Source of the DNA: Modestobacter italicus
GTDB lineage: Bacteria; Actinomycetota; Actinomycetes; Mycobacteriales; Geodermatophilaceae
Assembly (NCBI RefSeq): GCF_000306785.1
Contig: NC_017955.1
Coordinates: 5,022,001 to 5,086,000, forward strand
Direction of reading: 5' to 3'
DNA length: 64,000 nucleotides
Under the pieces are notes generated by a model. It made no database searches. It had not been told where the DNA came from and saw only the letters and a program-made list of their open reading frames with translations. Positions 1 to 64,000 of the stretch are shown piece after piece. A program made the position numbers and the translations under genes. The stretch's first letter is position 1; each line of letters opens with the position of its first letter.

Positions 1-487
1 GCGTGCCGTGCCGGTCGAGCAACCGGGCGAGCGTGGCGAGCTGGCCGAGGTCGAAGACCTCGTACTCCGGCACGATCCCCCGCTGCTGCATCTGGGTGTG
101 CAGCTCGACGATGAGGTCCCACGGGTTGTAGAAGACGTCCCGGCCGAAGTTCACCGTGCCCAGCGACAGCGAGGCGGCGTCCGGTGCGGCGTCCAGCACC
201 GCGAGCCGGGCCTCGGCCGGGTCGGTGACGGCCCCACCGGTCGAGAGCTGGACGACCAGGTCGGTGGCCTCCCGGACGGCGGCGACCACCTCGCGCACCC
301 GCGGCAGGTCCAGCGTGGGGCGGGTGTCGGTGCCGCGGACGTGCAGGTGCAGCACGGCGGCGCCGAGGGCCTGGCAGTCCCGGGCGGTGGCCACCACCTC
401 GTCGACGGTGACCGGCAGCGCCGGGACGTCCGCCTTCGCCGACTCGGCCCCCGTGGGGGCGAGCGTCACGAGGGTGCCGGGTCTCAC
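1..487 (-). CDS. BKACE-family (DUF849) 3-keto-5-aminohexanoate cleavage protein, C-terminus off window
   Basis: The product opens with the start MRPGTLVTLAPTGAES and continues with PVTVDEVVATARDCQALGA and the LHLHVRG strand. STGG and the segment SLSLGTVNFG follow, with PEYEVFDLG near the visible end. These are the landmarks of the beta-keto acid cleavage enzyme family, zinc-dependent TIM-barrel enzymes that condense a beta-keto acid with acetyl-CoA. About 162 codons are present and the rest lies beyond the window start. The GTG start follows the ygfZ stop by about 60 bases on the same strand. The exact substrate cannot be told from sequence, because family members differ widely. Confidence 0.85.
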   Translation of the reverse strand, partial: MRPGTLVTLAPTGAESAKADVPALPVTVDEVVATARDCQALGAAVLHLHVRGTDTRPTLDLPRVREVVAAVREATDLVVQLSTGGAVTDPAEARLAVLDAAPDAASLSLGTVNFGRDVFYNPWDLIVELHTQMQQRGIVPEYEVFDLGQLATLARLLDRHGT

Positions 488-502
488 GATTGCGCACCTC
501 GA

Positions 503-552
503 CTCCGCAACCGCTCCGCTCCTCACTCGCTGGCGCTCGCTGCGATGCTCAC
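503..552. repeat. possible short interspersed repeat between ygfZ and the BKACE gene
   Basis: The short gap holds a low-complexity run built from gctc, cgct and ctcgctgcg words. From memory, similar strings recur between genes in related actinomycetes. Only one copy is seen in this window, so the repeat status is a guess. No promoter or gene is evident here. Confidence 0.2.
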
Positions 553-1676
553 GAACGCGTCGTCTCGGGGTGCATCGTCGCAGACCGGACGGCCTTGACC
601 CGGTCACGGGCCGCCGCCACGGCCGCGTCGGGCTCCGGCGCGGTGTCCCCGGCGTCGATCGCGGCCACCGCCTCGCCCACCTTCAGCGCCGTCTCCGCCG
701 TCACCGACTGCTTGACCAGCGCGAGCGCGATGACGCCCAGCTCGTGGTGGCGGACGGCGGTCCCCAGCCGGCCGACCTCACGGGCGCCGGCGGTCACCGG
801 CGTGCCGGGTGCGGGCAGCGTCTCGCTCATCCCGTCCAGGTGCAGCAGCACCAGCCGCCGCGGCGGGCGACCCAGGTTGTGCACCCGGGCGACCGTCTCC
901 TGGCCGCGGTAGCAGCCCTTCTCCAGGTGGACGGCGGTGCGCAGCCACTCCAGCTCGTTGGGGATCGTGCGGTGGTCGGAGTCGACCCCGGCCCGCGGGC
1001 GGCGGGCCTCGACCCGCAGCGCCTCATGGGCGTCCAGCCCGGCCAGCACGGCTCCGGCGCCCAGCAGCTCGTCGGCCCGGGCGGCGAGCTCCCCGCGCGG
1101 CACGAGCAGGTCGACCACGGCCGCCGTCCCGTCGCCGATCGCCGGCATCCGGCGCACCCAGCCACCACCGGGCAGCGCGAGGACGGCGTACGGCTCGACC
1201 GGGACCGGCCAGCCGGCGGCGGTCAGGACGGCGTCGCCCTGCGGCCCGACCAGCGACAGCAGCGCCCAGCGGTCGGTGACCAGCTCGGGGTCGACCCGCA
1301 GCATGAACCGCATCCGCTGCAGGAACTCGACCAGCGCGGCCCCGGTGCCCGGCTCGACATCACCCCAGGTGGTCCCGGCCAGCTCGGTGAGGACGACGTG
1401 GTGCTCGACGTGGCCGTGCGGGGAGAGGACGAGCGCCTCGGAGCCGGTGGCGTCACCCAGCCGCTCGAGGTGCTGGCTGGTGAGCGAGTGCAGCCAGCTC
1501 AGCCGGTCGGCACCGGGGACTGCGAGCACGTCGCGGTCGCTGCGGTCGACCAGCCCGGCGCCCTCCGCCAGCCGGCGCTGCTCGGGCAGCGGCTCGCCGT
1601 AGTGCGCGGCGACGGTGCCGCCGCCGGCCAGGTCGAGGGCGACGGCGCCGGGGCGCTGCAGCAGGGGGGAGCTCAT
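549..1676 (-). CDS. ygfZ: folate-binding protein YgfZ, GcvT-like
   Basis: A 375-residue protein with the aminomethyltransferase (GcvT) fold. The family signature K-G-C-Y-x-G-Q-E appears as EKGCYRGQETVAR around residue 245. Upstream is PNELEWLRTAVH, also typical. YgfZ is a folate-binding accessory protein for iron-sulfur cluster enzymes and lacks glycine-cleavage activity. The ATG start at 1676 is chosen because it overlaps the stop of the upstream Fur-family gene by four bases (ATGA), implying translational coupling. The longer reading frame upstream is only the shadow of that gene. Confidence 0.93.
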   Translation of the reverse strand: MSSPLLQRPGAVALDLAGGGTVAAHYGEPLPEQRRLAEGAGLVDRSDRDVLAVPGADRLSWLHSLTSQHLERLGDATGSEALVLSPHGHVEHHVVLTELAGTTWGDVEPGTGAALVEFLQRMRFMLRVDPELVTDRWALLSLVGPQGDAVLTAAGWPVPVEPYAVLALPGGGWVRRMPAIGDGTAAVVDLLVPRGELAARADELLGAGAVLAGLDAHEALRVEARRPRAGVDSDHRTIPNELEWLRTAVHLEKGCYRGQETVARVHNLGRPPRRLVLLHLDGMSETLPAPGTPVTAGAREVGRLGTAVRHHELGVIALALVKQSVTAETALKVGEAVAAIDAGDTAPEPDAAVAAARDRVKAVRSATMHPETTRS

Positions 1677-2125
1677 GGGTGGTTCTCCTTCTCCGAGCAG
1701 GCGCGGCAGGTGCCGGACAGCGCCACGTGGCCCACGTCGACGGTGAAACCCAGGTCGGCCGCCAGACGTTCCGCCGCACCGTCGAGCAGCGCCGGGTCGG
1801 CCGAGCTGATCTGGCCGCAGGACTGGCAGACGACGTGCAGGTGCGGGTGCTGGGCGGCGTGGTAGACCGGCGCACCCTTGCCCAGGTGGGTGTGCCACAC
1901 CAGCCCGAGCCGCTCCAGCAGCTCGAGGGTCCGGTAGACGGTGGAGGTGTCCGGCGCGGCACCGCCGGGGCCGGCCTCCTCGCGGAGCCGGGCGTGGATC
2001 TCCTCCGGCGTGCCGTGCTCCAACGCGGCGACCGCCGCCAGCACCCGCTGGCGCTGGCTGGTCAGCCGCAGCCCGCGGGCCCGCAGCTGCGCCGCCAGCG
2101 GCGGCGCGCTCTCCGGTCCCGACAC
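1673..2125 (-). CDS. Fur-family zinc/iron-responsive transcriptional repressor
   Basis: A 150-residue Fur superfamily repressor. The N-terminal winged helix reads LRARGLRLTSQRQRVLAAV and then STVYRTLELLERLGLV, the DNA-recognition part. The metal-binding half contains HPHLHVVCQSCG and a terminal CRAC pair, forming the structural CxxC...CxxC zinc site. The GTG start lies seven bases downstream of a TAGGCT box, consistent with a leaderless transcript. It sits directly before ygfZ with a four-base overlap. The metal sensed (iron, zinc, or peroxide in a PerR-like protein) cannot be fixed from this sequence alone. Confidence 0.9.
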   Translation of the reverse strand: MSGPESAPPLAAQLRARGLRLTSQRQRVLAAVAALEHGTPEEIHARLREEAGPGGAAPDTSTVYRTLELLERLGLVWHTHLGKGAPVYHAAQHPHLHVVCQSCGQISSADPALLDGAAERLAADLGFTVDVGHVALSGTCRACSEKENHP

Positions 2126-2132
2126 GCTGCCG

Positions 2133-2138
2133 AGCCTA
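2133..2138 (-). promoter_or_regulatory. -10 box of the fur-like/ygfZ operon, leaderless
   Basis: TAGGCT on the minus strand ends seven bases before the GTG start codon, the spacing expected if transcription begins at the start codon. No Shine-Dalgarno sequence lies between. Confidence 0.6.
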
Positions 2139-2165
2139 GATCTCCGGTACGGCAGGGTGGGGGGC

Positions 2166-3014
2166 GTGACGGCTCTGCGGCGGGTGGCCCTCTGGACCGA
2201 CGGCACGGTGCGGGCGGTAGCTCCCGACGAACCGGTGGTGACCGCCTTCGACCAGGGCCTGGGCCGGGGCGACGGGGTCTTCGAGTCGGTCCTGGTCACC
2301 GGCGGGCGGACGCCGCACCTGGACGCCCACCTCACCCGGCTGCGCCGCTCGGCCGAGCTGCTCGAGCTCACCCACCCCGGCGAGGAGGCGGTGCGCACCC
2401 TGGTCGCGGCGGCCTCCGCGGACTGGCCGGCCGACGTCGACGGCGCCTGCCGGGTCTTCCTGACCCGCGGTCTCGGTGCAGGTGAGCCGCCGACCCTGCT
2501 GGCGCTGCTGGCCGCCGTCCCGGCCGAGACGCTGCGCCAGCGCGAGACGGGCATCGCCGTCGTCACGCTGTCCCTGGGCGTGCCCGCGGACTTCCGGGCG
2601 ACCGCGCCGTGGCTGCTGGGCGGGGCGAAGACGCTGTCCTACGCGGTGAACATGGCCGCGCAGCGGCACGCGCACGCCGCCGGCGCGGACGACGTCGTCT
2701 TCACGTCGTTGGAGGGCCGGCTGTTCGAAGGCCCGACCTCGACCGTGGTGTGGGCCGCCGACGGCCGGCTGCACACCCCGCCGGTGGAGACCGGGATCCT
2801 CGCCGGCACCACCCAGGCCCGGCTGTTCGCGCGCGCGGAGGCCGACGGCTGGCCGACCGCGGTCACCGCGGGCACGGTCGCCGACCTGCACGAGGCCGAC
2901 GCCGTCTGGTTGCTCTCCGGCATCCGCGGGGCCGCACGCGTGACCCGGCTGGACGGCGTGCAGCGCGACGACGCCGGCCTCACCGCGCGGGTGGCGGAGC
3001 TGCTCGCCCGGTAG
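2166..3014 (+). CDS. pabC: aminodeoxychorismate lyase, class IV aminotransferase
   Basis: A 282-residue fold-type IV PLP enzyme. The Schiff-base lysine lies in [20 protein letters not shown]. Other class IV landmarks are [14 protein letters not shown] near the N-terminus, [16 protein letters not shown] and [12 protein letters not shown]. PabC releases pyruvate from 4-amino-4-deoxychorismate to give p-aminobenzoate for folate. The close match around the lysine to the mycobacterial Rv0812 type supports this role over branched-chain aminotransferase. It is divergent from the Fur-family gene with a 40-base gap. GTG at 2166 gives the family length. Confidence 0.85.
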
Positions 3015-3084
3015 GCTCTCCCCCGGTGCGCCGGGAAGTCTGGTCGGCAACTCCTCAGCCGACCCCGCACCCCGGAGCCGCCCC

Positions 3085-4401
3085 GTGACCGTGCCCACCC
3101 GCCTGTTCAGCCCCGGTTCGTGGACCGAGGCCAGCCGGCTGGCCGTCGTCCTGCGCAAGGAGACCGTCGGCGGCGTCCTGCTGATGATCGGCGCGCTGAT
3201 CGCGCTGGTGTGGGCGAACACCCCGTGGTCGGGTGCCTACGACTCACTGCGCGACACCGTCGTCGGCCCGTCGGACCTCCTCGGGCTGCACCTGGACCTG
3301 TCACTGGGCACCTGGGCGGCCGACGGCCTGCTGGCGGTCTTCTTCTTCGTCGCGGGCCTGGAGCTCAAGCGCGAGTTCGTCGCCGGTGACCTCCGCGACC
3401 CGCGCAAGGCTGCCCTGCCGGTCGCGGCGGCCGTGGGCGGCATGGTGGTGCCCGCGCTGCTCTACGCGCTGGTGAACCTGCGCGCCGGGGGTGGGGCGCT
3501 GACCGGCTGGGCGATCCCCACCGCGACCGACATCGCCTTCGCCCTCGCCGTCCTCGCGGTGATCAGCACGCACCTGCCCACCGGGCTGCGCACCTTCCTG
3601 CTGACCCTGGCGATCGTCGACGACCTGCTGGCCATCACGATCATCGCCGTCTTCTACACCTCGACGCTGCAGGTGGTACCGCTGCTGCTGGCGCTGGTGC
3701 CGATCGCCCTGTTCGGGGTGCTGGTGCAGAAGCGCGTCAGGTCGTGGTGGTTGCTGCTGCCGCTGGCCGCCGTGGCCTGGGTGCTGATGCACGAGTCCGG
3801 CGTGCACGCCACCGTGGCCGGGGTGCTGCTGGCGTTCACCGTGCCGGTGGTGCGCAGCGAGGCGGCCGGCGGGCCGGACGCGGGTCCCGGGCTGGCCGAG
3901 CACCTCGAGCACCGGGTCCGGCCGTTCTCGCAGGGCTTCGCCGTCCCGGTGTTCGCCTTCTTCTCCGCCGGCGTGACCGTGGGCGGCCTCTCCGGGCTCG
4001 GGGCCGCGCTGTCCGACAGCGTGGCGATCGGCATCGTCGTCGGTCTGGTGGTCGGGAAGACGGTGGGCATCGCGGGCGCCACCTGGCTGGTGAGCCGGTT
4101 CACCCGGGCGCAGCTGGACCCGGCGCTCGGCTGGCTCGACGTGATCGGGTTGGCCGTGCTGGGCGGCATGGGCTTCACGGTGTCGCTGCTGATCGGCGAG
4201 CTGGCGTTCGGGGTGGGCTCGCTGCGCGACGAGCACGTGAAGGTCGGCGTCCTGACCGGGACGCTCCTGGCCGCGCTGCTGGCCTCGGTGCTGCTCCGGC
4301 TGCGCGACCGCCGGTACCGGTTGGTCGCCGAGCAGGAGGCCCGGGACGACGACGGCGACGGCGTGCCGGACGTCTACCAGCGGCCGTCCGCCGAGAGCTG
4401 A
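3085..4401 (+). CDS. nhaA: Na+/H+ antiporter NhaA
   Basis: A 438-residue polytopic membrane protein. NhaA landmarks are the [13 protein letters not shown] helix, [16 protein letters not shown], the paired aspartates in [10 protein letters not shown] that carry the ions, and [16 protein letters not shown] near the C-terminus. It exports sodium or lithium in exchange for protons at the cytoplasmic membrane and supports salt and alkaline tolerance. The GTG start gives a short cytoplasmic lead before the first helix. The C-terminal tail ([18 protein letters not shown]) is acidic and outside the conserved core. It stands alone, about 70 bases after pabC. Confidence 0.95.
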
Positions 4402-4737
4402 GAGAACCTCGTTGCCGACCTCCCGATCCCGTCGTACGGTTTGGGTACACGAGAGAGGAGGTGGTCCCGAAGTTGATGACTTACAGGACGCGTGAGGTGG
4501 CTGTCCGCTAGCCGCCGTCCAGATGGGCCGCCCGTTCAGCCTCTGCGCAGCCCCGCCGGAAGCTGAACGACGGCATCCCGCCCGTCCGTCGATGGCGGCG
4601 AGCGAGAACCGGACAGTCACCCGACCCCCGGGCTGCCGACGTTGTCCAGTCGGCCCGTGTGCCGCTCTCCCACTACGGTGGGGGCAGCGCCGCGGAGCAG
4701 CCCGGGGGTTGTCCGTTGTCTGGGGGTGGAGGCGACC
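4402..4737. other. 336-base gap holding a micro-ORF and an inverted-repeat-rich element
   Basis: No ordinary gene fits here. The gap holds the 11-codon ORF described separately. Downstream of it are nested inverted repeats: cgttcagc at 4533-4540 pairs with gctgaacg at 4562-4569, and gatgggc at 4522-4528 can pair with gcccgtc at 4580-4586. The arrangement of a strong purine tract, a tiny ORF and a foldable 3' part looks like a leader or small RNA. The next gene starts about 150 bases further on. Function unknown. Confidence 0.4.
4476..4511 (+). CDS. putative micro-ORF, 11 residues
   Basis: ATG opens MTYRTREVAVR followed by TAG. A purine-rich tract containing GGAGG lies at 4457-4461, and an in-frame TTG directly precedes the ATG at 4473. 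The peptide is basic with no membrane segment. It could be a leader peptide for the structured element behind it or be untranslated. My impression that similar tiny ORFs occur in other actinomycetes is recollection, not a search. Confidence 0.35.
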   Translation: MTYRTREVAVR

Positions 4738-5463
4738 GTGCAGTTCGCCGGACGCTCCGTCGCCCTGGACACCTCCGCCGGCATCTGGCTGGCCGAGTCC
4801 GCGCAGAGCGCTAAGCCCGACACCGTCGCCGCGCTCGTCCCGGCGTCCTTCGAGGCCGTCGCCCGGGTCTTCCACCCCGCCGTCCGCTACGTCGGGGACG
4901 ACGACGTCGAGGTCCCCTGGGCGTCGGTCGCCGCGGCCAACGGCACGACCCCGCACCCGCTCATGCAGTGGGGCTCGGTGACCGGGTCGATGGAGTACTT
5001 CGAGAACGACGACCAGTCGCCGCTGTGGCACGGCGCCCCCGCCCGCGGCCACCTGCCCTCCCCCGTCGCCGAGCGCCTGGTGCAGGTGCTCACCGGGTGG
5101 ACGACGACCGCCGACGTCTGCTGGTTCGCCGTGGCCGAGGGCGGCGCGGTGATCACCGACCACCCCACGCTCAGCCTGCCCCGCTGCGAGTACTGGCTGG
5201 TCAACGGCCCGATCGAGCTCGCCGCGGCGAACATGGCCGCCGAGCCGTTCGAGCAGAGCGCGAACCTGTGGTGGCCGGCCGACCGGGCCTGGTGCGTGGC
5301 CACCGACGTCGACCTGGTCAGCAGCTACGTCGCCGGCAGCGCCGCCTGCATCGCCGAGGTGCTCGCCCGCCCGGACCTCGAGGGCCTCCCCGCCGAGTTC
5401 ACCCACCGCATCACCTGGGACGCCGACCAGGTCAACCCACCCCCGGTCGACGCCCCCGATTGA
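4738..5463 (+). CDS. uncharacterised protein, 241 residues
   Basis: I do not recognise a named family. The protein is soluble-looking with no signal peptide or membrane helix. It is rich in aromatic residues in its second half, such as NLWWPADRAWCVATDVDL and the final THRITWDADQVNPPP. GTG at 4738 is chosen because GGAGG ends five bases upstream; an in-frame GTG at 4726 would overlap that site. The WPADRAWCVATD pattern suggests a conserved actinobacterial family, possibly a small immunity or sensor-like protein, but that is speculation. It converges on the DUF885 gene with a palindromic element between. Confidence 0.6.
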   Translation: MQFAGRSVALDTSAGIWLAESAQSAKPDTVAALVPASFEAVARVFHPAVRYVGDDDVEVPWASVAAANGTTPHPLMQWGSVTGSMEYFENDDQSPLWHGAPARGHLPSPVAERLVQVLTGWTTTADVCWFAVAEGGAVITDHPTLSLPRCEYWLVNGPIELAAANMAAEPFEQSANLWWPADRAWCVATDVDLVSSYVAGSAACIAEVLARPDLEGLPAEFTHRITWDADQVNPPPVDAPD

Positions 5464-5480
5464 TGAGGGGCCCCTACACC

Positions 5481-5539
5481 GGCATAGGTACCAATACGTG
5501 CGGATCCCGCCCCGAAACGCAGGTATTGGTACCTATGCC
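5481..5539. repeat. long perfect inverted repeat between convergent genes
   Basis: A 17-base arm at 5481-5497 (ggcataggtaccaatac) is matched exactly by its complement at 5523-5539. After one mismatch the stem continues four more pairs (5499-5502 with 5518-5521), leaving a 15-base loop. Each arm also contains the self-complementary core ggtacc. The arms are under 50 percent G+C, low for this genome. There is no T tract, so a simple intrinsic terminator is possible but not certain. Confidence 0.85.
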
Positions 5540-5555
5540 TGAGCAGCGCGCGGGA

Positions 5556-7262
5556 CTACAGCTGGGCCAGTTCGTCGGCGAGGTCGTCGAGGCCGAGGCT
5601 GCCCTGGGACAGCGCCGCCATGTGCCAGGCCTTGAGGTCGAAGTCGGCGCCGCGCGCCGACCGCGCCGCCGCGCGGCCCTCCAGCCAGGCCCGCTCCCCC
5701 AGCTTGTAGCTGATCGCCTGCCCGGGCATGCCGAGGTAGCGCACCAGCTCGCTGTCCAGGAAGGCGGTGTCCCGGCCGCAGTTCTCCCCGAAGAAGGCCC
5801 GGGCCAGCTCCGGCGTCCACGGCTTGCCGCGGTGTTCGGCGACCGCGCCCTCGGCGTCGTCGGGGATCGGCAGCTCCAGGTGCATGCCGATGTCCACGAC
5901 CACCCGGACGGCGCGCATCTGCTGGGCGTCCAGGTAGCCCAGCCGCGCGCCGGGGTCGGTGAGGAAGCCCAGCTCGTCCATCAGCCGCTCGGCGTAGAGC
6001 GCCCAGCCCTCGACGTTCGCACCGACCGAGCCGAGCGAGGTCTGGTACGACGAGAGGTCCTGCGAGACGTAGGCCCACTGGGCCAGCTGCAGGTGGTGGC
6101 CCGGGACGCCCTCGTGGTACCAGGTCGACACCAGGTCCCACAGCGGGAAGCGGTCCTGGCCCAGCGTCGGCAGCCAGGTGCGGCCCGGGCGGGAGAAGTC
6201 CTGCGCCGGGCGGGTGTAGTACGGCGCCGCGGCGCTGCCGGGCGGGGCGATCATCGCCTCCACGGTGCGGACCGGGCCGGCGATGTCGAAGTGCACGCCG
6301 TCCAGGGCCTCGATCGCCTCGTCCATCATCGCCTGCAGCCGCACCCGGATGGCCTCGACGCCCTCGACGGCCTCGCCGTGCTCCTTGAGCCAGCGCATCG
6401 CCTCCATCGGGGTGGCCCCGGGCAGCACCTTCTCCGCCTCGGTGCGCTGCTCGGCCAGGATCCGCTGGTGCTCGGCCCAGCCCCAGGCGTAGGCGTCCTC
6501 CAGGCCGGTGCCGGCGCCCAGGTCCGAGCCGTTCCAGGAGCGGGCGAAGCGGGCGTACCGCTCGCGGCCGACCGCGTCCGGCGTCCCCTCGGTCTGCGGC
6601 CCGTAGACGTCGCGCAGGAAGTCGCGCACCTCGGCCACGGCGGCGTCGGCGGCCGCGGCCGCCTCGTCCAGCTCGGTCCGCAGCTCCGCCGGGCCGCCGG
6701 CGACCACCCCGGCGAAGTAGGGGTCGGCCAGCCACTCGTCGAGCTGGCCGACGACGGTCTGCACCTGCCGCGGGGCGGCGAGCAGCCCGCGCTCGGCACC
6801 CGCGGTCAGCGTCTCCCGGTAGCCCCGGTAGGCCTCCGGCACGCGGGCCAGCCGCCGGCCGAGCACGGCCCAGTCCTCCACCGACCCGGTGGGCATCATC
6901 GAGAACACCTGGCGGATCGAGTGCACCGGGGAGAACAGGTTCGACACCTGCCGCAGGTCCTCCCCCGCCTCGTGCAGCTCGAGGGCCGCGGTGAGCCGCT
7001 CGCGCAGCAGCCGGGCGCAGCGCCGCTCGACCGGGTCGTCGTCCAGCGAGGGGTCCGCGGCCAGCACCCGGTCCAGCCCGTCGAGGGTGCGGCGGAGCAG
7101 CTCGGCCTCCGCCTCAAGCCCCGCCGGGGTGGTGTCGGGCAGCCGGTCGTCCCCGGGACGGGTGCCCAGCGCGGTGGCCACGATCGGGTCGAGGTCGCAG
7201 ACGGCGTCGACGTAGGCGTCGGCCACCTGGCGGGGGGTGCGGGGTTGGGCGGGAGCGCTCAC
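5556..7262 (-). CDS. DUF885 family protein, putative metallopeptidase
   Basis: A 568-residue cytoplasmic protein of the DUF885 family. A zinc-peptidase-like HEGVPGHH motif sits in WYHEGVPGHHLQLAQWAY around residue 380, with a downstream glutamate candidate in NVEGWALYAERLMDELG. The length is normal for the family. GTG at 7262 begins five bases after the stop of the nitrobindin-like gene, so the two are probably co-transcribed. Family members are often annotated as peptidases or dipeptidyl carboxypeptidase-like. Substrate is unknown. Confidence 0.85.
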   Translation of the reverse strand: MSAPAQPRTPRQVADAYVDAVCDLDPIVATALGTRPGDDRLPDTTPAGLEAEAELLRRTLDGLDRVLAADPSLDDDPVERRCARLLRERLTAALELHEAGEDLRQVSNLFSPVHSIRQVFSMMPTGSVEDWAVLGRRLARVPEAYRGYRETLTAGAERGLLAAPRQVQTVVGQLDEWLADPYFAGVVAGGPAELRTELDEAAAAADAAVAEVRDFLRDVYGPQTEGTPDAVGRERYARFARSWNGSDLGAGTGLEDAYAWGWAEHQRILAEQRTEAEKVLPGATPMEAMRWLKEHGEAVEGVEAIRVRLQAMMDEAIEALDGVHFDIAGPVRTVEAMIAPPGSAAAPYYTRPAQDFSRPGRTWLPTLGQDRFPLWDLVSTWYHEGVPGHHLQLAQWAYVSQDLSSYQTSLGSVGANVEGWALYAERLMDELGFLTDPGARLGYLDAQQMRAVRVVVDIGMHLELPIPDDAEGAVAEHRGKPWTPELARAFFGENCGRDTAFLDSELVRYLGMPGQAISYKLGERAWLEGRAAARSARGADFDLKAWHMAALSQGSLGLDDLADELAQL

Positions 7263-7267
7263 GGAGG

Positions 7268-7840
7268 TCAGCGGATCCTCTCGAGTCGGGCGGACATGGT
7301 GGGCCGGAGCGGCTGGTCGCCGGCGGCCCGGTCGATCGCGTAGAGCAGCGCCCCCTCGACGATGCCGTAGAGGCGCTTGGCCCGGCTCGTGTCGGGGTGG
7401 TCGGGGGTGCGGGCCAGCACGTCGGTGTCGAGCTCCCAGCTCGTCGTCGTCCGGGCGGTGCCGACGTAGATCTCCACCAGGCCGGCCGGGGAGCTGACCA
7501 GCAGCTCCACCTCGTCCTCGCCGCGCGGGCGGAGGAACCCGGACTCGCGCTGGTCGGGGCCGACGACCCGGCCGTCGTCGGAGAGCCGCCACGTGCGGGA
7601 GTCGTAGCTCAGGAAGTCCCGGCCGTCGTGGGCGAACCGGACCCACTGGCCGAAGCGGTGGTCACCCCCGGCGCCGGCGGCCTGGCCCTCGCCGTGCCAC
7701 TCGCCCAGCAGCGGCAGCACCGAGAGCAGCTCGTGCGCGACCTCGGGCCCCTCCCGGACGTCGACCGTGTCGGCCACCGGCAGCTCGGTCGGCCCGGCGA
7801 CCGGACCGGTGGGCAGGCCCGGCGGGACGGGCGCGGTCAC
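7268..7840 (-). CDS. nitrobindin-like FABP-family protein (DUF1794) lacking the expected haem-ligand His
   Basis: A 190-residue beta-barrel protein with the family motif GEWHGEGQA, then FAHDGRDFLSYDSRTW and GLVEIYVGTA. Bacterial nitrobindins bind ferric haem and react with peroxynitrite or NO. In the mycobacterial protein the axial histidine lies in a QPLQDHLAAVL-type C-terminal segment; here the aligned segment reads QPLRPTMSARL. The histidine position therefore appears to be threonine. GTG at 7840 overlaps the stop of the upstream 40-residue gene. It may bind another lipophilic ligand, or haem differently. Confidence 0.85.
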   Translation of the reverse strand: MTAPVPPGLPTGPVAGPTELPVADTVDVREGPEVAHELLSVLPLLGEWHGEGQAAGAGGDHRFGQWVRFAHDGRDFLSYDSRTWRLSDDGRVVGPDQRESGFLRPRGEDEVELLVSSPAGLVEIYVGTARTTTSWELDTDVLARTPDHPDTSRAKRLYGIVEGALLYAIDRAAGDQPLRPTMSARLERIR

Positions 7841-7959
7841 CGGGCCCGCCCGGAGGACGACGGGACGTCGCGGCGCGCGAGCCGCCACGCCGAGGCGGCG
7901 AGCCCCAGCGCGACCAGTGCGGTGAGGGTGACGAGCACCCAGGCGGAGACCAGACCCAT
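7837..7959 (-). CDS. small single-pass membrane protein, 40 residues
   Basis: Begins MGLVSAWVLVTLTALVALGL and ends with a basic, Ser-rich tail (RLARRDVPSSSGRAR). One membrane helix spans about residues 3-24, with the basic tail predicted inside the cell. Its TGA shares the GTGA overlap with the nitrobindin-like start, which argues for a real coupled gene. It is too short for routine gene callers. Function unknown. Confidence 0.6.
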   Translation of the reverse strand: MGLVSAWVLVTLTALVALGLAASAWRLARRDVPSSSGRAR

Positions 7960-8124
7960 GCCGTCACCGTAATCCGGCGCGCCGGAGCCCACCGGCCGCG
8001 GGCCTCCTCACCCGGAGGGGCGGGCCCGGGACGTCCGGCTCAAGGACCGGCCGCGGTCGGCCGAAGCAGATGGTGCACGACGGATCCCGAACCCCGCGGA
8101 TCCCCCAGCACCCGAGGTGACCAG

Positions 8125-8976
8125 GTGTCGATCGACGCGGCCGCACGGCCGACCCAGCAGACGGCCGGGACCGTGGCGGAGCGGTTCCACGTGACCAGCA
8201 CGGGCCGGCCCGACGGCCCGGTGCTGCTCTTCGCCCACGGCTTCGGCTGCGACCAGGGCATGTGGCGGGGTGTGCTGCCGCACGTCACCGGCGACCACCG
8301 GGTCGTCCGGTACGACCTGATGGGTGCCGGCCGGTCCGACACCTCGGCCTACGACCCGGAGCGGTACGCCACCCTCGACGGGCACGCCGCGGACATCCTG
8401 GACATCTGCGCCGAGCTCGACCTGCGCGACGTCACCCTGGTGGCGCACAGCGTCAGCACGATGATGGCCGTCCTCGCCGCGATCGCCGAGCCCGACCGCT
8501 TCCGGCAGCTGGTGCTGGTCGCCCCGAACCCCTACTTCCTCGACGACCCGGCCACGGGCTACGCCGGCGGCTTCTCCGCCGACGACCTGGCCGAGGTCGC
8601 CGCCGCCCTGGACAGCAACTACTTCACCTGGGCCGAGGCCTTCGCGCCGGTGATCATGGGCGTGCCGGACGCACCGGAGCTCGGCGAGGAGCTCACCGCG
8701 AGCTTCTGCCGCGTCGACCCCGACATCGCCCGCCAGCTGCTGCGGATCATGTTCACCACCGACTACCGGCCGCTGCTGCCGCAGGTGGCCACGCCCACCC
8801 TGGTGCTGCAGTGCCGCGCCGACGCCATGGTCCCGCCGTCGGTGGGCGACCACCTCCGCGGCGCCATGCCGGACGCGACGGTGGTCCAGCTGCAGGCCAT
8901 CGGGCACTGCCCGCACATCAGCGCCCCGGAGGAGACGGCCGCGGCCATCCGCGAGCACCTGCTGACGCTGCGGTGA
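8125..8976 (+). CDS. RsbQ-like alpha/beta hydrolase
   Basis: A 283-residue alpha/beta hydrolase closely patterned on Bacillus RsbQ. It has FAHGFGCDQGMW (oxyanion loop), the nucleophile serine in VAHSVSTMMAVLA, NPYFLDDPATGYAGGF, the acid in LQCRADAMVPP, and the histidine in AIGHCPHISAPEET. RsbQ generates or handles a small hydrophobic ligand for the PAS domain of the phosphatase RsbP in energy-stress signalling. Here the coupled partner is a PAS-GGDEF-EAL protein, overlapping by four bases (GTGA). Start GTG is preceded by a GAGGTGA site. The small molecule involved is unknown. Confidence 0.9.
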   Translation: MSIDAAARPTQQTAGTVAERFHVTSTGRPDGPVLLFAHGFGCDQGMWRGVLPHVTGDHRVVRYDLMGAGRSDTSAYDPERYATLDGHAADILDICAELDLRDVTLVAHSVSTMMAVLAAIAEPDRFRQLVLVAPNPYFLDDPATGYAGGFSADDLAEVAAALDSNYFTWAEAFAPVIMGVPDAPELGEELTASFCRVDPDIARQLLRIMFTTDYRPLLPQVATPTLVLQCRADAMVPPSVGDHLRGAMPDATVVQLQAIGHCPHISAPEETAAAIREHLLTLR

Positions 8977-10724
8977 GGGACTACGCCGAGCTGTGGGAGA
9001 ACGCGCCGAGCGGCCAGCTCCTGCTGGACGACGACGGGCTGGTCACCGCGGTCAACACCACCTTCACCAGCTGGACCGGGCACACCGCCGACGCACTGCT
9101 CGGCACGCCCTTCCCGCAGCTGCTGCCGATCGGCGACCGCGTCCTCTACACGACGCACTCGCTGCCCCAGCTGGTGGTCACCGGCCGGATCGCCGAGGCG
9201 TCCGTGCAGGTCAACGGGGCCGACGGCCGGCGCCACCCGGCGCTGCTGAGCGCCACCCGCGTACCGGCCGGCCCGCACGGGGCCGAGACCCGGGTGGTGC
9301 TCGTGGACGCCCAGCAGCGGCGCCGCTACGAGGAGGAGCTGCTGGCCGCCCGGCGGCGCGCCGAGGAGTCGCGGGCCCGGATCGCCGAGGCCGAGGCGGA
9401 GCTCACCGCGTTGGTCCACCACGACTCGCTCACCGGCCTGCTCAACCGGCCGGGCCTGCTGCACGCCCTGCACGGCCGCCTCGGCGAGGCGCACACCGAC
9501 CGCGCCGACGGCGCGGTGCCCACCGTCTTCTTCCTCGACCTCGACGGCTTCAAGACCGTCAACGACGACCTCGGGCACGCCAGCGGCGACGAGCTGCTGC
9601 AGGTCGTCGCCCGCCGGGTCCGCTGCGCCTCGCGGGCCAGCGCCGACGTCGCCCGGCTCGCCGGTGACGAGTTCGTCGTCCTGGACGACGTGACGCCCTC
9701 CACCGCCGGCAGCGTGGCCGACCGGCTGCTCCAGGTGCTCGCCGAGCCGGTCGTGCTGCAGGGCGTCGAGGTCGTCGTCGCCGCCAGCATCGGGGTCTGC
9801 TCCGCCGAGGTCCCGGTGCCCGCCGACGAGGCACCGCAGGTCGCCGACCTGGTGCTGCGCCGGGCCGACACCGCGATGTACCGCGCCAAGGCGCAGGGCA
9901 GCGGCCGCTGGGAGGCGCACCGCCCGGGCAGCACCGACCCCGGCAGCGCGCGGCTGGTGCTGCTCGAGCAGCTGCGCGCCGGCCTCCGGGACGGCGAGCT
10001 GCGGGTGCACTACCAACCCCGGATGCACCTGGCCAGCGGCACGATCAGCGGCGTCGAGGCCCTGGTCCGCTGGCAGCACCCCACCCGCGGGCTGCTGCAG
10101 CCGGCGGAGTTCATCGACGCGGCCGAGGAGTCCGGGGTCATCCGCGACCTCGGAGCCTGGGTGCTCACCGAGGCGGTCGAGCAGGCCGTCCGCTGGGACG
10201 CCCGGAGCGGCCCCTCCGGCCTGCAGGTGGCCGTCAACCTGTCCGCCCGGCAGCTCGCCGACCCCGACCTCGTCACCCGCGTCGCCGGCGTGCTGGCCCG
10301 CGCCGGGCTGCCGTCCTCCCGGCTGGTCCTGGAGATCACCGAGACGGCGCTGATGAGCGACCCCGACGGGGCGCTGACCACCCTGCAGCAGCTCCGGGCG
10401 CTCGGCGTGCTGCTGGCCGTCGACGACTTCGGCACCGGTTACTCCAGCTTCACCTACCTCAAGCAGTTCCCCGTCGACGAGCTGAAGATCGACCGCTCCT
10501 TCGTCACCGGCATGACCACCGACGCCGGCGACCGCGCGATCGTGGCCAGCTGCGTGCACCTGGCGCACGCCATGGGCCTGGTCGCCGTCGCGGAGGGCGT
10601 GGAGTCCCCCGGCGAGCGGGACGCCCTCCTCGCCCTGGGCTGCGACCAGGCGCAGGGCTACTTCTTCAGCCGTCCGGTGCCGGCCGACGCCGTCCCGGTG
10701 CCCGGCGGCGTCGTCGGGGTCTGA
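8973..10724 (+). CDS. PAS-GGDEF-EAL cyclic-di-GMP signalling protein
   Basis: A 583-residue cytoplasmic protein. Residues 1-110 form a PAS domain (ENAPSGQLLLDDDG) of the kind usually placed before SpoIIE/PP2C phosphatases. A coiled coil spans about 115-150 (RRRYEEELLAARRRAEESRA). The diguanylate cyclase domain runs about 150-315 with FFLDLDGFKTVND and a slightly altered active loop, AGDEF instead of GGDEF. The EAL domain runs about 325-575 with VEALVRWQHP, VDDFGTGYSS and KIDRSF, so phosphodiesterase residues look intact. There is no clear RxxD inhibitory site. It overlaps the hydrolase by four bases, so the PAS domain likely senses that enzyme's ligand. Its 3' end overlaps the convergent epimerase gene. 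Confidence 0.92.
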   Translation: MRDYAELWENAPSGQLLLDDDGLVTAVNTTFTSWTGHTADALLGTPFPQLLPIGDRVLYTTHSLPQLVVTGRIAEASVQVNGADGRRHPALLSATRVPAGPHGAETRVVLVDAQQRRRYEEELLAARRRAEESRARIAEAEAELTALVHHDSLTGLLNRPGLLHALHGRLGEAHTDRADGAVPTVFFLDLDGFKTVNDDLGHASGDELLQVVARRVRCASRASADVARLAGDEFVVLDDVTPSTAGSVADRLLQVLAEPVVLQGVEVVVAASIGVCSAEVPVPADEAPQVADLVLRRADTAMYRAKAQGSGRWEAHRPGSTDPGSARLVLLEQLRAGLRDGELRVHYQPRMHLASGTISGVEALVRWQHPTRGLLQPAEFIDAAEESGVIRDLGAWVLTEAVEQAVRWDARSGPSGLQVAVNLSARQLADPDLVTRVAGVLARAGLPSSRLVLEITETALMSDPDGALTTLQQLRALGVLLAVDDFGTGYSSFTYLKQFPVDELKIDRSFVTGMTTDAGDRAIVASCVHLAHAMGLVAVAEGVESPGERDALLALGCDQAQGYFFSRPVPADAVPVPGGVVGV

Positions 10725-11644
10725 CCCGCCGGGGCGGCGGTGGCCCGCGCGACCTCGTCCCAGGGCGTCGGCTGCAGGCCGAGGACGTCGGTGGTCTCGG
10801 CCGAGTCCATGACGAACGGCTGGTCCCACTGGTGCCGGATGGCGACGAGCTCCCGCATCTGCGGCTGCACCGCACCGATCGCCCGGAGCACCGGCCACGG
10901 GATGCCGCTGACCCTCGCCGGCGGGGCGCCCATCTCCCGCGCCACGTCGGCGAGCGCCTGCCGCTGCGAGCGGGGCGGGGCCGTGGGCACCAGCCAGGCG
11001 CGGCCCTCGGCGCGCGGGTCGGCGCCCAGCCGGACCAGCGTCGCGGCGACGTCGGGCAGGTAGGACCAGCTGTGCGCGGCGTCCGGGTCCCCGATGACCC
11101 AGGCGCGCCGGCCGCGGCGCAGCGTCTCCAGCTGGCGCATCAGGTGCGACTGCGGCGCCGGCACCGTCGGGCCGACGAAGTCCGAGGCGCGCGCCTCGGT
11201 GACCCGGATCCGGCCCGCCTCGCGGGCGGCCAGCGCGTCGGCCCACAGGCCGGCCTTCAGGCGGCCCTTGACGTCGGTCGCGGCCAGCGGGCTGCTGGCG
11301 GTGATCGGCCCGCGGGGGCGGCCGTAGCCGTAGAGGCTGCCCATGACCACCAGCAGGGCCTGGCTGCGCTCGGCCGCGCGCAGCACCGCCGCCGCGATCG
11401 GCGGCCAGTCCTGCGTCCACCGGTCGTAGGCCGGCGGGTTGACGGCGTTGTAGAGCACCTCGGCCGCACCGACGGCGGCGGTGAGCGCCTCGGCGTCCGA
11501 CGCGTCGACGGCGCGGTGCTCGATCGTGCCGGTGCTCGTGCCGCCGCTGCGGGAGAGCACGACCACCTGGTGGCCCTGCTCGGCCAGCAGCTGCGCCGTC
11601 GCCGACCCCACCGGCCCCTTGCCCATGATCACGTGTCGCGCCAT
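10658..11644 (-). CDS. NAD(P)-dependent epimerase/reductase family protein
   Basis: A 328-residue short-chain (extended SDR-like) protein. The nucleotide-binding motif is VIMGKGPVGSATAQLLAEQG near the N-terminus. VVMGSLYGYGRP carries a tyrosine, and the segment ARASDFVGPTVP is typical of atypical SDRs. ATG at 11644 follows an AGGGGAGG site. It is divergent from a TetR regulator across a 124-base gap with two matching operators, so it is probably that regulator's target. The last 67 bases overlap the end of the PAS-GGDEF-EAL gene tail to tail. The C-terminal Thr/Pro/Gly tail is low complexity. Substrate unknown. Confidence 0.85.
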   Translation of the reverse strand: MARHVIMGKGPVGSATAQLLAEQGHQVVVLSRSGGTSTGTIEHRAVDASDAEALTAAVGAAEVLYNAVNPPAYDRWTQDWPPIAAAVLRAAERSQALLVVMGSLYGYGRPRGPITASSPLAATDVKGRLKAGLWADALAAREAGRIRVTEARASDFVGPTVPAPQSHLMRQLETLRRGRRAWVIGDPDAAHSWSYLPDVAATLVRLGADPRAEGRAWLVPTAPPRSQRQALADVAREMGAPPARVSGIPWPVLRAIGAVQPQMRELVAIRHQWDQPFVMDSAETTDVLGLQPTPWDEVARATAAPAGQTPTTPPGTGTASAGTGRLKK

Positions 11645-11663
11645 CCCGGCCTCCCCTGGAAGT

Positions 11664-11678
11664 GAGAGCAGTGCTCTC
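11664..11678. promoter_or_regulatory. TetR operator 1
   Basis: gagagca-g-tgctctc, perfect seven-base arms around one base, lying 20 bases upstream of the epimerase start. It fits the shared pattern AGAGCRNYGCTCT. Confidence 0.65.
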
Positions 11679-11717
11679 GGATGTCGCCCACCGTGCCCCT
11701 GCTTCGACCCACTGTCA

Positions 11718-11730
11718 AGAGCGCCGCTCT
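11718..11730. promoter_or_regulatory. TetR operator 2
   Basis: agagcg-c-cgctct, perfect six-base arms with the same layout as operator 1; the two centres are 53 bases apart. A further half-site tgctct occurs at 11743-11748, just before the tetR start. Confidence 0.65.
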
Positions 11731-11768
11731 CGATTGCGCGCGGTGCTCTCGTCGTGGGATCCTGAGCC

Positions 11769-12449
11769 GTGCCGCCGACCACCGCCCGGGAGCGGGCCCG
11801 CGCCGAGCTCACGTCCGAGATCACCGACCGGGCCCGCGCGCAGCTGGCCACCGTCGGGGCCGCGGGGCTGTCGCTGCGCGCCGTCGCCCGCGAGCTGGGC
11901 ATGGCCTCGTCGGCGGTGTACCGCTACTTCCCCAGCCGCGACGAGCTGCTGACCCGGCTGATCATCGACGGCTACGACGCGCTCGGGGTCGCGGCGGAGG
12001 CGGCCGACGACCCCACGGCCACCCCGCGGGAGCGCTGGTCGGCCATCTGCCGCGCGGTGCGCAGCTGGGCCAGGGCGCACCCGCACGAGTACGCGCTGCT
12101 CTACGGCTCGCCGGTGCCCGGCTACTCCGCGCCCCGCGACACGGTGCCCGCCGCGCTCCGCGTCGGCATGGCACTGGGCCGGGTGCTCGGCGACGCCGCC
12201 CGCGCCGGCGACCTGCCGCCCGCCGCCGGCACCCCGACGGGGACGGTCACGCCGGAGGTGGCGCCGGTGCTGGGCGGGGAGGACCCCGCCCTCGACGACC
12301 GGGTGCGGGCCCGGGCCCTGCTGGCCTGGAGCGGGCTGTTCGGCACGGTCAGCTTCGAGCTGTTCGGCCACTTCACCGGCGCGGTCGCTGACGCCGACGC
12401 GTTCTTCGACGACGCGATGCGCGACCTGGCGGGCCTCGTCGGCCTGTAG
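11769..12449 (+). CDS. TetR/AcrR family regulator with WHG-type C-terminal domain
   Basis: A 226-residue regulator. The N-terminal helix-turn-helix reads LSLRAVARELGMASSAVYRYFPSRDELL, residues about 40-70. The C-terminal half contains WSAICRAVRSWARAHPHEYALLYGSPVPGY and SFELFGHF, as in the TetR class with a WHG domain. It is divergent from the epimerase gene and flanked by two copies of an AGAGC palindrome, suggesting repression of both genes until a ligand binds. GTG start; no other target is evident. Confidence 0.88.
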   Translation: MPPTTARERARAELTSEITDRARAQLATVGAAGLSLRAVARELGMASSAVYRYFPSRDELLTRLIIDGYDALGVAAEAADDPTATPRERWSAICRAVRSWARAHPHEYALLYGSPVPGYSAPRDTVPAALRVGMALGRVLGDAARAGDLPPAAGTPTGTVTPEVAPVLGGEDPALDDRVRARALLAWSGLFGTVSFELFGHFTGAVADADAFFDDAMRDLAGLVGL

Positions 12450-12580
12450 CCCGCCGGCCCGGCCGGTGCGGGTGAGCGCCTCCCGGACGGCACCGGACGG
12501 CTGTCCCGGCCGAGGTGCACAGTCACGGCACAGCCATTACCGTCTGCAATCCGTCGCTCACGCTCGATCAGGAGATGCAC

Positions 12581-13441
12581 ATGCGCAGGTTGTCCGCGGT
12601 CCTCGCCGGTGTCCTGTCCCTGCTCACGGTCGGGGTGGTGGCGCCCAGCACGGCCGGCGCCGTGACCGGCGGGACGGAGGACACCGCCAACCGGTACTCG
12701 AACGTCGGCCTGATCCTGTTCTACGACGCGACCGGCCGCTTCCGCTGCTCGGCCACGCTCGTCTCGCCCACCGTCCTGCTCACCGCGGCGCACTGCACCG
12801 AGGGCACGCTCGGGGACACGGTCGTCACCTTCGACCCCGACGTCGCGCGGACCGCCGCCGAGGCGGCGACCGCCATCCCGACAGCGGCGGACCCGGCGGT
12901 GGGCTACACGGACGCAGACCTCGCCGCGTTCCCCGGCTGGTACAGCGGGACGGCGTACACCCACCCCGAGTACTCCGGCTTCACCGACATGGACAACTGG
13001 AACGACGTCGGCGTGGTCGTGCTCGACGAGCCGGTCACGGGCATCACGCCGGCGCAGATCGCCCCCCTGGGGTACCTGGACCAGTTCGCCCAGCCGGCGC
13101 TGAACAGCACGACGTTCACCGTCGTCGGCTACGGCACCGAGGTGCGCAAGCCCGAGGCCGGGCCGCAGAAGCCGACCCCGATGAGCTACCCGATCGTCCG
13201 CCGCTACACCGACGTCGTGGGTCAGAAGCTCACCCCGCAGATCCTGCAGGTGAACGGCAACGAGCACGACAACCGCGGCGGGGGTGGGAGCTGCTTCGGC
13301 GACTCCGGCGGCCCGACGTTCAAGGACGGCTACCTGGTCACGGTGACGAGCTACGGCTACACCGCCAACTGCCGCTACCTCGACGGACTGCAACGGGTGG
13401 ACACCGAGGTCGTCCAGGACTGGCTGGACACCTTCCTCTGA
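12581..13441 (+). CDS. secreted trypsin-like serine protease
   Basis: A 286-residue S1-family protease with an N-terminal signal peptide (MRRLSAVLAGVLSLLTVGVV, cleaved after the Ala-rich STAGA). The mature part begins VTGGTED. The catalytic triad is visible: H in LLTAAHC, D in NDVGVVVLDEP, and S in CFGDSGGPTF. Two potential disulfide cysteines flank the active regions. The start at 12581 is preferred over 12575 because GGAG lies six bases before it. It is followed by a strong hairpin terminator, so it is a stand-alone gene exported to the cell surface or medium. Confidence 0.9.
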   Translation: MRRLSAVLAGVLSLLTVGVVAPSTAGAVTGGTEDTANRYSNVGLILFYDATGRFRCSATLVSPTVLLTAAHCTEGTLGDTVVTFDPDVARTAAEAATAIPTAADPAVGYTDADLAAFPGWYSGTAYTHPEYSGFTDMDNWNDVGVVVLDEPVTGITPAQIAPLGYLDQFAQPALNSTTFTVVGYGTEVRKPEAGPQKPTPMSYPIVRRYTDVVGQKLTPQILQVNGNEHDNRGGGGSCFGDSGGPTFKDGYLVTVTSYGYTANCRYLDGLQRVDTEVVQDWLDTFL

Positions 13442-13461
13442 GCGAGCACCCCGCGCACGCG

Positions 13462-13498
13462 ACAGCGCCCGCCCCGGCTGAGCCGGGGCGGGCGCTGT
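13462..13498. terminator. bidirectional intrinsic-type hairpin
   Basis: A perfect 18-base-arm inverted repeat, acagcgcccgccccggct and its complement around a single central base. It lies between the ends of the protease and DUF1416 genes, which converge on it. No long T tract. Confidence 0.85.
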
Positions 13499-13501
13499 GT
13501 G

Positions 13502-13795
13502 TCAGGCGATCGCGAGCGTCGTCTCGTTGAGGCCGACGTCGGCCGCGAGGCTGCGCTCGGCGCGGCCGATCGGGGCCAGCGACCGCAGCGTCCAGGTGCC
13601 CGGCGCGGCGAAGAAGCGGAACTCACCCTCCGGGCTGGTCACCACCTCGGCGGTGAACTCGTCGGTGGCGTCCAGCAGCCGCACGTAGGCGCCGGCCACC
13701 GGCGACCCGTCGTGCCAGACCGAGCCCTGGATCACCGTCTGGGTGGCGAGGTCCACCCCGGCCAGCGTGCTGCCCTGCGCGGGGGCGCCGCACAC
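13502..13795 (-). CDS. DUF1416 protein (SseC-like), partner of the sulfurtransferase
   Basis: A 97-residue small protein beginning MCGAPAQGSTLAGVDLATQ, with a beta-rich, carboxypeptidase-regulatory-like body (VAGAYVRLLDATDEFTAEVV and PEGEFRFFAAPGTWTLR). In mycobacteria the same protein (SseC) always sits beside the thiosulfate sulfurtransferase CysA/SseA, as here with one base between the genes. The role is presumed to be in sulfur transfer or cofactor sulfuration, but is not established. GTG start. Confidence 0.85.
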   Translation of the reverse strand: MCGAPAQGSTLAGVDLATQTVIQGSVWHDGSPVAGAYVRLLDATDEFTAEVVTSPEGEFRFFAAPGTWTLRSLAPIGRAERSLAADVGLNETTLAIA

Positions 13796-13796
13796 G

Positions 13797-14630
13797 TCAG
13801 GCGCCCTTCGCGATCGGGACGCCGACCAGGGAGCCGTACTCGGTCCACGAGCCGTCGTAGTTCTTCACGTTCTCGTGCCCGAGCAGCTCGCGGAGCACGA
13901 ACCAGGTGTGGCTCGAGCGCTCCCCGATGCGGCAGTAGGCGATGGTGTCCTTGCCCTCGTCCAGCCCGGCCTCGGCGTAGAGCTTGGCGAGCTCCTCGTC
14001 GCTCTTGAAGGTGCCGTCCTCGTTGGCCGCCTTGCTCCACGGCACGTTGACCGCCGAGGGGATGTGGCCGGCGCGCTGGGCGCCCTCCTGCGGCAGGTGC
14101 GCCGGGGCGGTCAGCTTGCCGGCGAACTCGTCGGGGCTGCGCACGTCGACCAGGTTCTTGGTGCCGATCGCGGCGACGACCTCGTCGCGGAAGGCGCGGA
14201 TCGAGGTGTCGGGCTCGGCGGCCTGGTACTGCGTCGCCGGGCGCTCGACCACGTCGGAGGAGAGCGGGCGGCTGTCCAGCTCCCACTTCTTGCGGCCGCC
14301 GTCGATCAGCTTGACGTCCCGGTGGCCGTAGACCTTGAAGTACCAGTAGGCGTAGGCGGCGAACCAGTTGTTGTTGCCGCCGTAGAGCACGACGGTGTCG
14401 TCGTTGCTGACGCCCTTGGCCGACAGCAGGGCGCTGAAGCCCTCGCGGTCGACGAAGTCACGCGCCTCGGGGTCCTGCAGGTCGGTCTTCCAGTCCAGCT
14501 TGACCGCGCCCTCGATGTGGCCCTTGTCGTAGGCGCTGGTGTCCTCGTCGACCTCGACGAGGACGAGGCCGGGCTGGCCCAGGTGCTCCTGGGCCCAGTC
14601 GGCGGTGACGAGCACGTCGTTGCGGCTCAT
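13797..14630 (-). CDS. thiosulfate sulfurtransferase (double rhodanese)
   Basis: A 277-residue protein with two rhodanese domains. The N-terminal domain (DKGHIEGAVKLDWKTDLQD) is inactive; the C-terminal domain carries the catalytic cysteine in AYCRIGERSSHTWFVL, residues about 232-240. The CRIGERS loop defines thiosulfate/mercaptopyruvate sulfurtransferases of the mycobacterial CysA2/SseA type. It transfers sulfane sulfur to cyanide or to protein acceptors. The ATG follows a GAGGAG site. Upstream is a 195-base leader and a Cys-rich leader peptide, suggesting cysteine-responsive attenuation. Confidence 0.93.
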   Translation of the reverse strand: MSRNDVLVTADWAQEHLGQPGLVLVEVDEDTSAYDKGHIEGAVKLDWKTDLQDPEARDFVDREGFSALLSAKGVSNDDTVVLYGGNNNWFAAYAYWYFKVYGHRDVKLIDGGRKKWELDSRPLSSDVVERPATQYQAAEPDTSIRAFRDEVVAAIGTKNLVDVRSPDEFAGKLTAPAHLPQEGAQRAGHIPSAVNVPWSKAANEDGTFKSDEELAKLYAEAGLDEGKDTIAYCRIGERSSHTWFVLRELLGHENVKNYDGSWTEYGSLVGVPIAKGA

Positions 14631-14825
14631 GGGATGGCTCTCCTCAGGGATTGCGGATCGGTCGACCTGGGCGGGTGGTGCGGGCGGCCTGCGCCGCCGG
14701 ACGATCAGGTGCAGCGGGGAGCCCCGGCGGAGCCGTGCGCGACGGCCGCGGGACGAGCGGTGGGCATGTGGGTGCGGGGCCTCCGGACGGCGGTCAGGGC
14801 ACGTCTGGACGAGCGGGGCTCGTCC
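14631..14825 (-). promoter_or_regulatory. transcribed leader between the Cys leader peptide and the sulfurtransferase
   Basis: A 195-base untranslated stretch with many complementary G+C-rich words (such as ccgccg/cggcgg), able to fold in alternative ways. In mycobacterial cysteine attenuators, stalling on Cys codons of the leader peptide changes leader folding. I did not compute structures. Confidence 0.45.
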
Positions 14826-14900
14826 TCAGGAGGCGGGACACAGGCAGCTGCCGACGCGGCACAGGTCCACTGCGCGTCGCGAGGTCAGCAGGATGCCCAC
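14826..14900 (-). CDS. Cys-rich leaderless leader peptide
   Basis: A 24-residue ORF starting with GTG. It reads VGILLTSRRAVDLC and then RVGSCLCPAS, with three cysteines in the last 11 residues. The pattern LLTSRRAVDLCRV recalls the actinobacterial putative leader peptides of sulfur genes. The GTG lies six bases after TACCCT, so it is likely translated from a leaderless mRNA. It precedes the sulfurtransferase operon on the same strand. This matches polycysteine leader ORFs upstream of cysA2 described in mycobacteria, which act as cysteine attenuators. Confidence 0.75.
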   Translation of the reverse strand: MGILLTSRRAVDLCRVGSCLCPAS

Positions 14901-14906
14901 GGCGCG

Positions 14907-14912
14907 AGGGTA
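14907..14912 (-). promoter_or_regulatory. -10 box of the leader peptide/sulfurtransferase transcript
   Basis: TACCCT on the minus strand ends six bases before the leader GTG, consistent with transcription starting at the codon. It overlaps the end of the upstream thioredoxin region only by a few bases of spacing. Confidence 0.6.
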
Positions 14913-14917
14913 GCTGA

Positions 14918-15286
14918 TCACGACCGCACCGCCGTACGGGCGTCCACCAGGGCGGCCAGCTCGCCCGCCCGCGGGGCGCCGCTGCTGCGCCCGAGCAGGG
15001 TGCCGCTGCGGTCGAGGTAGAACAGCGTCGGGGTGAGCCGGACGTCCAGCGCCCGCACCGCGTCGAGGTGGCTCTCGGCGTCCACGTGCAGGTGGGCCAG
15101 CCCCGGTCGGGTGGCCTGCAGCTGCTGCAGGCGGGCGCGGGTGGCGCGGCACGGGCCGCAGAAGGCGGTGGAGAACTGCACGACGGTGAGGTCGGCGTCC
15201 TCGGGGCGGGCGCCGAGCCCGCGCAGCACCGCGACCTCACCCGTCGTGTCCACGATGTGCTGGAACGGCGCCCGGACGGCGGGCAT
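14918..15286 (-). CDS. thioredoxin-family protein
   Basis: A 122-residue protein with the redox motif CGPC in VQFSTAFCGPCRATRARLQQL and the cis-proline region VRLTPTLFYLDRSGTLLG. There is no signal peptide, so it acts in the cytoplasm. It lies between the DUF2993 gene and the sulfurtransferase leader, matching the Rv0816c position in mycobacteria. It probably supports disulfide reduction linked to sulfur metabolism; the exact partner is unknown. Confidence 0.88.
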   Translation of the reverse strand: MPAVRAPFQHIVDTTGEVAVLRGLGARPEDADLTVVQFSTAFCGPCRATRARLQQLQATRPGLAHLHVDAESHLDAVRALDVRLTPTLFYLDRSGTLLGRSSGAPRAGELAALVDARTAVRS

Positions 15287-15289
15287 TCC

Positions 15290-16000
15290 TCAGCCGGAGA
15301 GCACCGTGTCCCGGGCCTGCACCCGGACGTCGACGCCCCCGGCGGCCGGCTGCACGCTGGTCAGCTGCAGACCGAAGGGCAGCGCGGGCACCCGGTAGCG
15401 GAAGTCGAGCAGCTCGTCGGCGGTGTCGAGCACGAAGTCCGGGACGTCGACCGCGCCGGCCGACGCGTCGTGCACGTCGACGACCACGTCCTGGCCCTCC
15501 AGGGTGACCGTGCCCGCCGCCGTCACCGCGAAGTCGACGCCGAGCACCTCCACGCTCTTGGTCAGCCGGATGCCGTCCCCGTCCTGGGTGAGGGTCGTGT
15601 CGCCGCCGAGCTGGTCGGCCAGCAGCGCGTACGACAGCGTCGCCGTCCCGTCGACCCGGTCGACCGGGATCTGCTGCACCGAGCCGGACAGCGCGTCGGA
15701 CAGCGGCACGCGCACGCCCTGCAGCGAGACGTCGGCGCGGGTGCCCGCCGGCTGCCCGAGCTCCTCGGCGGTCAGGTGGATCCGGACGTCGGAGTACCGG
15801 CCCGACACCGCCTGGGTCAGGAACGGGAAGCCGGTGATCTCGACGTCGGGGGTGCCGGCGAGCTGCCCTCGGTCGGCGAGCTGCTCGGCGACCCGGTCCT
15901 CGGCGACGCCCACCCCGACCCGGTCGACGACGACCAGCACCCCCAGCACGACGCCGAGGAGGACCAGCACCGCGGCCAGGCACCCGATCCGGCGGCTCAT
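15290..16000 (-). CDS. DUF2993 (LmeA-like) exported protein
   Basis: A 236-residue protein with an N-terminal membrane anchor or signal (GCLAAVLVLLGVVLGVLVVV). It has DUF2993 features: VAEQLADRGQLAGTPDVEI, FPFLTQAVSGRYSDVRI and the C-terminal LPFGLQLTSVQPAAGGV. In mycobacteria LmeA is a cell-envelope protein needed for lipomannan elongation and binds phosphoinositides. The ATG overlaps the upstream membrane gene stop by four bases. Whether this organism makes lipomannan is not visible here. Confidence 0.85.
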   Translation of the reverse strand: MSRRIGCLAAVLVLLGVVLGVLVVVDRVGVGVAEDRVAEQLADRGQLAGTPDVEITGFPFLTQAVSGRYSDVRIHLTAEELGQPAGTRADVSLQGVRVPLSDALSGSVQQIPVDRVDGTATLSYALLADQLGGDTTLTQDGDGIRLTKSVEVLGVDFAVTAAGTVTLEGQDVVVDVHDASAGAVDVPDFVLDTADELLDFRYRVPALPFGLQLTSVQPAAGGVDVRVQARDTVLSG

Positions 16001-16818
16001 CCGGTGCCGTAGAGGGTCAGCGCGTAGGCGACGGGGGCCGCCGCGGCCAGCGGCAGCACCGCCTGCACGACGGGCAGCGCCCAGCCCGCCTGCCCGCGCT
16101 CGGCGACGACGTAGGAGGCGCCCAGCGCCATCAGGGCGGCGACCCCGCCGAGCGCGGCGCCGTAGACGGCCGCGGGGACCCCGCCGGCCGTCGCGCCGCC
16201 GTCCCCGCGCAGCCAGGCCACCGCCACCGCCGCCACCACGGCGAGCAGCAGGCCGAGCAGTCCGCGGGGCACCTCCGGGGTGATCCGCGGCCGGGGCAGG
16301 ACCAGGTCGACCAGGTGCCCCACCAGGAGCGCCGCACCGACCGCGAGCAGCGCGGTGACCAGGGCCTGCTCGCCGCCGTCGAGCCGGCCCAGGGCCAGCA
16401 GCACCGCGAGCGCGCACACCGAGCTGAGCAGCAGGACGACGCCGGCCAGCGACGCGACGAGGTACAGCCGGGGGGCCGGCCGGGCCATCTGGTGCACGAC
16501 GGCGGCCAGGAACCCCAGCCCCAGCACCGCCAGCAGCCCGTCCAGCTGCGGCCGGTCGGGCAGCAGTAGGGCGGCGTCGGCACCGGCGGCGGTCGCCACA
16601 CCCAGGCCGACCGAGCCGAGGAGCCCGCGGATCCCGACGGCCACCACCCACGCGGCGACCAGCGCGAGCTGCAGGAGCGCGACGGCCACCAGCCGGCCCG
16701 GCCCGCCCAGGGCGGCCGACAGCGCGGCGGCGCCCCCCGCGGCCAACACCACCAGCCCGGCCGGCGGCAGGTGGTGGGTCCGCGGGGACACCTCGGGGTC
16801 CAGCGCCGCGGGGGTCAC
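15997..16818 (-). CDS. multi-pass membrane protein, unknown function
   Basis: About 273 residues with roughly eight hydrophobic segments rich in Ala, Leu and Val (for example LAAVVHQMARPAPRLYLVASL and LLAVVAAVAVAWLRGDGG). No catalytic motif is recognised. GTG at 16818 gives a short polar N-terminus; a longer start at 16884 would add an Arg-rich stretch that overlaps the promoter region of glnR. It is translationally coupled to the LmeA-like gene, so it may work with it at the envelope. Confidence 0.65.
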   Translation of the reverse strand: MTPAALDPEVSPRTHHLPPAGLVVLAAGGAAALSAALGGPGRLVAVALLQLALVAAWVVAVGIRGLLGSVGLGVATAAGADAALLLPDRPQLDGLLAVLGLGFLAAVVHQMARPAPRLYLVASLAGVVLLLSSVCALAVLLALGRLDGGEQALVTALLAVGAALLVGHLVDLVLPRPRITPEVPRGLLGLLLAVVAAVAVAWLRGDGGATAGGVPAAVYGAALGGVAALMALGASYVVAERGQAGWALPVVQAVLPLAAAAPVAYALTLYGTG

Positions 16819-16933
16819 CCGGCGATCGTCCCAGAGGTCACCGGCGGCACGGTGCCGGCGGCGCCGACGTGTCGGTGGTGACACCGGAGGTGCGCTGCGT
16901 CACCTCTGGGGTCGAACGGCGGCACACGTCCGC

Positions 16934-16939
16934 TATCCT
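16934..16939 (+). promoter_or_regulatory. putative -10 box of glnR
   Basis: TATCCT, 60 bases before the glnR start. No good -35 is obvious. The divergent gap also holds ggtgac and gtcacc about 16 bases apart. Confidence 0.35.
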
Positions 16940-16999
16940 GCACTCTCACCTCGACAGCGTCGTCGACGGCCTGGGATCACACCCCAGTGAGGAGACGAC

Positions 17000-17728
17000 A
17001 TGCGACTGGTGCTCATGACCTCGGCGCGGCAGGCGACCACCGAGGTCCTCCCCGCCCTGGGGCTGCTCGCCCACCAGGTGCGCATCGTGGCGCCCGAGCT
17101 CTCCAGCCTGCTCGACGGCGACGCCGGTGACGTCGTCCTGGTCGACGCCCGGCACGACCTCGTGTCGGCCCGCACGCTGTGCTCGCTGCTCGCCTCCACC
17201 GGGGTCGCCGCCTCGCTGGTCGCCGTCCTCGCCGAGGGCGGCCTCGTCGCGCTGTCGGCCGACTGGGGCGTGGACGACGTCGTGCTCGACACCGCCGGCC
17301 CCGCCGAGGTCGACGCCCGGCTGAAGTGGGCCACCGCCCGGCGGCTGGCCGCGGCCACCCCCGCCGACGGCGGCGACGGCGGCGTGACCAAGGCCGGCGA
17401 GCTGGTCATCGACGAGCACAGCTACTCCGCGAAGCTGCGCGGCCGGCCGCTGGACCTGACCTACAAGGAGTTCGAGCTCCTCAAGTACCTCGCCCAGCAC
17501 CCGGGCCGGGTCTTCTCCCGCGCCCAGCTGCTGCAGGAGATCTGGGGCTACGACTACTTCGGCGGCACCCGCACCGTCGACGTCCACGTCCGCCGGCTGC
17601 GCGCCAAGCTCGGCACCGAGCACGAGGCGCTGATCGGCACCGTCCGCAACGTCGGCTACAAGCTCGACCAGCAGGTCGCCGACGCCACGGCCGCGGCGAG
17701 CGTCACCGCCGGTGACAGCCTCTCCTGA
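17000..17728 (+). CDS. glnR: GlnR-type orphan OmpR-family nitrogen regulator
   Basis: A 242-residue regulator. The N-terminal receiver-like domain (residues 1-115) keeps VVLVDARHD, but no acidic pocket or partner kinase is evident. The C-terminal winged helix reads [40 protein letters not shown] and VRRLRAKLG, near-identical to Streptomyces GlnR from memory. GlnR is the global activator/repressor of nitrogen assimilation in actinomycetes and works without phosphorylation as a dimer. ATG follows GAGGAG. It overlaps mshD by 17 bases. The extra C-terminal tail after NVGYKLDQQ is Ala/Thr-rich. Confidence 0.92.
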
Positions 17729-18680
17729 GACCGGTCCGCTGAGCACTCCCGCCGACCCGGTCTCCGTCGAGGTCACCGACCGGCTGCCCCCCGCTGCCGT
17801 GGCCGAGGTCCTGGCCCTGCTCGAGGCGGCCCTGGCCGCCGACGGCGTGCGGCCGGTCTCGGAGGAGTCCGAGCTGCGGCTGCAGCACGGCGGCGTCCCC
17901 AGCGGCTCGGACGTCACCGCCCGGGACGCCGCAGGCACGCTGCTCGGCTACGCCCGGCTCGAGCTCCCGGCGGGCGCGCCCGACGCCGAGGCGGAGCTGG
18001 TCGTCGCCCCGGCCGCGCGCCGCCGGGGCGTCGGGACGGCGCTGCTCGCCCGGGTCGAGGAGCTCGCCGGCGACCGCCCGCTGGCCACCTGGGCGCACGG
18101 CCAGCTGCCCGGGTCCACCGAGCTCGCGACCGGCCGGGGCTACACGCAGGCCCGGGTGCTGCTGCAGATGCGCCGGCCGCTGGACGGCGTCGACCCCGAC
18201 CCGCACCCGGCGCTCCCCGCCGGGGTCACCGTGGCCACCTTCCGGCCGGGCACCGACGAGGACGCCTGGCTGCAGGTCAACGCCCGCGCGTTCGCCGCCC
18301 ACCCCGAGCAGGGCCGCTGGACGCGCACGGACCTCGAGCTGCGCGAGGCCGAGGCGTGGTTCGACCCGGCCGGCTTCTTCCTCGCCTGGCGCGACGGGCG
18401 GCTGCTCGGCTCGCACTGGACCAAGGTGCACCCGGCCGGCGAGGCCGGTGACCAGCCGATCGGCGAGGTCTACGTGCTCGGCATCGACCCCGACGCCCAG
18501 GGCATGCGGCTGGGCCGCGCGCTCACCGACCTGGGCCTGGCGCACCTGCGGGCGCGCGGCCTGTCGCACGTCCTCCTCTACGTCGAGGAGGACAACACCG
18601 CCGCCGTCTCGCTGTACGAGCGCAGCGGTTTCACCCGGTTCGCCGTCGACGTCTCCTGGCGGCGCTCCCCCGCACGCTGA
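17712..18680 (+). CDS. mshD: mycothiol synthase MshD
   Basis: A 322-residue tandem GNAT acetyltransferase. The first GNAT half has [19 protein letters not shown]; the second, catalytic half has [41 protein letters not shown] and a short C-terminus. MshD acetylates Cys-GlcN-Ins with acetyl-CoA to finish mycothiol, the actinobacterial thiol. The start GTG at 17712 lies inside the end of glnR, the same arrangement as in M. tuberculosis Rv0818-Rv0819, so the two are probably co-expressed. Confidence 0.93.
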
Positions 18681-18775
18681 GCGACCGGATCGGCCTCGGC
18701 CGTGACGGCGGCGCGCGGCAGTTCACCCGTTCGACGGACAGCGTCTGCCCGGATGTGACGCAGAGCTCCAGGGGC

Positions 18776-18797
18776 GTTCACCGCTCGTTCACCGAGC
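18776..18797 (+). promoter_or_regulatory. PHO box, PhoP binding site upstream of pstS
   Basis: Two direct 11-base units, GTTCACCGCTC and GTTCACCGAGC, immediately adjacent. This is the actinobacterial PHO-box form. A weaker unit GTTCACCCGTT lies at 18721. It is well placed to activate pstS under phosphate limitation. Confidence 0.8.
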
Positions 18798-18824
18798 CAC
18801 CCGGATCCGTCCACCTGGGCTGCT

Positions 18825-18830
18825 TAGCGT
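18825..18830 (+). promoter_or_regulatory. -10 box of pstS
   Basis: TAGCGT, 28 bases after the PHO box and about 60 bases before the pstS start. Confidence 0.5.
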
Positions 18831-18893
18831 CCTGCTCGTTGCATTCCTCTGCCCGGCTACGACGTCCGGGCACACCAGTCGAAAGGCACTGAG

Positions 18894-20018
18894 TTGAAGC
18901 TCAGCACCACGACGCGCGCCGCGGCAGTGTCCGCATCGCTCGCCGCCGTCCTCGCCACCGCCGCCTGCGGCGCCTCGAACGAGGACACCAGCAGCAGCGG
19001 CTCCGACAGCAGTGCCAGCGGCAGCTCCTCCGCCGAGCTCAGCGGCGACCTGGTCGGCGCGGGCTCCAGCGCGCAGCAGGCGGCCATGACGGCCTGGCAG
19101 GCCGGCTTCAACGCCGAGCAGCCCGGCGTCACCTTCAGCTACGACCCGGCCGGCTCCGGCGCGGGCCGCGACCAGTTCACCTCCGGCGGCGTGGACTTCG
19201 CCGGCTCGGACGCGGCGCTGGACGACGAGGAGCTCGCCGCGGCCGGTGAGGTCTGCGGCGACGCGGGCGTCTTCGAGCTGCCGAACTACATCTCCGCCAT
19301 CGCCGTGGTCTACAACCTCGAGGGCGTCGACGACCTGAACCTGTCCCCCGCCACCCTGGCCGGCATCTTCAAGGGGACCATCACCACCTGGAACGACCCG
19401 GCCATCGCCGCGGACAACCCGGACGCCACGCTGCCCAGCACCGCGATCTCGCCGGTCCACCGCGCCGACGACTCGGGCACCACCACCAACTTCACCGACT
19501 ACCTCTCCAAGGCCGCCGGTGACGTGTGGACCGACGAGCCCGACGGCGAGTGGCCGATCCAGGGCGGGGAGGCCGGCAACGGCACCTCCGGTGTCATCGA
19601 CGCGGTGAAGAACGGCGCGGGCACCATCGGCTACGCCGACGAGAGCCAGGCCGGCGAGCTCGGCATCGCCAACATCGGCATCGGCTCGGAGTTCGTGGCC
19701 CCCTCGGCGGAGGCCGCCGCCGCCGTCGTCGCCAACTCCCCGAAGGTCGAGGGGCGTGGCGAGTACGACCTCGCCGTCGCCGTGAACCGCGCGACGACGT
19801 CGGCCGACGAGTACCCGATCGTGCTGGTCAGCTACCACATCGGTTGCGTCCAGTACGAGGACCAGGCCAAGGCCGACGCGGTCAAGGCGTTCGAGTCCTA
19901 CGTGATCAGCGAGGAGGGCCAGCAGGCCGCGGCCGACGCGGCGGGCAGCTCGCCCATCACCGACGAGGCGCGCACGGCGGCCCAGACCGTCGTGGACGCC
20001 ATCACCGTCCAGGGCTGA
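18894..20018 (+). CDS. pstS: phosphate ABC transporter substrate-binding lipoprotein PstS
   Basis: A 374-residue lipoprotein with signal peptide ending at the lipobox LATAAC, then a Ser/Gly-rich linker. The phosphate-binding body has LVGAGSSAQQAAMTAWQAGF, FAGSDAALDDEE, VHRADDSGTTTNFTDYL and GNGTSGVIDAVKNGAGTIGY. It binds inorganic phosphate outside the membrane and delivers it to PstCA. The TTG start follows GAAAGG by seven bases. Regulated by the PHO box upstream. Confidence 0.95.
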   Translation: MKLSTTTRAAAVSASLAAVLATAACGASNEDTSSSGSDSSASGSSSAELSGDLVGAGSSAQQAAMTAWQAGFNAEQPGVTFSYDPAGSGAGRDQFTSGGVDFAGSDAALDDEELAAAGEVCGDAGVFELPNYISAIAVVYNLEGVDDLNLSPATLAGIFKGTITTWNDPAIAADNPDATLPSTAISPVHRADDSGTTTNFTDYLSKAAGDVWTDEPDGEWPIQGGEAGNGTSGVIDAVKNGAGTIGYADESQAGELGIANIGIGSEFVAPSAEAAAAVVANSPKVEGRGEYDLAVAVNRATTSADEYPIVLVSYHIGCVQYEDQAKADAVKAFESYVISEEGQQAAADAAGSSPITDEARTAAQTVVDAITVQG

Positions 20019-20127
20019 CCGACAGTCTCGGCTGCAGGCCGGCGGCCCGGGGAGTCCTCGTGACACCCCGGGCCGTCGTCCCGCGTCACCCACCAGTCCA
20101 CCCACCGCACGGACGACGGAGCCACCG

Positions 20128-21096
20128 GTGACCACCACCAGCGCACCCCCCTCCTCTCCCCCGCAGCGCCGGGACTCCACGCCGAAGGCGAAGGGCCGTC
20201 TCGGCGACCGCCTGTTCGCCGGCGCGTCCACCGGCTCCGGGATCCTGATCCTGCTGGTCCTCGCCGGCGTCGCGGTCTTCCTGATCAGCAAGTCCCTCCC
20301 GGCCCTGACCGCCGACACCGCGGACCTGCCCAACGAGGAGGGGCTCGCTTCCTACATCTGGCCGCTGATCTTCGGCACGCTGCTCGCCGCGCTCATCGCC
20401 CTGGTGGTCGCGACACCGTTGGGCGTGGGCATCGCGCTCTACATCACCCACTACGCGCCCCGCCGGCTGGCCGCCCTGATGGGCTACGTGATGGACCTGC
20501 TCGCCGCGATCCCCAGCGTCGTCTACGGCTTCTGGGGGATCGCCACCCTGGCCCCCGCGCTGGTCCCCTTCTACGGCTGGCTGGAGCGCAACCTCGGGTT
20601 CATCCCGCTGTTCGCCGGCCCGGCCTCGGTGACCGGCCGGACCATGCTCACCGTCGGGCTGGTGCTCGCGGTGATGATCCTGCCGATCATCTCTGCCATC
20701 TCCCGCGAGGTCTTCAGCCAGGCCCCGGCCCTGCACCGCGAGGCGGCCCTGGCCCTCGGCGCCACCCGCTGGGAGATGATCAAGATGGCGGTGCTGCCCT
20801 ACGGCAAGTCCGGCATCATCGGCGGGGCGATGCTGGGCCTGGGCCGCGCGCTCGGGGAGACCCTCGCGGTCGCGATCGTGCTCTCCGCCTCCGGCGTGGT
20901 CACCTTCAACCTGATCAGCAGCACGAACCCCTCGACGATCGCGGCGAACATCGCCCTGCAGTTCCCGGAGTCCTCCGGCCTCAACGTCAACGTCCTGATC
21001 GCCAGCGGCCTGGCGCTGTTCGTGATCACCCTGGCGGTCAACATGCTGGCCCGCTGGGTCGTCAACCGGCGCGCCGACTTCTCCGGAGCGAACTGA
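20128..21096 (+). CDS. pstC: phosphate ABC transporter permease PstC
   Basis: A 322-residue integral membrane protein with about six helices. It has the binding-protein-dependent transport motif region EAALALGATRWEMIKMAVLP, plus LAAIPSVVYGFWGI near the middle. It forms the membrane channel with PstA. GTG start; about 110 bases after pstS, and its stop overlaps the pstA start by one base (TGATG). Confidence 0.95.
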   Translation: MTTTSAPPSSPPQRRDSTPKAKGRLGDRLFAGASTGSGILILLVLAGVAVFLISKSLPALTADTADLPNEEGLASYIWPLIFGTLLAALIALVVATPLGVGIALYITHYAPRRLAALMGYVMDLLAAIPSVVYGFWGIATLAPALVPFYGWLERNLGFIPLFAGPASVTGRTMLTVGLVLAVMILPIISAISREVFSQAPALHREAALALGATRWEMIKMAVLPYGKSGIIGGAMLGLGRALGETLAVAIVLSASGVVTFNLISSTNPSTIAANIALQFPESSGLNVNVLIASGLALFVITLAVNMLARWVVNRRADFSGAN

Positions 21097-22175
21097 TGAG
21101 CACCCAGACCCCCGTCCGCCCGGTCGAGTCCGCGCAGGGGCCGGTCGAGGTCCACCGCCGGCTGCCCCGGTTCGCGCCCACCGGCCTGTACGTGGCCGGC
21201 ATCGTCGTCGGCGCGCTGCTCGCGGCGCTCACCACCGGCGGCCTCAACATCGCGCTGACCGTGGTGTACGGGGCGGTGCTGGGCACGCTGGCCGTCTGGC
21301 TCACCTCCCGCGCGGTCGAGGGCCGGCGCAAGGGCACCGACCGGCTGGTGACCTGCCTGGTGACCACCGCCTTCGTCATCGCGCTGGTCCCGCTGGTCTC
21401 GCTCGTCTACACGGTGCTGAGCAAGGGGCTCGAGCGGCTGGACAGCACCTTCTTCACCTCCTCGATGCTCGGCGTCGTCGGCGAGGGCGGTGGCGCGTAC
21501 CACGCCATCCTCGGCACCCTGATCGTCACCGGGCTGACCACGGTCATCTCCGTGCCGATCGGCCTGATGACCGCGATCTACCTCGTGGAGTACGGCTCCG
21601 GCCGGCTGAAGAAGGCGATCACCTTCCTCGTCGACGTGATGACCGGCATCCCCTCGATCGTGGCCGGCCTCTTCGCGTTCGCGCTGTTCTCGATCTTCTT
21701 CGGTCCGGGCATCCGGCTGGGCATCATGGGTGCCGTCGCGCTGTCGGTGCTGATGATCCCGGTCGTCGTCCGCTCGGCGGAGGAGGTGCTCAAGCTCGTC
21801 CCCAACGAGCTCCGCGAGGCCAGCTACGCACTGGGCGTCTCGAAGTGGCGGACCATCGTGAAGGTGGTGCTCCGCACCTCGATCGCCGGGCTGGGCACCG
21901 GCGTCACGCTGGCCATCGCCCGGGTCATCGGCGAGACCGCGCCGCTGCTGATCACCACCGGCCTGCTGACCAGCACGAACATGAACCCCTTCGACGGCCG
22001 GATGACCACCCTGCCGGTGTACGCCTTCTACCAGCTCACCCAGCCCGGCTTCCCGCCGGAGCCGGCCATCGCGCGGGCCTGGACGGCTGCGCTCGTGCTC
22101 ATCATCCTGGTCATGGCGCTCAACATCGTCGCCCGCCTGATCAGCCGCTTCTTCGCCCCCAAGACCGGTCGCTGA
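21096..22175 (+). CDS. pstA: phosphate ABC transporter permease PstA
   Basis: A 359-residue permease with about six to seven helices. The motif region [20 protein letters not shown] and [17 protein letters not shown] identify PstA. The N-terminus is longer than in E. coli and carries extra hydrophobic segments ([20 protein letters not shown]). Pairs with PstC. Coupled by a TGATG overlap and followed 25 bases later by pstB. Confidence 0.95.
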
Positions 22176-22200
22176 CCGGAAGGACTGGAGGAACACCTCT

Positions 22201-22980
22201 GTGGCCAAGCGCATCGACGTCTCGGACCTGGACATCTACTACGGCAACTTCCTCGCCGTCCAGGGCGTGAACGTCTCCATCGAGCCGCGCAGCATCACCG
22301 CGCTGATCGGGCCCTCGGGTTGCGGCAAGTCGACCTTCCTGCGGTCGCTGAACCGCATGCACGAGGTCATCCCGGGTGCCCGGGTCGAGGGCAAGGTCGT
22401 CATCGACGGCCAGGACCTCTACGGCGCCGACGTCGACCCGGTCGACGTCCGCCGTCAGATCGGCATGGTCTTCCAGCGACCCAACCCGTTCCCGACGATG
22501 TCGATCTACGACAACGTCGTCGCCGGCGTCCGGCTGAACAGCACCCGGATGAAGAAGTCCGACATGGACGACCTGGTGGAGCGCTCGCTGAAGGGCGCCA
22601 ACCTCTGGGCCGAGGTCAAGGACCGGCTCAACCGGCCCGGCTCGGGCCTCTCCGGTGGCCAGCAGCAGCGCCTGTGCATCGCCCGCGCCATCGCGGTGGA
22701 GCCCGAGGTGCTGCTGATGGACGAGCCGTGCTCGGCGCTGGACCCCATCTCCACGCTCGCCATCGAGGACCTGATGACGGAGCTCAAGGAGCGGTTCACC
22801 ATCGTCATCGTCACGCACAACATGCAGCAGGCGGCGCGGGTGAGCACGACCACCGGCTTCTTCAACCTCAGCGGCGTCGGTCAGCCCGGGCACCTGGTCG
22901 AGTTCAACCCGACCGAGAAGATCTTCAGCAACCCGGAGGAGAAGGCGACGGAGGACTACATCTCCGGCCGCTTCGGCTGA
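22201..22980 (+). CDS. pstB: phosphate ABC transporter ATPase PstB
   Basis: A 259-residue ABC ATPase. Walker A is GPSGCGKST, the signature [19 protein letters not shown], Walker [13 protein letters not shown], and the switch histidine in [13 protein letters not shown]. PstB powers phosphate import through PstCA. GTG start follows GGACTGGAGG. No phoU gene follows; the next gene is convergent. Confidence 0.96.
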
Positions 22981-22993
22981 CGAAGGACGCCTC

Positions 22994-24556
22994 TCAGCTG
23001 CAGGCCGATGCGGCCCCGGTCCCCTCGTCCAGGGGGACCGGGGCCGCTGTCGTCGGTACCGCGGTGCCCACGGGGGCCGGGCTGACGGCGGTGAAGTCCG
23101 GCCCGATGACCAGCTGCACCGCGGCGCCGACCTCCTCGGTGGGCTGCAGCACCGCCCCGGGGACGGCGGCGGCCACAGTGCGGGCAGGCTCGACCGACGC
23201 CGGGCCGTAGCGGACGACCGTGCGGTCCACCGCGGCCGGCTCCTCACCGCGGGCGCCGACCCGGAACCCGCCGGCGGCCAGCGCCTCGGCGACGTCCGTC
23301 GTCCGGCCCACGCCGGAGGCGTCGAGCACGTCGACGGTGACCCCGGCCGGGGCCACGGTCGTGACCGTGCCCGCGGGCAGCGCCTCGGTCGGGTCGGGGA
23401 GGGAGCCGGCCGCCCCGGGGCCGGTGGAGGCGTCCGCCGGGGCAGCCCCGTCGGCCGCGGCCTGGGACTCCGCCGAGGCCGGCAGCGTGCCGCCGTCGAT
23501 GACCGCGTCGAAGAGCTCTCGGGTCGCCGCGGCGTCGACGACCACGGCGGCCTGGTCGGACCCCGCCGGGACGTACCCGACCTGGGCCACCGGCACCTCG
23601 GCGCGCTGCAGCGCGTCGCCGGACAGGTCACCCAGGGTGGAGCCGAGGACCCGGACGTCGTCGAGGGCGGTGTCGGCGTCGACGGTGAAGGTGTCCCCGG
23701 TCCGGGTCAGCAACCGGGTGAGGGTCAGCGGGTCGGCGACGGTACCGGTGTCCAGCGCGGTGCGCAGGGTCGCGGTGAGCACCAGCTGCTCCCGTTCCGC
23801 GGCCGCCGCCCCGGTGAGGTCGGAACCGGTGCTGCCGGCCCGGAGGAAGTCGGTGACGTCCTCGCCGGTCAGCCGAGTCTCCCCGGGCGGCAGGTCGAGC
23901 GCTGAGCCGGCGCCGGTGGCGGCATCGGGTATGCACACCGAGACCTCGCCCAGGGCGTCGACCATGCCCGGCAGCCGCTCGAGGTCCAGCGCGAGGTAGT
24001 GGTCGACGCGCAGTCCGGTGAGCTGCTGCACCGACCGGACCAGGCAGGACGGGCCGCCGTCCAGCAGTGCCGAGGCGAACGCCTCGGAGGCCGCCGGCCG
24101 CACCTCCCCGTCGCTGTCCCGGCAGGTCGGGGTGTCGCTGAGCGCGGTGGGCGGCACGCTGACCAGCACAGCCTGCTGCCCGTCATCGGAGACGCGCGCG
24201 ATGAGGGTGCTGACCGCGGACAGCCCGCTCCGCCCGGGCAGGTTCGTCCCGACCAGCAGGTAGGTCTGCGCGGACTCCTGCAGCTGGGGGGCGAGGACCT
24301 CCGGCCCGTCGGTGACCAGCGCGTCGACGCGGTCGAGCGTGCGGTCGACGTAGAAGTACAGCCCGACGTAGTAGGCGGCCACGACCCCGAGCAGCGCGAC
24401 CAGCGCGAGCACGACCCGGGTCAGCCGCCGCCGGGCCGGGCTGGCCGGCCGCCGCGGCACGGTGAGGTCGGTGATGGTCCCCTGGTCGGAGGCCGGCACG
24501 TCCCGACCGGGGATCGGCGGCAGCGGCAGGCTGCGCCGCACCCCGGGCACCGGCAC
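22994..24556 (-). CDS. LCP-family (LytR-CpsA-Psr) protein, main intact reading frame
   Basis: A 520-residue frame. A transmembrane helix spans about residues 46-70 (VVLALVALLGVVAAYYVGLY). The LCP domain runs about 80-340 with DHYLALDLERLPGMVDALG and TYLLVGTNLPG; the usual R-x-D-T stretch is replaced by SAVSTLIARV. A LytR_C domain (about 400-495) has GVTVDVLDASGVGRTTDVAE. LCP proteins attach polymers to the cell wall, but the replaced motif may mean a non-catalytic member. The true start probably lies 730 bases upstream; see the displaced N-terminal segment. The last codons overlap the pstB terminator. Confidence 0.75.
   Translation of the reverse strand: MPVPGVRRSLPLPPIPGRDVPASDQGTITDLTVPRRPASPARRRLTRVVLALVALLGVVAAYYVGLYFYVDRTLDRVDALVTDGPEVLAPQLQESAQTYLLVGTNLPGRSGLSAVSTLIARVSDDGQQAVLVSVPPTALSDTPTCRDSDGEVRPAASEAFASALLDGGPSCLVRSVQQLTGLRVDHYLALDLERLPGMVDALGEVSVCIPDAATGAGSALDLPPGETRLTGEDVTDFLRAGSTGSDLTGAAAAEREQLVLTATLRTALDTGTVADPLTLTRLLTRTGDTFTVDADTALDDVRVLGSTLGDLSGDALQRAEVPVAQVGYVPAGSDQAAVVVDAAATRELFDAVIDGGTLPASAESQAAADGAAPADASTGPGAAGSLPDPTEALPAGTVTTVAPAGVTVDVLDASGVGRTTDVAEALAAGGFRVGARGEEPAAVDRTVVRYGPASVEPARTVAAAVPGAVLQPTEEVGAAVQLVIGPDFTAVSPAPVGTAVPTTAAPVPLDEGTGAASACS
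23010..23047. terminator. hairpin after pstB, inside the LCP gene end
   Basis: Perfect 15-base arms, gcggccccggtcccc and its complement, with an eight-base loop. It follows pstB by 30 bases and also encodes part of the C-terminus of the convergent LCP gene. Confidence 0.8.
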
Positions 24557-25287
24557 GGACGGCTGGGCGCCCGGCCGCGCGGGGGCCGGCCGGGGGGCCG
24601 GGCTCGGCCGGGGACGACGAAGGCGCCGGCGGGGTGGCCGCCGGGGTGACGGATGCGGGCGGGACCACCCGCGGCGCGGGGCTGTAGGTGGAGCCGAACA
24701 CCGGGCCGGCCGGCAGCGGAGCGGCCACCGGGGCCGGAGGGGCCGCCGGCACCGGGTCGGCGGGCTGCGCCGCCTCGGTGCGCAGGGGGCGCATCACCGG
24801 CCGCGGCGGCACGGTGCCCGGGGAGGAGCTCCGGGACACCGAGGCGGGGGGCACCACCGCGGGTGCCGGGCTCCACCGAGCGGCCCGCGGCAGCGACGGG
24901 GGCGGGGACGGCGGCGGTGCCGGCGGGAGGGACGGCGGCGTCGGGTCGGGTGGCGTCGCGGGCCCGGGCATCGCCGGCTGCCAGCCGGTCGGGAGCAGCG
25001 GGGAGGACGAGGGGCCGGCCGCGGGGAACGGTTCGCGGCGCACGCCGCCCCGCAGCGGCGGGCGGTCGTCCGGACCGGCGTCGGGGGACCCCCGGCTCCC
25101 GGCCGGTCACCTCGGACTCGCGGCGCTCGGCCCGGCGGCGCCGGACGTCGGTCCCGGAGCGGGCGAGCAGCTCGGCCACGGTCAGCGGCGCGACGGGGCC
25201 GCCGTCGTCGGCGCCGGACCGACCCGTCGCCGGGTCACCCACGGGAGGACCACCGTCGGCCCCGCTCCGCGTCGGCTCGTCCGCCAC
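24557..25287 (-). pseudogene. displaced N-terminal part of the LCP gene (two apparent frameshifts)
   Basis: A promoter-like GATCCT lies six bases before GTG at 25287. That start gives VADEPTRSGADGGPPVG and APLTVAELLARSGTDVRRRR, typical of the cytoplasmic tail of LCP proteins. Coherent coding then continues in another frame (RREPFPAAGPSSSPLL, Pro-rich) and in a third, which is the main LCP frame. Each shift fits one extra base in a five-base run: 25083-25093 and 24581-24585. Both shifts have the same sign, so they do not cancel. They could be real mutations or base-calling errors in homopolymers. Confidence 0.6.
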
Positions 25288-25491
25288 CGTTCAAGGATCC
25301 CGTCGTCGTGGTCCGGCTGCACCCTCGCCGGACTGGTCGTCTCGCCACCCCTGCACCCCGGTCGGACGCCGTCGACCGCGGGCCTCCCCACGATACGGGT
25401 GCGGGGCCCTCAGCCCGGTCGGGCGCGCGGGAGAGGTGTCCTGAGCAGCGCAGCAAGGGCCACCCGCCCGGCGCGGGACGGCCGTGGACCG

Positions 25492-25497
25492 TAGCGT
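25492..25497 (+). promoter_or_regulatory. -10 box, leaderless, of the coiled-coil gene
   Basis: TAGCGT ends seven bases before GTG at 25505, supporting that start over an earlier GTG at 25484. Confidence 0.55.
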
Positions 25498-25504
25498 CGG
25501 GACC

Positions 25505-26476
25505 GTGAAGCTGCCGTTGTTCGGTCCCTCCGACGTGCTCCACGCGGCCGGCGGCCTGCGGGACGGGGTCACCGAGGCCCTCGCGCTGCTGCCGCGGGTG
25601 GTGGGCGCGGTGGGCGAGGTCGAGCACCTGCTGGAGCGGCTGACCGTGCTGCTCGACCGGGTCGAGCGGATCGCCGACCGCGCGGAGCAGGCCGTCGTCG
25701 GCATCGACGCCACCCGCGCGCACGCCGACGAGGCGATGACCCGGATCAAGGGCACCCAGGCCGCCGCCGACGCCGCGATCACCGCGGTCGAGGCCACCCG
25801 CGCCCGCGCCGACCAGGCGATCGACTCGATCGGCGTCACCCAGAGCCGGGCCGACCAGGCCATCGACGCGATCGGCGTGACGCAGTCCCGCGCCGACCAG
25901 GCCATCGACGCCATCGGCACCACCCAGGGCCGGGCGGACCAGGCCATCGACGCGATCGGCGTGACGCAGTCACGCGCCGACCAGGCGATCGACGCCATCG
26001 GCGTGACCCAGGCCGCCGCCGACACCGCGGTGCAGCGGATCGGGCGCAGCACGGACGCCGCCGACGAGCTCCTCGTCGCCGTCGGCGGGACCGCGGGTGC
26101 CGCCGACGGCACGCTCGGCCGCGCCGAGGCGATGCTCGGGTCGGTGCAGCCGGTGCTGGACGACTACCGCCCGGCCCTGACCGTGCTGGCCCCGGTCCTC
26201 AACCGGTTCGCGGCCCACCTCGACGACGACGAGGTCGCCGCGCTCATCACGCTGGTCGACCGGCTGCCGACGCTGGTCGTCCACCTGGACGAGGACGTGC
26301 TGCCGGTGCTGGCCACCCTCGGCGACGTCGCGCCGGACGTGCACGCGCTGCTGGACACCGTGCAGGACATGCGCCAGGTGGTGAAGGGGTTCCCCGGCTC
26401 CAAGCTCTTCCGCCGCCGCGGTGCAGAGGAGATCGCCGAGGAGGACGGCGCCGCCGCCAACTCCGACGGCCACTGA
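25505..26476 (+). CDS. coiled-coil protein with 14-residue tandem repeats
   Basis: About 323 residues beginning VKLPLFGPSDVLHAAGGL. A long alpha-helical coiled coil spans about residues 25-220. Its core is five near-identical 14-residue units of the type RADQAIDAIGVTQS, each two heptads long. The C-terminal quarter is helical and hydrophobic-patterned (FAAHLDDDEVAALITLVDRL, DVLPVLATLGDV) and ends with an acidic tail. Relatives in actinomycetes carry misleading names, such as RuBisCO large subunit; no enzymatic motif is seen. Function unknown; a scaffold or cell-envelope role is possible. Confidence 0.8.
   Translation: MKLPLFGPSDVLHAAGGLRDGVTEALALLPRVVGAVGEVEHLLERLTVLLDRVERIADRAEQAVVGIDATRAHADEAMTRIKGTQAAADAAITAVEATRARADQAIDSIGVTQSRADQAIDAIGVTQSRADQAIDAIGTTQGRADQAIDAIGVTQSRADQAIDAIGVTQAAADTAVQRIGRSTDAADELLVAVGGTAGAADGTLGRAEAMLGSVQPVLDDYRPALTVLAPVLNRFAAHLDDDEVAALITLVDRLPTLVVHLDEDVLPVLATLGDVAPDVHALLDTVQDMRQVVKGFPGSKLFRRRGAEEIAEEDGAAANSDGH
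25805..26014 (+). repeat. five tandem 42-bp repeats inside the coding region
   Basis: Units start at 25805, 25847, 25889, 25931 and 25973, each encoding R-A-D-Q-A-I-D-A/S-I-G-V/T-T-Q-S/G/A. They are in frame, so copy-number change would keep the coiled-coil register. Confidence 0.9.
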
Positions 26477-26482
26477 GAAGAC

Positions 26483-26516
26483 GACCGGCGCCGCCCCGCA
26501 GGGGACGGCGCCGGTC
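26483..26516. terminator. bidirectional hairpin
   Basis: gaccggcgccg pairs with cggcgccggtc, with an inner cccc/gggg stem and one bulge. It lies between two convergent genes. Confidence 0.75.
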
Positions 26517-26535
26517 AGTTGTCGACGCCCGGCGG

Positions 26536-26967
26536 TCAGGTCTCGGTCGGGTAGCCCAGCGCGCGGACGACGTCACCGATCCGCTCGAAGACCTGGCCGT
26601 CGGGGAGCCGGGACAGCTCGTCGGCGACCACGTCGGGAGCCCGGTGGTCGCGCGCGGCCTCCACCAGGTCCGGCCCGGTGCTGGGGAAGTCGGCCCGGTC
26701 CAGCCAGCGGGCCAGCTCGGCCCGGGCGACGACCGCGTCGGGGGTCATGCCGACCGGGACGCCGCCGGTCAGGGTGTCGGCCGGGGAGCTGTCGACGTCC
26801 GGGTCGCCCTCGGCGGTGGGTTCGGGGTCGTTCCACTCCTCGGCGTGGGTGGACCGGCCTGAGCGGATCATCCCCTCGACCTCGTGGGCCAGGGCGTCGT
26901 CCTCCCGGGCCGAGTGCTTCGTGCTCCTCGCGGACGTGCCCGCGAAGGTGTCCTCGTTCTCGCTCAC
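26536..26967 (-). CDS. DUF2795-domain protein
   Basis: A 143-residue protein. The first 75 residues are polar and acidic (MSENEDTFAGTSARSTKHSA), likely disordered. The C-terminal 65 residues match DUF2795: AELARWLDRADFPSTGPDLV, ARDHRAPDVVADELSRLPDG and FERIGDVVRALG. The family is common in actinomycetes and its role is unknown; it is often near stress genes. GTG start. It is followed on the same strand by nothing and preceded by a DUF2945 gene. Confidence 0.8.
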   Translation of the reverse strand: MSENEDTFAGTSARSTKHSAREDDALAHEVEGMIRSGRSTHAEEWNDPEPTAEGDPDVDSSPADTLTGGVPVGMTPDAVVARAELARWLDRADFPSTGPDLVEAARDHRAPDVVADELSRLPDGQVFERIGDVVRALGYPTET

Positions 26968-26999
26968 GTGCTCCTCCTCGTCCCGTCCCGCCGCGCCGC

Positions 27000-27209
27000 T
27001 CAGTCCTTGGACAGCGCGCTGGGCTTGTGCACGGCGGTACCGCCGCTCTTCTCGCTCTTCACCTCGTACTGCGGGTCGTCAGAGCTCGCCTTGACCTTGC
27101 GGCCGGCTGCCTCGGTGTCCTTCGTGATCTTCTTCTGGACCGTGCCCTCGGCCTCGCCACCGTGGCTCTTCCAGCTCACGTGGTCGCCCTTGCTGAAGTC
27201 CTGCGCCAT
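27000..27209 (-). CDS. DUF2945 small TUDOR-like protein
   Basis: A 69-residue protein, FSKGDHVSWKSHGGEAEGTV and then YEVKSEKSGGTAVHKPSALS. This is the DUF2945 (hypervirulence-associated, TUDOR-like) fold, a small beta barrel of unknown function, highly charged. It lies 32 bases upstream of the DUF2795 gene, likely one operon. Confidence 0.85.
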   Translation of the reverse strand: MAQDFSKGDHVSWKSHGGEAEGTVQKKITKDTEAAGRKVKASSDDPQYEVKSEKSGGTAVHKPSALSKD

Positions 27210-27491
27210 CGCCGGTCCTCCGTAGCTCGTCGGTCCCTCGTGCCTGCCCGGCGTCGCCGGACCGCACACATCCACCCCTGTGATCACCCGTTCGGGTCGA
27301 GTCCTGCGACCGGGCTGTACCGAGCCGGATCTCGTCACGTAGCGTGTTCATCAGACGGAAGGTCCTGACCGCGAGACCTGACCAGCGCAATGCTCCGGTT
27401 ACGCACAGTGAGATCACCGTCCCGAGACGCCGGCCCGGCTGGCCCCATTCCCCCGGGGCCGGCCGGGTCGGCCTCGTTAGGCTCGGTGCTC
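27210..27491. other. 282-base divergent intergenic region
   Basis: Promoters for the DUF2945 operon (minus) and the flavoprotein gene (plus) are expected here. The only clear element is TAGGCT at 27478-27483, listed separately. GGGTGA-like strings are present on the minus strand, but no convincing SigB-type pair. No small ORF is supported. Confidence 0.4.
27478..27483 (+). promoter_or_regulatory. -10 box of the flavoprotein gene, leaderless
   Basis: TAGGCT ends eight bases before GTG at 27492. Confidence 0.5.
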
Positions 27492-28277
27492 GTGGAGCCG
27501 ACCGAGGACGACCCAGCCGCTGCCCGCCCGGTCGACGTGCTCATCGTGTCCGCCGTCCGGGACGTCACCCCCGCCGTGCGCCGGGTGACCCTGACCGCGC
27601 CGGCCCCGGTGGTGGCGGCAGCGGGCCCGACCCTCTCCCTGCTGGTCCCGCGGGTGGGCGACCCGGCTCCGCGCTGGCCCACCGTCGCCCGCGACGGGCG
27701 CATCGTGTGGCCGCAGGGCAGCCACGGCGTGGCCCTGCGCAGCTACACCGCCCGCCGGCAGGACCCCGCCGCGGGCGAGCTGGACGTCGACTTCGTGCTG
27801 CACGGTGACGGACCGGCCGCGACCTGGGCGGCCGCCGCTGCGCCGGGTGCGCTGCTGGGCGTGGCGAGCACGGCGCCGCTCGGTGAGGGCCCGGCCTCGT
27901 GGCTGCTGGTGGCCGGCGACGAGACCGCGCTGCCGGCGATCAGCCGCATCCTGGCCTCCGCTGCACCGGGCACCCGCGGCGTGGCCCTGCTCGAGGTGGC
28001 CGGCCCCGAGGAGGAGCAGCCGGTGCCCGCGCCCCCCGGGGTGGAGGTGCGCTGGCTGCACCGCTCCGGTGCGGCCGCCGGGACCGACCTGCTCGCCGAC
28101 GCGGTCGCGGCGCTGCCCCGGCCCGAGGGGGAGGACGTCTTCGCCTGGGTGGGCGCGGAGTCGGCGACCGTGCGGACCGTCCGGGCGGACCTGCGCGGCC
28201 GGTGGGGGCTGCGCCGCAGCCAGCACCACGCGATCGGTTACTGGCGGCGCGGGCGCGCCATGTCACCCGCCGGCTGA
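27492..28277 (+). CDS. siderophore-interacting/ferric-reductase-type flavoprotein
   Basis: A 261-residue protein of the siderophore-interacting protein family. The FAD-binding strand is LRSYTARRQDP, followed by the pyridine-nucleotide half with LLVAGDETALPAISRIL and VFAWVGAESATVRTV. The C-terminus is HHAIGYWRRGRA. These enzymes reduce ferric siderophores with NADH or NADPH in the cytoplasm to release iron. No siderophore genes are beside it. Start at the leaderless GTG; an in-frame GTG two codons earlier is less well placed. Confidence 0.88.
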   Translation: MEPTEDDPAAARPVDVLIVSAVRDVTPAVRRVTLTAPAPVVAAAGPTLSLLVPRVGDPAPRWPTVARDGRIVWPQGSHGVALRSYTARRQDPAAGELDVDFVLHGDGPAATWAAAAAPGALLGVASTAPLGEGPASWLLVAGDETALPAISRILASAAPGTRGVALLEVAGPEEEQPVPAPPGVEVRWLHRSGAAAGTDLLADAVAALPRPEGEDVFAWVGAESATVRTVRADLRGRWGLRRSQHHAIGYWRRGRAMSPAG

Positions 28278-28355
28278 GCGGCTCGGGGCCCCTCGCCCAG
28301 CCTTCTCACAGGTAGCGTCCAGCGCAGCTGCAGCCGGGCACCGCACCCTGGCGGC

Positions 28356-29129
28356 ATGACGACTGCGGCCGCACAGGGTCCATCGGGAGGGGTCGTGTCC
28401 GCCACCAGCTCGCGCGCCGGGGGCGCGCAGCAGCCCGAGGCGCGACTGCTCGTGGTCGACGACGAACCGAACATCCGGGAGCTGCTCTCGGCCAGCCTGC
28501 GCTACGCGGGCTTCGAGGTGGCCGTGGCCTCCGACGGGCAGCAGGCGCTCGCCGTCGCCGCCGAGTTCCGGCCCGACCTGCTCGTGCTCGACGTGATGAT
28601 GCCCGGGCTCGACGGGTTCGGCGTCGTCCGGAGGTTGCGTCAGAACGGCACGCACACCCCGGTGCTGTTCCTCACCGCGCGCGACGCGGCCGACGACAAG
28701 GTCACCGGGCTGACCCTCGGCGGGGACGACTACGTCACCAAGCCGTTCAGCCTGGACGAGGTGCTGGCCCGCATCCGGGCGGTGCTGCGGCGCAGCCAGG
28801 GCGTGCAGCGCGCCACCGAGGCGCCGCGGCTCACCTTCGCCGACATCGAGCTGGACGAGGAGAGCCACGAGGTCCTTAAGGCCGGGAAGCTGGTCAGCCT
28901 CTCCCCCACCGAGTTCAAGCTGCTGCGCTACCTGATGACCAACGCCGGCCGGGTTCTGTCCAAGGCGCAGATCCTCGACCACGTGTGGAACTACGACTTC
29001 AACGGCGAGGCCAACGTCGTGGAGTCCTACATCTCCTACCTGCGGCGCAAGGTCGACACGACCGAGCCGAGGCTGCTGCACACGCTGCGCGGGGTGGGCT
29101 ACTCCCTGCGCCTCCCCCGCGGCTCGTGA
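28356..29129 (+). CDS. PhoP-like OmpR-family response regulator
   Basis: A 257-residue regulator. The receiver domain has VVDDEPNIRELL and the phospho-acceptor Asp in LVLDVMMPGLDGFG, then TARD and KPFSLDEV. The winged helix includes LSPTEFKLLRYLMTNAGRVL and VVESYISYLRRKVDTTE. The N-terminal extension and wording resemble M. tuberculosis PhoP, which governs envelope lipids and acid responses. The partner kinase follows with a four-base overlap (GTGA). Confidence 0.93.
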   Translation: MTTAAAQGPSGGVVSATSSRAGGAQQPEARLLVVDDEPNIRELLSASLRYAGFEVAVASDGQQALAVAAEFRPDLLVLDVMMPGLDGFGVVRRLRQNGTHTPVLFLTARDAADDKVTGLTLGGDDYVTKPFSLDEVLARIRAVLRRSQGVQRATEAPRLTFADIELDEESHEVLKAGKLVSLSPTEFKLLRYLMTNAGRVLSKAQILDHVWNYDFNGEANVVESYISYLRRKVDTTEPRLLHTLRGVGYSLRLPRGS

Positions 29130-30694
29130 CCGCACAGGCGACCAGTCCCCCGGCCGCCGACCCCGGTGCGTCGGCCGGGGAACTGAGCTCGGGCCCGCCG
29201 TCCGACACCTCCGCCTCGGGCCGGCGGACCTGGGGCGACCGGGTGCCGCTGCGGGTCACGTTGGTGGCGCTGCTGGTCGCGCTGGTCACCCTGGCGCTGG
29301 CGGCCACCGGCGGCGCCGCCACCTCACTGCTGCGCGGTTACCTCGCCGAGCAGCAAGAGATCGCACTCCGAACGGACGCGCAGTACATCGTCTACAAGAC
29401 CCGGCTGGCGGAGGTCCAGTGCACCAGCCCCAGCGGCCTGCCGTACGCCGGCCAGGGCCTCTACCTGGCGTGCCTGGACGCTGACGGGGTCTACGGGGAA
29501 CTGGCCCCCGTCGGCGGCTCTGTCCCCGACCTGGGCAACCTGACCGCCGACGAGGCAGCCCAGAAGGGGGGTAAGACCTTCATCCGGCGCTCGGAGGACG
29601 GCAAGACGTCCTGGCGGTTGGTCGTGGTGCAGCCTGACAACGGCCTCACCGTCGTCGTGGGCCAGGACGTCGGGGCCGACCAGGCGTTGCTCTCCCGGCT
29701 GATCCGCACCGAACTGGCGGTCGGTGCGCTGGTCCTGGCGGTGATGGCCATCGCCGGCTACATGCTGGTGCGCAACAGCCTGCGGCCGCTGCGCGAGGTC
29801 GAGCACACCGCGCAGGCGATCGCGGCCGGCGACCTGTCCCGCCGCGTCCCGGTCGCCGACCACCGGACCGAGGTCGGGCGGCTGTCGGCGGCGCTCAACG
29901 GGATGCTCGGCCGGATCGAGAGCTCCTTCCGTGCCCAGCAGGCCTCCGAGGAGCAGGCCCGCGCCTCCGAGACGCGGATGCGCCGGTTCGTCGCCGACGC
30001 CAGCCACGAGCTGCGCACCCCGCTCACCTCGATCCGCGGCTTCGCCGAACTGCACCGGCAGGGCGCGGTCCAGGGCCCGGAGGACACCGGCCGGATCATG
30101 CAGCGCATCGAGGCCGAGGCGACCCGGATGGGGATGCTGGTCGAGGACCTGCTGCAGCTGGCCCGGCTGGACCAGCAGCGCCCGCTGACCCTCGGGCCGG
30201 TGGACCTCGCCGAGCTCGCCGGGGACGCCGTCCACGACGCCCGCGCCGTCCAGCCCGACCGGCCGCTGAGCCTGCTGCTGGACCCCTCGCTGACCGACGT
30301 GCCCGTGGTGACCGGCGACGAGGCCCGGCTGCGGCAGGTGGTCGGCAACCTGGTCACCAACGCCCTCACCCACACCCCGGTCGACGCCCGGGTGACCGTG
30401 CGGCTGTCCGAGGACGACGCCGACTCCGTCGTGCTGACCGTCAGCGACGAGGGCCCCGGGCTCGCACCGGCCGACGCGGAGCGCGTGTTCGAGCGGTTCT
30501 ACCGGGCCGACTCCTCGCGCACCCGCGCCGCCGGCGGGACCGGGCTGGGGTTGTCCATCGTCGCGTCGCTGGTGGCGGCGCACGGCGGCACCGTGGACCT
30601 CACCACCGCCCCCGGCCAGGGCGCGACGTTCACCGTCCGGCTGCCCCGGTCCGGTCCGCCGATCCCCCCGACCGCGGAGCCGACGCCCTCCTGA
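29126..30694 (+). CDS. sensor histidine kinase paired with the PhoP-like regulator
   Basis: A 522-residue membrane sensor. The N-terminus is a cytoplasmic tail, then a helix (TLVALLVALVTLALAATGGA), an extracytoplasmic domain of about 130 residues with two cysteines, a second helix, a HAMP domain (LRPLREVEHTAQAIAAGDLS), and the phospho-acceptor His in ASHELRTPLTSIRGFAEL. The ATPase domain has NLVTNALTHTPV, DEGPGLA and GGTGLGLSIV. It should autophosphorylate and signal to the upstream regulator. Signal unknown. Confidence 0.94.
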   Translation: MTAQATSPPAADPGASAGELSSGPPSDTSASGRRTWGDRVPLRVTLVALLVALVTLALAATGGAATSLLRGYLAEQQEIALRTDAQYIVYKTRLAEVQCTSPSGLPYAGQGLYLACLDADGVYGELAPVGGSVPDLGNLTADEAAQKGGKTFIRRSEDGKTSWRLVVVQPDNGLTVVVGQDVGADQALLSRLIRTELAVGALVLAVMAIAGYMLVRNSLRPLREVEHTAQAIAAGDLSRRVPVADHRTEVGRLSAALNGMLGRIESSFRAQQASEEQARASETRMRRFVADASHELRTPLTSIRGFAELHRQGAVQGPEDTGRIMQRIEAEATRMGMLVEDLLQLARLDQQRPLTLGPVDLAELAGDAVHDARAVQPDRPLSLLLDPSLTDVPVVTGDEARLRQVVGNLVTNALTHTPVDARVTVRLSEDDADSVVLTVSDEGPGLAPADAERVFERFYRADSSRTRAAGGTGLGLSIVASLVAAHGGTVDLTTAPGQGATFTVRLPRSGPPIPPTAEPTPS

Positions 30695-30730
30695 GCGGCG
30701 GCGGACCCCGCTGGCTGGTGCAATCGCCCC

Positions 30731-31438
30731 GTGGCGATCGACGGGACGACGGACGAGGCGGAGCTGCTGGCGGCCGTCACCGAGCTGGGCACCGCGCTGC
30801 GCGAGCTGGTCGCGGCCTCGGTGACGACGACGGTCGGCCCGGCCGGGCTGCGCGCCGCCGCGGCCCGGGCCAGGGAGGTGACCGCCGCCCTGGCGGAGTC
30901 GCGGCGCGGCCTGGACCAGCTGCCCGCGCTGGACGACCCGGCGCAGTTCCGCCGGGTGTTCAACCCGGTCAGCGGGGTGGGCAGCGCGCTGGCCCCGCCG
31001 CTGGCCATCCGGCGGGTGGACGGCGGCGTCGAGGCGGAGGCGGTCCTCGGGCCGCCCTACGAGGGGCCGCCCAGCTACGTGCACGGCGGGATGAGCGCGC
31101 TGGTGCTGGACCAGGTGCTCAGCGCGGCGGCGCACGCCGCCGGGCTGTGGGGCATGACCGGCCGACTCGAGCTGGACTACCGCCGGCCGGTGCCGCTGGG
31201 CACGGCCCTGCTGGTGCGCGCGGCGGTCGGCGACAGCCGCGGCCGGCGGGTCACCATCGCCGGCTCGATCGCGCTGGCCGAGGCGCCGGACCAGCCCCTC
31301 GTCCAGGCGAGTGGCATGTGGGTGACCCCGCGCCCCGCGCAGGTGGAGGCCTACTTCAGCGCGATCACCGACGCCGCCGGCCGGCCGTCCCGACCCCACC
31401 GGCCCGACGACACCGCGGCGGTGGTCGACGGGGGGTGA
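30731..31438 (+). CDS. PaaI-like hotdog-fold thioesterase
   Basis: About 235 residues. The C-terminal 120 residues form a hotdog thioesterase with PPSYVHGGMSALVLDQVL (active-site HGG) and LELDYRRPVPLGTALLV. The N-terminal 90 residues are helical and Ala-rich, without a clear family. Probably hydrolyses acyl-CoA or aromatic CoA esters. GTG start. It stands between the two-component system and cysDN, so there is no clear pathway partner. Confidence 0.8.
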   Translation: MAIDGTTDEAELLAAVTELGTALRELVAASVTTTVGPAGLRAAAARAREVTAALAESRRGLDQLPALDDPAQFRRVFNPVSGVGSALAPPLAIRRVDGGVEAEAVLGPPYEGPPSYVHGGMSALVLDQVLSAAAHAAGLWGMTGRLELDYRRPVPLGTALLVRAAVGDSRGRRVTIAGSIALAEAPDQPLVQASGMWVTPRPAQVEAYFSAITDAAGRPSRPHRPDDTAAVVDGG

Positions 31439-31579
31439 CCGACCGCACGGCAACGCCGCGGGGGTCATGACGGACACTGGGCGGGGAATCCGCATCATGC
31501 CGATCGGGTTGCCCCGCTCGAAGACGTCGCCGTCCGGGCGGCACCTGCCGTCGTCCCCGACTCCCGGGAGCCCTCCAGC

Positions 31580-32488
31580 GTGACCACCGCCGACCACCGG
31601 CTCACCCAGCTGCAGACGCTGGAGGCCGAGTCCATCCACGTGCTGCGCGAGGTGGCCGCCGAGTCCGAGCGCCCGGTGCTGCTGTTCTCCGGCGGCAAGG
31701 ACTCCATCGTCATGCTGGAGCTGGCGCGCAAGGCCTTCGCCCCGGCCCGCATCCCGTTCCCGGTGATGCACGTCGACACGGGGCTGAACTTCCCCGAGGT
31801 GCTGGAGTTCCGCGACAAGCGGGTCGCCGAGCTCGGCGTGGAGCTCGTCGTCGCCTCCGTTCCCGACGCGATCGCCGCCGGCACGGTCCGCGAGGAGCCC
31901 AACGGCTCCCGCAACCGGATCCAGACCCCGGTGCTGCTCGACGCCGTCGAGGAGCACGGCTTCACCGCCCTGTTCGGCGGCGCCCGCCGGGACGAGGACA
32001 AGGCCCGCGCCAAGGAGCGGGTGTTCTCCTTCCGCGACGAGTTCGGCCAGTGGGACCCGAAGAACCAGCGGCCCGAGCTGTGGGACCTGTACAACGGCCG
32101 CACCCACCTCGGCGAGTCCATCCGGGTGTTCCCGCTGTCCAACTGGACCGAGCTGGACATCTGGGGCTACATCGCCCAGGAGGAGATCGCCATCCCGCAG
32201 CTCTACCTCGCCAAGGAGCGCGACGTCGTCGACCGCCAGGGGATGCTCTACGCGGTCAACGAGTTCATCACGCCGCGGGACGGCGAGCCGGTGCTGCACG
32301 AGAGCGTCCGCTACCGCACGGTCGGCGACGCGAACCTGACCGCCGCGGTCCGCTCCACCGCGGGCAACGTCGAGGAGGTCATCGCCGAGATCGCGGTGAC
32401 CCGGCTGACCGAGCGCGGCGCCACCCGGGGCGACGACAAGGTCAGCGACGCCGCCATGGAGGACCGCAAGAAGGAGGGGTACTTCTGA
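31580..32488 (+). CDS. cysD: sulfate adenylyltransferase subunit 2 CysD
   Basis: A 302-residue PP-loop enzyme. The ATP-binding loop is SGGKDS in VLLFSGGKDSIVMLELARKA, with GGARRDEDKARAKER and VFPLSNWTELDIWGYIA further on. CysD uses ATP to adenylylate sulfate to APS, driven by GTP hydrolysis in CysN. GTG start; stop overlaps cysN by one base. Feeds sulfate assimilation. Confidence 0.96.
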   Translation: MTTADHRLTQLQTLEAESIHVLREVAAESERPVLLFSGGKDSIVMLELARKAFAPARIPFPVMHVDTGLNFPEVLEFRDKRVAELGVELVVASVPDAIAAGTVREEPNGSRNRIQTPVLLDAVEEHGFTALFGGARRDEDKARAKERVFSFRDEFGQWDPKNQRPELWDLYNGRTHLGESIRVFPLSNWTELDIWGYIAQEEIAIPQLYLAKERDVVDRQGMLYAVNEFITPRDGEPVLHESVRYRTVGDANLTAAVRSTAGNVEEVIAEIAVTRLTERGATRGDDKVSDAAMEDRKKEGYF

Positions 32489-33795
32489 TGGCCGCCCCCA
32501 TCGACGTCCACTCCGCCGTCGCCGAGGCGGCTGCGGAGATCGCGCACGCCCGCAAGGACATCCTGCGCATCGCCACCGCCGGCTCGGTCGACGACGGCAA
32601 GAGCACGCTGATCGGCCGGCTGCTGTTCGACAGCAAGGCGGTGTTCGAGGACCAGTACGCCGCGATCGAGCGGGCCAGCCGCGGCGACTACGTGGACCTG
32701 GCGCTGCTCACCGACGGGCTGCGGGCCGAGCGCGAGCAGGGCATCACCATCGACGTCGCCTACCGCTACTTCAGCACGCCGCGGCGCACCTTCATCCTCG
32801 CCGACACCCCCGGGCACGTGCAGTACACCCGGAACATGGTCACCGGCGCCTCGACCGCGGACCTGGCGATCGTGTTGGTCGACGCCCGCAAGGGCATGGT
32901 CGAGCAGAGCCGCCGGCACGCCTTCCTCGCCTCGCTGCTGCGGGTGCCGCACCTGGTCGTGGCGGTCAACAAGATGGACCTCGTCGACTGGTCGGAGGAG
33001 GTCTTCGAGCGGATCCGCGACGAGTTCTCCGCCTTCGCCACCAAGCTCGACGTCCCGGACCTCACCGTGGTGCCCATCTCGGCGCTGCAGGGTGACAACG
33101 TGGTGACCCGCTCGGCGAACATGCCCTGGTACGAGGGGACCTCGCTGCTGCACCACCTCGAGCACGTGCACGTGGCCAGCGACCGCAACCTCGTCGACAC
33201 CCGGTTCCCGGTGCAGTACGTGATCCGGCCGCAGTCCGACGCGTTCCACGACTACCGCGGCTACGCCGGACGGGTGGCCGCCGGCGTGCTGCGCCCCGGC
33301 GACGAGGTGCAGGTGCTGCCCAGCGGGCTGACCACGACGATCGCCGGCATCGACGGCCCGGACGGCCCGGTGGACGCCGCCTTCCCGCCGATGTCGGTGA
33401 CCGTGCGGCTCAGCGACGACCTCGACGTCTCCCGTGGTGACCTGATCTGCCGGCCGCACAACGCCCCGCAGGTCACCCAGGACCTCGACGCGCTGGTCTG
33501 CTGGATGGCCGACACCCCGCTGGTGCCGCGGATGCGGCTGGCGGTCAAGCACACCACCCGCACGGTGCGCGCGATGGTCAAGGAGCTGCAGTACCGGCTG
33601 GACGTGAACACGCTGCACCGGGAGACCGACGCACCGCAGCTCGGGCTCAACGACATCGGCCGGGTGCGGCTGCGCACCACCCAGCCGCTGTTCGTCGACG
33701 ACTACCACCGCAACCGGGTCACCGGCCGCTTCATCCTCATCGACGAGGCCACCAACGCCACCGTCGGCGCCGGCATGCTCACCCCCGCCGGCTGA
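32488..33795 (+). CDS. cysN: sulfate adenylyltransferase subunit 1 CysN (GTPase)
   Basis: A 435-residue EF-Tu-like GTPase. G1 is GSVDDGKST, the switch region REQGITIDVAYRYF, G3 DTPGH, and G4 NKMD; domains II-III follow. There is no APS kinase (CysC) domain fused, so it is the short CysN form. Works as a complex with CysD. ATG with AAGGAGG upstream, coupled to cysD. Convergent with the cox-type operon at a palindromic element. Confidence 0.96.
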   Translation: MAAPIDVHSAVAEAAAEIAHARKDILRIATAGSVDDGKSTLIGRLLFDSKAVFEDQYAAIERASRGDYVDLALLTDGLRAEREQGITIDVAYRYFSTPRRTFILADTPGHVQYTRNMVTGASTADLAIVLVDARKGMVEQSRRHAFLASLLRVPHLVVAVNKMDLVDWSEEVFERIRDEFSAFATKLDVPDLTVVPISALQGDNVVTRSANMPWYEGTSLLHHLEHVHVASDRNLVDTRFPVQYVIRPQSDAFHDYRGYAGRVAAGVLRPGDEVQVLPSGLTTTIAGIDGPDGPVDAAFPPMSVTVRLSDDLDVSRGDLICRPHNAPQVTQDLDALVCWMADTPLVPRMRLAVKHTTRTVRAMVKELQYRLDVNTLHRETDAPQLGLNDIGRVRLRTTQPLFVDDYHRNRVTGRFILIDEATNATVGAGMLTPAG

Positions 33796-33805
33796 CGGGA
33801 GACGC

Positions 33806-33848
33806 CGGTTTCGGCGCCGAAACCGAACCAGGTTTCGGCGCCGAAACC
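33806..33848. repeat. two copies of a perfect palindrome between convergent genes
   Basis: ggtttcggcgccgaaacc occurs at 33807-33824 and again at 33831-33848, 24 bases apart with a six-base gap. Each copy is itself a perfect 18-base palindrome, so the pair can form two small hairpins or one long 18-base stem. It is placed exactly between the cysN and coxM stops. It likely acts as a terminator or a protein site. Confidence 0.9.
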
Positions 33849-33851
33849 GGG

Positions 33852-34663
33852 TCAGGCAGCGGCGGCGGACTCCAGGGCGCGGCGGGTGAGCAGGCGGGCC
33901 AGGTGCCGGCGGTAGTCGGCGTCCGCGTGCATGTCCGAGCCCGGGGACGTGCCCTGGTCCGCGAGCTCCGCCGCCTCGGCGATCGACGCCCCGCGGGCCA
34001 GCGCCTCCTCGGTCGCCGTCGCCCGCACCACCGTGCCGGCCATGTTGGCCAGCGCGACCCGGCCGTCGACCGCAGCCGCCGCCACGATCGCCCAGTCGTT
34101 CTCCCGGCGGGTGAACTTCTCGTAGCCCCAGCCGGCCGACCCGGTGCGCGGCACCCGGACCTCCACGACCACCTCGTCCCAGGCGATGTCGGTCTCGAAG
34201 AAGCCGGTCCAGCAGGCGGTCACCGGGATGGCCCGGCGTCCTCCCGGCCCCTGCACGACCACGCTGCCACCGAGCGCGAGCAGCCCCGTCGGCACGTCCG
34301 ACGCGGGGTCGCTGTGCGCCACCGTCCCGCCGACGGTGGCCCGGTGCCGCACCTGCGGGTCGCCCACCCGGCCGGCCACGTGGGACAGCAGCGGCACCTC
34401 GGTGCGGACCACCTCGTCGCGCTCCACCTCGAACAGCCGGGTGCCGGCGCCGATGGCGACCTCGTCCCCGTCGACCCGCACGTAGGACAGGTCGGTGATC
34501 CCGCCGAGGTCGATCAGCACCGTGGGGATGGCCAGCCGCAGCTTCATGATCGGCAGCAGCGAGTGCCCGCCGCCCAGCAGCTTGGCGTCCTCCCCGTGCT
34601 CGGCCAGCGCGGCGAGCGCCTCGTCGACCGACCGCACCTTCACGTAGTCGAACGTCGACGGGA

Positions 34664-34667
<4 letters not shown>
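33852..34667 (-). CDS. coxM: molybdenum hydroxylase FAD-binding subunit (CoxM-like)
   Basis: A 271-residue FAD subunit. The FAD loops are [17 protein letters not shown] and [17 protein letters not shown], both typical of the CoxM/xanthine dehydrogenase family. It passes electrons from the 2Fe-2S subunit to the acceptor. ATG overlaps coxS by four bases. Third gene of the operon. Confidence 0.9.
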
Positions 34668-35166
<499 letters not shown>

Positions 35167-35167
<1 letters not shown>

Positions 35168-37458
35168 CAGTTGCCCTCCTGCTGCTCGGGGTGCGCGGCC
35201 TGCTGTACGGCCCGCCAGACGCGCATGGGGGTGACGGGCATGTCGACGTGCCGGACGCCGAGGTGCGCCACGGCGTCGATGACGGCGTTCTGCACCGCCG
35301 GGGTCGAGCCGATGGTCCCGGCCTCGCCGATGCCCTTGGCGCCGAGCGGGTTCATCGGGGTGGGCGTGGCCATGTCGACGAGCTCGAAGCTGGGCAGCTC
35401 GGTCGCCGAGACGAACGGGTAGTCGGCCAGCGTGGACGTCGTCGGGTTGCCGTCCTCGTCGTAGAGGACCTCCTCGAGCAACGCTTGGGCGACGCCCTGC
35501 GCGAAGCCGCCGTGCCGCTGCCCCTCGGCGATGAGCGGGTTGATGACGGTGCCGGCGTCGTCGACGGCCACCAGCCGGGTGAGCTGCGCCTTGCCCGACT
35601 CGACGTCCATCTCCACCACCGCCACGTGCGCGCCGAACGGGAAGGTCGGCGCGTTGGCCTCGAACATGGTGGCGACCAGCAGCCGCTCGTCGCCGGCCAG
35701 CTCGGCGAACGTGACGACGGCGCCCGGCGTACCGCGCACCGCCAGGCCGGCGAGCCCCAGGTCGACGACGAGGTCCGCCGGGTCGACCTCGAGCCGTTCG
35801 GCGGCGCGGCGCCGGGCCTCCTCGATGAGCTCCTCGGCGGCCTGGTGCACCGCCGCGCCGCCCTGCTGGAGGCTGCGCGAGCCCATGGTGCCCCCGCCCT
35901 GCGGCACCAGGTCGGTGTCGCCGTGGAGCACGGTGATCTTCTCCACGGGGATGCCGAGCTGGTCGCTGGCGATCATCGCCCAGGCGGTGGCGTGGCCCTG
36001 CCCGTGCGGCGACGTCCCGGTGAGCACGGTGGCCGTGCCGTCGGCGTGGACCTCCAGCGAGGCGGCCTCCTTGGTGCCCGCGCCGTTGTCGGCGCCGGTG
36101 ATCTCCACGTACACCGACAACCCGATGCCCAGCTGGCGGACCTCACCGGCCTCCCGGCGCCGGGCCTGCTCGGCGCGCAGCTCGTCGTACCCGGCCGCCT
36201 CGAGCGCCTTGTCCAGCGCGGTCGTGTAGTCGCCGTTGTCGTAGGTCGCGCCCATCGGCGTGGTGTGCGGCTCGGAGAACGCGGGCAGCAGGTTCTTCCG
36301 GCGCACCTCCGCCGGGTCCATCCCGATCTCGGCCGCGAACAGGTCGATGGCCCGCTCGACGGCCGCGGTGGCCTCCGGCCGGCCGGCGCCCCGGTACGCA
36401 CCGATGGACGTGGTGGTGGTGGCCAGCGCGCGGCCCTGGGCGTGCACCTTCGGGAACGCGTAGACGCCCGGCGCCATGAGCATCGTCAGGGTGGGCAGCA
36501 CGGCCCCGAGCCGGGGGTAGGCGCCGCAGTCCTGGTCGAAGACCAGGCTGTATGCCTCCACCGTGCCGTCCCGGCGGCCGCCGATCGTGACGACCTGGTC
36601 CTGCGCCCGGCCGTGCAGCATCCCGATCATGTTCTCCGAGCGGCTCTCCGCCCAGCGGACCGGACGGCCGACGTGCTTGGCCAGCCAGGCGACGAAGGCG
36701 TACTCCGGGTCGGCGCCGATCTTCGCGCCGAACCCGCCGCCGACGTCGGGGGTGATCAGGTGGATGAGGTCGGGGTCCATCTCCAGCCAGTCACCGAACT
36801 GGCCGCGCGCCTGCTGGGCGCCCTGGTTGGTGCACCACGCGGTGAGCCTGCCGTCGGCGCTCCAGGCGGCCGCCGCGGCCCGGCCCTCGAGCGGCACCGG
36901 GGCCACCCGCTGGTTGACCAGTGCCTGGGTGACGACGACCTCGCAGCCGTCGAAGAAGTCGGCCGTCGCGGGTTCGCCGAACGAGGCCATCACGTTGGTG
37001 CCCGCCTCCGGGAACAGCAGCACCTCGTCGGCGGCGGCCGCGGCGGTGCCGACCACCGCCGGCAGCGGGTCGATGTCGACGACCACCAGCTCGGCGGCGT
37101 CCTCGCCCTGGTACCGCTCCTCGGTCAGCACGACCGCGATCGGGTCACCGACGAAGCGGACCCGGTCCGACGCCAGCCACGGTCGGGTCATCGCCTCGTT
37201 GATGAAGGGGAACGGCGGGGGGATGGCGACCAGGTCGGTCACGTCCGCGGCGGTCACGACCGCGACCACCCCGGGCGCCTCGAGGGCGGCCGAGGTGTCC
37301 ACCGACAGCAGCCGGCCGTGGGCCACCTGGGAGCGGACGAACGTCGCGTGCAGCGCGCCGGTCAGCCGCTCGTCGACGAGGTCGTCGGTGTAGACCGCCC
37401 CACGGGTGAGGAACAACGGGTCCTCTGTACGGACCACCCGGGTCCCGAGGATGCTCAT
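35167..37458 (-). CDS. coxL: form II CO-dehydrogenase-type molybdopterin subunit (CoxL-like)
   Basis: A 763-residue molybdopterin subunit with [31 protein letters not shown] and a conserved glutamate in [13 protein letters not shown]. The active-site loop reads AYRGAGR, the form II signature; form I CO dehydrogenase has AYRCSFR. It is therefore unlikely to be a true CO dehydrogenase and may oxidise another substrate, such as an aldehyde or N-heterocycle. ATG after AGGAGAG. First gene of a coxL-coxS-coxM operon, divergent from an MFS gene. No maturation genes (CoxD/E/G-like) are visible. Confidence 0.92.
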
Positions 37459-37562
37459 GCGCTCTCCTGTCCTGGTGCCAGCGGTGCCGGGGTCACAATG
37501 GCAGAAGTGTGTGAGCCGGGACACACCGCCTCGCGCCGACGCGCCTGTGATCTGCTGGTCCG

Positions 37563-38816
37563 GTGACCGACCGCGCGCAGCACGGGCAGCGCTCGCGCGG
37601 CGGGGTGGTGCTGCTGGTCGTCGCCATCGTTGTGGTCGCGCTGAACCAGCGCCCCGCGGTGGTGGGCGTGGCGCCGGTGCTCACCGACCTGCGCGCCGAC
37701 ACCGGGTTGTCCAGCGCGCTGGCCGGCCTGCTCACCACCCTGCCGGTGCTCTGCTTCGGCGCCTTCGCCCCGGTGGCGCCCCGGCTGGCCCGCCGGATCG
37801 GGCTGGAGACGGCGGTGGCCGCGTCGTTGCTGCTGCTGGTCGCGGGGATCGCGCTGCGCCTGCTGGACCCGGTGTGGCTGCTCTACGGCGGGAGCCTGGT
37901 CGCCGGGGCGGCGATCGCCATCGCGAACGTGCTGATGCCCGCCTACGTCAAGCGCGAGTTCACCCGCCCCGGCGCGGTGATGGGCGCCTACTCCGCCTCG
38001 CTGAACATCGGCGCCGCCGCGGCCGCCGGGCTCACGGTGCCGATCGGGCTGGCGCTGGGCGCGGGCTGGCGGGTGGCGCTGGCGTCCTGGCTGGTGCTGG
38101 CGCTGATCGCGGTGGTGCTCTGGGTGCCGGTCGCCGGGATCCGCGGCACCCGGACCGCACCGGACGACGCTGGCTCGTGGACGCTGCTGCGGCGCCCGCT
38201 GGCCCGGCAGGTCACGGCCTTCCTCGGGCTGCAGAGCGTGCAGTTCTACTCGGTCGCCGCCTGGCTCCCGACCCTGCTGGCCGACGCGGGCGTGCCGGTC
38301 GGCGAGGGCGGTCTCCTGCTGGCCGTGTCGAACGTGGTAGGGGCCGCCGGCGCGCTGCTCGCGCCCGCGGTGGCCGGCCGGATGCGGACCCAGCGATCGC
38401 TCGTCGTCGCCGTCCTGGTCGCCTACGTGGGCGGGCTGACCGGGCTGCTGGTGGCGCCGGACTCCGGGACGGTCGTCTGGGTGGCGCTGTTCGGGCTCGC
38501 CCAGGGCAGCGGTTTCGCGCTGGCCCTCACGCTGATCGTGCTGCGCAGCGCCACCCCACTGGTGGCCGCCCGGCTGGGCGGTGTCGCGCAGTGCGTGGGT
38601 TACCTGGTCGCCGCCGCCGGGCCGGTCGTGCTCGGCGCGCTGCATGACGCGACGGGTGCCTGGGGCTGGCCGATGGGGCTGCTGCTGGTCCTGCTGGTGC
38701 CGATGGGCCTGGCCGGCTGGGGCGCGTCGCGCGACGCCGTCCTCGACCCCGACGGCGCCCTGGACGAGGTGCTCCAGGACGTTCCGGCCGGGGTGCGGAC
38801 GGCGCCGCGGCGCTGA
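37563..38816 (+). CDS. CynX/NimT-type MFS transporter
   Basis: A 417-residue transporter with about 12 helices. LNQRPAVVGVAPVLTDLRAD, the TM-loop PAYVKREFTRPGAVMGAYSA, and GLQSVQFYSVAAWLPTLLAD are typical of the CynX/cyanate permease-like MFS. It is divergent from the form II cox-type operon, so it might move that enzyme's substrate, but there is no direct proof. GTG start. Confidence 0.85.
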   Translation: MTDRAQHGQRSRGGVVLLVVAIVVVALNQRPAVVGVAPVLTDLRADTGLSSALAGLLTTLPVLCFGAFAPVAPRLARRIGLETAVAASLLLLVAGIALRLLDPVWLLYGGSLVAGAAIAIANVLMPAYVKREFTRPGAVMGAYSASLNIGAAAAAGLTVPIGLALGAGWRVALASWLVLALIAVVLWVPVAGIRGTRTAPDDAGSWTLLRRPLARQVTAFLGLQSVQFYSVAAWLPTLLADAGVPVGEGGLLLAVSNVVGAAGALLAPAVAGRMRTQRSLVVAVLVAYVGGLTGLLVAPDSGTVVWVALFGLAQGSGFALALTLIVLRSATPLVAARLGGVAQCVGYLVAAAGPVVLGALHDATGAWGWPMGLLLVLLVPMGLAGWGASRDAVLDPDGALDEVLQDVPAGVRTAPRR

Positions 38817-38820
38817 CCGG

Positions 38821-39000
38821 TCAGGCCTGCGGGTCGGTGGCGGCGGACGGCTGCGGCGTCTCGGCCGCCTCGCCGTTCCAGTCCTTGCCGGCCTCGTCGG
38901 CGTTCTCCGAGGCGCTGTCGGTCTGCCCGGCGACGACCTCCACCATCTCCTGGTCGGAGAGGCCCTCGCCGGCCTGGGTGAGGTTGGTGTTCTCGCTCAT
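38821..39000 (-). CDS. small acidic protein, unknown
   Basis: A 59-residue acidic protein beginning MSENTNLTQAGEGLSDQEMV with an Ala/Glu/Asp-rich tail (NADEAGKDWNGEAAE). Probably intrinsically disordered. It follows hrpA on the same strand after 72 bases and has a GAGGA site. No family recognised. Confidence 0.6.
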   Translation of the reverse strand: MSENTNLTQAGEGLSDQEMVEVVAGQTDSASENADEAGKDWNGEAAETPQPSAATDPQA

Positions 39001-39072
39001 CGAGGACTCCTTCGTCTCGCGGTCGCTGTCCCCCCGACGGTCCCCGGCCGGACGAGCGGGCAAACCCCGGCC

Positions 39073-42000
39073 TCAGGCCGACAGCTGGTCGATCGCCTTG
39101 TAGACCCGCTGCTCGGAGATCGGCCGGGGCGTGCCCACGGTCTGGGCGAACAGGCCGACCCGCAGCTCCTCCACCATCCAGCGCACCCGGGCGACCGGGT
39201 CGTCGGGCGCACCGGTGGCCGGGATGCGCGCCCGCAGCTGCTCGTACTCCTTCGTCACCGCCTCGACCTGCGCGGACCAGAGCGCGTCCCGGGCGGCGTT
39301 GGCCGGCAGCTTCTCCAGCCGGTACGCCATCGCGGTGAGGTAGCGGACCAGGTCGGGCAGCCGCCGGCGTCCGGCGTCGGCCACGAACCCGCGGTGCAGC
39401 AGCCCGGTCATCTGCCGGCGCAGGTCGGCGATCGCGGCGTCGGGCACCCGCCGTCCCGGCGCGGCACCGATCGCCACCGCCACCTCGCGGGCCTGGGTGA
39501 GCACCGCCTCGACCCGGCGCACGGCGTCCGCGGTGAGCGCGGGCAGCTCGGCGCGGGCGGTGGTCACCAGCGCCTCGAAGGCCGCCTGCGTGCGCGGCGG
39601 CCCACCGGCGGCCGCGATCAGCTCGTCGGCGGCGGCGTCCACGCAGTCGGCGACCAGGTCGGGGATCTCGCCGTCGGGGTTGAACTGCAGCGCCAGCCGG
39701 GTGCGCGGGGAGAGCCCCTTGACCACCTGCTTGACCGGTGAGCCGGCGGCCAGCACGAGCAGCCGGCGGGCTCCGCGCCAGGCCAGCCGGCTCGCCTCGG
39801 CCTCGGTCGGGACGACGCGGACGCCGACCGTCGTGCCCTCGTCGACCAGCGCCGGGAACGCGGTGACCACGTGCCCGCCGCGCTGCACCTCCACCGTGGC
39901 CGGCAGGTCGCCGAAGGTCCAGGCCGTCTGGCCGGTGCGCTCGTACGTCGACGCCGCCCGGGCGAGGCTGGCCCGCGCCTGCGGCGCCACCTGCGCGCGC
40001 AGCGCGGTGAGGTCCTTGCCCTGGGCGAGCGGGCGCTGCTGGTCGTCGAGCACCCGGTAGGTGGCGCGCAGGTGGGCCGGGACGGCGGCCGGCTGCCACG
40101 CGTCCGGCGGGATGGTGACGGCGGTGGCCCGGCGCAGCTCGCGCTCCAGCGCCGGCAGCAGCGGCTCGGTGGGGTCGATGTGCGGCAGCACTTCGCGCAC
40201 CCGGTCCGGGATGGGCACCAACCCGCGGCGCAGCTGCTTGGGCAGCGAGCGCAGCAGCTCGGTGACCAGCTCGGCGCGCTGACCGGGCACGGTGAACGCC
40301 AGCGACTCCCCCGACGTCCGCTCGGCGACGGTGTCCAGCACGCCCAGCGGCACGTCGACGGTCACGCCGTCCTCGACCGCGCCGGGGGCGAATGCGTACG
40401 ACAGCGGCAGGGTCAGTCCCTGGGTCAGCCGCACCTCGTCCGGGTAGTCCTCGGCCTGCACCTGCCCGGCCGCCGCGGCGTTGGTGAGCATCTCCGGCGT
40501 GAAGGTGAGCAGGTCCGGGGTCTCCCGGCGGGCCTGCTTCCACCACCGGTCGAAGTGCCGGGTGGAGACGACGTCGGCGGGGACCCGCGCGTCGTAGAGC
40601 TCGAACAGCGTCTCGTCGTCGACCCGGATGTCCCGGCGCCGGGCGCGCTCCTCCAGCTCGGCGACCCGCTCGATGGCCCGCGCGTTCTCCGCCCAGAAGG
40701 CGTGGTGCGTCGTCCACTCGCCCTGCACGAGGGCGTGCCGGATGAACAGCTCGCGGGAGACCACCGGGTCGATCGAGCCGTACTGCACCCGCCGGCCGAC
40801 GACGAGCGGCAGGCCGTAGAGGGTGACCCGCTCGGTGGCCACCACCGAGCCGCGCTTGGCGTCCCAGCGCGGCTCGCTGTACTGCCGCTTCACCAGGTGG
40901 TCGGCGAGCCGCTCCACGACCTCGGGGTCGATCCGCGCCACCATCCGGGCGAACAGCCGGCTGGTCTCGACCAGCTCGGCGGCCACCACCCAGCGCGGCG
41001 GTTTCTTCGCCAGCGGGCTGCCCGGCGCGATCACGAAGCGGGTGTTCCGGGTGCCGACGTACTCCCGGGACGGGCGCTTGTCGCCCTTGGGCGCTTCGGC
41101 CTGGGTGCCGATCTGGGACAGCAGCCCGGCCAGCAGGGACGCCGTCACGCCCTTCTCGTCCGGCTCGGTGGCCAGCGCGCCGGTGGTCATGCCGAGCCGG
41201 CGGGCGGTGCCGCGCAGCTGGCCGTGCAGGTCCTGCCACTCGCGGATCCGCAGGTAGTGCAGGAACTCGCGCTTCACGTTGCGCCGGAACTGGTTGCCGC
41301 TGAGCGCGTCCTGCTGCTCGGCCAGGTACCGCCAGAGGTTGAGCAGGCCCAGGAAGTCGGAGTTCTCGTCGGCGAACCGGCGGTGCAGCTCGTCGGCGGC
41401 CTGCTGGTGCTCGGCCGGCCGCTCGCGCACGTCCTGCACGGTGAGCCCGGCGGCGATGACCAGCACCTCCTCCAGCACCCCGCGCCGGTCGGCCTCCACG
41501 ACCATCCGGGCGATCCGCGGGTCCAGCGGCAGCGCGGCCAGCGAGCGGCCGGTCTCGGTCAGCCGGCCGGCGTCGTCGAGCGCGCCGAGCTCCTCGAGCA
41601 GCGCCAGCCCGTCGGCGACCGAGCGGCGGTCCGGCGGGTCGATGAACGGGAAGTCCGCGACGTCGCCCAGCTCGAGGGAGGCCATCTGCAGCAGCACCGA
41701 GGCGAGGTTGGTGCGCAGGATCTCCGGGTCGGTGTACTCCGGGCGGGCGTCGAAGTCGTCCTCGGTGTAGAGCCGGATCGCGATGCCCTCGCTGGTGCGC
41801 CCGCACCGGCCGGAGCGCTGCCGGGCCGAGGCCTGGCTGATCGGCTCGATCGGCAGCCGCTGCACCTTGGTGCGATGGCTGTACCGGGAGATGCGTGCGG
41901 TGCCCGGATCGACGACGTACTTGATGCCCGGCACCGTCAGCGACGTCTCGGCGACGTTGGTGGCCAGCACGATCCGCCGGCCGGTGTGCGCCGCGAAGAC

Positions 42001-43011
42001 CCGGTGCTGCTCGGCCGCCGACAGCCGGGAGTAGAGCGGCAGCACCTCGGTGTGCGGGAACCCGCGCTCGCCCAGGGCGTCGGCGGTGTCCCGGATCTCC
42101 CGCTCGCCGGCGAGGAAGACCAGCACGTCCCCGGGTCCCTCGGCCACCAGCTCGGCGCAGGCGTCGACGATGGCGCTGACCTGGTCGCGGTCCTCGTCGG
42201 CCTCCGGGTCGTCGGGGTCGATGACCGGGCGGTAGCGGACCTCGACGGGGTAGGTGCGCCCGCTGACCTCTACGACGGGCACCTCGTTGCCCTCGTACGA
42301 GAAGTGCTTGGCGATCCGGTCGACGTCGATCGTCGCGGAGGTGATGACCAGCTTCAGGTCCGGACGGCGGGGCAGCAGCCGGGCCAGGTAGCCCAGCAGG
42401 AAGTCGATGTTGAGGCTCCGCTCGTGGGCCTCGTCGATGATGATCGTGTCGTACTGGCGCAGCATCCGGTCGCGCTGCACCTCGGCGAGCAGCACGCCGT
42501 CGGTCATCAGCTTGACCAGCGTCCGGTCGCCCACCTCGTCGGTGAACCGGACCTTCCAGCCGACGACGTCGCCCAGCGGCGAGCCGATCTCCTCGGCGAT
42601 CCGCTCGGCCACCGTGCGGGCGGCGATCCGCCGCGGCTGGGTGTGCCCGATCCGGCCACGGACGCCGCGGCCGAGCTCCAGCAGGATCTTCGGCAGCTGG
42701 GTGGTCTTGCCCGAACCGGTCTCGCCGGCCACCACGACCACCTGCGACTCGCGCAGCGCGGCGGCGATGTCGTCGCGCCGCTGGCTGACCGGCAGCTCCT
42801 CCGGGTAGCTGAGCACCGGGACGGCGGCGCGGCGGCGGGCGATGCGCTCCTCGGCGACGGCGACGTCCTCGGCGATCCGCTCCCGCTGCCGGGCGCGGGC
42901 TGCGGGGTCCTTGGTGCGCCGGGTGCCGTCGAGCCGCCGTCCGAGCCGGTGCTCGTCGGCGAGGGTCAACGCGGGCAGCCGCGACCGGAGGTCGTCGTGC
43001 GGGGTGGTCAC
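39073..43011 (-). CDS. hrpA: ATP-dependent RNA helicase HrpA
   Basis: A 1312-residue DEAH-box helicase, full family length. Motifs include GETGSGKTTQLPK (I), IIDEAHERSLN (II, DEAH), TSATID (III), LATNVAETSLTVPG (V) and QRSGRCGRT (VI). The large C-terminal DUF3418/OB region follows. HrpA acts on mRNA and stalled ribosomes in the cytoplasm. GTG start at 43011 is the only reasonable one; an AAGGAG lies 13 bases before it. Divergent from the MarR regulator with operator between. Confidence 0.95.
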   Translation of the reverse strand: MTTPHDDLRSRLPALTLADEHRLGRRLDGTRRTKDPAARARQRERIAEDVAVAEERIARRRAAVPVLSYPEELPVSQRRDDIAAALRESQVVVVAGETGSGKTTQLPKILLELGRGVRGRIGHTQPRRIAARTVAERIAEEIGSPLGDVVGWKVRFTDEVGDRTLVKLMTDGVLLAEVQRDRMLRQYDTIIIDEAHERSLNIDFLLGYLARLLPRRPDLKLVITSATIDVDRIAKHFSYEGNEVPVVEVSGRTYPVEVRYRPVIDPDDPEADEDRDQVSAIVDACAELVAEGPGDVLVFLAGEREIRDTADALGERGFPHTEVLPLYSRLSAAEQHRVFAAHTGRRIVLATNVAETSLTVPGIKYVVDPGTARISRYSHRTKVQRLPIEPISQASARQRSGRCGRTSEGIAIRLYTEDDFDARPEYTDPEILRTNLASVLLQMASLELGDVADFPFIDPPDRRSVADGLALLEELGALDDAGRLTETGRSLAALPLDPRIARMVVEADRRGVLEEVLVIAAGLTVQDVRERPAEHQQAADELHRRFADENSDFLGLLNLWRYLAEQQDALSGNQFRRNVKREFLHYLRIREWQDLHGQLRGTARRLGMTTGALATEPDEKGVTASLLAGLLSQIGTQAEAPKGDKRPSREYVGTRNTRFVIAPGSPLAKKPPRWVVAAELVETSRLFARMVARIDPEVVERLADHLVKRQYSEPRWDAKRGSVVATERVTLYGLPLVVGRRVQYGSIDPVVSRELFIRHALVQGEWTTHHAFWAENARAIERVAELEERARRRDIRVDDETLFELYDARVPADVVSTRHFDRWWKQARRETPDLLTFTPEMLTNAAAAGQVQAEDYPDEVRLTQGLTLPLSYAFAPGAVEDGVTVDVPLGVLDTVAERTSGESLAFTVPGQRAELVTELLRSLPKQLRRGLVPIPDRVREVLPHIDPTEPLLPALERELRRATAVTIPPDAWQPAAVPAHLRATYRVLDDQQRPLAQGKDLTALRAQVAPQARASLARAASTYERTGQTAWTFGDLPATVEVQRGGHVVTAFPALVDEGTTVGVRVVPTEAEASRLAWRGARRLLVLAAGSPVKQVVKGLSPRTRLALQFNPDGEIPDLVADCVDAAADELIAAAGGPPRTQAAFEALVTTARAELPALTADAVRRVEAVLTQAREVAVAIGAAPGRRVPDAAIADLRRQMTGLLHRGFVADAGRRRLPDLVRYLTAMAYRLEKLPANAARDALWSAQVEAVTKEYEQLRARIPATGAPDDPVARVRWMVEELRVGLFAQTVGTPRPISEQRVYKAIDQLSA

Positions 43012-43110
43012 GGGGTGCTCGCTTCTCCTTCGAGGGTGCTGCTCCCAGGGTCCCATCCCCGGCGAGCCCGTTGCGCGACTCACACTCCGTGCGCCGTGCA
43101 ACTGATTGCG

Positions 43111-43138
43111 TGCACCGCACAACGGGTTGTATGGTGCA
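43111..43138. promoter_or_regulatory. MarR-type operator
   Basis: tgcaccgcacaac-gg-gttgtatggtgca, 13-base arms with 11 matching pairs. A second gcaa-ctga-ttgc palindrome lies just upstream. Sits in the gap between hrpA and marR, about 50 bases before the marR start. Confidence 0.6.
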
Positions 43139-43188
43139 CCTGTTCCTCCGGCGCAGTGTGGCGCCCATCGCTGACCTCCGGAGCCCCC

Positions 43189-43716
43189 GTGACCGACGTC
43201 CTCCCCGCTGCCGGGTCCGCAGCCGATGCCGAGCAGGCGTCGCTGTCCGACCAGCTCGTGCAGCTGGTCCGCGTGATGCACGCGTTCAAGGCGCAGGCGA
43301 CCAGCGGCTCGGGCCCCGAGGCCCGGGAGCGCGCGGCCCACGTGCTGCTGTTCCCGCTCACCCGGCTCGGCGCGCTCCGCCAGGGCTCGCTGGCCGAGCT
43401 GGTGCACGCCGACCCCTCCACCGTCAGCCGGCACGTGACGCTGCTGGTCGACCGCGGGCTCGTCCGCCGGGTGGCCGACGAGCAGGACGGGCGCGCCAGC
43501 CGGCTCGTCGTCACCCCGGCCGGCGAGGCCGAGGTCGAGAAGATGCGGCAGGAGCGCGACAGCGTGCTCTCCCGCGTCACGGCCGACTGGACCGCCGACG
43601 AGCTCGCCACCTTCACCCGTCAGCTGCACCGCTTCGTGCGGGGCCTGAACGACCTCATCCCCACCCTGGGCACTGCCGTCGGCGGCGCCGTCAACCCTCC
43701 CGAGAAGGACCGATGA
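43189..43716 (+). CDS. MarR-family regulator of the DHA2 exporter
   Basis: A 175-residue winged-helix regulator: LAELVHADPSTVSRHVTLLVDRG, RRVADEQDGRASRLVV and LTPAGEAEVEKM. It overlaps the exporter gene by four bases (ATGA), the standard layout of a drug-responsive repressor and its pump. GTG start. It likely represses its own operon through the operator upstream. Confidence 0.9.
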   Translation: MTDVLPAAGSAADAEQASLSDQLVQLVRVMHAFKAQATSGSGPEARERAAHVLLFPLTRLGALRQGSLAELVHADPSTVSRHVTLLVDRGLVRRVADEQDGRASRLVVTPAGEAEVEKMRQERDSVLSRVTADWTADELATFTRQLHRFVRGLNDLIPTLGTAVGGAVNPPEKDR

Positions 43717-45635
43717 CCCAGACCACGGACCGCACCGCCCGGGCCGAGGCCCGGGTGGCCGCGGCCGCCCCGGACTCAGCCGGCGGATTCACCCACAAGC
43801 AGATCATGACGATCCTGGCGGGCCTGCTGCTCGGCATGTTCCTCGCGGCGCTGGACCAGACGGTGGTCTCCACCGCCATCCGCACCGTCGCGGACGACCT
43901 CCAGGGCTACGACCTGCAGGCCTGGGCGACGACGGCCTTCCTGATCACCTCGACGATCTCCACGCCGCTCTACGGCAAGTTGAGCGACATGTACGGCCGG
44001 CGGGGCTTCTACCTGTTCGCCATCGCCGTGTTCGTCGTCGGTTCGATGCTCTGCGGGCTGGCCGACTCGATGTACCAGCTGGCCGCCTTCCGGGCGATCC
44101 AGGGCATCGGCGCCGGTGGCCTGATGTCGCTGGCGCTGGCGATCATCGCCGACATCGTGCCGCCGCGGGAGCGCTCGAAGTACCAGGGCTACTTCATGGC
44201 CGTCTTCGGCACCTCGAGCGTGCTCGGCCCGGTGATCGGCGGCTTCCTCTCCGGCCAGGACTCGATCCTGGGGATCACCGGCTGGCGCTGGATCTTCTAC
44301 GTCAACGTGCCGCTGGGGATCCTGGCCTTCGCCGTCGTCTTCAAGGTGCTGCACCTGCCGCACACCAAGCGTGAGCACCGGATCGACTTCCCCGGCGCGC
44401 TGGCGCTGATCACCTTCCTGGTGCCGCTGCTGATCGTCGCCGAGCAGGGCCGCACCTGGGGCTGGAGCTCCACCGGCGCGCTGGCCTGCTACGCGATCGC
44501 CGCGGTCGGGTTCGTCGCCTTCGTGCTCGCCGAGCGGGCGTACAAGGACGAGGCCCTGCTGCCGCTGCGGATGTTCAAGAACCGCACTTTCGCGGTCAGC
44601 AGCCTATCCAGCATCGTGCTGGGCGCCGGCATGTTCGGCGGCATCCTGCTGCTCCCGCAGTACCTGCAGATCGTGCACGGCTCCAGCCCCACCGAGGCCG
44701 GCCTGCAGATGATCCCGCTGGTGCTGGGCATCATGACCGGCTCGATCATCGCCGGTCAGACGGTCGCCCGGACGGGCAAGTACAAGGTGTTCCCGCTGGT
44801 CGGCACGGTGTTCATCGTCGCCGCGCTGGTCGCGCTGTCCTTCATAGTCGGCGCGGACACCTCGGTCTGGGCGCTGGTCCCCTTCATGCTGCTCATGGGC
44901 CTGGGGCTCGGCTTCAACTTCCAGCCGGTCATCCTGGCGGTGCAGAACGCGGTCAGCCCGCGCGAGATCGGCGTGGCCACCTCGTCGGTGACCTTCTTCC
45001 GGCAGATGGGCGGCACGCTCGGGACGGCGGTCTTCCTGTCCGTGCTGTTCAGCGCGCTCCCCGGCCGGATCGCCGACGCCTACGCCAGCGCCCAGGGCGA
45101 CCCGGCGTTCCAGCAGGCCGCCGCAGCGAACCCCGACCAGCTGCAGCAGCTCTCCGGGGCCGGTAGCGACCTCGGCGACACGTCGTTCGTGCAGACGATC
45201 GACCAGGCGCTGGCCGCCCCGTTCAAGGCCGGCTTCGCCGACACGCTGGACCTGGTCTTCCTCATCGCGGCCTGCGTCGTGGCGATCGGCTTCTTCGTGC
45301 TGATCTTCCTGCCGCAGCTGGCGCTCCGGACCCAGTCCGGCATCCAGGCCGCCCAGGCCGGGAGCTCGGGCGAGGCCGGCGCGGACGGCCCGGTGCTGGC
45401 GGCGGAGCACGCGGCCGGTGCCGCTGCCCCGACGTCGGTCGAGCCGCCCGTCGACGGTGCCGACCGGACCGACGAGCAGCCGACCCGGGACGACTCCAGC
45501 GGGCGGCACGGTGCCACCGCCGTCGTCCCGCCGTCGACCGGCAGCGGCCGGCACGAGGCGGGGGCGCACCAGCCGACCGGCCTGGACAGCGTCCCGGCCG
45601 ACCACCTGCCCGAGACCGTCCGGCACCGCGACTGA
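43713..45635 (+). CDS. DHA2-family (14-TM) multidrug MFS exporter
   Basis: A 640-residue protein with about 14 helices. LDQTVVSTAIRTVADDL, GKLSDMYGRRGFYLFAIAVF and the TM5 motif VFGTSSVLGPVIGGFLSG define drug:H+ antiporters of the EmrB/QacA type. The C-terminal 90 residues are a polar, Pro/Gly/Ala tail absent in most relatives. Coupled to the MarR gene; probably exports a toxic compound sensed by that regulator. Confidence 0.92.
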   Translation: MTQTTDRTARAEARVAAAAPDSAGGFTHKQIMTILAGLLLGMFLAALDQTVVSTAIRTVADDLQGYDLQAWATTAFLITSTISTPLYGKLSDMYGRRGFYLFAIAVFVVGSMLCGLADSMYQLAAFRAIQGIGAGGLMSLALAIIADIVPPRERSKYQGYFMAVFGTSSVLGPVIGGFLSGQDSILGITGWRWIFYVNVPLGILAFAVVFKVLHLPHTKREHRIDFPGALALITFLVPLLIVAEQGRTWGWSSTGALACYAIAAVGFVAFVLAERAYKDEALLPLRMFKNRTFAVSSLSSIVLGAGMFGGILLLPQYLQIVHGSSPTEAGLQMIPLVLGIMTGSIIAGQTVARTGKYKVFPLVGTVFIVAALVALSFIVGADTSVWALVPFMLLMGLGLGFNFQPVILAVQNAVSPREIGVATSSVTFFRQMGGTLGTAVFLSVLFSALPGRIADAYASAQGDPAFQQAAAANPDQLQQLSGAGSDLGDTSFVQTIDQALAAPFKAGFADTLDLVFLIAACVVAIGFFVLIFLPQLALRTQSGIQAAQAGSSGEAGADGPVLAAEHAAGAAAPTSVEPPVDGADRTDEQPTRDDSSGRHGATAVVPPSTGSGRHEAGAHQPTGLDSVPADHLPETVRHRD

Positions 45636-45651
45636 CCCACCCCGCTGCACG

Positions 45652-45687
45652 ACAGGGCCCCTCCCGCACCCGCGGGAGGGGCCCTGT
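45652..45687. terminator. bidirectional hairpin terminator
   Basis: Perfect 16-base arms, acagggcccctcccgc and complement, with loop accc. It separates the convergent exporter and alcohol dehydrogenase genes. Confidence 0.88.
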
Positions 45688-45711
45688 CGTCGTCTCAGCG
45701 CCGGTCGGCGG

Positions 45712-46881
45712 TCACGGCTCGAAGACCGCGCGGACGCAGCCGTCCTCCTTGTCCTTGAACAGCTGGTAGCCGCGCGGCGCCTGCTCCAGCGGCATCACGT
45801 GGGTGGCCAGGTGCTCGGTGGTGAGCTCACCGCGGGCCATGTGCTCCAGGATCCGCGGCATGAAGCGCTGCCCGTGGACCTGCGCACCGCGGACGGTCAG
45901 GCCCTTGTTCATCATCGCGCCGAGCGGGAACTTGTCCACGGCCGCGGCGAAGACGCCGAGGACGAACACGCTGCCGCCCTTGCGGCAGGCCATGACAGCC
46001 TCCCGGACGGCGGAGGGCCGGTCGGTCTGCAGCCGCAGCTGCTGCTTGACCTGGTCGTAGGCGCCGTGCACGCCCGGGCTGTGGGCCTCCATGCCGACCG
46101 CCTCGATGCAGACGTCGGGGCCGCGGCCGCCGGTGAGCTCGCGGAGCTCGGCCATCACGTCGGTCGTCGAGTAGTCGATGACCTCCGCGCCGACATGGTC
46201 GCGGACCTGCGCCAGCCGCTCGGGCAACCGGTCGATGACCAGGACCCGCTCAGCACCCAGCAGCATCGCCGCGCGCGCCGCCATCTGCCCGACCCCGCCG
46301 GCACCCCACACGGCGACCGTGTCGCCCGGCTTGGTCCCGGCGAGCTCCGCGCCCATCCAGCCGGTGGACACCGCGTCGGAGGCGAACAGCGCGCGCAGGT
46401 CGCTGACCTCCTCCGGGACGACGAACGCGCCGACGTCCCCGTAGGGCACCCGGATGTACTCCGCGTGGCTGCCGGCGAAGCCGCCGACCGCGTGCGAGTA
46501 GCCGAAGCACCCGCCGGGGCTCTGACCCCACAGCCCCTCGGTGATGCCGGGGTTCGGGTTGCCGTTGTCGCAGAGCGAGTACAGCTCCTGCCTGCAGTAC
46601 CAGCAGGTGCCGCAGGCGATGAACGAGTTGACGACGACGCGGTCGCCCACCTTCCGCTCGCGGACGCCCCTGCCGACCTCGACGACCTCGCCCATGAACT
46701 CGTGGCCGAGCACGTCCCCGGCGCGCATGAACGGGATGTAGCCACCGAGCAGGTGCAGGTCGGAGCCGCAGCTGGTGGTCTTGCGGACCTTGACGATGAT
46801 GTCGTGGTCGTTGAGCAGCTGCGGGTCGTCGACGGTCTCGACGGAGACCTCGTTGACGCCCGTCCAGGTCGCGGCCCTCAC
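45712..46881 (-). CDS. zinc-dependent alcohol dehydrogenase, formaldehyde-dehydrogenase-like
   Basis: A 389-residue medium-chain dehydrogenase. The catalytic zinc ligands are C in TTSCGSD and GHEFMGE; the structural zinc site is ACGTCWYCRQELYSLCD. The Rossmann motif is VWGAGGVGQMAARAAMLLG. The insert GQSPGGCFGYSHAVGGFAG marks the glutathione-independent formaldehyde-dehydrogenase-like branch. Mycothiol rather than glutathione would be the thiol here, but this type may be thiol-independent. GTG start overlaps the upstream gene by four bases. Confidence 0.9.
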   Translation of the reverse strand: MRAATWTGVNEVSVETVDDPQLLNDHDIIVKVRKTTSCGSDLHLLGGYIPFMRAGDVLGHEFMGEVVEVGRGVRERKVGDRVVVNSFIACGTCWYCRQELYSLCDNGNPNPGITEGLWGQSPGGCFGYSHAVGGFAGSHAEYIRVPYGDVGAFVVPEEVSDLRALFASDAVSTGWMGAELAGTKPGDTVAVWGAGGVGQMAARAAMLLGAERVLVIDRLPERLAQVRDHVGAEVIDYSTTDVMAELRELTGGRGPDVCIEAVGMEAHSPGVHGAYDQVKQQLRLQTDRPSAVREAVMACRKGGSVFVLGVFAAAVDKFPLGAMMNKGLTVRGAQVHGQRFMPRILEHMARGELTTEHLATHVMPLEQAPRGYQLFKDKEDGCVRAVFEP

Positions 46882-47348
46882 AGCACACCCTCCTTCGGCG
46901 CGGCCTCGGTCATGCCCTCGAGCGCGGCACCCTGGGGCGTCGGCTTTCGCCGGCCGTGCGGCTGCGGGTCGACCCGCAGCACCTCCCCCACCTCGACCAG
47001 CGCCTTGGACTCGCGCAGCGCGGCGCGCAGGTCACCGATCTCGTCCTGGGTCACCGGGCCGCGGAAGCGGGCGGCCAGCTCGGCTCCGCGGTCACCGGGT
47101 GCCGGGGTGACCCGCACGTCCAGCCGGTCTCCGAACGCGGCGAGGGGTGCGGGGATGGCGGTGTGCAGCTGCTCGGGGTCGGTGAGCACGGTGACGGCGC
47201 GCCAGCGGCGGGCTGCGGTGCGGGGGTCGTCGGTGACCGACGACTGGCCGAAACCGGGCAGCCGGAGGTGCTGGAGCTGCTCGAGCGCCTTGCCGCCGGC
47301 TCCACCGGCGAGCCCGGCAGCGCGGGTGACGATCTTCGGTAGAGGCAT
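46878..47348 (-). CDS. conserved protein coupled to the alcohol dehydrogenase
   Basis: A 156-residue protein beginning MPLPKIVTRAAGLAGGAGGK, then a compact domain (LEQLQHLRLPGFGQSSV, WRAVTVLTDPEQL, RVTPAPGDRGAELAARF). No enzymatic motif is recognised. The pairing with an FDH-like dehydrogenase is, from memory, common in actinomycetes. Length and coupling suggest a real partner. Function unknown. Confidence 0.65.
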   Translation of the reverse strand: MPLPKIVTRAAGLAGGAGGKALEQLQHLRLPGFGQSSVTDDPRTAARRWRAVTVLTDPEQLHTAIPAPLAAFGDRLDVRVTPAPGDRGAELAARFRGPVTQDEIGDLRAALRESKALVEVGEVLRVDPQPHGRRKPTPQGAALEGMTEAAPKEGVL

Positions 47349-47450
47349 GGCCGCCGGATACCCGAGGTCGTCACAGCGTGAACCCGCACCGGGGCTGCAG
47401 TGGTGCGAAGACGGCCTGGTGGAACGCCCAGAACTGTCGTACCCCGACCG

Positions 47451-47456
47451 TAGGTT
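47451..47456 (+). promoter_or_regulatory. -10 box before the DUF222-HNH remnant
   Basis: TAGGTT ends six bases before ATG at 47463, a leaderless arrangement retained although the gene is broken. Confidence 0.5.
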
Positions 47457-47462
47457 GGGTGC

Positions 47463-48657
47463 ATGACGGAGGGCGGGGTGCAGGTGCTGGTGGACCTGGT
47501 GTGGGAGCACCCGGTCACCCGGCCCCGGCCGCCGGCGTCGTGGCTGTCGGATGAGGAGCGGGCCGTCGAGCTGCAGCGGGCGCAGCAGGGCCGGGCCAGG
47601 ACCGCCGCCTACGAGGCCGAGCTGATCATGTCCATGGCCGCGGCCCGCCCAGCCACCGAGGACCCTGCGCCGGGCACACCGGGTGCCCGCCGGCCGGGTT
47701 GGGCGGTGGACGAGGGTTACGACGGGCCCAGTGAGTTCTTCACCGCGGAGCTGTCGGCGGTGCTGAACGTGGGCCGGGGCACCGCGGCGCACCTGTACGG
47801 CCGGGCGCACACCTGGCTGACGAAGCTGCCGCAGACGTTCACGGCGCTGGCGGCCGGGGAACTCGACGAGCGGCGGGCCGCGCAGCTGGCCGAGGTGCTC
47901 CAACACACCAGCGCCGAGGTCGCCGGGCAGGTCGAGGCGGCGCTGCTGCCCGAGGCCACCGACCTGGCGGTGACCCGGCTCAAGGCCCGGGCCACCGAGC
48001 TGATGGTCCAGCTGGACGCCGCCGCGGCCGACCAGCGCCGTGAGGAAGCTGACAAGGCCGCCGACGTGCACCTGTACCCCTCCGCCAGCGACGGGCGGGC
48101 GACGCTGGCCGCGGACCTGCCCGCCGAGGAGGCCGTCGAGTGTTACGACATCGTCGACCAGCTGGCCAAGATGCTGAAGGCCGATGGTGATCCGCGCCGG
48201 ATCGGGGCGCACCCCCGCCGAGCTCGACCGGCTGGCCCGCCGCGGCTGCACCACCCACCCCGACAGCGAGTGCAGCTGCCCGGTGACCGGCCCGCCGCCG
48301 GAGACCGAGGCCTATGAGCCCACCGACCGCCAGCGCGCGTTCGTCACCACCCGGGACCGCCGGTGCCGGTTCCCCAACTGCGGGCAACGCGTCGGCTGGG
48401 CCGACCTCGACCACGTGATCAGCGCCGCGTGCGGCGGGGCGACCGACTGCGCCAACTTGTGCTGCCTGTGCCGCTCCCACCACCGGCTCAAGACCTTCGC
48501 GCCGGGCTGGCGGTTCGCGATGACCGACGAGGGGGTGCTCACCGTGACCACGCCGTCGGGCGTCACCCGGACCACCCGACCACCGGGCGTGCGACCACCG
48601 CCAGCACCCGCTGGACCCGAACCACCGCAACCCGCCGACGACCCGCCGCCGTTCTAA
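47463..48657 (+). pseudogene. disrupted DUF222-HNH endonuclease gene
   Basis: The first part (about 240 residues) is a normal DUF222 region ending LAKMLKADGDPRRIG. From about 48184 the HNH half continues in another frame: GRTPAELDRLARRGCTTH, then TTRDRRCRFPNCGQRVGWAD and NLCCLCRSHHRLKTFAPGW. Intact relatives have about 100 further residues between these parts. The joint at about 48180-48200 therefore looks like an internal deletion plus frameshift. The HNH catalytic residues remain but should not be made as one protein. Confidence 0.8.
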
Positions 48658-48713
48658 CCTGGCGAGGGCGGGCCGTCGTCCGCCCCGACATCGTCGTCGT
48701 CCCGGGAGTCGCT

Positions 48714-50504
48714 GTGCCGTCGTTGATCCTGTCCCCGCGCGACCTCGAGTTCCTGCTGCACGAGTGGCTCGACGTCGAGACGCTGACCAAGCGCCCGCGG
48801 TACGCCGAGCACTCGCGGGAGACGTTCGACGCCGTCCTCGAGCTGGCCGAGCAGATCGCCACCGAGCACTTCGCGCCGCACAACCGGAAGGCCGACGAGA
48901 ACGAGCCGCACCTCGTCGACGGCAAGGTGCAGCTGGTCCCCGAGGTCGCCGCGGCGCTCAAGGTCTTCGCCGACGCCGGGATGAACGCCGCGCCGCTGCC
49001 CGAGGAGCTGGGCGGGCTGCAGCTCCCGGCGGCCGTCAACCAGGCCGTGCACGTGTGGTTCCAGGCCGCCAACATCGGCACCTCGGCCTACCCGTTCCTC
49101 ACCATGGCCAACGCGAACCTGCTGGTCGCGCACGGGACGCCGGAGCAGGTGGCGACCTACGTCCCGCCGATGGCCGAGGGTCGCTGGTTCGGCACGATGG
49201 CGCTGTCCGAACCGCAGGCCGGCTCGTCGCTCGCCGACATCACCACCCGCGCCGTGCCCCAGGACGACGGCAGCTACCGGCTGACCGGCAACAAGATGTG
49301 GATCTCCGGCGGCGACCACGAGCTGACCGAGAACATCGTCCACCTGGTGCTGGCCAAGGTCCCCGGCGGCCCGGCCGGGGTGAAGGGGATCTCGCTGTTC
49401 GTCGTCCCCAAGTTCCTGGTCAACGACGACGGCAGCCTCGGCGAGCGCAACGACGTGGTCCTCGCCGGGCTCAACCACAAGATGGGCTACCGCGGGACGA
49501 CGAACACCCTGCTGAACTTCGGCGAGGGCGTGCACACCCCCGGTGGGCAGGCCGGCGCGGTCGGCTTCCTGGTCGGCGAGCTGCACCGCGGGCTCAGCTA
49601 CATGTTCCACATGATGAACGAGGCCCGGATCGGTGTCGGGATGGGCGCCACGGGGCTCGGCTACACCGGCTACCTGCACGCCGTCGACTACGCCCGCACC
49701 CGCACCCAGGGCCGGGCGCTCGCCGGCAAGGACCCGGCCGCCCCGCCGGTGCCGATCGTCGAGCACGCCGACGTCCGGCGGATGCTGCTGGCCGCGAAGT
49801 CCTACGTCGAGGGCGGGCTCGCCCTGGGTCTCTACTGCGCCCGGCTGGTCGACGAGGAGCGCACGGCCGAGACCGAGGAGGAGCGGGCCCGGGCGCACCT
49901 GCTGCTCGAGACGCTCACCCCGATCGCCAAGAGCTGGCCCTCGCAGTGGTGCCTGGCCGCCAACGACCTGGCCATCCAGGTGCACGGTGGCTACGGGTAC
50001 ACCCGCGACTACCCGGTCGAGCAGTTCTACCGGGACAACCGGCTCAACCCGATCCACGAGGGCACCCACGGCATCCAGGCGCTGGACCTGCTCGGCCGCA
50101 AGGTCGTGATGAACGGCGGCGCCGGGCTGGCCGCCCTGGGCGAGGCGATCGGTGCCACCACCCAGCGAGCCGCCGGCACGCAGTGGGCCGACCTCGCCGA
50201 GACCCTCGACGACCTGGTCCAGCGGCTCGGCGCGGTGACCGCGACCCTGTGGGCCGACGGTGACCCGGAGGTCGCGCTGGCCAACGCGTCGGTCTACCTC
50301 GAGGCGGCCGGGCACGTGGTCGTCGGCTGGCTGTGGCTGGAGCAGGCCCTGACCACCGAGGGCCGGGACGGCGACTTCTACGACGGCAAGCGTCAGGCGG
50401 CGCGGTACTTCCAGCGCTGGGAGCTGCCCAAGGTCGGTCCGCAACTGGCCCTGCTGGCCTCGCTGGACGGAACGGTCCGCACCATGCGCAGCGACTGGTT
50501 CTGA
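48714..50504 (+). CDS. acyl-CoA dehydrogenase, large DmdC/AidB-like type
   Basis: A 596-residue FAD acyl-CoA dehydrogenase. FGTMALSEPQAGSSLADITT and the catalytic region NPIHEGTHGIQALDLLGRK (Glu) are visible, with QVHGGYGYTRDYPVEQ. The extra 150 C-terminal residues (from EAIGATTQRAAGTQ) define the ~600-residue class that includes methylmercaptopropionyl-CoA dehydrogenase; the substrate cannot be assigned. GTG start at 48714 follows GGGAG. Stands alone before a hairpin. Confidence 0.88.
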   Translation: MPSLILSPRDLEFLLHEWLDVETLTKRPRYAEHSRETFDAVLELAEQIATEHFAPHNRKADENEPHLVDGKVQLVPEVAAALKVFADAGMNAAPLPEELGGLQLPAAVNQAVHVWFQAANIGTSAYPFLTMANANLLVAHGTPEQVATYVPPMAEGRWFGTMALSEPQAGSSLADITTRAVPQDDGSYRLTGNKMWISGGDHELTENIVHLVLAKVPGGPAGVKGISLFVVPKFLVNDDGSLGERNDVVLAGLNHKMGYRGTTNTLLNFGEGVHTPGGQAGAVGFLVGELHRGLSYMFHMMNEARIGVGMGATGLGYTGYLHAVDYARTRTQGRALAGKDPAAPPVPIVEHADVRRMLLAAKSYVEGGLALGLYCARLVDEERTAETEEERARAHLLLETLTPIAKSWPSQWCLAANDLAIQVHGGYGYTRDYPVEQFYRDNRLNPIHEGTHGIQALDLLGRKVVMNGGAGLAALGEAIGATTQRAAGTQWADLAETLDDLVQRLGAVTATLWADGDPEVALANASVYLEAAGHVVVGWLWLEQALTTEGRDGDFYDGKRQAARYFQRWELPKVGPQLALLASLDGTVRTMRSDWF

Positions 50505-50519
50505 GGCACCCGCACACAC

Positions 50520-50555
50520 GACGACGGCGGCCCTCCGAGGAGGACCGCCGTCGTC
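50520..50555. terminator. hairpin between convergent genes
   Basis: gacgacggcgg pairs with ccgccgtcgtc and the stem continues three pairs past one mismatch, loop ccgagg. Serves the acyl-CoA dehydrogenase and the small membrane gene. Confidence 0.75.
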
Positions 50556-50577
50556 GGCTGCGGGTGGACCCGCCGGG

Positions 50578-50760
50578 CTAGAGGGCTGCGGTCGCCGTCG
50601 CGGTCGCGCGGGCCGCCTCGACGGCGGTGCTCCGGGTCCGGGGGGCGGATGCCGCCCGCTTCTCCGCCTCGTACCGCGCCGTGGACTGCGTGCCCATCGC
50701 GATCACCAGGGCGGTCAGCAGGAGGAAGCCGAACAGAGCCAGCGCCGGCCACATCACCAT
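50578..50760 (-). CDS. small membrane protein, paralogue of the 57.8 kb protein's N-terminus
   Basis: A 60-residue protein: MVMWPALALFGFLLLTALVI is the single helix, then GTQSTARYEAEKRAAS and an Ala/Thr tail. The start of the 57775-58626 protein reads [20 protein letters not shown] with [11 protein letters not shown], so the two share a module. GGAG lies before the ATG. No known function. Confidence 0.65.
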   Translation of the reverse strand: MVMWPALALFGFLLLTALVIAMGTQSTARYEAEKRAASAPRTRSTAVEAARATATATAAL

Positions 50761-51012
50761 CAAGTGCTCCAAAGTCGTTCTCGGGGTCCGCCGGGGGAAG
50801 TCGGCGGCTCTCGTCGAGCAGTGACTTCCCGGTCCGGCACCCAGTCAATCGCGTACAGAGCGACTCTTTCGGTGAACAGTGTGTGACGGTCATCGCGTCC
50901 GGGTGTGCGGAACGGACCGTTACGCAACTGCCACCCAGTGCAGGCGTGGGGACGCGCGGCCCGGGGCACTCCACCGATGACCTGTCCGCGCCAGAACCAC
51001 CGGAGGCCCCGC

Positions 51013-52059
51013 ATGGCCGGAGCAAGCGCACGCGACCCCCGCGAGAGCGGGCGTGGCGGTACCGCGCAGGACACCGCCCCGGGCGAGAAGGACTCCGCCC
51101 CGGGCGACGACAACATCAGCCGGGAGCGGGCGGACTACGCGCCGACCGGCGCCGACCCGACGCCCACCACGGGCGGCACGCTCAAGCGGACCCTCAAGGA
51201 GTTCAGCGAGGACGGCCTCACCGACTGGGCGGCCTCGCTGACCTACTACGGCGTGCTGGCCCTGTTCCCCGCGCTGACGGCGCTGCTGTCGATCGTCGGG
51301 CTGCTGACCAACCCGCAGCAGCTCACCGACGCCATCACCGCCGTCGTCCCGGCGCAGGCAGCCGACACCCTCAACCCGGTCATCGAGCAGATCGCGGGCA
51401 GCTCGGGTGCTGCCAGCCTCGGCCTGATCATCGGTGTCGCGGCGGCCATCTGGTCGGCCTCGGGCTACGTCGGCGCCTTCACCCGGGCCGCCAACGTCGT
51501 CTACGAGACCCCCGAGGGCCGCAAGGTCTGGAAGCTCAAGCCGCTGCAGCTGCTCATCACGCTGATCGGCATCCTCTTCGCCGCCCTCATCCTGGCGATG
51601 TTGGTGCTGAGCGGTCCGGTGGTCGACGCCATCGGGCAGTCGATCGGCCTCGGCGACACCGTGCTGACCATCTGGTCGTGGGCCAAGTGGCCGGTCATGC
51701 TCGTGCTGCTGGCGCTGATGATCGCCGTCCTCTACTATGCGACGCCGAACGTCCGGCTGCGCGGCTTCAAGTGGGTCAGCCCCGGTGCCGGCGTCGCCAT
51801 CCTGGTGGCGGTCGTCGCCTCGGCGCTGTTCGCCTTCTACGTCGCCAACTTCGGCAGCTACAACAAGACCTACGGGGCGCTCGCCGGCGTGGTGATCTTC
51901 CTGATCTGGTTCTGGCTGATCAACCTCGCCCTGCTCTTCGGCATCGAGCTCGACGCCGAGATCGAGCGCACCAAGGAGCTGAAGGAGGGTGTGCCGCGCG
52001 CCGAGAAGGAGATCCAGCTCGACGCCCGGGCCACGCCCAAGGACAAGCAGACGACCTGA
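51013..52059 (+). CDS. YihY/BrkB family membrane protein
   Basis: A 348-residue membrane protein. The family core has DGLTDWAASLTYYGVLALFP, SASGYVGAFTRAANVVYETP and YGALAGVVIFLIWFWLINLA, with about six helices. The N-terminal 70 residues are polar and disordered. The C-terminus is charged (ERTKELKEGVPRAEKEIQL). ATG with GGAGG six bases upstream. Function in the envelope is not established. Confidence 0.9.
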   Translation: MAGASARDPRESGRGGTAQDTAPGEKDSAPGDDNISRERADYAPTGADPTPTTGGTLKRTLKEFSEDGLTDWAASLTYYGVLALFPALTALLSIVGLLTNPQQLTDAITAVVPAQAADTLNPVIEQIAGSSGAASLGLIIGVAAAIWSASGYVGAFTRAANVVYETPEGRKVWKLKPLQLLITLIGILFAALILAMLVLSGPVVDAIGQSIGLGDTVLTIWSWAKWPVMLVLLALMIAVLYYATPNVRLRGFKWVSPGAGVAILVAVVASALFAFYVANFGSYNKTYGALAGVVIFLIWFWLINLALLFGIELDAEIERTKELKEGVPRAEKEIQLDARATPKDKQTT

Positions 52060-52072
52060 CCGAGGTCGCCCG

Positions 52073-52110
52073 ACGACGGGCCCGGCTCCTGCGGGAGCCG
52101 GGCCCGTCGT
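52073..52110. terminator. bidirectional hairpin terminator
   Basis: Perfect 17-base arms, acgacgggcccggctcc and complement, loop tgcg. Between convergent yihY-type and enoyl-CoA hydratase genes. Confidence 0.88.
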
Positions 52111-52113
52111 GCG

Positions 52114-52863
52114 TCAGGGGGTCGGCCGCCGCATGGACCACATCTGCGCGGGCCGCTCGAACTGGGTGGCGATCTCCCAGCTGACCCCGGGCGGGCCGGT
52201 CTCCTTGCGGAAGTTGGCGACCGCCGTCCGGGCGAGCGCGGGGTCCTTGGCCACGCGGGTGGCCAGCTCCAGGGCGCGGGCGTCCACGGCGTCGTCGTCG
52301 ACGGTCTCCCAGGCCAGGCCCAGCCGGACCGCCGTCTCGCCGTCGACCTCCTCGCCGAACAGCGCCATCGCCGCGGCTGCCTCCCGGCCGACCAGCCGCG
52401 AGAGCAGCACGAAGTGGCCGCCGCCGGGGTGGATGCCGCGCTTGAGGAAGCCGCAGATCAGCCGGGCGTCGCGGGCGACGATCCGCAGGTCGGCGGCGAG
52501 CAGCATGTTCATCCCCGCGCCGACGGCGGAACCGCGCACCGCGGCGATCGTGGGCGCCTTCACCTGCCCGAGCCGGTAGAACGAGTCGTAGATCGCGCCC
52601 ATCCCGGCGTAGGCGTCCGGGGCGGCCGGGTCCCGGCCGGCGTCGGTCAGGGTCTGCACGTCACCACCGGCGCAGAAGGACCTGCCCTCGGCGCGGACCA
52701 CCAGGGCGCCGACGTCGTCCCGGGCGTCGACCTCGTCGAAGGTGGCGATCAGCTCGCCGGCCATGGCCGGGGTCAGCGCGTTGCGCCGCTGCGGTGCGTT
52801 GAGGGTGACGACGGCGACGCCGCCGGTCACCTCGAGCAGGACCTCACCTGAGCTGCCGGACAT
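52114..52863 (-). CDS. enoyl-CoA hydratase/isomerase family protein
   Basis: A 249-residue crotonase-fold protein. The oxyanion glycine region is GRSFCAGGDVQTLTD and the second is AAVRGSAVGAGMNMLLAADL. In RLICGFLKRGIHPGGGHFVL the usual catalytic Glu positions are not obvious, so hydratase activity is uncertain; it could be an isomerase or other crotonase. ATG start. Alone. Confidence 0.85.
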   Translation of the reverse strand: MSGSSGEVLLEVTGGVAVVTLNAPQRRNALTPAMAGELIATFDEVDARDDVGALVVRAEGRSFCAGGDVQTLTDAGRDPAAPDAYAGMGAIYDSFYRLGQVKAPTIAAVRGSAVGAGMNMLLAADLRIVARDARLICGFLKRGIHPGGGHFVLLSRLVGREAAAAMALFGEEVDGETAVRLGLAWETVDDDAVDARALELATRVAKDPALARTAVANFRKETGPPGVSWEIATQFERPAQMWSMRRPTP

Positions 52864-53031
52864 GCGACTCCCTCGTGGTCGGAGCCGGCGACGGTGCCGG
52901 CCCGTGTCCCCGCGATCAGACCACGAGGCGCCCGGAGATGCCGTGGGCGGAGGCGGTGACTCCGCGCGGCCCCGGTGGTTCCATAGACGGGTCCGAGACC
53001 GGACACGGGGGACGACCGCACGGGAGACCGC

Positions 53032-53994
53032 GTGGACCGCACCTCTGCGTCCGCCCGCACGTCGACCACCCGCGAGCAGGACGACCACGTCCGCACGCTG
53101 CGACCGGAGATGCGGGCGCTCCTCGCCGTCTTCTGCGTGCTCACCGCGCTGGCCACGCTCGCCCTGTTCGTGCTGTCGTCGGCCACCGACGAGTTCTTCG
53201 CCTGGACCATCGCGCCACCGCTGACCGCCGCGCTGATGGGCGCCGGCTACGCCGCGGGGTTCCTGCTGGTGGCCCTCTCGCTGCGCGACCCGGTGTGGGC
53301 GCACAGCCGGCTGCCGGTGCTCACCATCCTGGCGTTCACCGTGATCACGCTGATCGCGACGTTGGTGCACCTCGACCGGTTCCACCTGCAGCCGGAGTTC
53401 GCCTCGCTGCCGTTCATCGCCCGGGCGGCCGCCTGGTTCTGGCTCGTCGTCTACGTCCTGATCCCGGTGGCCATGCTGGTGTCGGTGGTCCTGCAGGAAC
53501 GGGCGCCGGGCCGCGACCCGCGCCCCGGGCACCCGGTGCCGATCGCGCTGCGGGCGGCGCTGGGCGTCGAGTCGGCGGCGCTGCTCGTCACCGGGATCGC
53601 GCTGGCGGCCGCGCCGTCCTCTGCTCCGACGCTGTGGCCCTGGCCGCTGACCCCCCTCACCGCCCGGGTGGTGGCCGCCTGGCTGATCGCCTTCGGGGTC
53701 GCCACCGCGCTCGCCGCGTTCGCCGGCGACCTCGCCCGACTGCGGACCTCGGCGATCGCCTACACCGTCTTCGGGGTGCTCACCCTGGTCGCCGTGGCCC
53801 GGTACCCGGACACGATCGACTGGGACGGCGCCCCGGCCTGGGTGTTCCTGGCGGTCACCGTCGCGATCGTCGTCACCGGTGCGGTGGGGTGGCGGATGGC
53901 CCCCGGGGTCAGCGACTGGTCGGCGGCTGGTCACCCCGACGGGCCAGCGGGACCCGCTCGACCCACCCGGCGACAGCGGCCAGCCCGCGGCTGA
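53032..53994 (+). CDS. polytopic membrane protein, unknown
   Basis: About 320 residues with roughly eight helices, for example LLAVFCVLTALATLALFVLS and AAWFWLVVYVLIPVAMLVSV. No transporter motif is recognised. The C-terminus (GPAGPARPTRRQRPARG) is basic and overlaps the hemerythrin gene end by 86 bases tail to tail. GTG start. Function unknown. Confidence 0.65.
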   Translation: MDRTSASARTSTTREQDDHVRTLRPEMRALLAVFCVLTALATLALFVLSSATDEFFAWTIAPPLTAALMGAGYAAGFLLVALSLRDPVWAHSRLPVLTILAFTVITLIATLVHLDRFHLQPEFASLPFIARAAAWFWLVVYVLIPVAMLVSVVLQERAPGRDPRPGHPVPIALRAALGVESAALLVTGIALAAAPSSAPTLWPWPLTPLTARVVAAWLIAFGVATALAAFAGDLARLRTSAIAYTVFGVLTLVAVARYPDTIDWDGAPAWVFLAVTVAIVVTGAVGWRMAPGVSDWSAAGHPDGPAGPARPTRRQRPARG

Positions 53995-54616
53995 CCGCCT
54001 GACCGGCGGGTGCCAGCGGCGCGGGTGCGTGCTGCACCCCGGCGTCGACGAGGTCGCGGGAGCGGTCGAGCAGGCTCAGCGGCAGACCGGAGACGGCGTT
54101 GCCCGGCGGACGGCGGGAGACGGTCGGGTGCGGCCGGGTCGGCGAGACGCGGCGGGCCACCTCCCACTGCAGGCCGAGCCGGCGCAGCGCCCTGGCGTCC
54201 AGCGCCTCCTGCAGCCGCGGGAACAGCACGTCCTCCTCGTCCCGCACGTCCTCCTTCAGCACGGTGACCAGGCGGGCCAGCCGCTCGGAACGGCGGGGGT
54301 CGTCGTGGCCCAGGGTCTCCAGCTCGGCGACGAGCTCGTTGACCTCCTGGTGCTCCTCCTCCACATGCAGCGTGAGGGCGTCGCCGTCCGGCAGCACGCG
54401 GCGGATGACCGGCCACAGCACGGTCTCCTCGGCGAAGGCGTGGCTGAAGACCAGCCGGTCGATCCTGCGCAGCACGTGCTCCTGCGCGGTGCCGGTGGTG
54501 CCGTCGAGCTCCTGGAGCAGCCGGTCGAGCTCCACGTGGTCGTTGCGCTGGCGGACGAGCACGCTGCCGGGTCCGCCGAGCTCGGAGACTGTCTGGTCGG
54601 CGATCGAGCGGGGCAT
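53909..54616 (-). CDS. hemerythrin-like (HHE) protein with one ligand replaced
   Basis: A 235-residue protein. Residues 20-140 form a HHE cation-binding domain: NDHVELDRLLQEL, FSHAFAEETVLWPVI and LHVEEEHQEVNEL. In the final helix the expected His-x3-Glu is Asp-x3-Glu (EDVRDEEDVLFPRL), so the di-iron site may be altered. A Pro/Ala-rich C-terminal extension of about 80 residues follows. ATG start. A role in oxygen or redox sensing is inferred. Confidence 0.85.
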   Translation of the reverse strand: MPRSIADQTVSELGGPGSVLVRQRNDHVELDRLLQELDGTTGTAQEHVLRRIDRLVFSHAFAEETVLWPVIRRVLPDGDALTLHVEEEHQEVNELVAELETLGHDDPRRSERLARLVTVLKEDVRDEEDVLFPRLQEALDARALRRLGLQWEVARRVSPTRPHPTVSRRPPGNAVSGLPLSLLDRSRDLVDAGVQHAPAPLAPAGQAVSRGLAAVAGWVERVPLARRGDQPPTSR

Positions 54617-54693
54617 CGTCGCTCCTGGGTGCTGGTGCGGCGCCGTGTTCTCGACGTCCGGGTCCCGTTCCCCGCCGCGGCCTGTCCCATGCC

Positions 54694-55146
54694 TCAGCCG
54701 ACCGGCGGCTCCTGCACGGCCGCGAGCACCCGGCGCAGCACCTCACGCGCCCGGTCCAGGTCGGCCCGGTCGACGCCCGCGCGGGCCAGCAGCGCGGCCC
54801 GGTCGGCGTCGGAGCGGCGCACCAGCTCCGCCAGGGAGCGCACGCCCGCCTCGGTCAGGGCGACGAGCGGGGCCCGGGCGTGGTCGGGGTTGGGCTGCAG
54901 CTCCGCCTGCCCGCCGGCGACCAGGTCGTCGACGACGCGCTGCACGCTCTGCCGGGCCAGGCCGAGACGACGGGCCGCGCCGGCCACCGTGCGCGGCCCG
55001 TCGGACACGACGCTGAGGACGTGCCACCGCGCGGCGGACTGCCCCACCTCGCGGGCGAGCCCCTCGCTGGTGCGCCGGGACGCACCGGCGAGCTCGTAGA
55101 CGTCGGCGATCAGCAGGCGGTAGGCGGTGAGGTCCTCGAACACCAT
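54694..55146 (-). CDS. MarR-family regulator
   Basis: A 150-residue winged-helix regulator with TVAGAARRLGLARQSVQRVV and NPDHARAPLVALTEAG. It is divergent from a small monooxygenase-like gene and the gap carries twin palindromes, so that gene is the likely target. ATG start. Confidence 0.85.
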   Translation of the reverse strand: MVFEDLTAYRLLIADVYELAGASRRTSEGLAREVGQSAARWHVLSVVSDGPRTVAGAARRLGLARQSVQRVVDDLVAGGQAELQPNPDHARAPLVALTEAGVRSLAELVRRSDADRAALLARAGVDRADLDRAREVLRRVLAAVQEPPVG

Positions 55147-55148
55147 GT

Positions 55149-55183
55149 TGACAGCATACTGTCGACTCAGCAGGATGCTGTCA
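55149..55183. promoter_or_regulatory. paired MarR operator
   Basis: tgacagcat at 55149-55157 and its exact complement at 55175-55183. Each half also carries its own smaller palindrome (acagcatactgt and cagca-gga-tgctg). It lies between the two divergent starts. Confidence 0.7.
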
Positions 55184-55201
55184 TCTGATCCTGGAGGAGC
55201 C

Positions 55202-55534
55202 ATGATCCTGCGCCTGTGGCGGGGCTGGACCGACCCCGACCTCACCGCCGCCTACGAGGAGCTGCTGACCGGCCGGATCGCCCCGGCGATCATGGCCCGC
55301 GGCATCCCCGGCCTGCACGACCTGACCGTGCTCCGCCGGCACCCGCAGGAGCTCGACCCGGCGGAGGGCGGGGAGGTGCTCACCGCGATGACGTTCGCCG
55401 ACCTGGACGCGGTGGCCGCCTTCACGGGCGGCGACCCCCGCGCCTCCGTCGTCCCGCCGGCGGCCCGGGCCCTGCTGACCCGGTTCGACGCGCACTCCCA
55501 GCACTACACGACCGTGCAGCGCTTCGGCGGCTGA
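55202..55534 (+). CDS. small dimeric alpha-beta barrel protein (ABM-like)
   Basis: A 110-residue protein: MILRLWRGWTDPDLTAAYEE and VLTAMTFADLDAVAAFTG are typical of the antibiotic-biosynthesis-monooxygenase-like barrel. No cofactor site is visible. ATG follows GGAGGAG. Divergent from and probably controlled by the MarR gene. Confidence 0.75.
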   Translation: MILRLWRGWTDPDLTAAYEELLTGRIAPAIMARGIPGLHDLTVLRRHPQELDPAEGGEVLTAMTFADLDAVAAFTGGDPRASVVPPAARALLTRFDAHSQHYTTVQRFGG

Positions 55535-55568
55535 CCGCCCCGTCGGACCCCTCGGCGACACTGGCGGG

Positions 55569-57230
55569 GTGAACCGCGTCGTCCTGGTGCGCTCCGGCGA
55601 GGGCACGGTGCGGGCGCACGAGCAGGACGAGGACGGCGCCGCCGTCGCGGTCACCGAGCTGCCGCGCGACGAGCTGGCCGGCTTCGTCCGCACCCGGGAG
55701 GCCACCCCGGTGCGCTGGGTCTGGGACGACACCACCCGGTGGTACCCGGAGCTGCTGGACGCCGGGGTCCGGGTGGAGCGCTGCACGGACCTGCGGCTCA
55801 GCCACGCCGTGCTGCGCCGGTCCCCCTTCGTCGACCGGTCGCTCGTGCAGAGCGCCGACGCACCGGGGTGGGCGGCGCTGGAGCCGGTGGTGCCGACCGA
55901 CCCGGCGCTCTTCGCGCTGGCGGACCCCGCGGACCGGCTGGACCCCCTCGCCGAGCACGCGCGGCAGCTGGCGGCGGTGGCGGCGTCCCCGCACCGCGGG
56001 CGGCTGGGCCTGCTGCTGGCCGCCGAGTCCTCCGGCGCGCTGGTCGCCGCGGAGATGACGCACGCCGGGCTGCCGTGGCGCGCCGACGTCCACGACCGGC
56101 TGCTGGCCGAGCTGCTGGGGCCGCGGCCGGTCGCCGGGCACCGACCGGCGGCGCTCGAGCGGCTGCTGCCGGAGATCCGCGCCGCCTTCCGGTCACCCGA
56201 GCTGAACCCGGACTCCCCGCCCGGACTGCTCCGCGCGCTGCAGGACGCCGGCCTGCCGGTGTCCGACACCCGGTCCTGGACGCTCGAGCAGCTGGAGCAC
56301 CCCGGCATCCCGCCGCTGCTGGAGTACAAGAAGCTCGGCCGGCTGCTCGCCGCCAACGGCTGGAACTGGCTGGACACCTGGGTGCGCGACGGCCGGTTCC
56401 GGTCGTACTTCCTGCCCGGCGGGGTGGTCACCGGCCGCTGGGCGTCCAACGGCGGCGGCGCGCTGTCGGTGCCGCTGCAGGTCCGCCCCGCGGCGGTCGC
56501 CGACGAGGGCTGGCGGTTCGTCGTCGCCGACGTCGCGCAGCTCGAGCCGCGGGTGCTCGCCGGGATGAGCGCGGACACCGCCATGGCCGAGGCCGCGCGG
56601 GCGCAGGACCTCTACGCGGGCATGGTGGCCAGCGGTGCGGTGGCGACCCGGGCCGAGGCGAAGGTCGGGATGCTCGGCGCCATGTACGGCGGCACCCGCG
56701 GGGAGAGCGGGCGGATGATGCCCCGGCTGACCCGCCGGTACCCGCGGGCGATCGGCCTGGTCGAGGAGGCCGCCCGCGCGGGCGAGCGCGGCGAGGTCGT
56801 GCACACCCTGCTGGGCCGCGGCTCCCCCGTGCCGACCGGGGAGTGGGCCGAGCAGGCGGTGGAGCTCGGCGAGCCGGCCGAGGAGGGCGGCTCGCGGGAG
56901 GACCGGGACCGGCACCGCCGGGCGTGGGGCCGCTTCACCCGCAACTTCGTCGTCCAGGGCACCGGGGCGGAGTGGGCGCTGTGCTGGCTGGCCGACCTGC
57001 GCAACCGGCTCTGGCGCCTGGGCGACGGCGGCACCGTCCGCGACCGGCCGCACCTGGTCTTCTTCCTGCACGACGAGGTGCTGGTGCACACCCCCGCCGA
57101 GCTGGCCGACGCCGTCTCCGCGGAGGTCCGGCTCGCGGCGGCCGAGGCCGGCCGGCTGCTGTTCGGCGGCTTCCCCGTCGACTTCCCGCTCGACGTCTCG
57201 GTCGTGCGGTCCTGGGCCGACGCCGGCTGA
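55569..57230 (+). CDS. family A DNA polymerase-like protein (3'-5' exonuclease/polymerase type)
   Basis: A 553-residue protein. The polymerase half has motif A as VVADVAQLEPRVLAGMS, a B-like region RAEAKVGMLGAMYGG and motif C FFLHDEVLVHTP. The N-terminal 200 residues occupy the exonuclease position but show no clear DEDD tetrad. It is much shorter than PolA and lacks the 5' nuclease domain. GTG start. An accessory or repair polymerase is inferred; the degenerate exonuclease needs a structure-based check. Confidence 0.85.
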   Translation: MNRVVLVRSGEGTVRAHEQDEDGAAVAVTELPRDELAGFVRTREATPVRWVWDDTTRWYPELLDAGVRVERCTDLRLSHAVLRRSPFVDRSLVQSADAPGWAALEPVVPTDPALFALADPADRLDPLAEHARQLAAVAASPHRGRLGLLLAAESSGALVAAEMTHAGLPWRADVHDRLLAELLGPRPVAGHRPAALERLLPEIRAAFRSPELNPDSPPGLLRALQDAGLPVSDTRSWTLEQLEHPGIPPLLEYKKLGRLLAANGWNWLDTWVRDGRFRSYFLPGGVVTGRWASNGGGALSVPLQVRPAAVADEGWRFVVADVAQLEPRVLAGMSADTAMAEAARAQDLYAGMVASGAVATRAEAKVGMLGAMYGGTRGESGRMMPRLTRRYPRAIGLVEEAARAGERGEVVHTLLGRGSPVPTGEWAEQAVELGEPAEEGGSREDRDRHRRAWGRFTRNFVVQGTGAEWALCWLADLRNRLWRLGDGGTVRDRPHLVFFLHDEVLVHTPAELADAVSAEVRLAAAEAGRLLFGGFPVDFPLDVSVVRSWADAG

Positions 57231-57275
57231 GCAGACCCGTCCGCTCCAGCAGAACCGGCGCAGCAAATTGGGCAC

Positions 57276-57281
57276 TACCCT
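57276..57281 (+). promoter_or_regulatory. -10 box of ohrR, leaderless
   Basis: TACCCT ends six bases before GTG at 57288. The low-G+C string gcaaattgggca at 57263-57274 covers the spacer and is a candidate OhrR site. Confidence 0.55.
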
Positions 57282-57287
57282 TCTGGC

Positions 57288-57734
57288 GTGAGCACCTCAT
57301 CACCCAGCGTCGCGCTCGACGACCAGCTCTGCTTCGCCCTCTACGCCGCGTCGCGGGCGGTCACGGCGCGCTACCGGCCGATGCTGGAGCGGCTGGGTCT
57401 GACCTACCCGCAGTTCCTGGTGCTGATGTCGCTGTGGGAGCACGACGACCAGAGCGTCCGCGAGATCAGCGACCGCCTCGAGCTGGACTCCGGCACCATG
57501 TCGCCGCTGCTCAAGCGGCTCGACGCGGCCGGCCTGGTCACCCGTGAGCGGAGCGCGGCGGACGAGCGCCGGGTGCGGGTCCGGCTCACCGACGCCGGCC
57601 GGGCGCTGGAGCAGCCCGCGTGCGACGTGTCGGCGATGATGATCAACGCCCTGGACCTCGACGTCGCGGAGTTCACCGCGCTCAAGCACCAGCTGGAGGA
57701 GATCACCCAGCGGGTGGGCGGCCGCACCCGCTGA
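57288..57734 (+). CDS. ohrR: OhrR-type organic-peroxide-sensing MarR regulator
   Basis: A 148-residue regulator. The peroxide-sensing cysteine is Cys15 in [20 protein letters not shown], and [20 protein letters not shown] with [20 protein letters not shown] is the OhrR winged helix. OhrR normally represses ohr, but no ohr gene is beside it. A leaderless GTG is preceded by TACCCT. Confidence 0.92.
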
Positions 57735-57771
57735 CCGGTCGGGCCCCCGCTCCCCGCGGGGGCCCGACCGG
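57735..57771. terminator. bidirectional hairpin terminator
   Basis: Perfect 16-base arms, ccggtcgggcccccgc and complement, loop tcccc, between convergent ohrR and the membrane-module gene. Confidence 0.88.
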
Positions 57772-57774
57772 ACC

Positions 57775-58626
57775 TCAGTCGAGGGTGACCAGCCAGCAGC
57801 CGGACTCGCCGTAGGGCTCGACCTCGAAGCCCAGCTGGCTCAGGCACCCGCCGATCGCGGCGTTCATCGTGCGCTGCAGGGCGGCGTGCACCGAGGCGCC
57901 GTGCACCTGGTCGTTGGCCATCCGGGCGTGCTGGTGCCAGCTGACCAGGACACCGGGGCGACCGGGCTCGGGGGTCAGGCACACCCCGCCGGCCGGCTCC
58001 TCGCCCGCGCAGTCGTGGAGCGCCAGGCCGGCCTCGACCAGCCCCCCGGCCACCTCGACGACCAGCGTCACGAGCTCGTCCTCGTCGGCCAGCGGCCCGT
58101 CCCACTCGGGGGGCAGCCGGTCCAGCTGGTCACCGAGGTCGCTGAGCCAGACCCGCTCCTCCTCCGACTGCCGGCGCACCACCCGGCCGTCGGCGTGCAG
58201 CACGCCGTGCACGGCCCGCCCGGACTCCGCCAGGCCACCGGAGAGCGCTGCCCAGTCGGCCTCGATCCGGTCGCGGAACGGGCCGGCGACCACCCGCTCA
58301 CCCGACCCGTCGTCCGGGTCGTCGACCAGCCACCAGGCCGGCGGGGTGCCCTGCCCGGCCACCCGCTTGCCGGCCGGGTGGGCGGCCACGCTGACCGCCA
58401 CCGCCTGCGCCTCCGCGGTCGCCGATCCCGGCTGCTCGGCCTCGACCGGCACCGCCGTGCCGCCTGCCGCGGCGGCGACCCCGGCCGGGACGGCGGCCCG
58501 CTGCCGCTGCGCCTGCACCTGGTTGCGCTCGAACTCGTACTGGGCGGTGGAGCTCGTGGCGAGCGCGATGACGAGCGCGGCCAGGACGACGAAGCCCACC
58601 ACCGCGACCACGGGCCAGAGGATCAT
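57775..58626 (-). CDS. membrane-anchored protein, paralogous module plus unknown C-domain
   Basis: A 283-residue protein. The N-terminal helix [20 protein letters not shown] with [14 protein letters not shown] matches the 50.6 kb small protein. Then an Ala-rich linker, and a C-terminal domain with [19 protein letters not shown] and a final [20 protein letters not shown]. No family recognised. Coupled to the 87-residue gene upstream by TGATG. Confidence 0.6.
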
Positions 58627-58889
58627 CACCGCACCGCCGGCACGGCGTTGCGGACGGGACGGTCGGCGGAGGCGACGGACGGGCCCGCGACGGCGCCCCA
58701 CCGGGCCGCCCGCCGCGCCGAGCCCCGCCACCACGCGAGCAGCCGGGCGCCGGAGGACCGGACCGAGGTCCGCGCCGGAGAGGCTGCGGGCTCCTCGGTG
58801 CCGAACAGCTCGAGCAGCGCCGCGAGGCTCAGCTCGGCCTCGGGCAGCTGCGGCGACGGGCGGGGTGGCAGGGCTGTGGACGTGTTCAC
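58626..58889 (-). CDS. 87-residue basic protein, unknown
   Basis: Starts GTG: VNTSTALPPRPSPQLPEAEL, then SLAALLELFG and a basic, Arg/Ala-rich half (RLLAWWRGSARRAARW). No motif recognised. Its stop overlaps the start of the membrane-module gene, arguing for expression. Confidence 0.5.
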   Translation of the reverse strand: MNTSTALPPRPSPQLPEAELSLAALLELFGTEEPAASPARTSVRSSGARLLAWWRGSARRAARWGAVAGPSVASADRPVRNAVPAVR

Positions 58890-59359
58890 GGCGGGACTCC
58901 TCGGACGGTCCGTCGCGGCTGGGGAAGTGCCGCGGACGTGTCGGAAACGTAGGTCTCCGCCGCACCCGGACACGCCTTCCGGACACGTCGTCCGAGCCCC
59001 CGTCACCGAATCGTTGCGCCGGCCCCGCCACCGGTCGACGACCCACCTCCTGGCTGCATCCTTGTCGACATGATCGCAGCTCAGAGCCCGGTTTTCCGGG
59101 GATCGGCGGTCGATGACCCTGGGCGGACGGTCTCGGCCCGGAGTGTCGGCGGACCATCGAGATGGCCCGGCGGCCGACCCCACCGGGAGGGCATCGACGG
59201 GCGACCTCCGAGTCCAGCGGTGGCCGGCCGATCCCGACCGTGTCACCGGCTGGACGACGAGGGCCACGGCGGCGCGCGCATGCGGCTGGGGGCCAGCACC
59301 GTGCCCGCCTGACGCTCCGGTGAGGTCGTGGACGGCCCCACCCCGGGACGCCGACGTGC
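58890..59359. other. 470-base gap without a supported gene
   Basis: I see no convincing ORF, RNA or repeat. The promoter of the 87-residue gene should lie near its right... that is, high-coordinate side close to 58890-58990. The ORFs found here on the plus strand have arbitrary composition and no ribosome-binding sites. Confidence 0.5.
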
Positions 59360-60643
59360 TCAGGCCACGCCGCAGGTGCGGAGCGCGAGCAGCGCGAGGC
59401 TGCGGGCCGACAGCAGCAGGTCCTCGACCGGCACCTTCTCGCCCACGCCGTGCGCCAGGCGCAGGTCACCCGGGCCGTGGTGCAGCGCCGGGATGCCCGC
59501 AGCCGTGTAGAACCGCAGGTCGGTGCCGGCGGTGAGCGCCCGCTCCGGCGGCAGGGCGCCGCCGGCGTCGATGACCGCCTGCTGGACGGCCGGGAGCAGC
59601 GACGAGCCGGCCGGCATCTGGCTGCTGGCGTAGACGCCGCCGACCCACTCGACCTGCGCCGGGTGGTCGGCCAGCCAGGGATGGGCCGCGCACGCCGCGG
59701 CCACGCAGCCCTCGAACGCCGCCCGGGCCGTCTCCACCGGCTCACCCAGCCGCACGCCGAACCGCCCGTCGGCGACCAGCCGGTCGGGCACCGTGCTCCC
59801 CCAGTCGCCGGCCCGGAGCCGGCCGATGGAGATGCCGTAGGGGTACGGGTGGTCCCCGAACCGGGACCGGTCGGCGGGCTGGCGGTCGGCCTCCAGCGCC
59901 CGGAGCGCTGCGTGCACGTGCTCGAACAGTTCGATGGCGCTGACCCCGAGGTGCCGGTTGGCGGCGTGCGCGGCGAGCCCGGTGAGAGTGAGCCGGAAGG
60001 TCAGCGCGCCGGCGTGCGCGGTCATCACCGCACCCGCGGTCGGCTCGGGGATGACGCAGACGTCGCCGCGGTGCCCCCGCCGCAGCGTGGCCCACGCACC
60101 GAGCCCGCCGTCCTCCTCCCCCAGCACGCTGTGCACCGCCAGCGGCCGGGCCAGCCGCACGCCCGCCGTCCGGATGGCCTGCACGGCGGCCAGCGCGGCG
60201 ACCAGGCCGCCCTTCATGTCGCAGGTGCCGCGGCCGTGCACGGCGCCGCCGTCGACCCGGGGGGTGAAGGGGTCCCCGGGCCACAGGGCCCGGTCACCGG
60301 CCGGGACGACGTCGCTGTGCCCGCAGAGCACCAGCGCCGGCTGTCCGCCGTCTACGCCGGGCAGCGTGCCCACGGCGCCCCACGCCTCGCTGCGGTCGAC
60401 CTCCTGGCCGGGCGCGTCCGGGGCGGTCGCGGCCTCGGCGAGGTCGATCTCCCAGCGGTCGACGTCGGTGCCGAGCTCGTCCAGCCAGCCGGCCACCAGG
60501 TGCTGCGCCTCGGACTCGGCGGCCGTACCGCCGAGCGACGGGACCGCGACCAGCTCGACCACCCGGTCGACGGTCCACTGCGCGTCGACGGCGTCGAGGA
60601 CGGCGGCCTCGCGACTGGAGAGGTCGGCGGTGCGGAACTCCAT
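59360..60643 (-). CDS. M20-family (ArgE/DapE-like) metallopeptidase
   Basis: A 427-residue enzyme. Zinc ligands are visible: LVLCGHSDVVPAGD (His, Asp), the shared Asp in GRGTCDMKGG, the catalytic Glu in LGEEDGG, and a late His in GIPALHHGPGDL. The dimerisation domain has TGLAAHAANRHLGVSA. Closest to acetylornithine deacetylase/succinyl-DAP desuccinylase relatives; exact substrate unknown. ATG at 60643 is used. Confidence 0.88.
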   Translation of the reverse strand: MEFRTADLSSREAAVLDAVDAQWTVDRVVELVAVPSLGGTAAESEAQHLVAGWLDELGTDVDRWEIDLAEAATAPDAPGQEVDRSEAWGAVGTLPGVDGGQPALVLCGHSDVVPAGDRALWPGDPFTPRVDGGAVHGRGTCDMKGGLVAALAAVQAIRTAGVRLARPLAVHSVLGEEDGGLGAWATLRRGHRGDVCVIPEPTAGAVMTAHAGALTFRLTLTGLAAHAANRHLGVSAIELFEHVHAALRALEADRQPADRSRFGDHPYPYGISIGRLRAGDWGSTVPDRLVADGRFGVRLGEPVETARAAFEGCVAAACAAHPWLADHPAQVEWVGGVYASSQMPAGSSLLPAVQQAVIDAGGALPPERALTAGTDLRFYTAAGIPALHHGPGDLRLAHGVGEKVPVEDLLLSARSLALLALRTCGVA

Positions 60644-60693
60644 GGCGCGGAAATTAACACGCCCGGTGACCGCGCTCGCCGGGTCGATCAGGG

Positions 60694-60766
60694 TGGGCCC
60701 CGTGGGGATCGAACCCACAACCCGCGGATTAAAAGTCCGCTGCTCTGCCAGTTGAGCTAGAGGCCC
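60694..60766 (-). tRNA. tRNA-Lys (anticodon TTT)
   Basis: The minus strand folds as a 73-nt cloverleaf: acceptor GGGCCTC with GGGGCCC (one T-G pair), D-arm AGCTCAACTGGCAGAGC, anticodon loop CTTTTAA within GCGGA...TCCGC, and T-arm GTGGGTTCGATCCCCAC. The discriminator is A. No CCA is encoded. Confidence 0.97.
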
Positions 60767-60821
60767 GGCGCGCCCATCGTGCCACCGCCGGCCGGGCGGA
60801 CGCCGGGAGCGTCCCGGCGGG

Positions 60822-60917
60822 TCAGAGCACGGTGAACAGGACGAACAGCAGCGCGGTCAGCACGAGGGAGACCAGCAGCGAGCCGAGGCAGCCCAACCGG
60901 CTGGAGAGGAGGAACAC
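60822..60917 (-). CDS. small membrane protein, 31 residues
   Basis: GTG opens VFLLSSRLGCLGSLLVSLVL, then TALLFVLFTVL and TGA, nearly all one membrane helix. No clear Shine-Dalgarno. Similar tiny proteins with RLGCLGSLLVS seem familiar from related genomes, but I cannot verify that. Confidence 0.45.
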   Translation of the reverse strand: MFLLSSRLGCLGSLLVSLVLTALLFVLFTVL

Positions 60918-60954
60918 GACCGGACGGTGCCCAGGCAGGAGGCCCGCGAACCGC

Positions 60955-61797
60955 TCAGCCAGTGCACACCCGGCCGAGGAACTCCTCCAGCTGTACCTTC
61001 TGCGCGTCCTCGATCGGCAGGTCCACCGGCACGCTCTCCCCGTCGCCGACCGTCACCGCCAGCGGGAACACGAACGGCTTCTTCGTCTCGGCCAGCGCGT
61101 GCGGGTCGCAGCGGGCCGCGTCAAAGGTCACCGGCAGCCGCAGCTCGTCCTGCTCCGCCGCCAGCGTCACCGGCAGCTCGTCGTCCAGGACCGGCTGCAG
61201 CACGACGCTCCCGCCGAGCCGGGTGACCTCCACCGGCTCGTCCCCGGAGCGCCGGGTCAGCACGACGACCCCGGTCGCCGTCGTGCCCGCCTCGGTGAGG
61301 TCCTCCACCGCGATGTCGACGACCGCCAGCACCCGCTCGACCGCGCACGCGGCGTCGTGCACCTGCGCCATCGTGTCCCCGGACAGCGGCACCCGCAGCT
61401 CCTCGACGGCACCCTCCGGCCGCTGCACGGTGATCCGCGCCGCCACCGGGTCGACCCCGGCCGCGCAGTCCACCGTGCCGAACGGCGTCGGCAGGTCGAT
61501 CGTCTGCCCGGGCGCGTACGCCGCCGCCACCGTCCGGGCCGGCACCGGGGCGAACCCCGGGGAGTCCAGCTGCACGGAGGTGACGGTGAACGGCGCCGGG
61601 CCGGTGTCGGTGAGCCGCACCTGCACCTGCCCGCCGATCGCGGCGTCGGTGCGCAGCTGCACCGCCTCCCCCGAGATCCCGGGCACCTCGGGGAGCCGCT
61701 CCACCGTGGGGGACGGCGGGGCCGACGGCGGCTCGTCCGCGCCGCTGCAGCCGGCGAGCACGGCGACCAGCACCAGACAGACGGCCGCTCCCCGCAC
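60955..61797 (-). CDS. lipoprotein, unknown function
   Basis: A 280-residue lipoprotein: signal peptide with lipobox VLAGCS, then a Pro-rich spacer. The body is beta-rich (GGQVQVRLTDTGPAPFTVTS and VTRLGGSVVLQPVLDDELPV), possibly two Ig-like domains, with several cysteines. No enzymatic motif. GTG start. Located 34 bases after the Rieske gene, possibly co-transcribed. Confidence 0.75.
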   Translation of the reverse strand: MRGAAVCLVLVAVLAGCSGADEPPSAPPSPTVERLPEVPGISGEAVQLRTDAAIGGQVQVRLTDTGPAPFTVTSVQLDSPGFAPVPARTVAAAYAPGQTIDLPTPFGTVDCAAGVDPVAARITVQRPEGAVEELRVPLSGDTMAQVHDAACAVERVLAVVDIAVEDLTEAGTTATGVVVLTRRSGDEPVEVTRLGGSVVLQPVLDDELPVTLAAEQDELRLPVTFDAARCDPHALAETKKPFVFPLAVTVGDGESVPVDLPIEDAQKVQLEEFLGRVCTG

Positions 61798-61831
61798 GGC
61801 CGCAGCCTAGGTCCGGGTCAGCGCCCGGCGG

Positions 61832-62719
61832 TCACTTCGAGGCGTGCCGGTTGGGCAGCTTGCCGAACACCCGGCCCGCCTCGTACTTCACCTCGAGCCG
61901 CTCCTGGGCGCTCGCCGTCGGCCCGCGCCGCGGCTCGCCGCTCTCCAGGTCGAAGGCCGAGCCGTGCCACGGGCAGACGATGCAGTCCGCGCCGCGGACC
62001 TCCTCGACCGTGCCCTCGGCCAGCGGTCCGCCCACGTGCGCGCAGGCGTTGATGAAGGCGTCGACCCGGGCACCGCGGCGGACGACGGCGAGCCCGATCG
62101 GCGTCCCCTGGCCCTCGCCGGTGCGCAGCGCCGGGCGCCCCTCGGGCAGGTCGTCGAGCGGGCCGAGGTCGATCCAGTCCGTGGTGAGCTGGCGGGCCTC
62201 GGGAACGGCGTGGTTGGCGCCGGAGGACTGCGCGTAGGACATGTGCCCGCCGATGGAGGCCGACGCGCTGGCCAGCCCGAGCCCGCTGTAGGCCAGCACC
62301 CGGCCGAGCGTGCCGTTGCCCTTCCGCCGGGCCACCAGCGAGCCGACGTACAGGCCGAGCGCGGCGCTGTTGGCGACCGCGTGCACGGCGCCGAGCCGGC
62401 GCACGGCGTCGTCCTGCTCCGACCAGTCGGCCGCGCCGGCGAGCGCGGCGGGCAGGCTGGCTGCCACGCCCGTGCCGATCAGCGCGGTGGCGGCCGGGCG
62501 GGCCGGCGGCACCGCGTCGAGGATGCCCGCGGACAGCCAGGTGCCGACCGGGACCATCGCCAGGACCGGGTGCAGCGGGTGGCCGAGCCAGGTGCCGTGC
62601 AGCAGGTCCTTGAACGCCTGCGGCCGGAGCACCTTGTTCACCGCCGCCCGGGCGCTCTCCAGCGACTTGTCGAACGACGACACCTCGGACAGCCGGTCCA
62701 GCACGGCGAGCAGGCTCAT
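61832..62719 (-). CDS. Rieske 2Fe-2S protein with DUF2231 membrane domain
   Basis: A 295-residue protein. The N-terminal half is a DUF2231-type membrane domain (LHGTWLGHPLHPVLAMVPVG, four helices). The C-terminal half is a Rieske domain with CAHVGGPLAEG and CPWHGSAFDLESG, supplying 2 Cys and 2 His ligands. An electron-transfer role in the membrane is inferred. ATG at 62719 overlaps the VanZ stop (ATGA). Confidence 0.9.
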   Translation of the reverse strand: MSLLAVLDRLSEVSSFDKSLESARAAVNKVLRPQAFKDLLHGTWLGHPLHPVLAMVPVGTWLSAGILDAVPPARPAATALIGTGVAASLPAALAGAADWSEQDDAVRRLGAVHAVANSAALGLYVGSLVARRKGNGTLGRVLAYSGLGLASASASIGGHMSYAQSSGANHAVPEARQLTTDWIDLGPLDDLPEGRPALRTGEGQGTPIGLAVVRRGARVDAFINACAHVGGPLAEGTVEEVRGADCIVCPWHGSAFDLESGEPRRGPTASAQERLEVKYEAGRVFGKLPNRHASK

Positions 62720-63159
62720 GCGCCCGCCCATACCCGTTGTGGGCGACCGGAACCCGCCCGGTGGACGACCGCGACGACCGCCCCCACCGCGACCGCGCCG
62801 CCGGCGTTGAGGACGACGTCGACCGGCGAGACGACCCGGCCGAGCGGCAGCGACCACTGCAGCAGCTCGACCGCCGCCCCGGTGGCCACCGCGGCGGGCA
62901 GCAGCCACGCCGGGCGCCCGAGCGCCGGCCAGCGCAGCACGGCGAGCGCGGCGGCGGGCGTGAGCAGCACCAGGTTGCCGGCCAGCTGGGTGGCCGTGGC
63001 GGTCGAGTGCAGCGCGCCGGCGTACCAGCGCAGCTCCGTCGCCGGATCCCCCCACGCCCAGCCGCCGGCACCGGTCGGGCTCAGGGTCAGCAGCGCGACC
63101 AGCACGAGGGCGGCGACCAGCGCCGCCTCCAGTGCCCGGTGGGCCGACGCCGGGCTCAT
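62716..63159 (-). CDS. VanZ-like membrane protein
   Basis: A 147-residue protein with about four helices. ELLQWSLPLGRVVSPVDVVLN and the N-terminal LEAALVAALVLVALLTLSPT are VanZ-like landmarks. VanZ confers mild teicoplanin resistance in enterococci; actinobacterial homologues are of unknown role. Coupled to both neighbours by ATGA overlaps. Confidence 0.85.
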   Translation of the reverse strand: MSPASAHRALEAALVAALVLVALLTLSPTGAGGWAWGDPATELRWYAGALHSTATATQLAGNLVLLTPAAALAVLRWPALGRPAWLLPAAVATGAAVELLQWSLPLGRVVSPVDVVLNAGGAVAVGAVVAVVHRAGSGRPQRVWAGA

Positions 63160-63647
63160 CCGGCCGCCGTCCAGTCGGTCCCCTCGGCCAGCAGCGCGAT
63201 CGCCGCGGCGCCCACCGCGTCGACGTCGCCCGCGAGGTCGGCCACGGCGTCGCGCAGCGGCCCGGCCCCGCCCTCCTCCGGGGAGCACAGCCGCATCGCC
63301 AGCCGGTCGGCCGCCCTCCGCAGCCGCTGTGCGGCCGACGGCTCCCCGGCTGGGGACGCCGGTGCCGGCCCGGGCCAGGCGACCCCGGCCTCCGCGCACA
63401 ACCCGGGCAGCCGGCGCAGCAGGCCCGCGGCGGCCGCGGCCGTCCGCCAGGCGGTGCCACCGGCCAGCTCCGGCGGGCAGGTCAGCGTCGCCTCCGCCCA
63501 GCGGAGCACGCCCAGGACCTCGCCCCACACCACGTCGGACACCACGCTGCTGGCCGCGCCGGCCGCGGGCGACCGGTGCGCCCGCACCAGCACCCCGCCG
63601 AGCGAGGGGTCGTAGAGCCAGGGACGCCGAGGGCCGGTTCCGCGCAT
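63156..63647 (-). CDS. conserved protein upstream of vanZ-like, unknown
   Basis: A 163-residue helical protein: RGTGPRRPWLYDPSLGGVLV, AWRTAAAAAGLLRRLPGLCA, SAAQRLRRAADRLAMRLCS. No membrane segment and no motif recognised. ATG at 63647 has GGTGGGG before it. Start of the three-gene operon. Confidence 0.6.
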   Translation of the reverse strand: MRGTGPRRPWLYDPSLGGVLVRAHRSPAAGAASSVVSDVVWGEVLGVLRWAEATLTCPPELAGGTAWRTAAAAAGLLRRLPGLCAEAGVAWPGPAPASPAGEPSAAQRLRRAADRLAMRLCSPEEGGAGPLRDAVADLAGDVDAVGAAAIALLAEGTDWTAAG

Positions 63648-63713
63648 GGCCCCACCGTGCCGAGCGACCCTGGGAGGCCGCTGACCGTCGCCTGTGACCT
63701 GATCGTGACCACT

Positions 63714-63735
63714 CTCCGTGATCGACCTCACGGAG
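63714..63735. promoter_or_regulatory. inverted repeat in divergent gap
   Basis: ctccgtga at 63714-63721 pairs exactly with tcacggag at 63728-63735 around a six-base loop. It lies between the two divergent operons and may be an operator. Confidence 0.4.
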
Positions 63736-63828
63736 TGTCAGCGCGCCGCGCGGGGAATCCAGTTGATCACCACAGACTTGTCACTGGAGCATGCAACCGT
63801 TGAGCCACTGGCCTGCGAAGGAGTACAC

Positions 63829-64000
63829 GTGACCTGCCCGTCCCTGCTGCGCCGCACCACCCTGGGTGGCGCGCACGAGGCGGGCTCCCTGGTCACCACC
63901 GAGCTCCAGCGGGTGCCCGAGCTCCTCGGCCCGCTGCGCGCCCGCCTCCACCAGGACGACGGCCGCGCCCAGTTCGCCCGCTACGTCGTCGTCGGCGTGG
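63829..64000 (+). CDS. partial protein, possibly GtrA-like
   Basis: Starts GTG: VTCPSLLRRTTLGGAHEAGS and runs to QFARYVVVGV at the window end. The last words resemble the first helix of GtrA-family flippase-like proteins, but too little is visible to be sure. GAAGGAG lies five bases before the start. Confidence 0.5.
   Translation, partial: MTCPSLLRRTTLGGAHEAGSLVTTELQRVPELLGPLRARLHQDDGRAQFARYVVVGV

What the first reader, a model, noticed from the sequence alone, without database searches (positions are those of the whole stretch)
8125..10724. RsbQ-like hydrolase coupled to a PAS-GGDEF-EAL protein
The hydrolase shows the RsbQ pattern (catalytic S, D, H; GHCPH segment), and the next gene, overlapping by four bases, begins with a PAS domain of the RsbP type. 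In Bacillus this pair feeds a PP2C phosphatase; here the output is c-di-GMP synthesis/degradation. This would be a small-molecule-to-c-di-GMP stress switch. The AGDEF variant and intact EAL residues suggest phosphodiesterase-dominated output.
Basis: partly seen in the sequence, partly recalled or inferred. Interest (0 to 1): 0.75.

Follow-up and report, generated by a model that had tools for sequence, protein, structure and literature searches.

The report
RsbQ-type hydrolase with c-di-GMP partner
Two overlapping bacterial genes encode a hydrolase-like small-molecule sensor and the c-di-GMP enzyme it probably controls; this kind of pairing was described in 2011, and the window holds an actinobacterial member with its own distinctive features.

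Summary
Window 8125-8976 encodes an RsbQ-type hydrolase (best solved match B. subtilis RsbQ, E 1.4e-73). 8973-10724, overlapping by GTGA, encodes PAS-GGDEF-EAL. The PAS carries most of the signature of RsbQ-partnered PAS domains. In 394 genomes of the class, 72 of 79 such hydrolases have such a PAS directly downstream, and 72 of 79 such PAS hits lie directly behind such a hydrolase. The pair is a real two-gene module.

It is not a new idea: Nadezhdin et al. 2011 (PMC3183031) described RsbQ-PAS modules driving phosphatases, histidine kinases and diguanylate cyclases, three of the cyclases with a C-terminal phosphodiesterase domain. I add that 34 of 35 GGDEF-EAL pairs examined belong to one hydrolase lineage with [AS]GDEF, no RxxD site and a changed PAS contact residue (F55 position L/V; aromatic in 79 of 83 phosphatase pairs). 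In the genus the pair behaves as a present-or-absent cassette; in Arthrobacter the lineage also turned to histidine kinases or lost its PAS partner.

'AGDEF means phosphodiesterase-dominated' is not established: an AGDEF cyclase is active (PMC3974145), and other GGDEF residues are kept. Signal and net activity remain unknown.

The parts
8114..8120 (+). Shine-Dalgarno-like GAGGTGA before the hydrolase start
   Evidence: read from sequence
8125..8976 (+). RsbQ-type alpha/beta hydrolase, 283 aa, S109/D233/H261
8973..8976 (+). four-base GTGA overlap of the two genes
   Evidence: the same -4 spacing recurs in many relatives
8973..10724 (+). PAS-GGDEF-EAL protein, 583 aa
8973..9308 (+). RsbP-type PAS domain (residues 1-112)
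9144..9146 (+). Leu58 in helix F-alpha, equivalent of B. subtilis RsbP F55 (needed for RsbQ binding in PMC3183031)
9309..9419 (+). continuous 37-residue linker helix (residues 113-149)
   Evidence: predicted model; coiled-coil nature inferred
9318..9332 (+). RRRYE junction motif in the place where other PAS domains often have DIT
9417..9905 (+). GGDEF domain
9660..9674 (+). AGDEF active-site motif; no RxxD inhibition site before it
9966..10676 (+). EAL phosphodiesterase domain, signature residues present

Best explanation
The two genes are an RsbQ-PAS sensing module whose output is a c-di-GMP-metabolising enzyme. A small molecule, still unknown, enters the hydrolase's Ser-Asp-His pocket. The occupied (or reacting) hydrolase touches helix F-alpha of the PAS domain and the start of the linker helix. 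This changes the packing of the dimeric linker and so the arrangement of the GGDEF and EAL domains, shifting c-di-GMP turnover. Most likely net effect: regulated c-di-GMP breakdown by the EAL domain, with the GGDEF domain binding GTP as an allosteric or secondary activity. Shown here: anatomy, family membership, gene pairing, presence or absence as a unit in the genus. Inferred from PMC3183031 and PMC12143880: direct contact and linker transmission. Unknown: ligand, sign of the effect, physiological target.
For: RsbQ is the top solved relative. Seven of the nine RsbP-PAS diagnostic positions fit without a gap at constant offset +3, among them exact L13, L48, E72 and P86; the further conserved P62 also fits (that R, Y and H fit positions 53, 56 and 59 is my reading of the legend's residue classes, the figure itself is not held). 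R..YE at the PAS end in 157 of 161 paired and 6 of 16 unpaired PAS hits; DIT-like in 1 of 161 and 5 of 16 by the same rule. Pairing: 72 of 79 hydrolases and 72 of 79 PAS hits in 394 genomes; 3 of 3 in the window's own genome; at least 46 of 50 plasmid records by listed coordinates. In the genus the pair is present or absent as a unit at 18 of 18 resolvable sites of 23 genomes. Model: PAS fold, L58 in F-alpha, unbroken helix 113-149; best fold match PA0861/RbdA PAS-GGDEF-EAL. EAL-domain signature residues conserved in the 32 sequences aligned, window included, of 35 pairs.
Against: No contact, ligand or enzyme activity was measured. Two diagnostic positions deviate: C10 is S13, and the F55 contact residue is L58. 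The AGDEF variant leaves the sign of the output open. Sixteen of 80 named relatives have no PAS gene downstream, so the hydrolase can persist without this partner; one class genome (G271) has the PAS with no hydrolase match in the 1.7 kb upstream, its hydrolase lying elsewhere. The inter-domain arrangement in the model is uncertain (pTM 0.49).
Confidence: 0.8

Rival explanations
1. Same module, but cyclase-dominated: the hydrolase mainly switches on c-di-GMP synthesis by the AGDEF domain.
For: AGDEF cyclase VCA0965 is active (PMC3974145, abstract and section 17 read). G231, D232, E233, F234, N197, D198, D191 and K306 are invariant across the 32 sequences. Absence of RxxD would remove product inhibition.
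Against: First glycine replaced by A or S in 34 of 35 pairs; EAL domain intact; nearest solved full-length architecture is RbdA, known as a phosphodiesterase (recalled; only a listing seen).
Confidence: 0.25
2. The GGDEF domain is a pure GTP sensor that tunes the EAL phosphodiesterase; the hydrolase adds a second input.
For: No RxxD and [AS]GDEF throughout the lineage, while other GGDEF residues are kept. PA0575 and RbdA are deposited with GTP (entry titles).
Against: No activity data; the motif's D232 and E233 are also kept, which a pure sensor might not need.
Confidence: 0.4
3. The hydrolase is a catabolic enzyme and its neighbour merely shares the operon.
For: 16 of 80 named relatives are solo Arthrobacter-type hydrolases without a PAS neighbour, 85-96% identical to one of them.
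Against: Pairing survives changes of output domain (phosphatase, kinase, GGDEF-EAL). Of the 16 PAS hits without a paired hydrolase, 5 carry RRxYE, and four of those five have a partial hydrolase-like match upstream or end at a contig border.
Confidence: 0.07
4. Plant-like KAI2/D14 butenolide receptor in bacteria.
For: After RsbQ and Olei00960, KAI2/D14-type proteins are the next solved matches (best 194 bits, E 2.2e-56).
Against: RsbQ scores better (251 bits). The gene context is the bacterial PAS partner. No ligand test.
Confidence: 0.08

Closest known systems
RsbQ-RsbP of Bacillus subtilis (PMC3183031)
   Same: RsbQ-type hydrolase gene directly upstream of an RsbP-type PAS protein; helical linker to the output
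   Different: Output is GGDEF-EAL, not a PPM phosphatase; F55 contact position is Leu; C10 is Ser
RsbQ-PAS-diguanylate cyclase modules, incl. the Psychromonas ingrahamii protein A1SX34 with cyclase plus phosphodiesterase domains (PMC3183031)
   Same: Same module with c-di-GMP output; three of the 45 published proteins are cyclases with a C-terminal phosphodiesterase domain
   Different: The paper lists EAL-bearing proteins among those lacking the coiled-coil linker, and A1SX34 has a second PAS in between; here the PAS joins GGDEF by one predicted 37-residue helix. The lineage has [AS]GDEF, no RxxD, F55 to L/V
RbdA (PA0861) PAS-GGDEF-EAL of Pseudomonas aeruginosa
   Same: Same domain order; top fold match
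   Different: 29% identity; its partner genes were not examined here
RsbT-controlled RsbU-type sensor on a GGDEF cyclase, Moorella thermoacetica (named in PMC12143880 passages)
   Same: General-stress sensor module coupled to a cyclase by a helical linker
   Different: Different sensor (RsbU N-domain and RsbT), no hydrolase

Membership tests
RsbQ hydrolases | closest to RsbQ among solved hydrolases | tested here: met
   1wom E 1.4e-73, first of 316 matched sequences
RsbQ hydrolases | Ser-Asp-His triad | tested here: met
   S109, D233, H261 invariant (assignment as the triad recalled)
RsbQ-PAS module (PMC3183031) | RsbQ homologue encoded immediately upstream, PAS most N-terminal | tested here: met
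RsbQ-PAS module (PMC3183031) | nine diagnostic PAS residues | tested here: inconclusive
   7 of 9 fit; C10 is S and F55 is L. L or V at F55 is shared by 34 of 35 GGDEF-EAL partners
RsbQ-PAS module (PMC3183031) | no DIT motif at the PAS end | tested here: met
   window has VDAQ; DIT-like in 1 of 161 paired and 5 of 16 unpaired PAS hits by one rule
RsbQ-PAS module (PMC3183031) | physical hydrolase-PAS contact | not testable with these tools
   no complex prediction offered
RsbP proper | PPM phosphatase output | tested here: not met
   GGDEF-EAL instead
Active diguanylate cyclase | GG[DE]EF motif | tested here: inconclusive
   AGDEF; precedent of activity in PMC3974145
Active EAL phosphodiesterase | catalytic signature residues present | tested here: met
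   E362, N422, E454, D484, D485 invariant; K505, E541, Q561 at least 90% in the 32 sequences (roles recalled); activity itself not testable here

The most novel reading that the evidence does not exclude
Actinobacterial RsbQ proteins split into separate receptor channels. The GGDEF-EAL lineage re-keyed its hydrolase-PAS contact (F55 to L/V), so that three Q-PAS modules in one cell, two c-di-GMP and one phosphatase, stay insulated. In Arthrobacter, members of the same lineage were freed from any PAS partner and act as stand-alone receptors, in the manner of plant KAI2/D14.
Probability: 0.2. Interest if true: 0.65.

Novelty: new member of a known kind. Interest (0 to 1): 0.37.

Why it matters
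The signal sensed by RsbQ-PAS modules is described as unknown in PMC3183031. This lineage gives a two-protein version whose output could be read directly as c-di-GMP made or broken down, so ligands could be screened in vitro. It also suggests output swapping with the sensor kept: phosphatase to GGDEF-EAL, then to histidine kinase within Arthrobacter (direction inferred from the tree). Module and concept are already published, which limits the surprise.

Tried and rejected
Natural hydrolase-PAS fusion: the Pelagibacterium plasmid hit looked like one in the listing, but the PAS gene only overlaps the end of the match; rejected.

Co-evolution of hydrolase columns with PAS position 58: strong raw association, but only 5 independent shifts on supported branches (7 on all), so no test can reach significance; not claimed.

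Decay of the GGDEF domain: rejected, because the other residues named above are invariant.

DIT control: searches used different patterns for paired and unpaired PAS hits (82 gave 0 of 161 DIT-like and 148 of 161 R..YE). One search repeats both with one rule; its figures are the ones used.

L095 (G241) first seemed to lack the PAS; that was my parser stopping at an in-frame stop; one search shows the PAS adjacent, and one search counts it so.

Orphan PAS search for the solo hydrolases: 13 genomes with solo copies and one with the kinase pair were searched; 8 of the 13 have no PAS hit at 1e-6, and in the other 5 and the kinase genome the PAS lies beside a hydrolase copy. The genomes of solo loci L183 and L198 were not searched.

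Rows dropped before counts: 168 pairs reduced to 161 after identical hydrolases were removed; 21 genus loci cut at 1.5 kb were kept as a separate class, and 6 of them went into the tree. Output labels come from home-made profiles; Pfam was run on nine representatives and eight truncated ones. Three of 35 GGDEF-EAL proteins (L047, L157, L199) were not put into the alignment.

Full report
Observation. The window contains two overlapping genes on the + strand: 8125-8976, a 283-residue alpha/beta hydrolase, and 8973-10724, a 583-residue PAS-GGDEF-EAL protein. They share the four bases GTGA. The hydrolase's best match among solved proteins is B. subtilis RsbQ (E 1.4e-73, 251 bits), ahead of Olei00960 (210 bits) and the plant KAI2/D14 type (194 bits and less). 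S109, D233 and H261 are invariant in seven aligned hydrolases, RsbQ included. By fold, the partner is nearest to the PAS-GGDEF-EAL region of PA0861/RbdA.

PAS class. PMC3183031 (sections 5, 6 and 11 part 1 read, plus passages) lists nine residues typical of PAS domains encoded next to RsbQ. With a constant offset of +3 and no gap, the window PAS has L16 (L13), L51 (L48), R56 (Q53), Y59 (C56), H62 (Y59), E75 (E72), P89 (P86) and the further conserved P65 (P62). It departs at S13 (C10) and L58 (F55). The B. subtilis RsbP sequence itself was not in hand; the register rests on the published numbers. At the PAS end, where many PAS domains have DIT, 157 of 161 paired proteins show R..YE and 1 is DIT-like; by the same rule, of 16 PAS hits without a hydrolase neighbour at threshold, 6 show R..YE and 5 are DIT-like. 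Of those 16, five have RRxYE proper: two with a partial hydrolase-like match upstream (G173, G359), two ending at contig borders (G192, G141) and one (G271) with no hydrolase match in the 1.7 kb upstream. One more has RRRHE, one RKAFE with DVT, and nine have neither form.

Pairing. In the window's own genome there are three RsbQ-type hydrolases below E 1e-50 and exactly three hits of this PAS at 0.001, one behind each. They are the window pair, a second PAS-GGDEF-EAL pair (L040; Pfam on its truncated copy L002) and a PAS-GAF-SpoIIE phosphatase (L041). In a sample of 394 class genomes, the window's own included, 72 of 79 hydrolase places have the PAS directly downstream, and 72 of 79 PAS hits at E 1e-8 or better lie directly behind such a hydrolase; 70 genomes have both, 4 the hydrolase only, 2 the PAS only. 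Of the seven unpaired hydrolases, three end at or near a contig border (G141, G192, G142), one has a weak PAS match behind it (G323, E 3.8e-5), one (G271) has its PAS hit on another contig, and two are divergent (G138, G278; about 38% identity). In 50 plasmid records with a PAS hit, at least 46 have the hydrolase adjacent by listed coordinates.

Cassette. In those 8 genomes it sits next to a THAP4-type heme-binding protein gene (7268-7888). In 8 others that gene lies beside the epimerase gene which otherwise follows the pair (in G019 only a short epimerase remnant), in 2 the next flank gene found is the rhodanese gene, and neither gene of the pair is found there; 5 are unresolved. The pair is thus gained or lost as one unit, as far as resolved.

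Output lineages. Among 161 non-redundant pairs the labels are 83 PPM, 35 GGDEF-EAL, 21 truncated PAS-GAF, 17 histidine kinase, 1 GGDEF only and 4 others. At the F55 position, whose alanine change disrupts RsbQ binding in PMC3183031, GGDEF-EAL partners have L in 33, V in 1 and Y in 1 of 35; PPM partners are aromatic (Y, F or H) in 79 of 83; truncated PAS-GAF have F in 20 of 21; eight of 17 kinases have V. In the hydrolase tree (164 rows, quick method, SH-aLRT only) one branch of support 100 holds 59 rows: 34 GGDEF-EAL partners, 16 solo hydrolases, the partners of the 8 valine-bearing Arthrobacter kinases and one with a short partner frame. The change at position 58 therefore follows the hydrolase lineage rather than the output, though a few aliphatic residues also occur outside it (L147, L149, L150, L017, L207, L215, L216). 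All 34 GGDEF-EAL members of that lineage have AGDEF or SGDEF and lack RxxD. The exception, Solirubrobacter (L228), has GGDEF, RETD and Y58, and groups with phosphatase partners: probably an independent origin. AG[DE]EF was found in 440 of 28,254 GGDEF domains in PMC3974145.

Mechanism. PMC3183031 cites genetic need for the RsbQ triad and shows two-hybrid and pull-down contact with RsbP, disrupted by F55A. PMC12143880 (passages read) gives an AlphaFold model of two RsbP with two RsbQ in which RsbQ sits between PAS domains and linkers. The model of the window protein has a canonical PAS, L58 inside helix 53-70, and one unbroken helix 113-149 into GGDEF (mean pLDDT 87.6, pTM 0.49). The invariant A113, R116, R117 and E120 at the junction are plausible further contacts; that is inference. 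On the output side, EAL-domain signature residues and the named GGDEF residues other than the first glycine are conserved. I favour regulated phosphodiesterase activity with a GTP-binding GGDEF domain, but cyclase activity is not excluded.

Solo hydrolases. Sixteen of 80 named loci (Arthrobacter, Pseudarthrobacter and one unnamed Micrococcaceae bacterium) encode a hydrolase of the same lineage with no PAS in the fetched stretch, 85-96% identical to the L177 copy. Taking L177 as reference, no neighbour is shared by all; one upstream frame recurs in four or five others. In 13 genomes with solo copies, 8 have no such PAS at 1e-6 and 5 have it beside a second hydrolase copy; the one kinase-pair genome searched with them has it beside its only copy. 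The hydrolase can thus persist without the PAS.

Novelty. RsbQ-PAS-cyclase modules, three with a phosphodiesterase domain, are published (PMC3183031) and restated in PMC12143880. Searches with RsbQ, RsbP, PAS, GGDEF, KAI2, diguanylate, hydrolase, phosphodiesterase, Arthrobacter, Geodermatophilaceae and c-di-GMP listed no paper that I could identify by title or abstract start as describing the [AS]GDEF lineage, the solo copies or Gram-positive kinase outputs; lists were cut (30 of 38, 8 of 118), the library lacks most subscription journals, and I opened only PMC3183031, PMC3974145, PMC12143880 and PMC8325347. Hence: new member of a known kind, with lineage features worth reporting.

Noticed in passing
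L167, L170, L171, L173-L179, L183, L184, L187, L189, L198, L202: Solo RsbQ-type hydrolases in Arthrobacter/Pseudarthrobacter, 85-96% identical to the L177 copy and without a PAS partner nearby; 8 of 13 such genomes examined have no RsbP-type PAS hit at 1e-6.
   Followed up: partly
L216:4326-6122: Nannocystis pair whose RsbP-type PAS is fused to a Ser/Thr protein kinase domain (Pfam Pkinase), an output type outside the three named in PMC3183031.
   Followed up: no
L190, L201, L204, L208, L210, L211, L214, L218, L222, L230: RsbQ-PAS modules with histidine kinase output in actinobacteria (HisKA and HATPase confirmed by Pfam for L190, L201, L222 only); PMC3183031 reported kinases in Gram-negatives.
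   Followed up: partly
L157:4328-6127 (AP018698.1): Arthrobacter sp. MN05-02 plasmid carries the same pair; the PAS-GGDEF-EAL gene is annotated 'hypothetical protein'.
   Followed up: partly
L164 (WNZI01000003.1): A record titled Vibrio cholerae 35D holds an Arthrobacter-like copy of the module with a short partner frame; most likely a mislabelled record.
   Followed up: no
window 7268-7888 (-): THAP4-type heme-binding (nitrobindin-like, name recalled) gene neighbours the cassette site in the genus; a functional link is unproven.
   Followed up: partly
L264 (G173:C4), L266 (G359): RsbP-type PAS genes with only a partial hydrolase-like match upstream.
   Followed up: no
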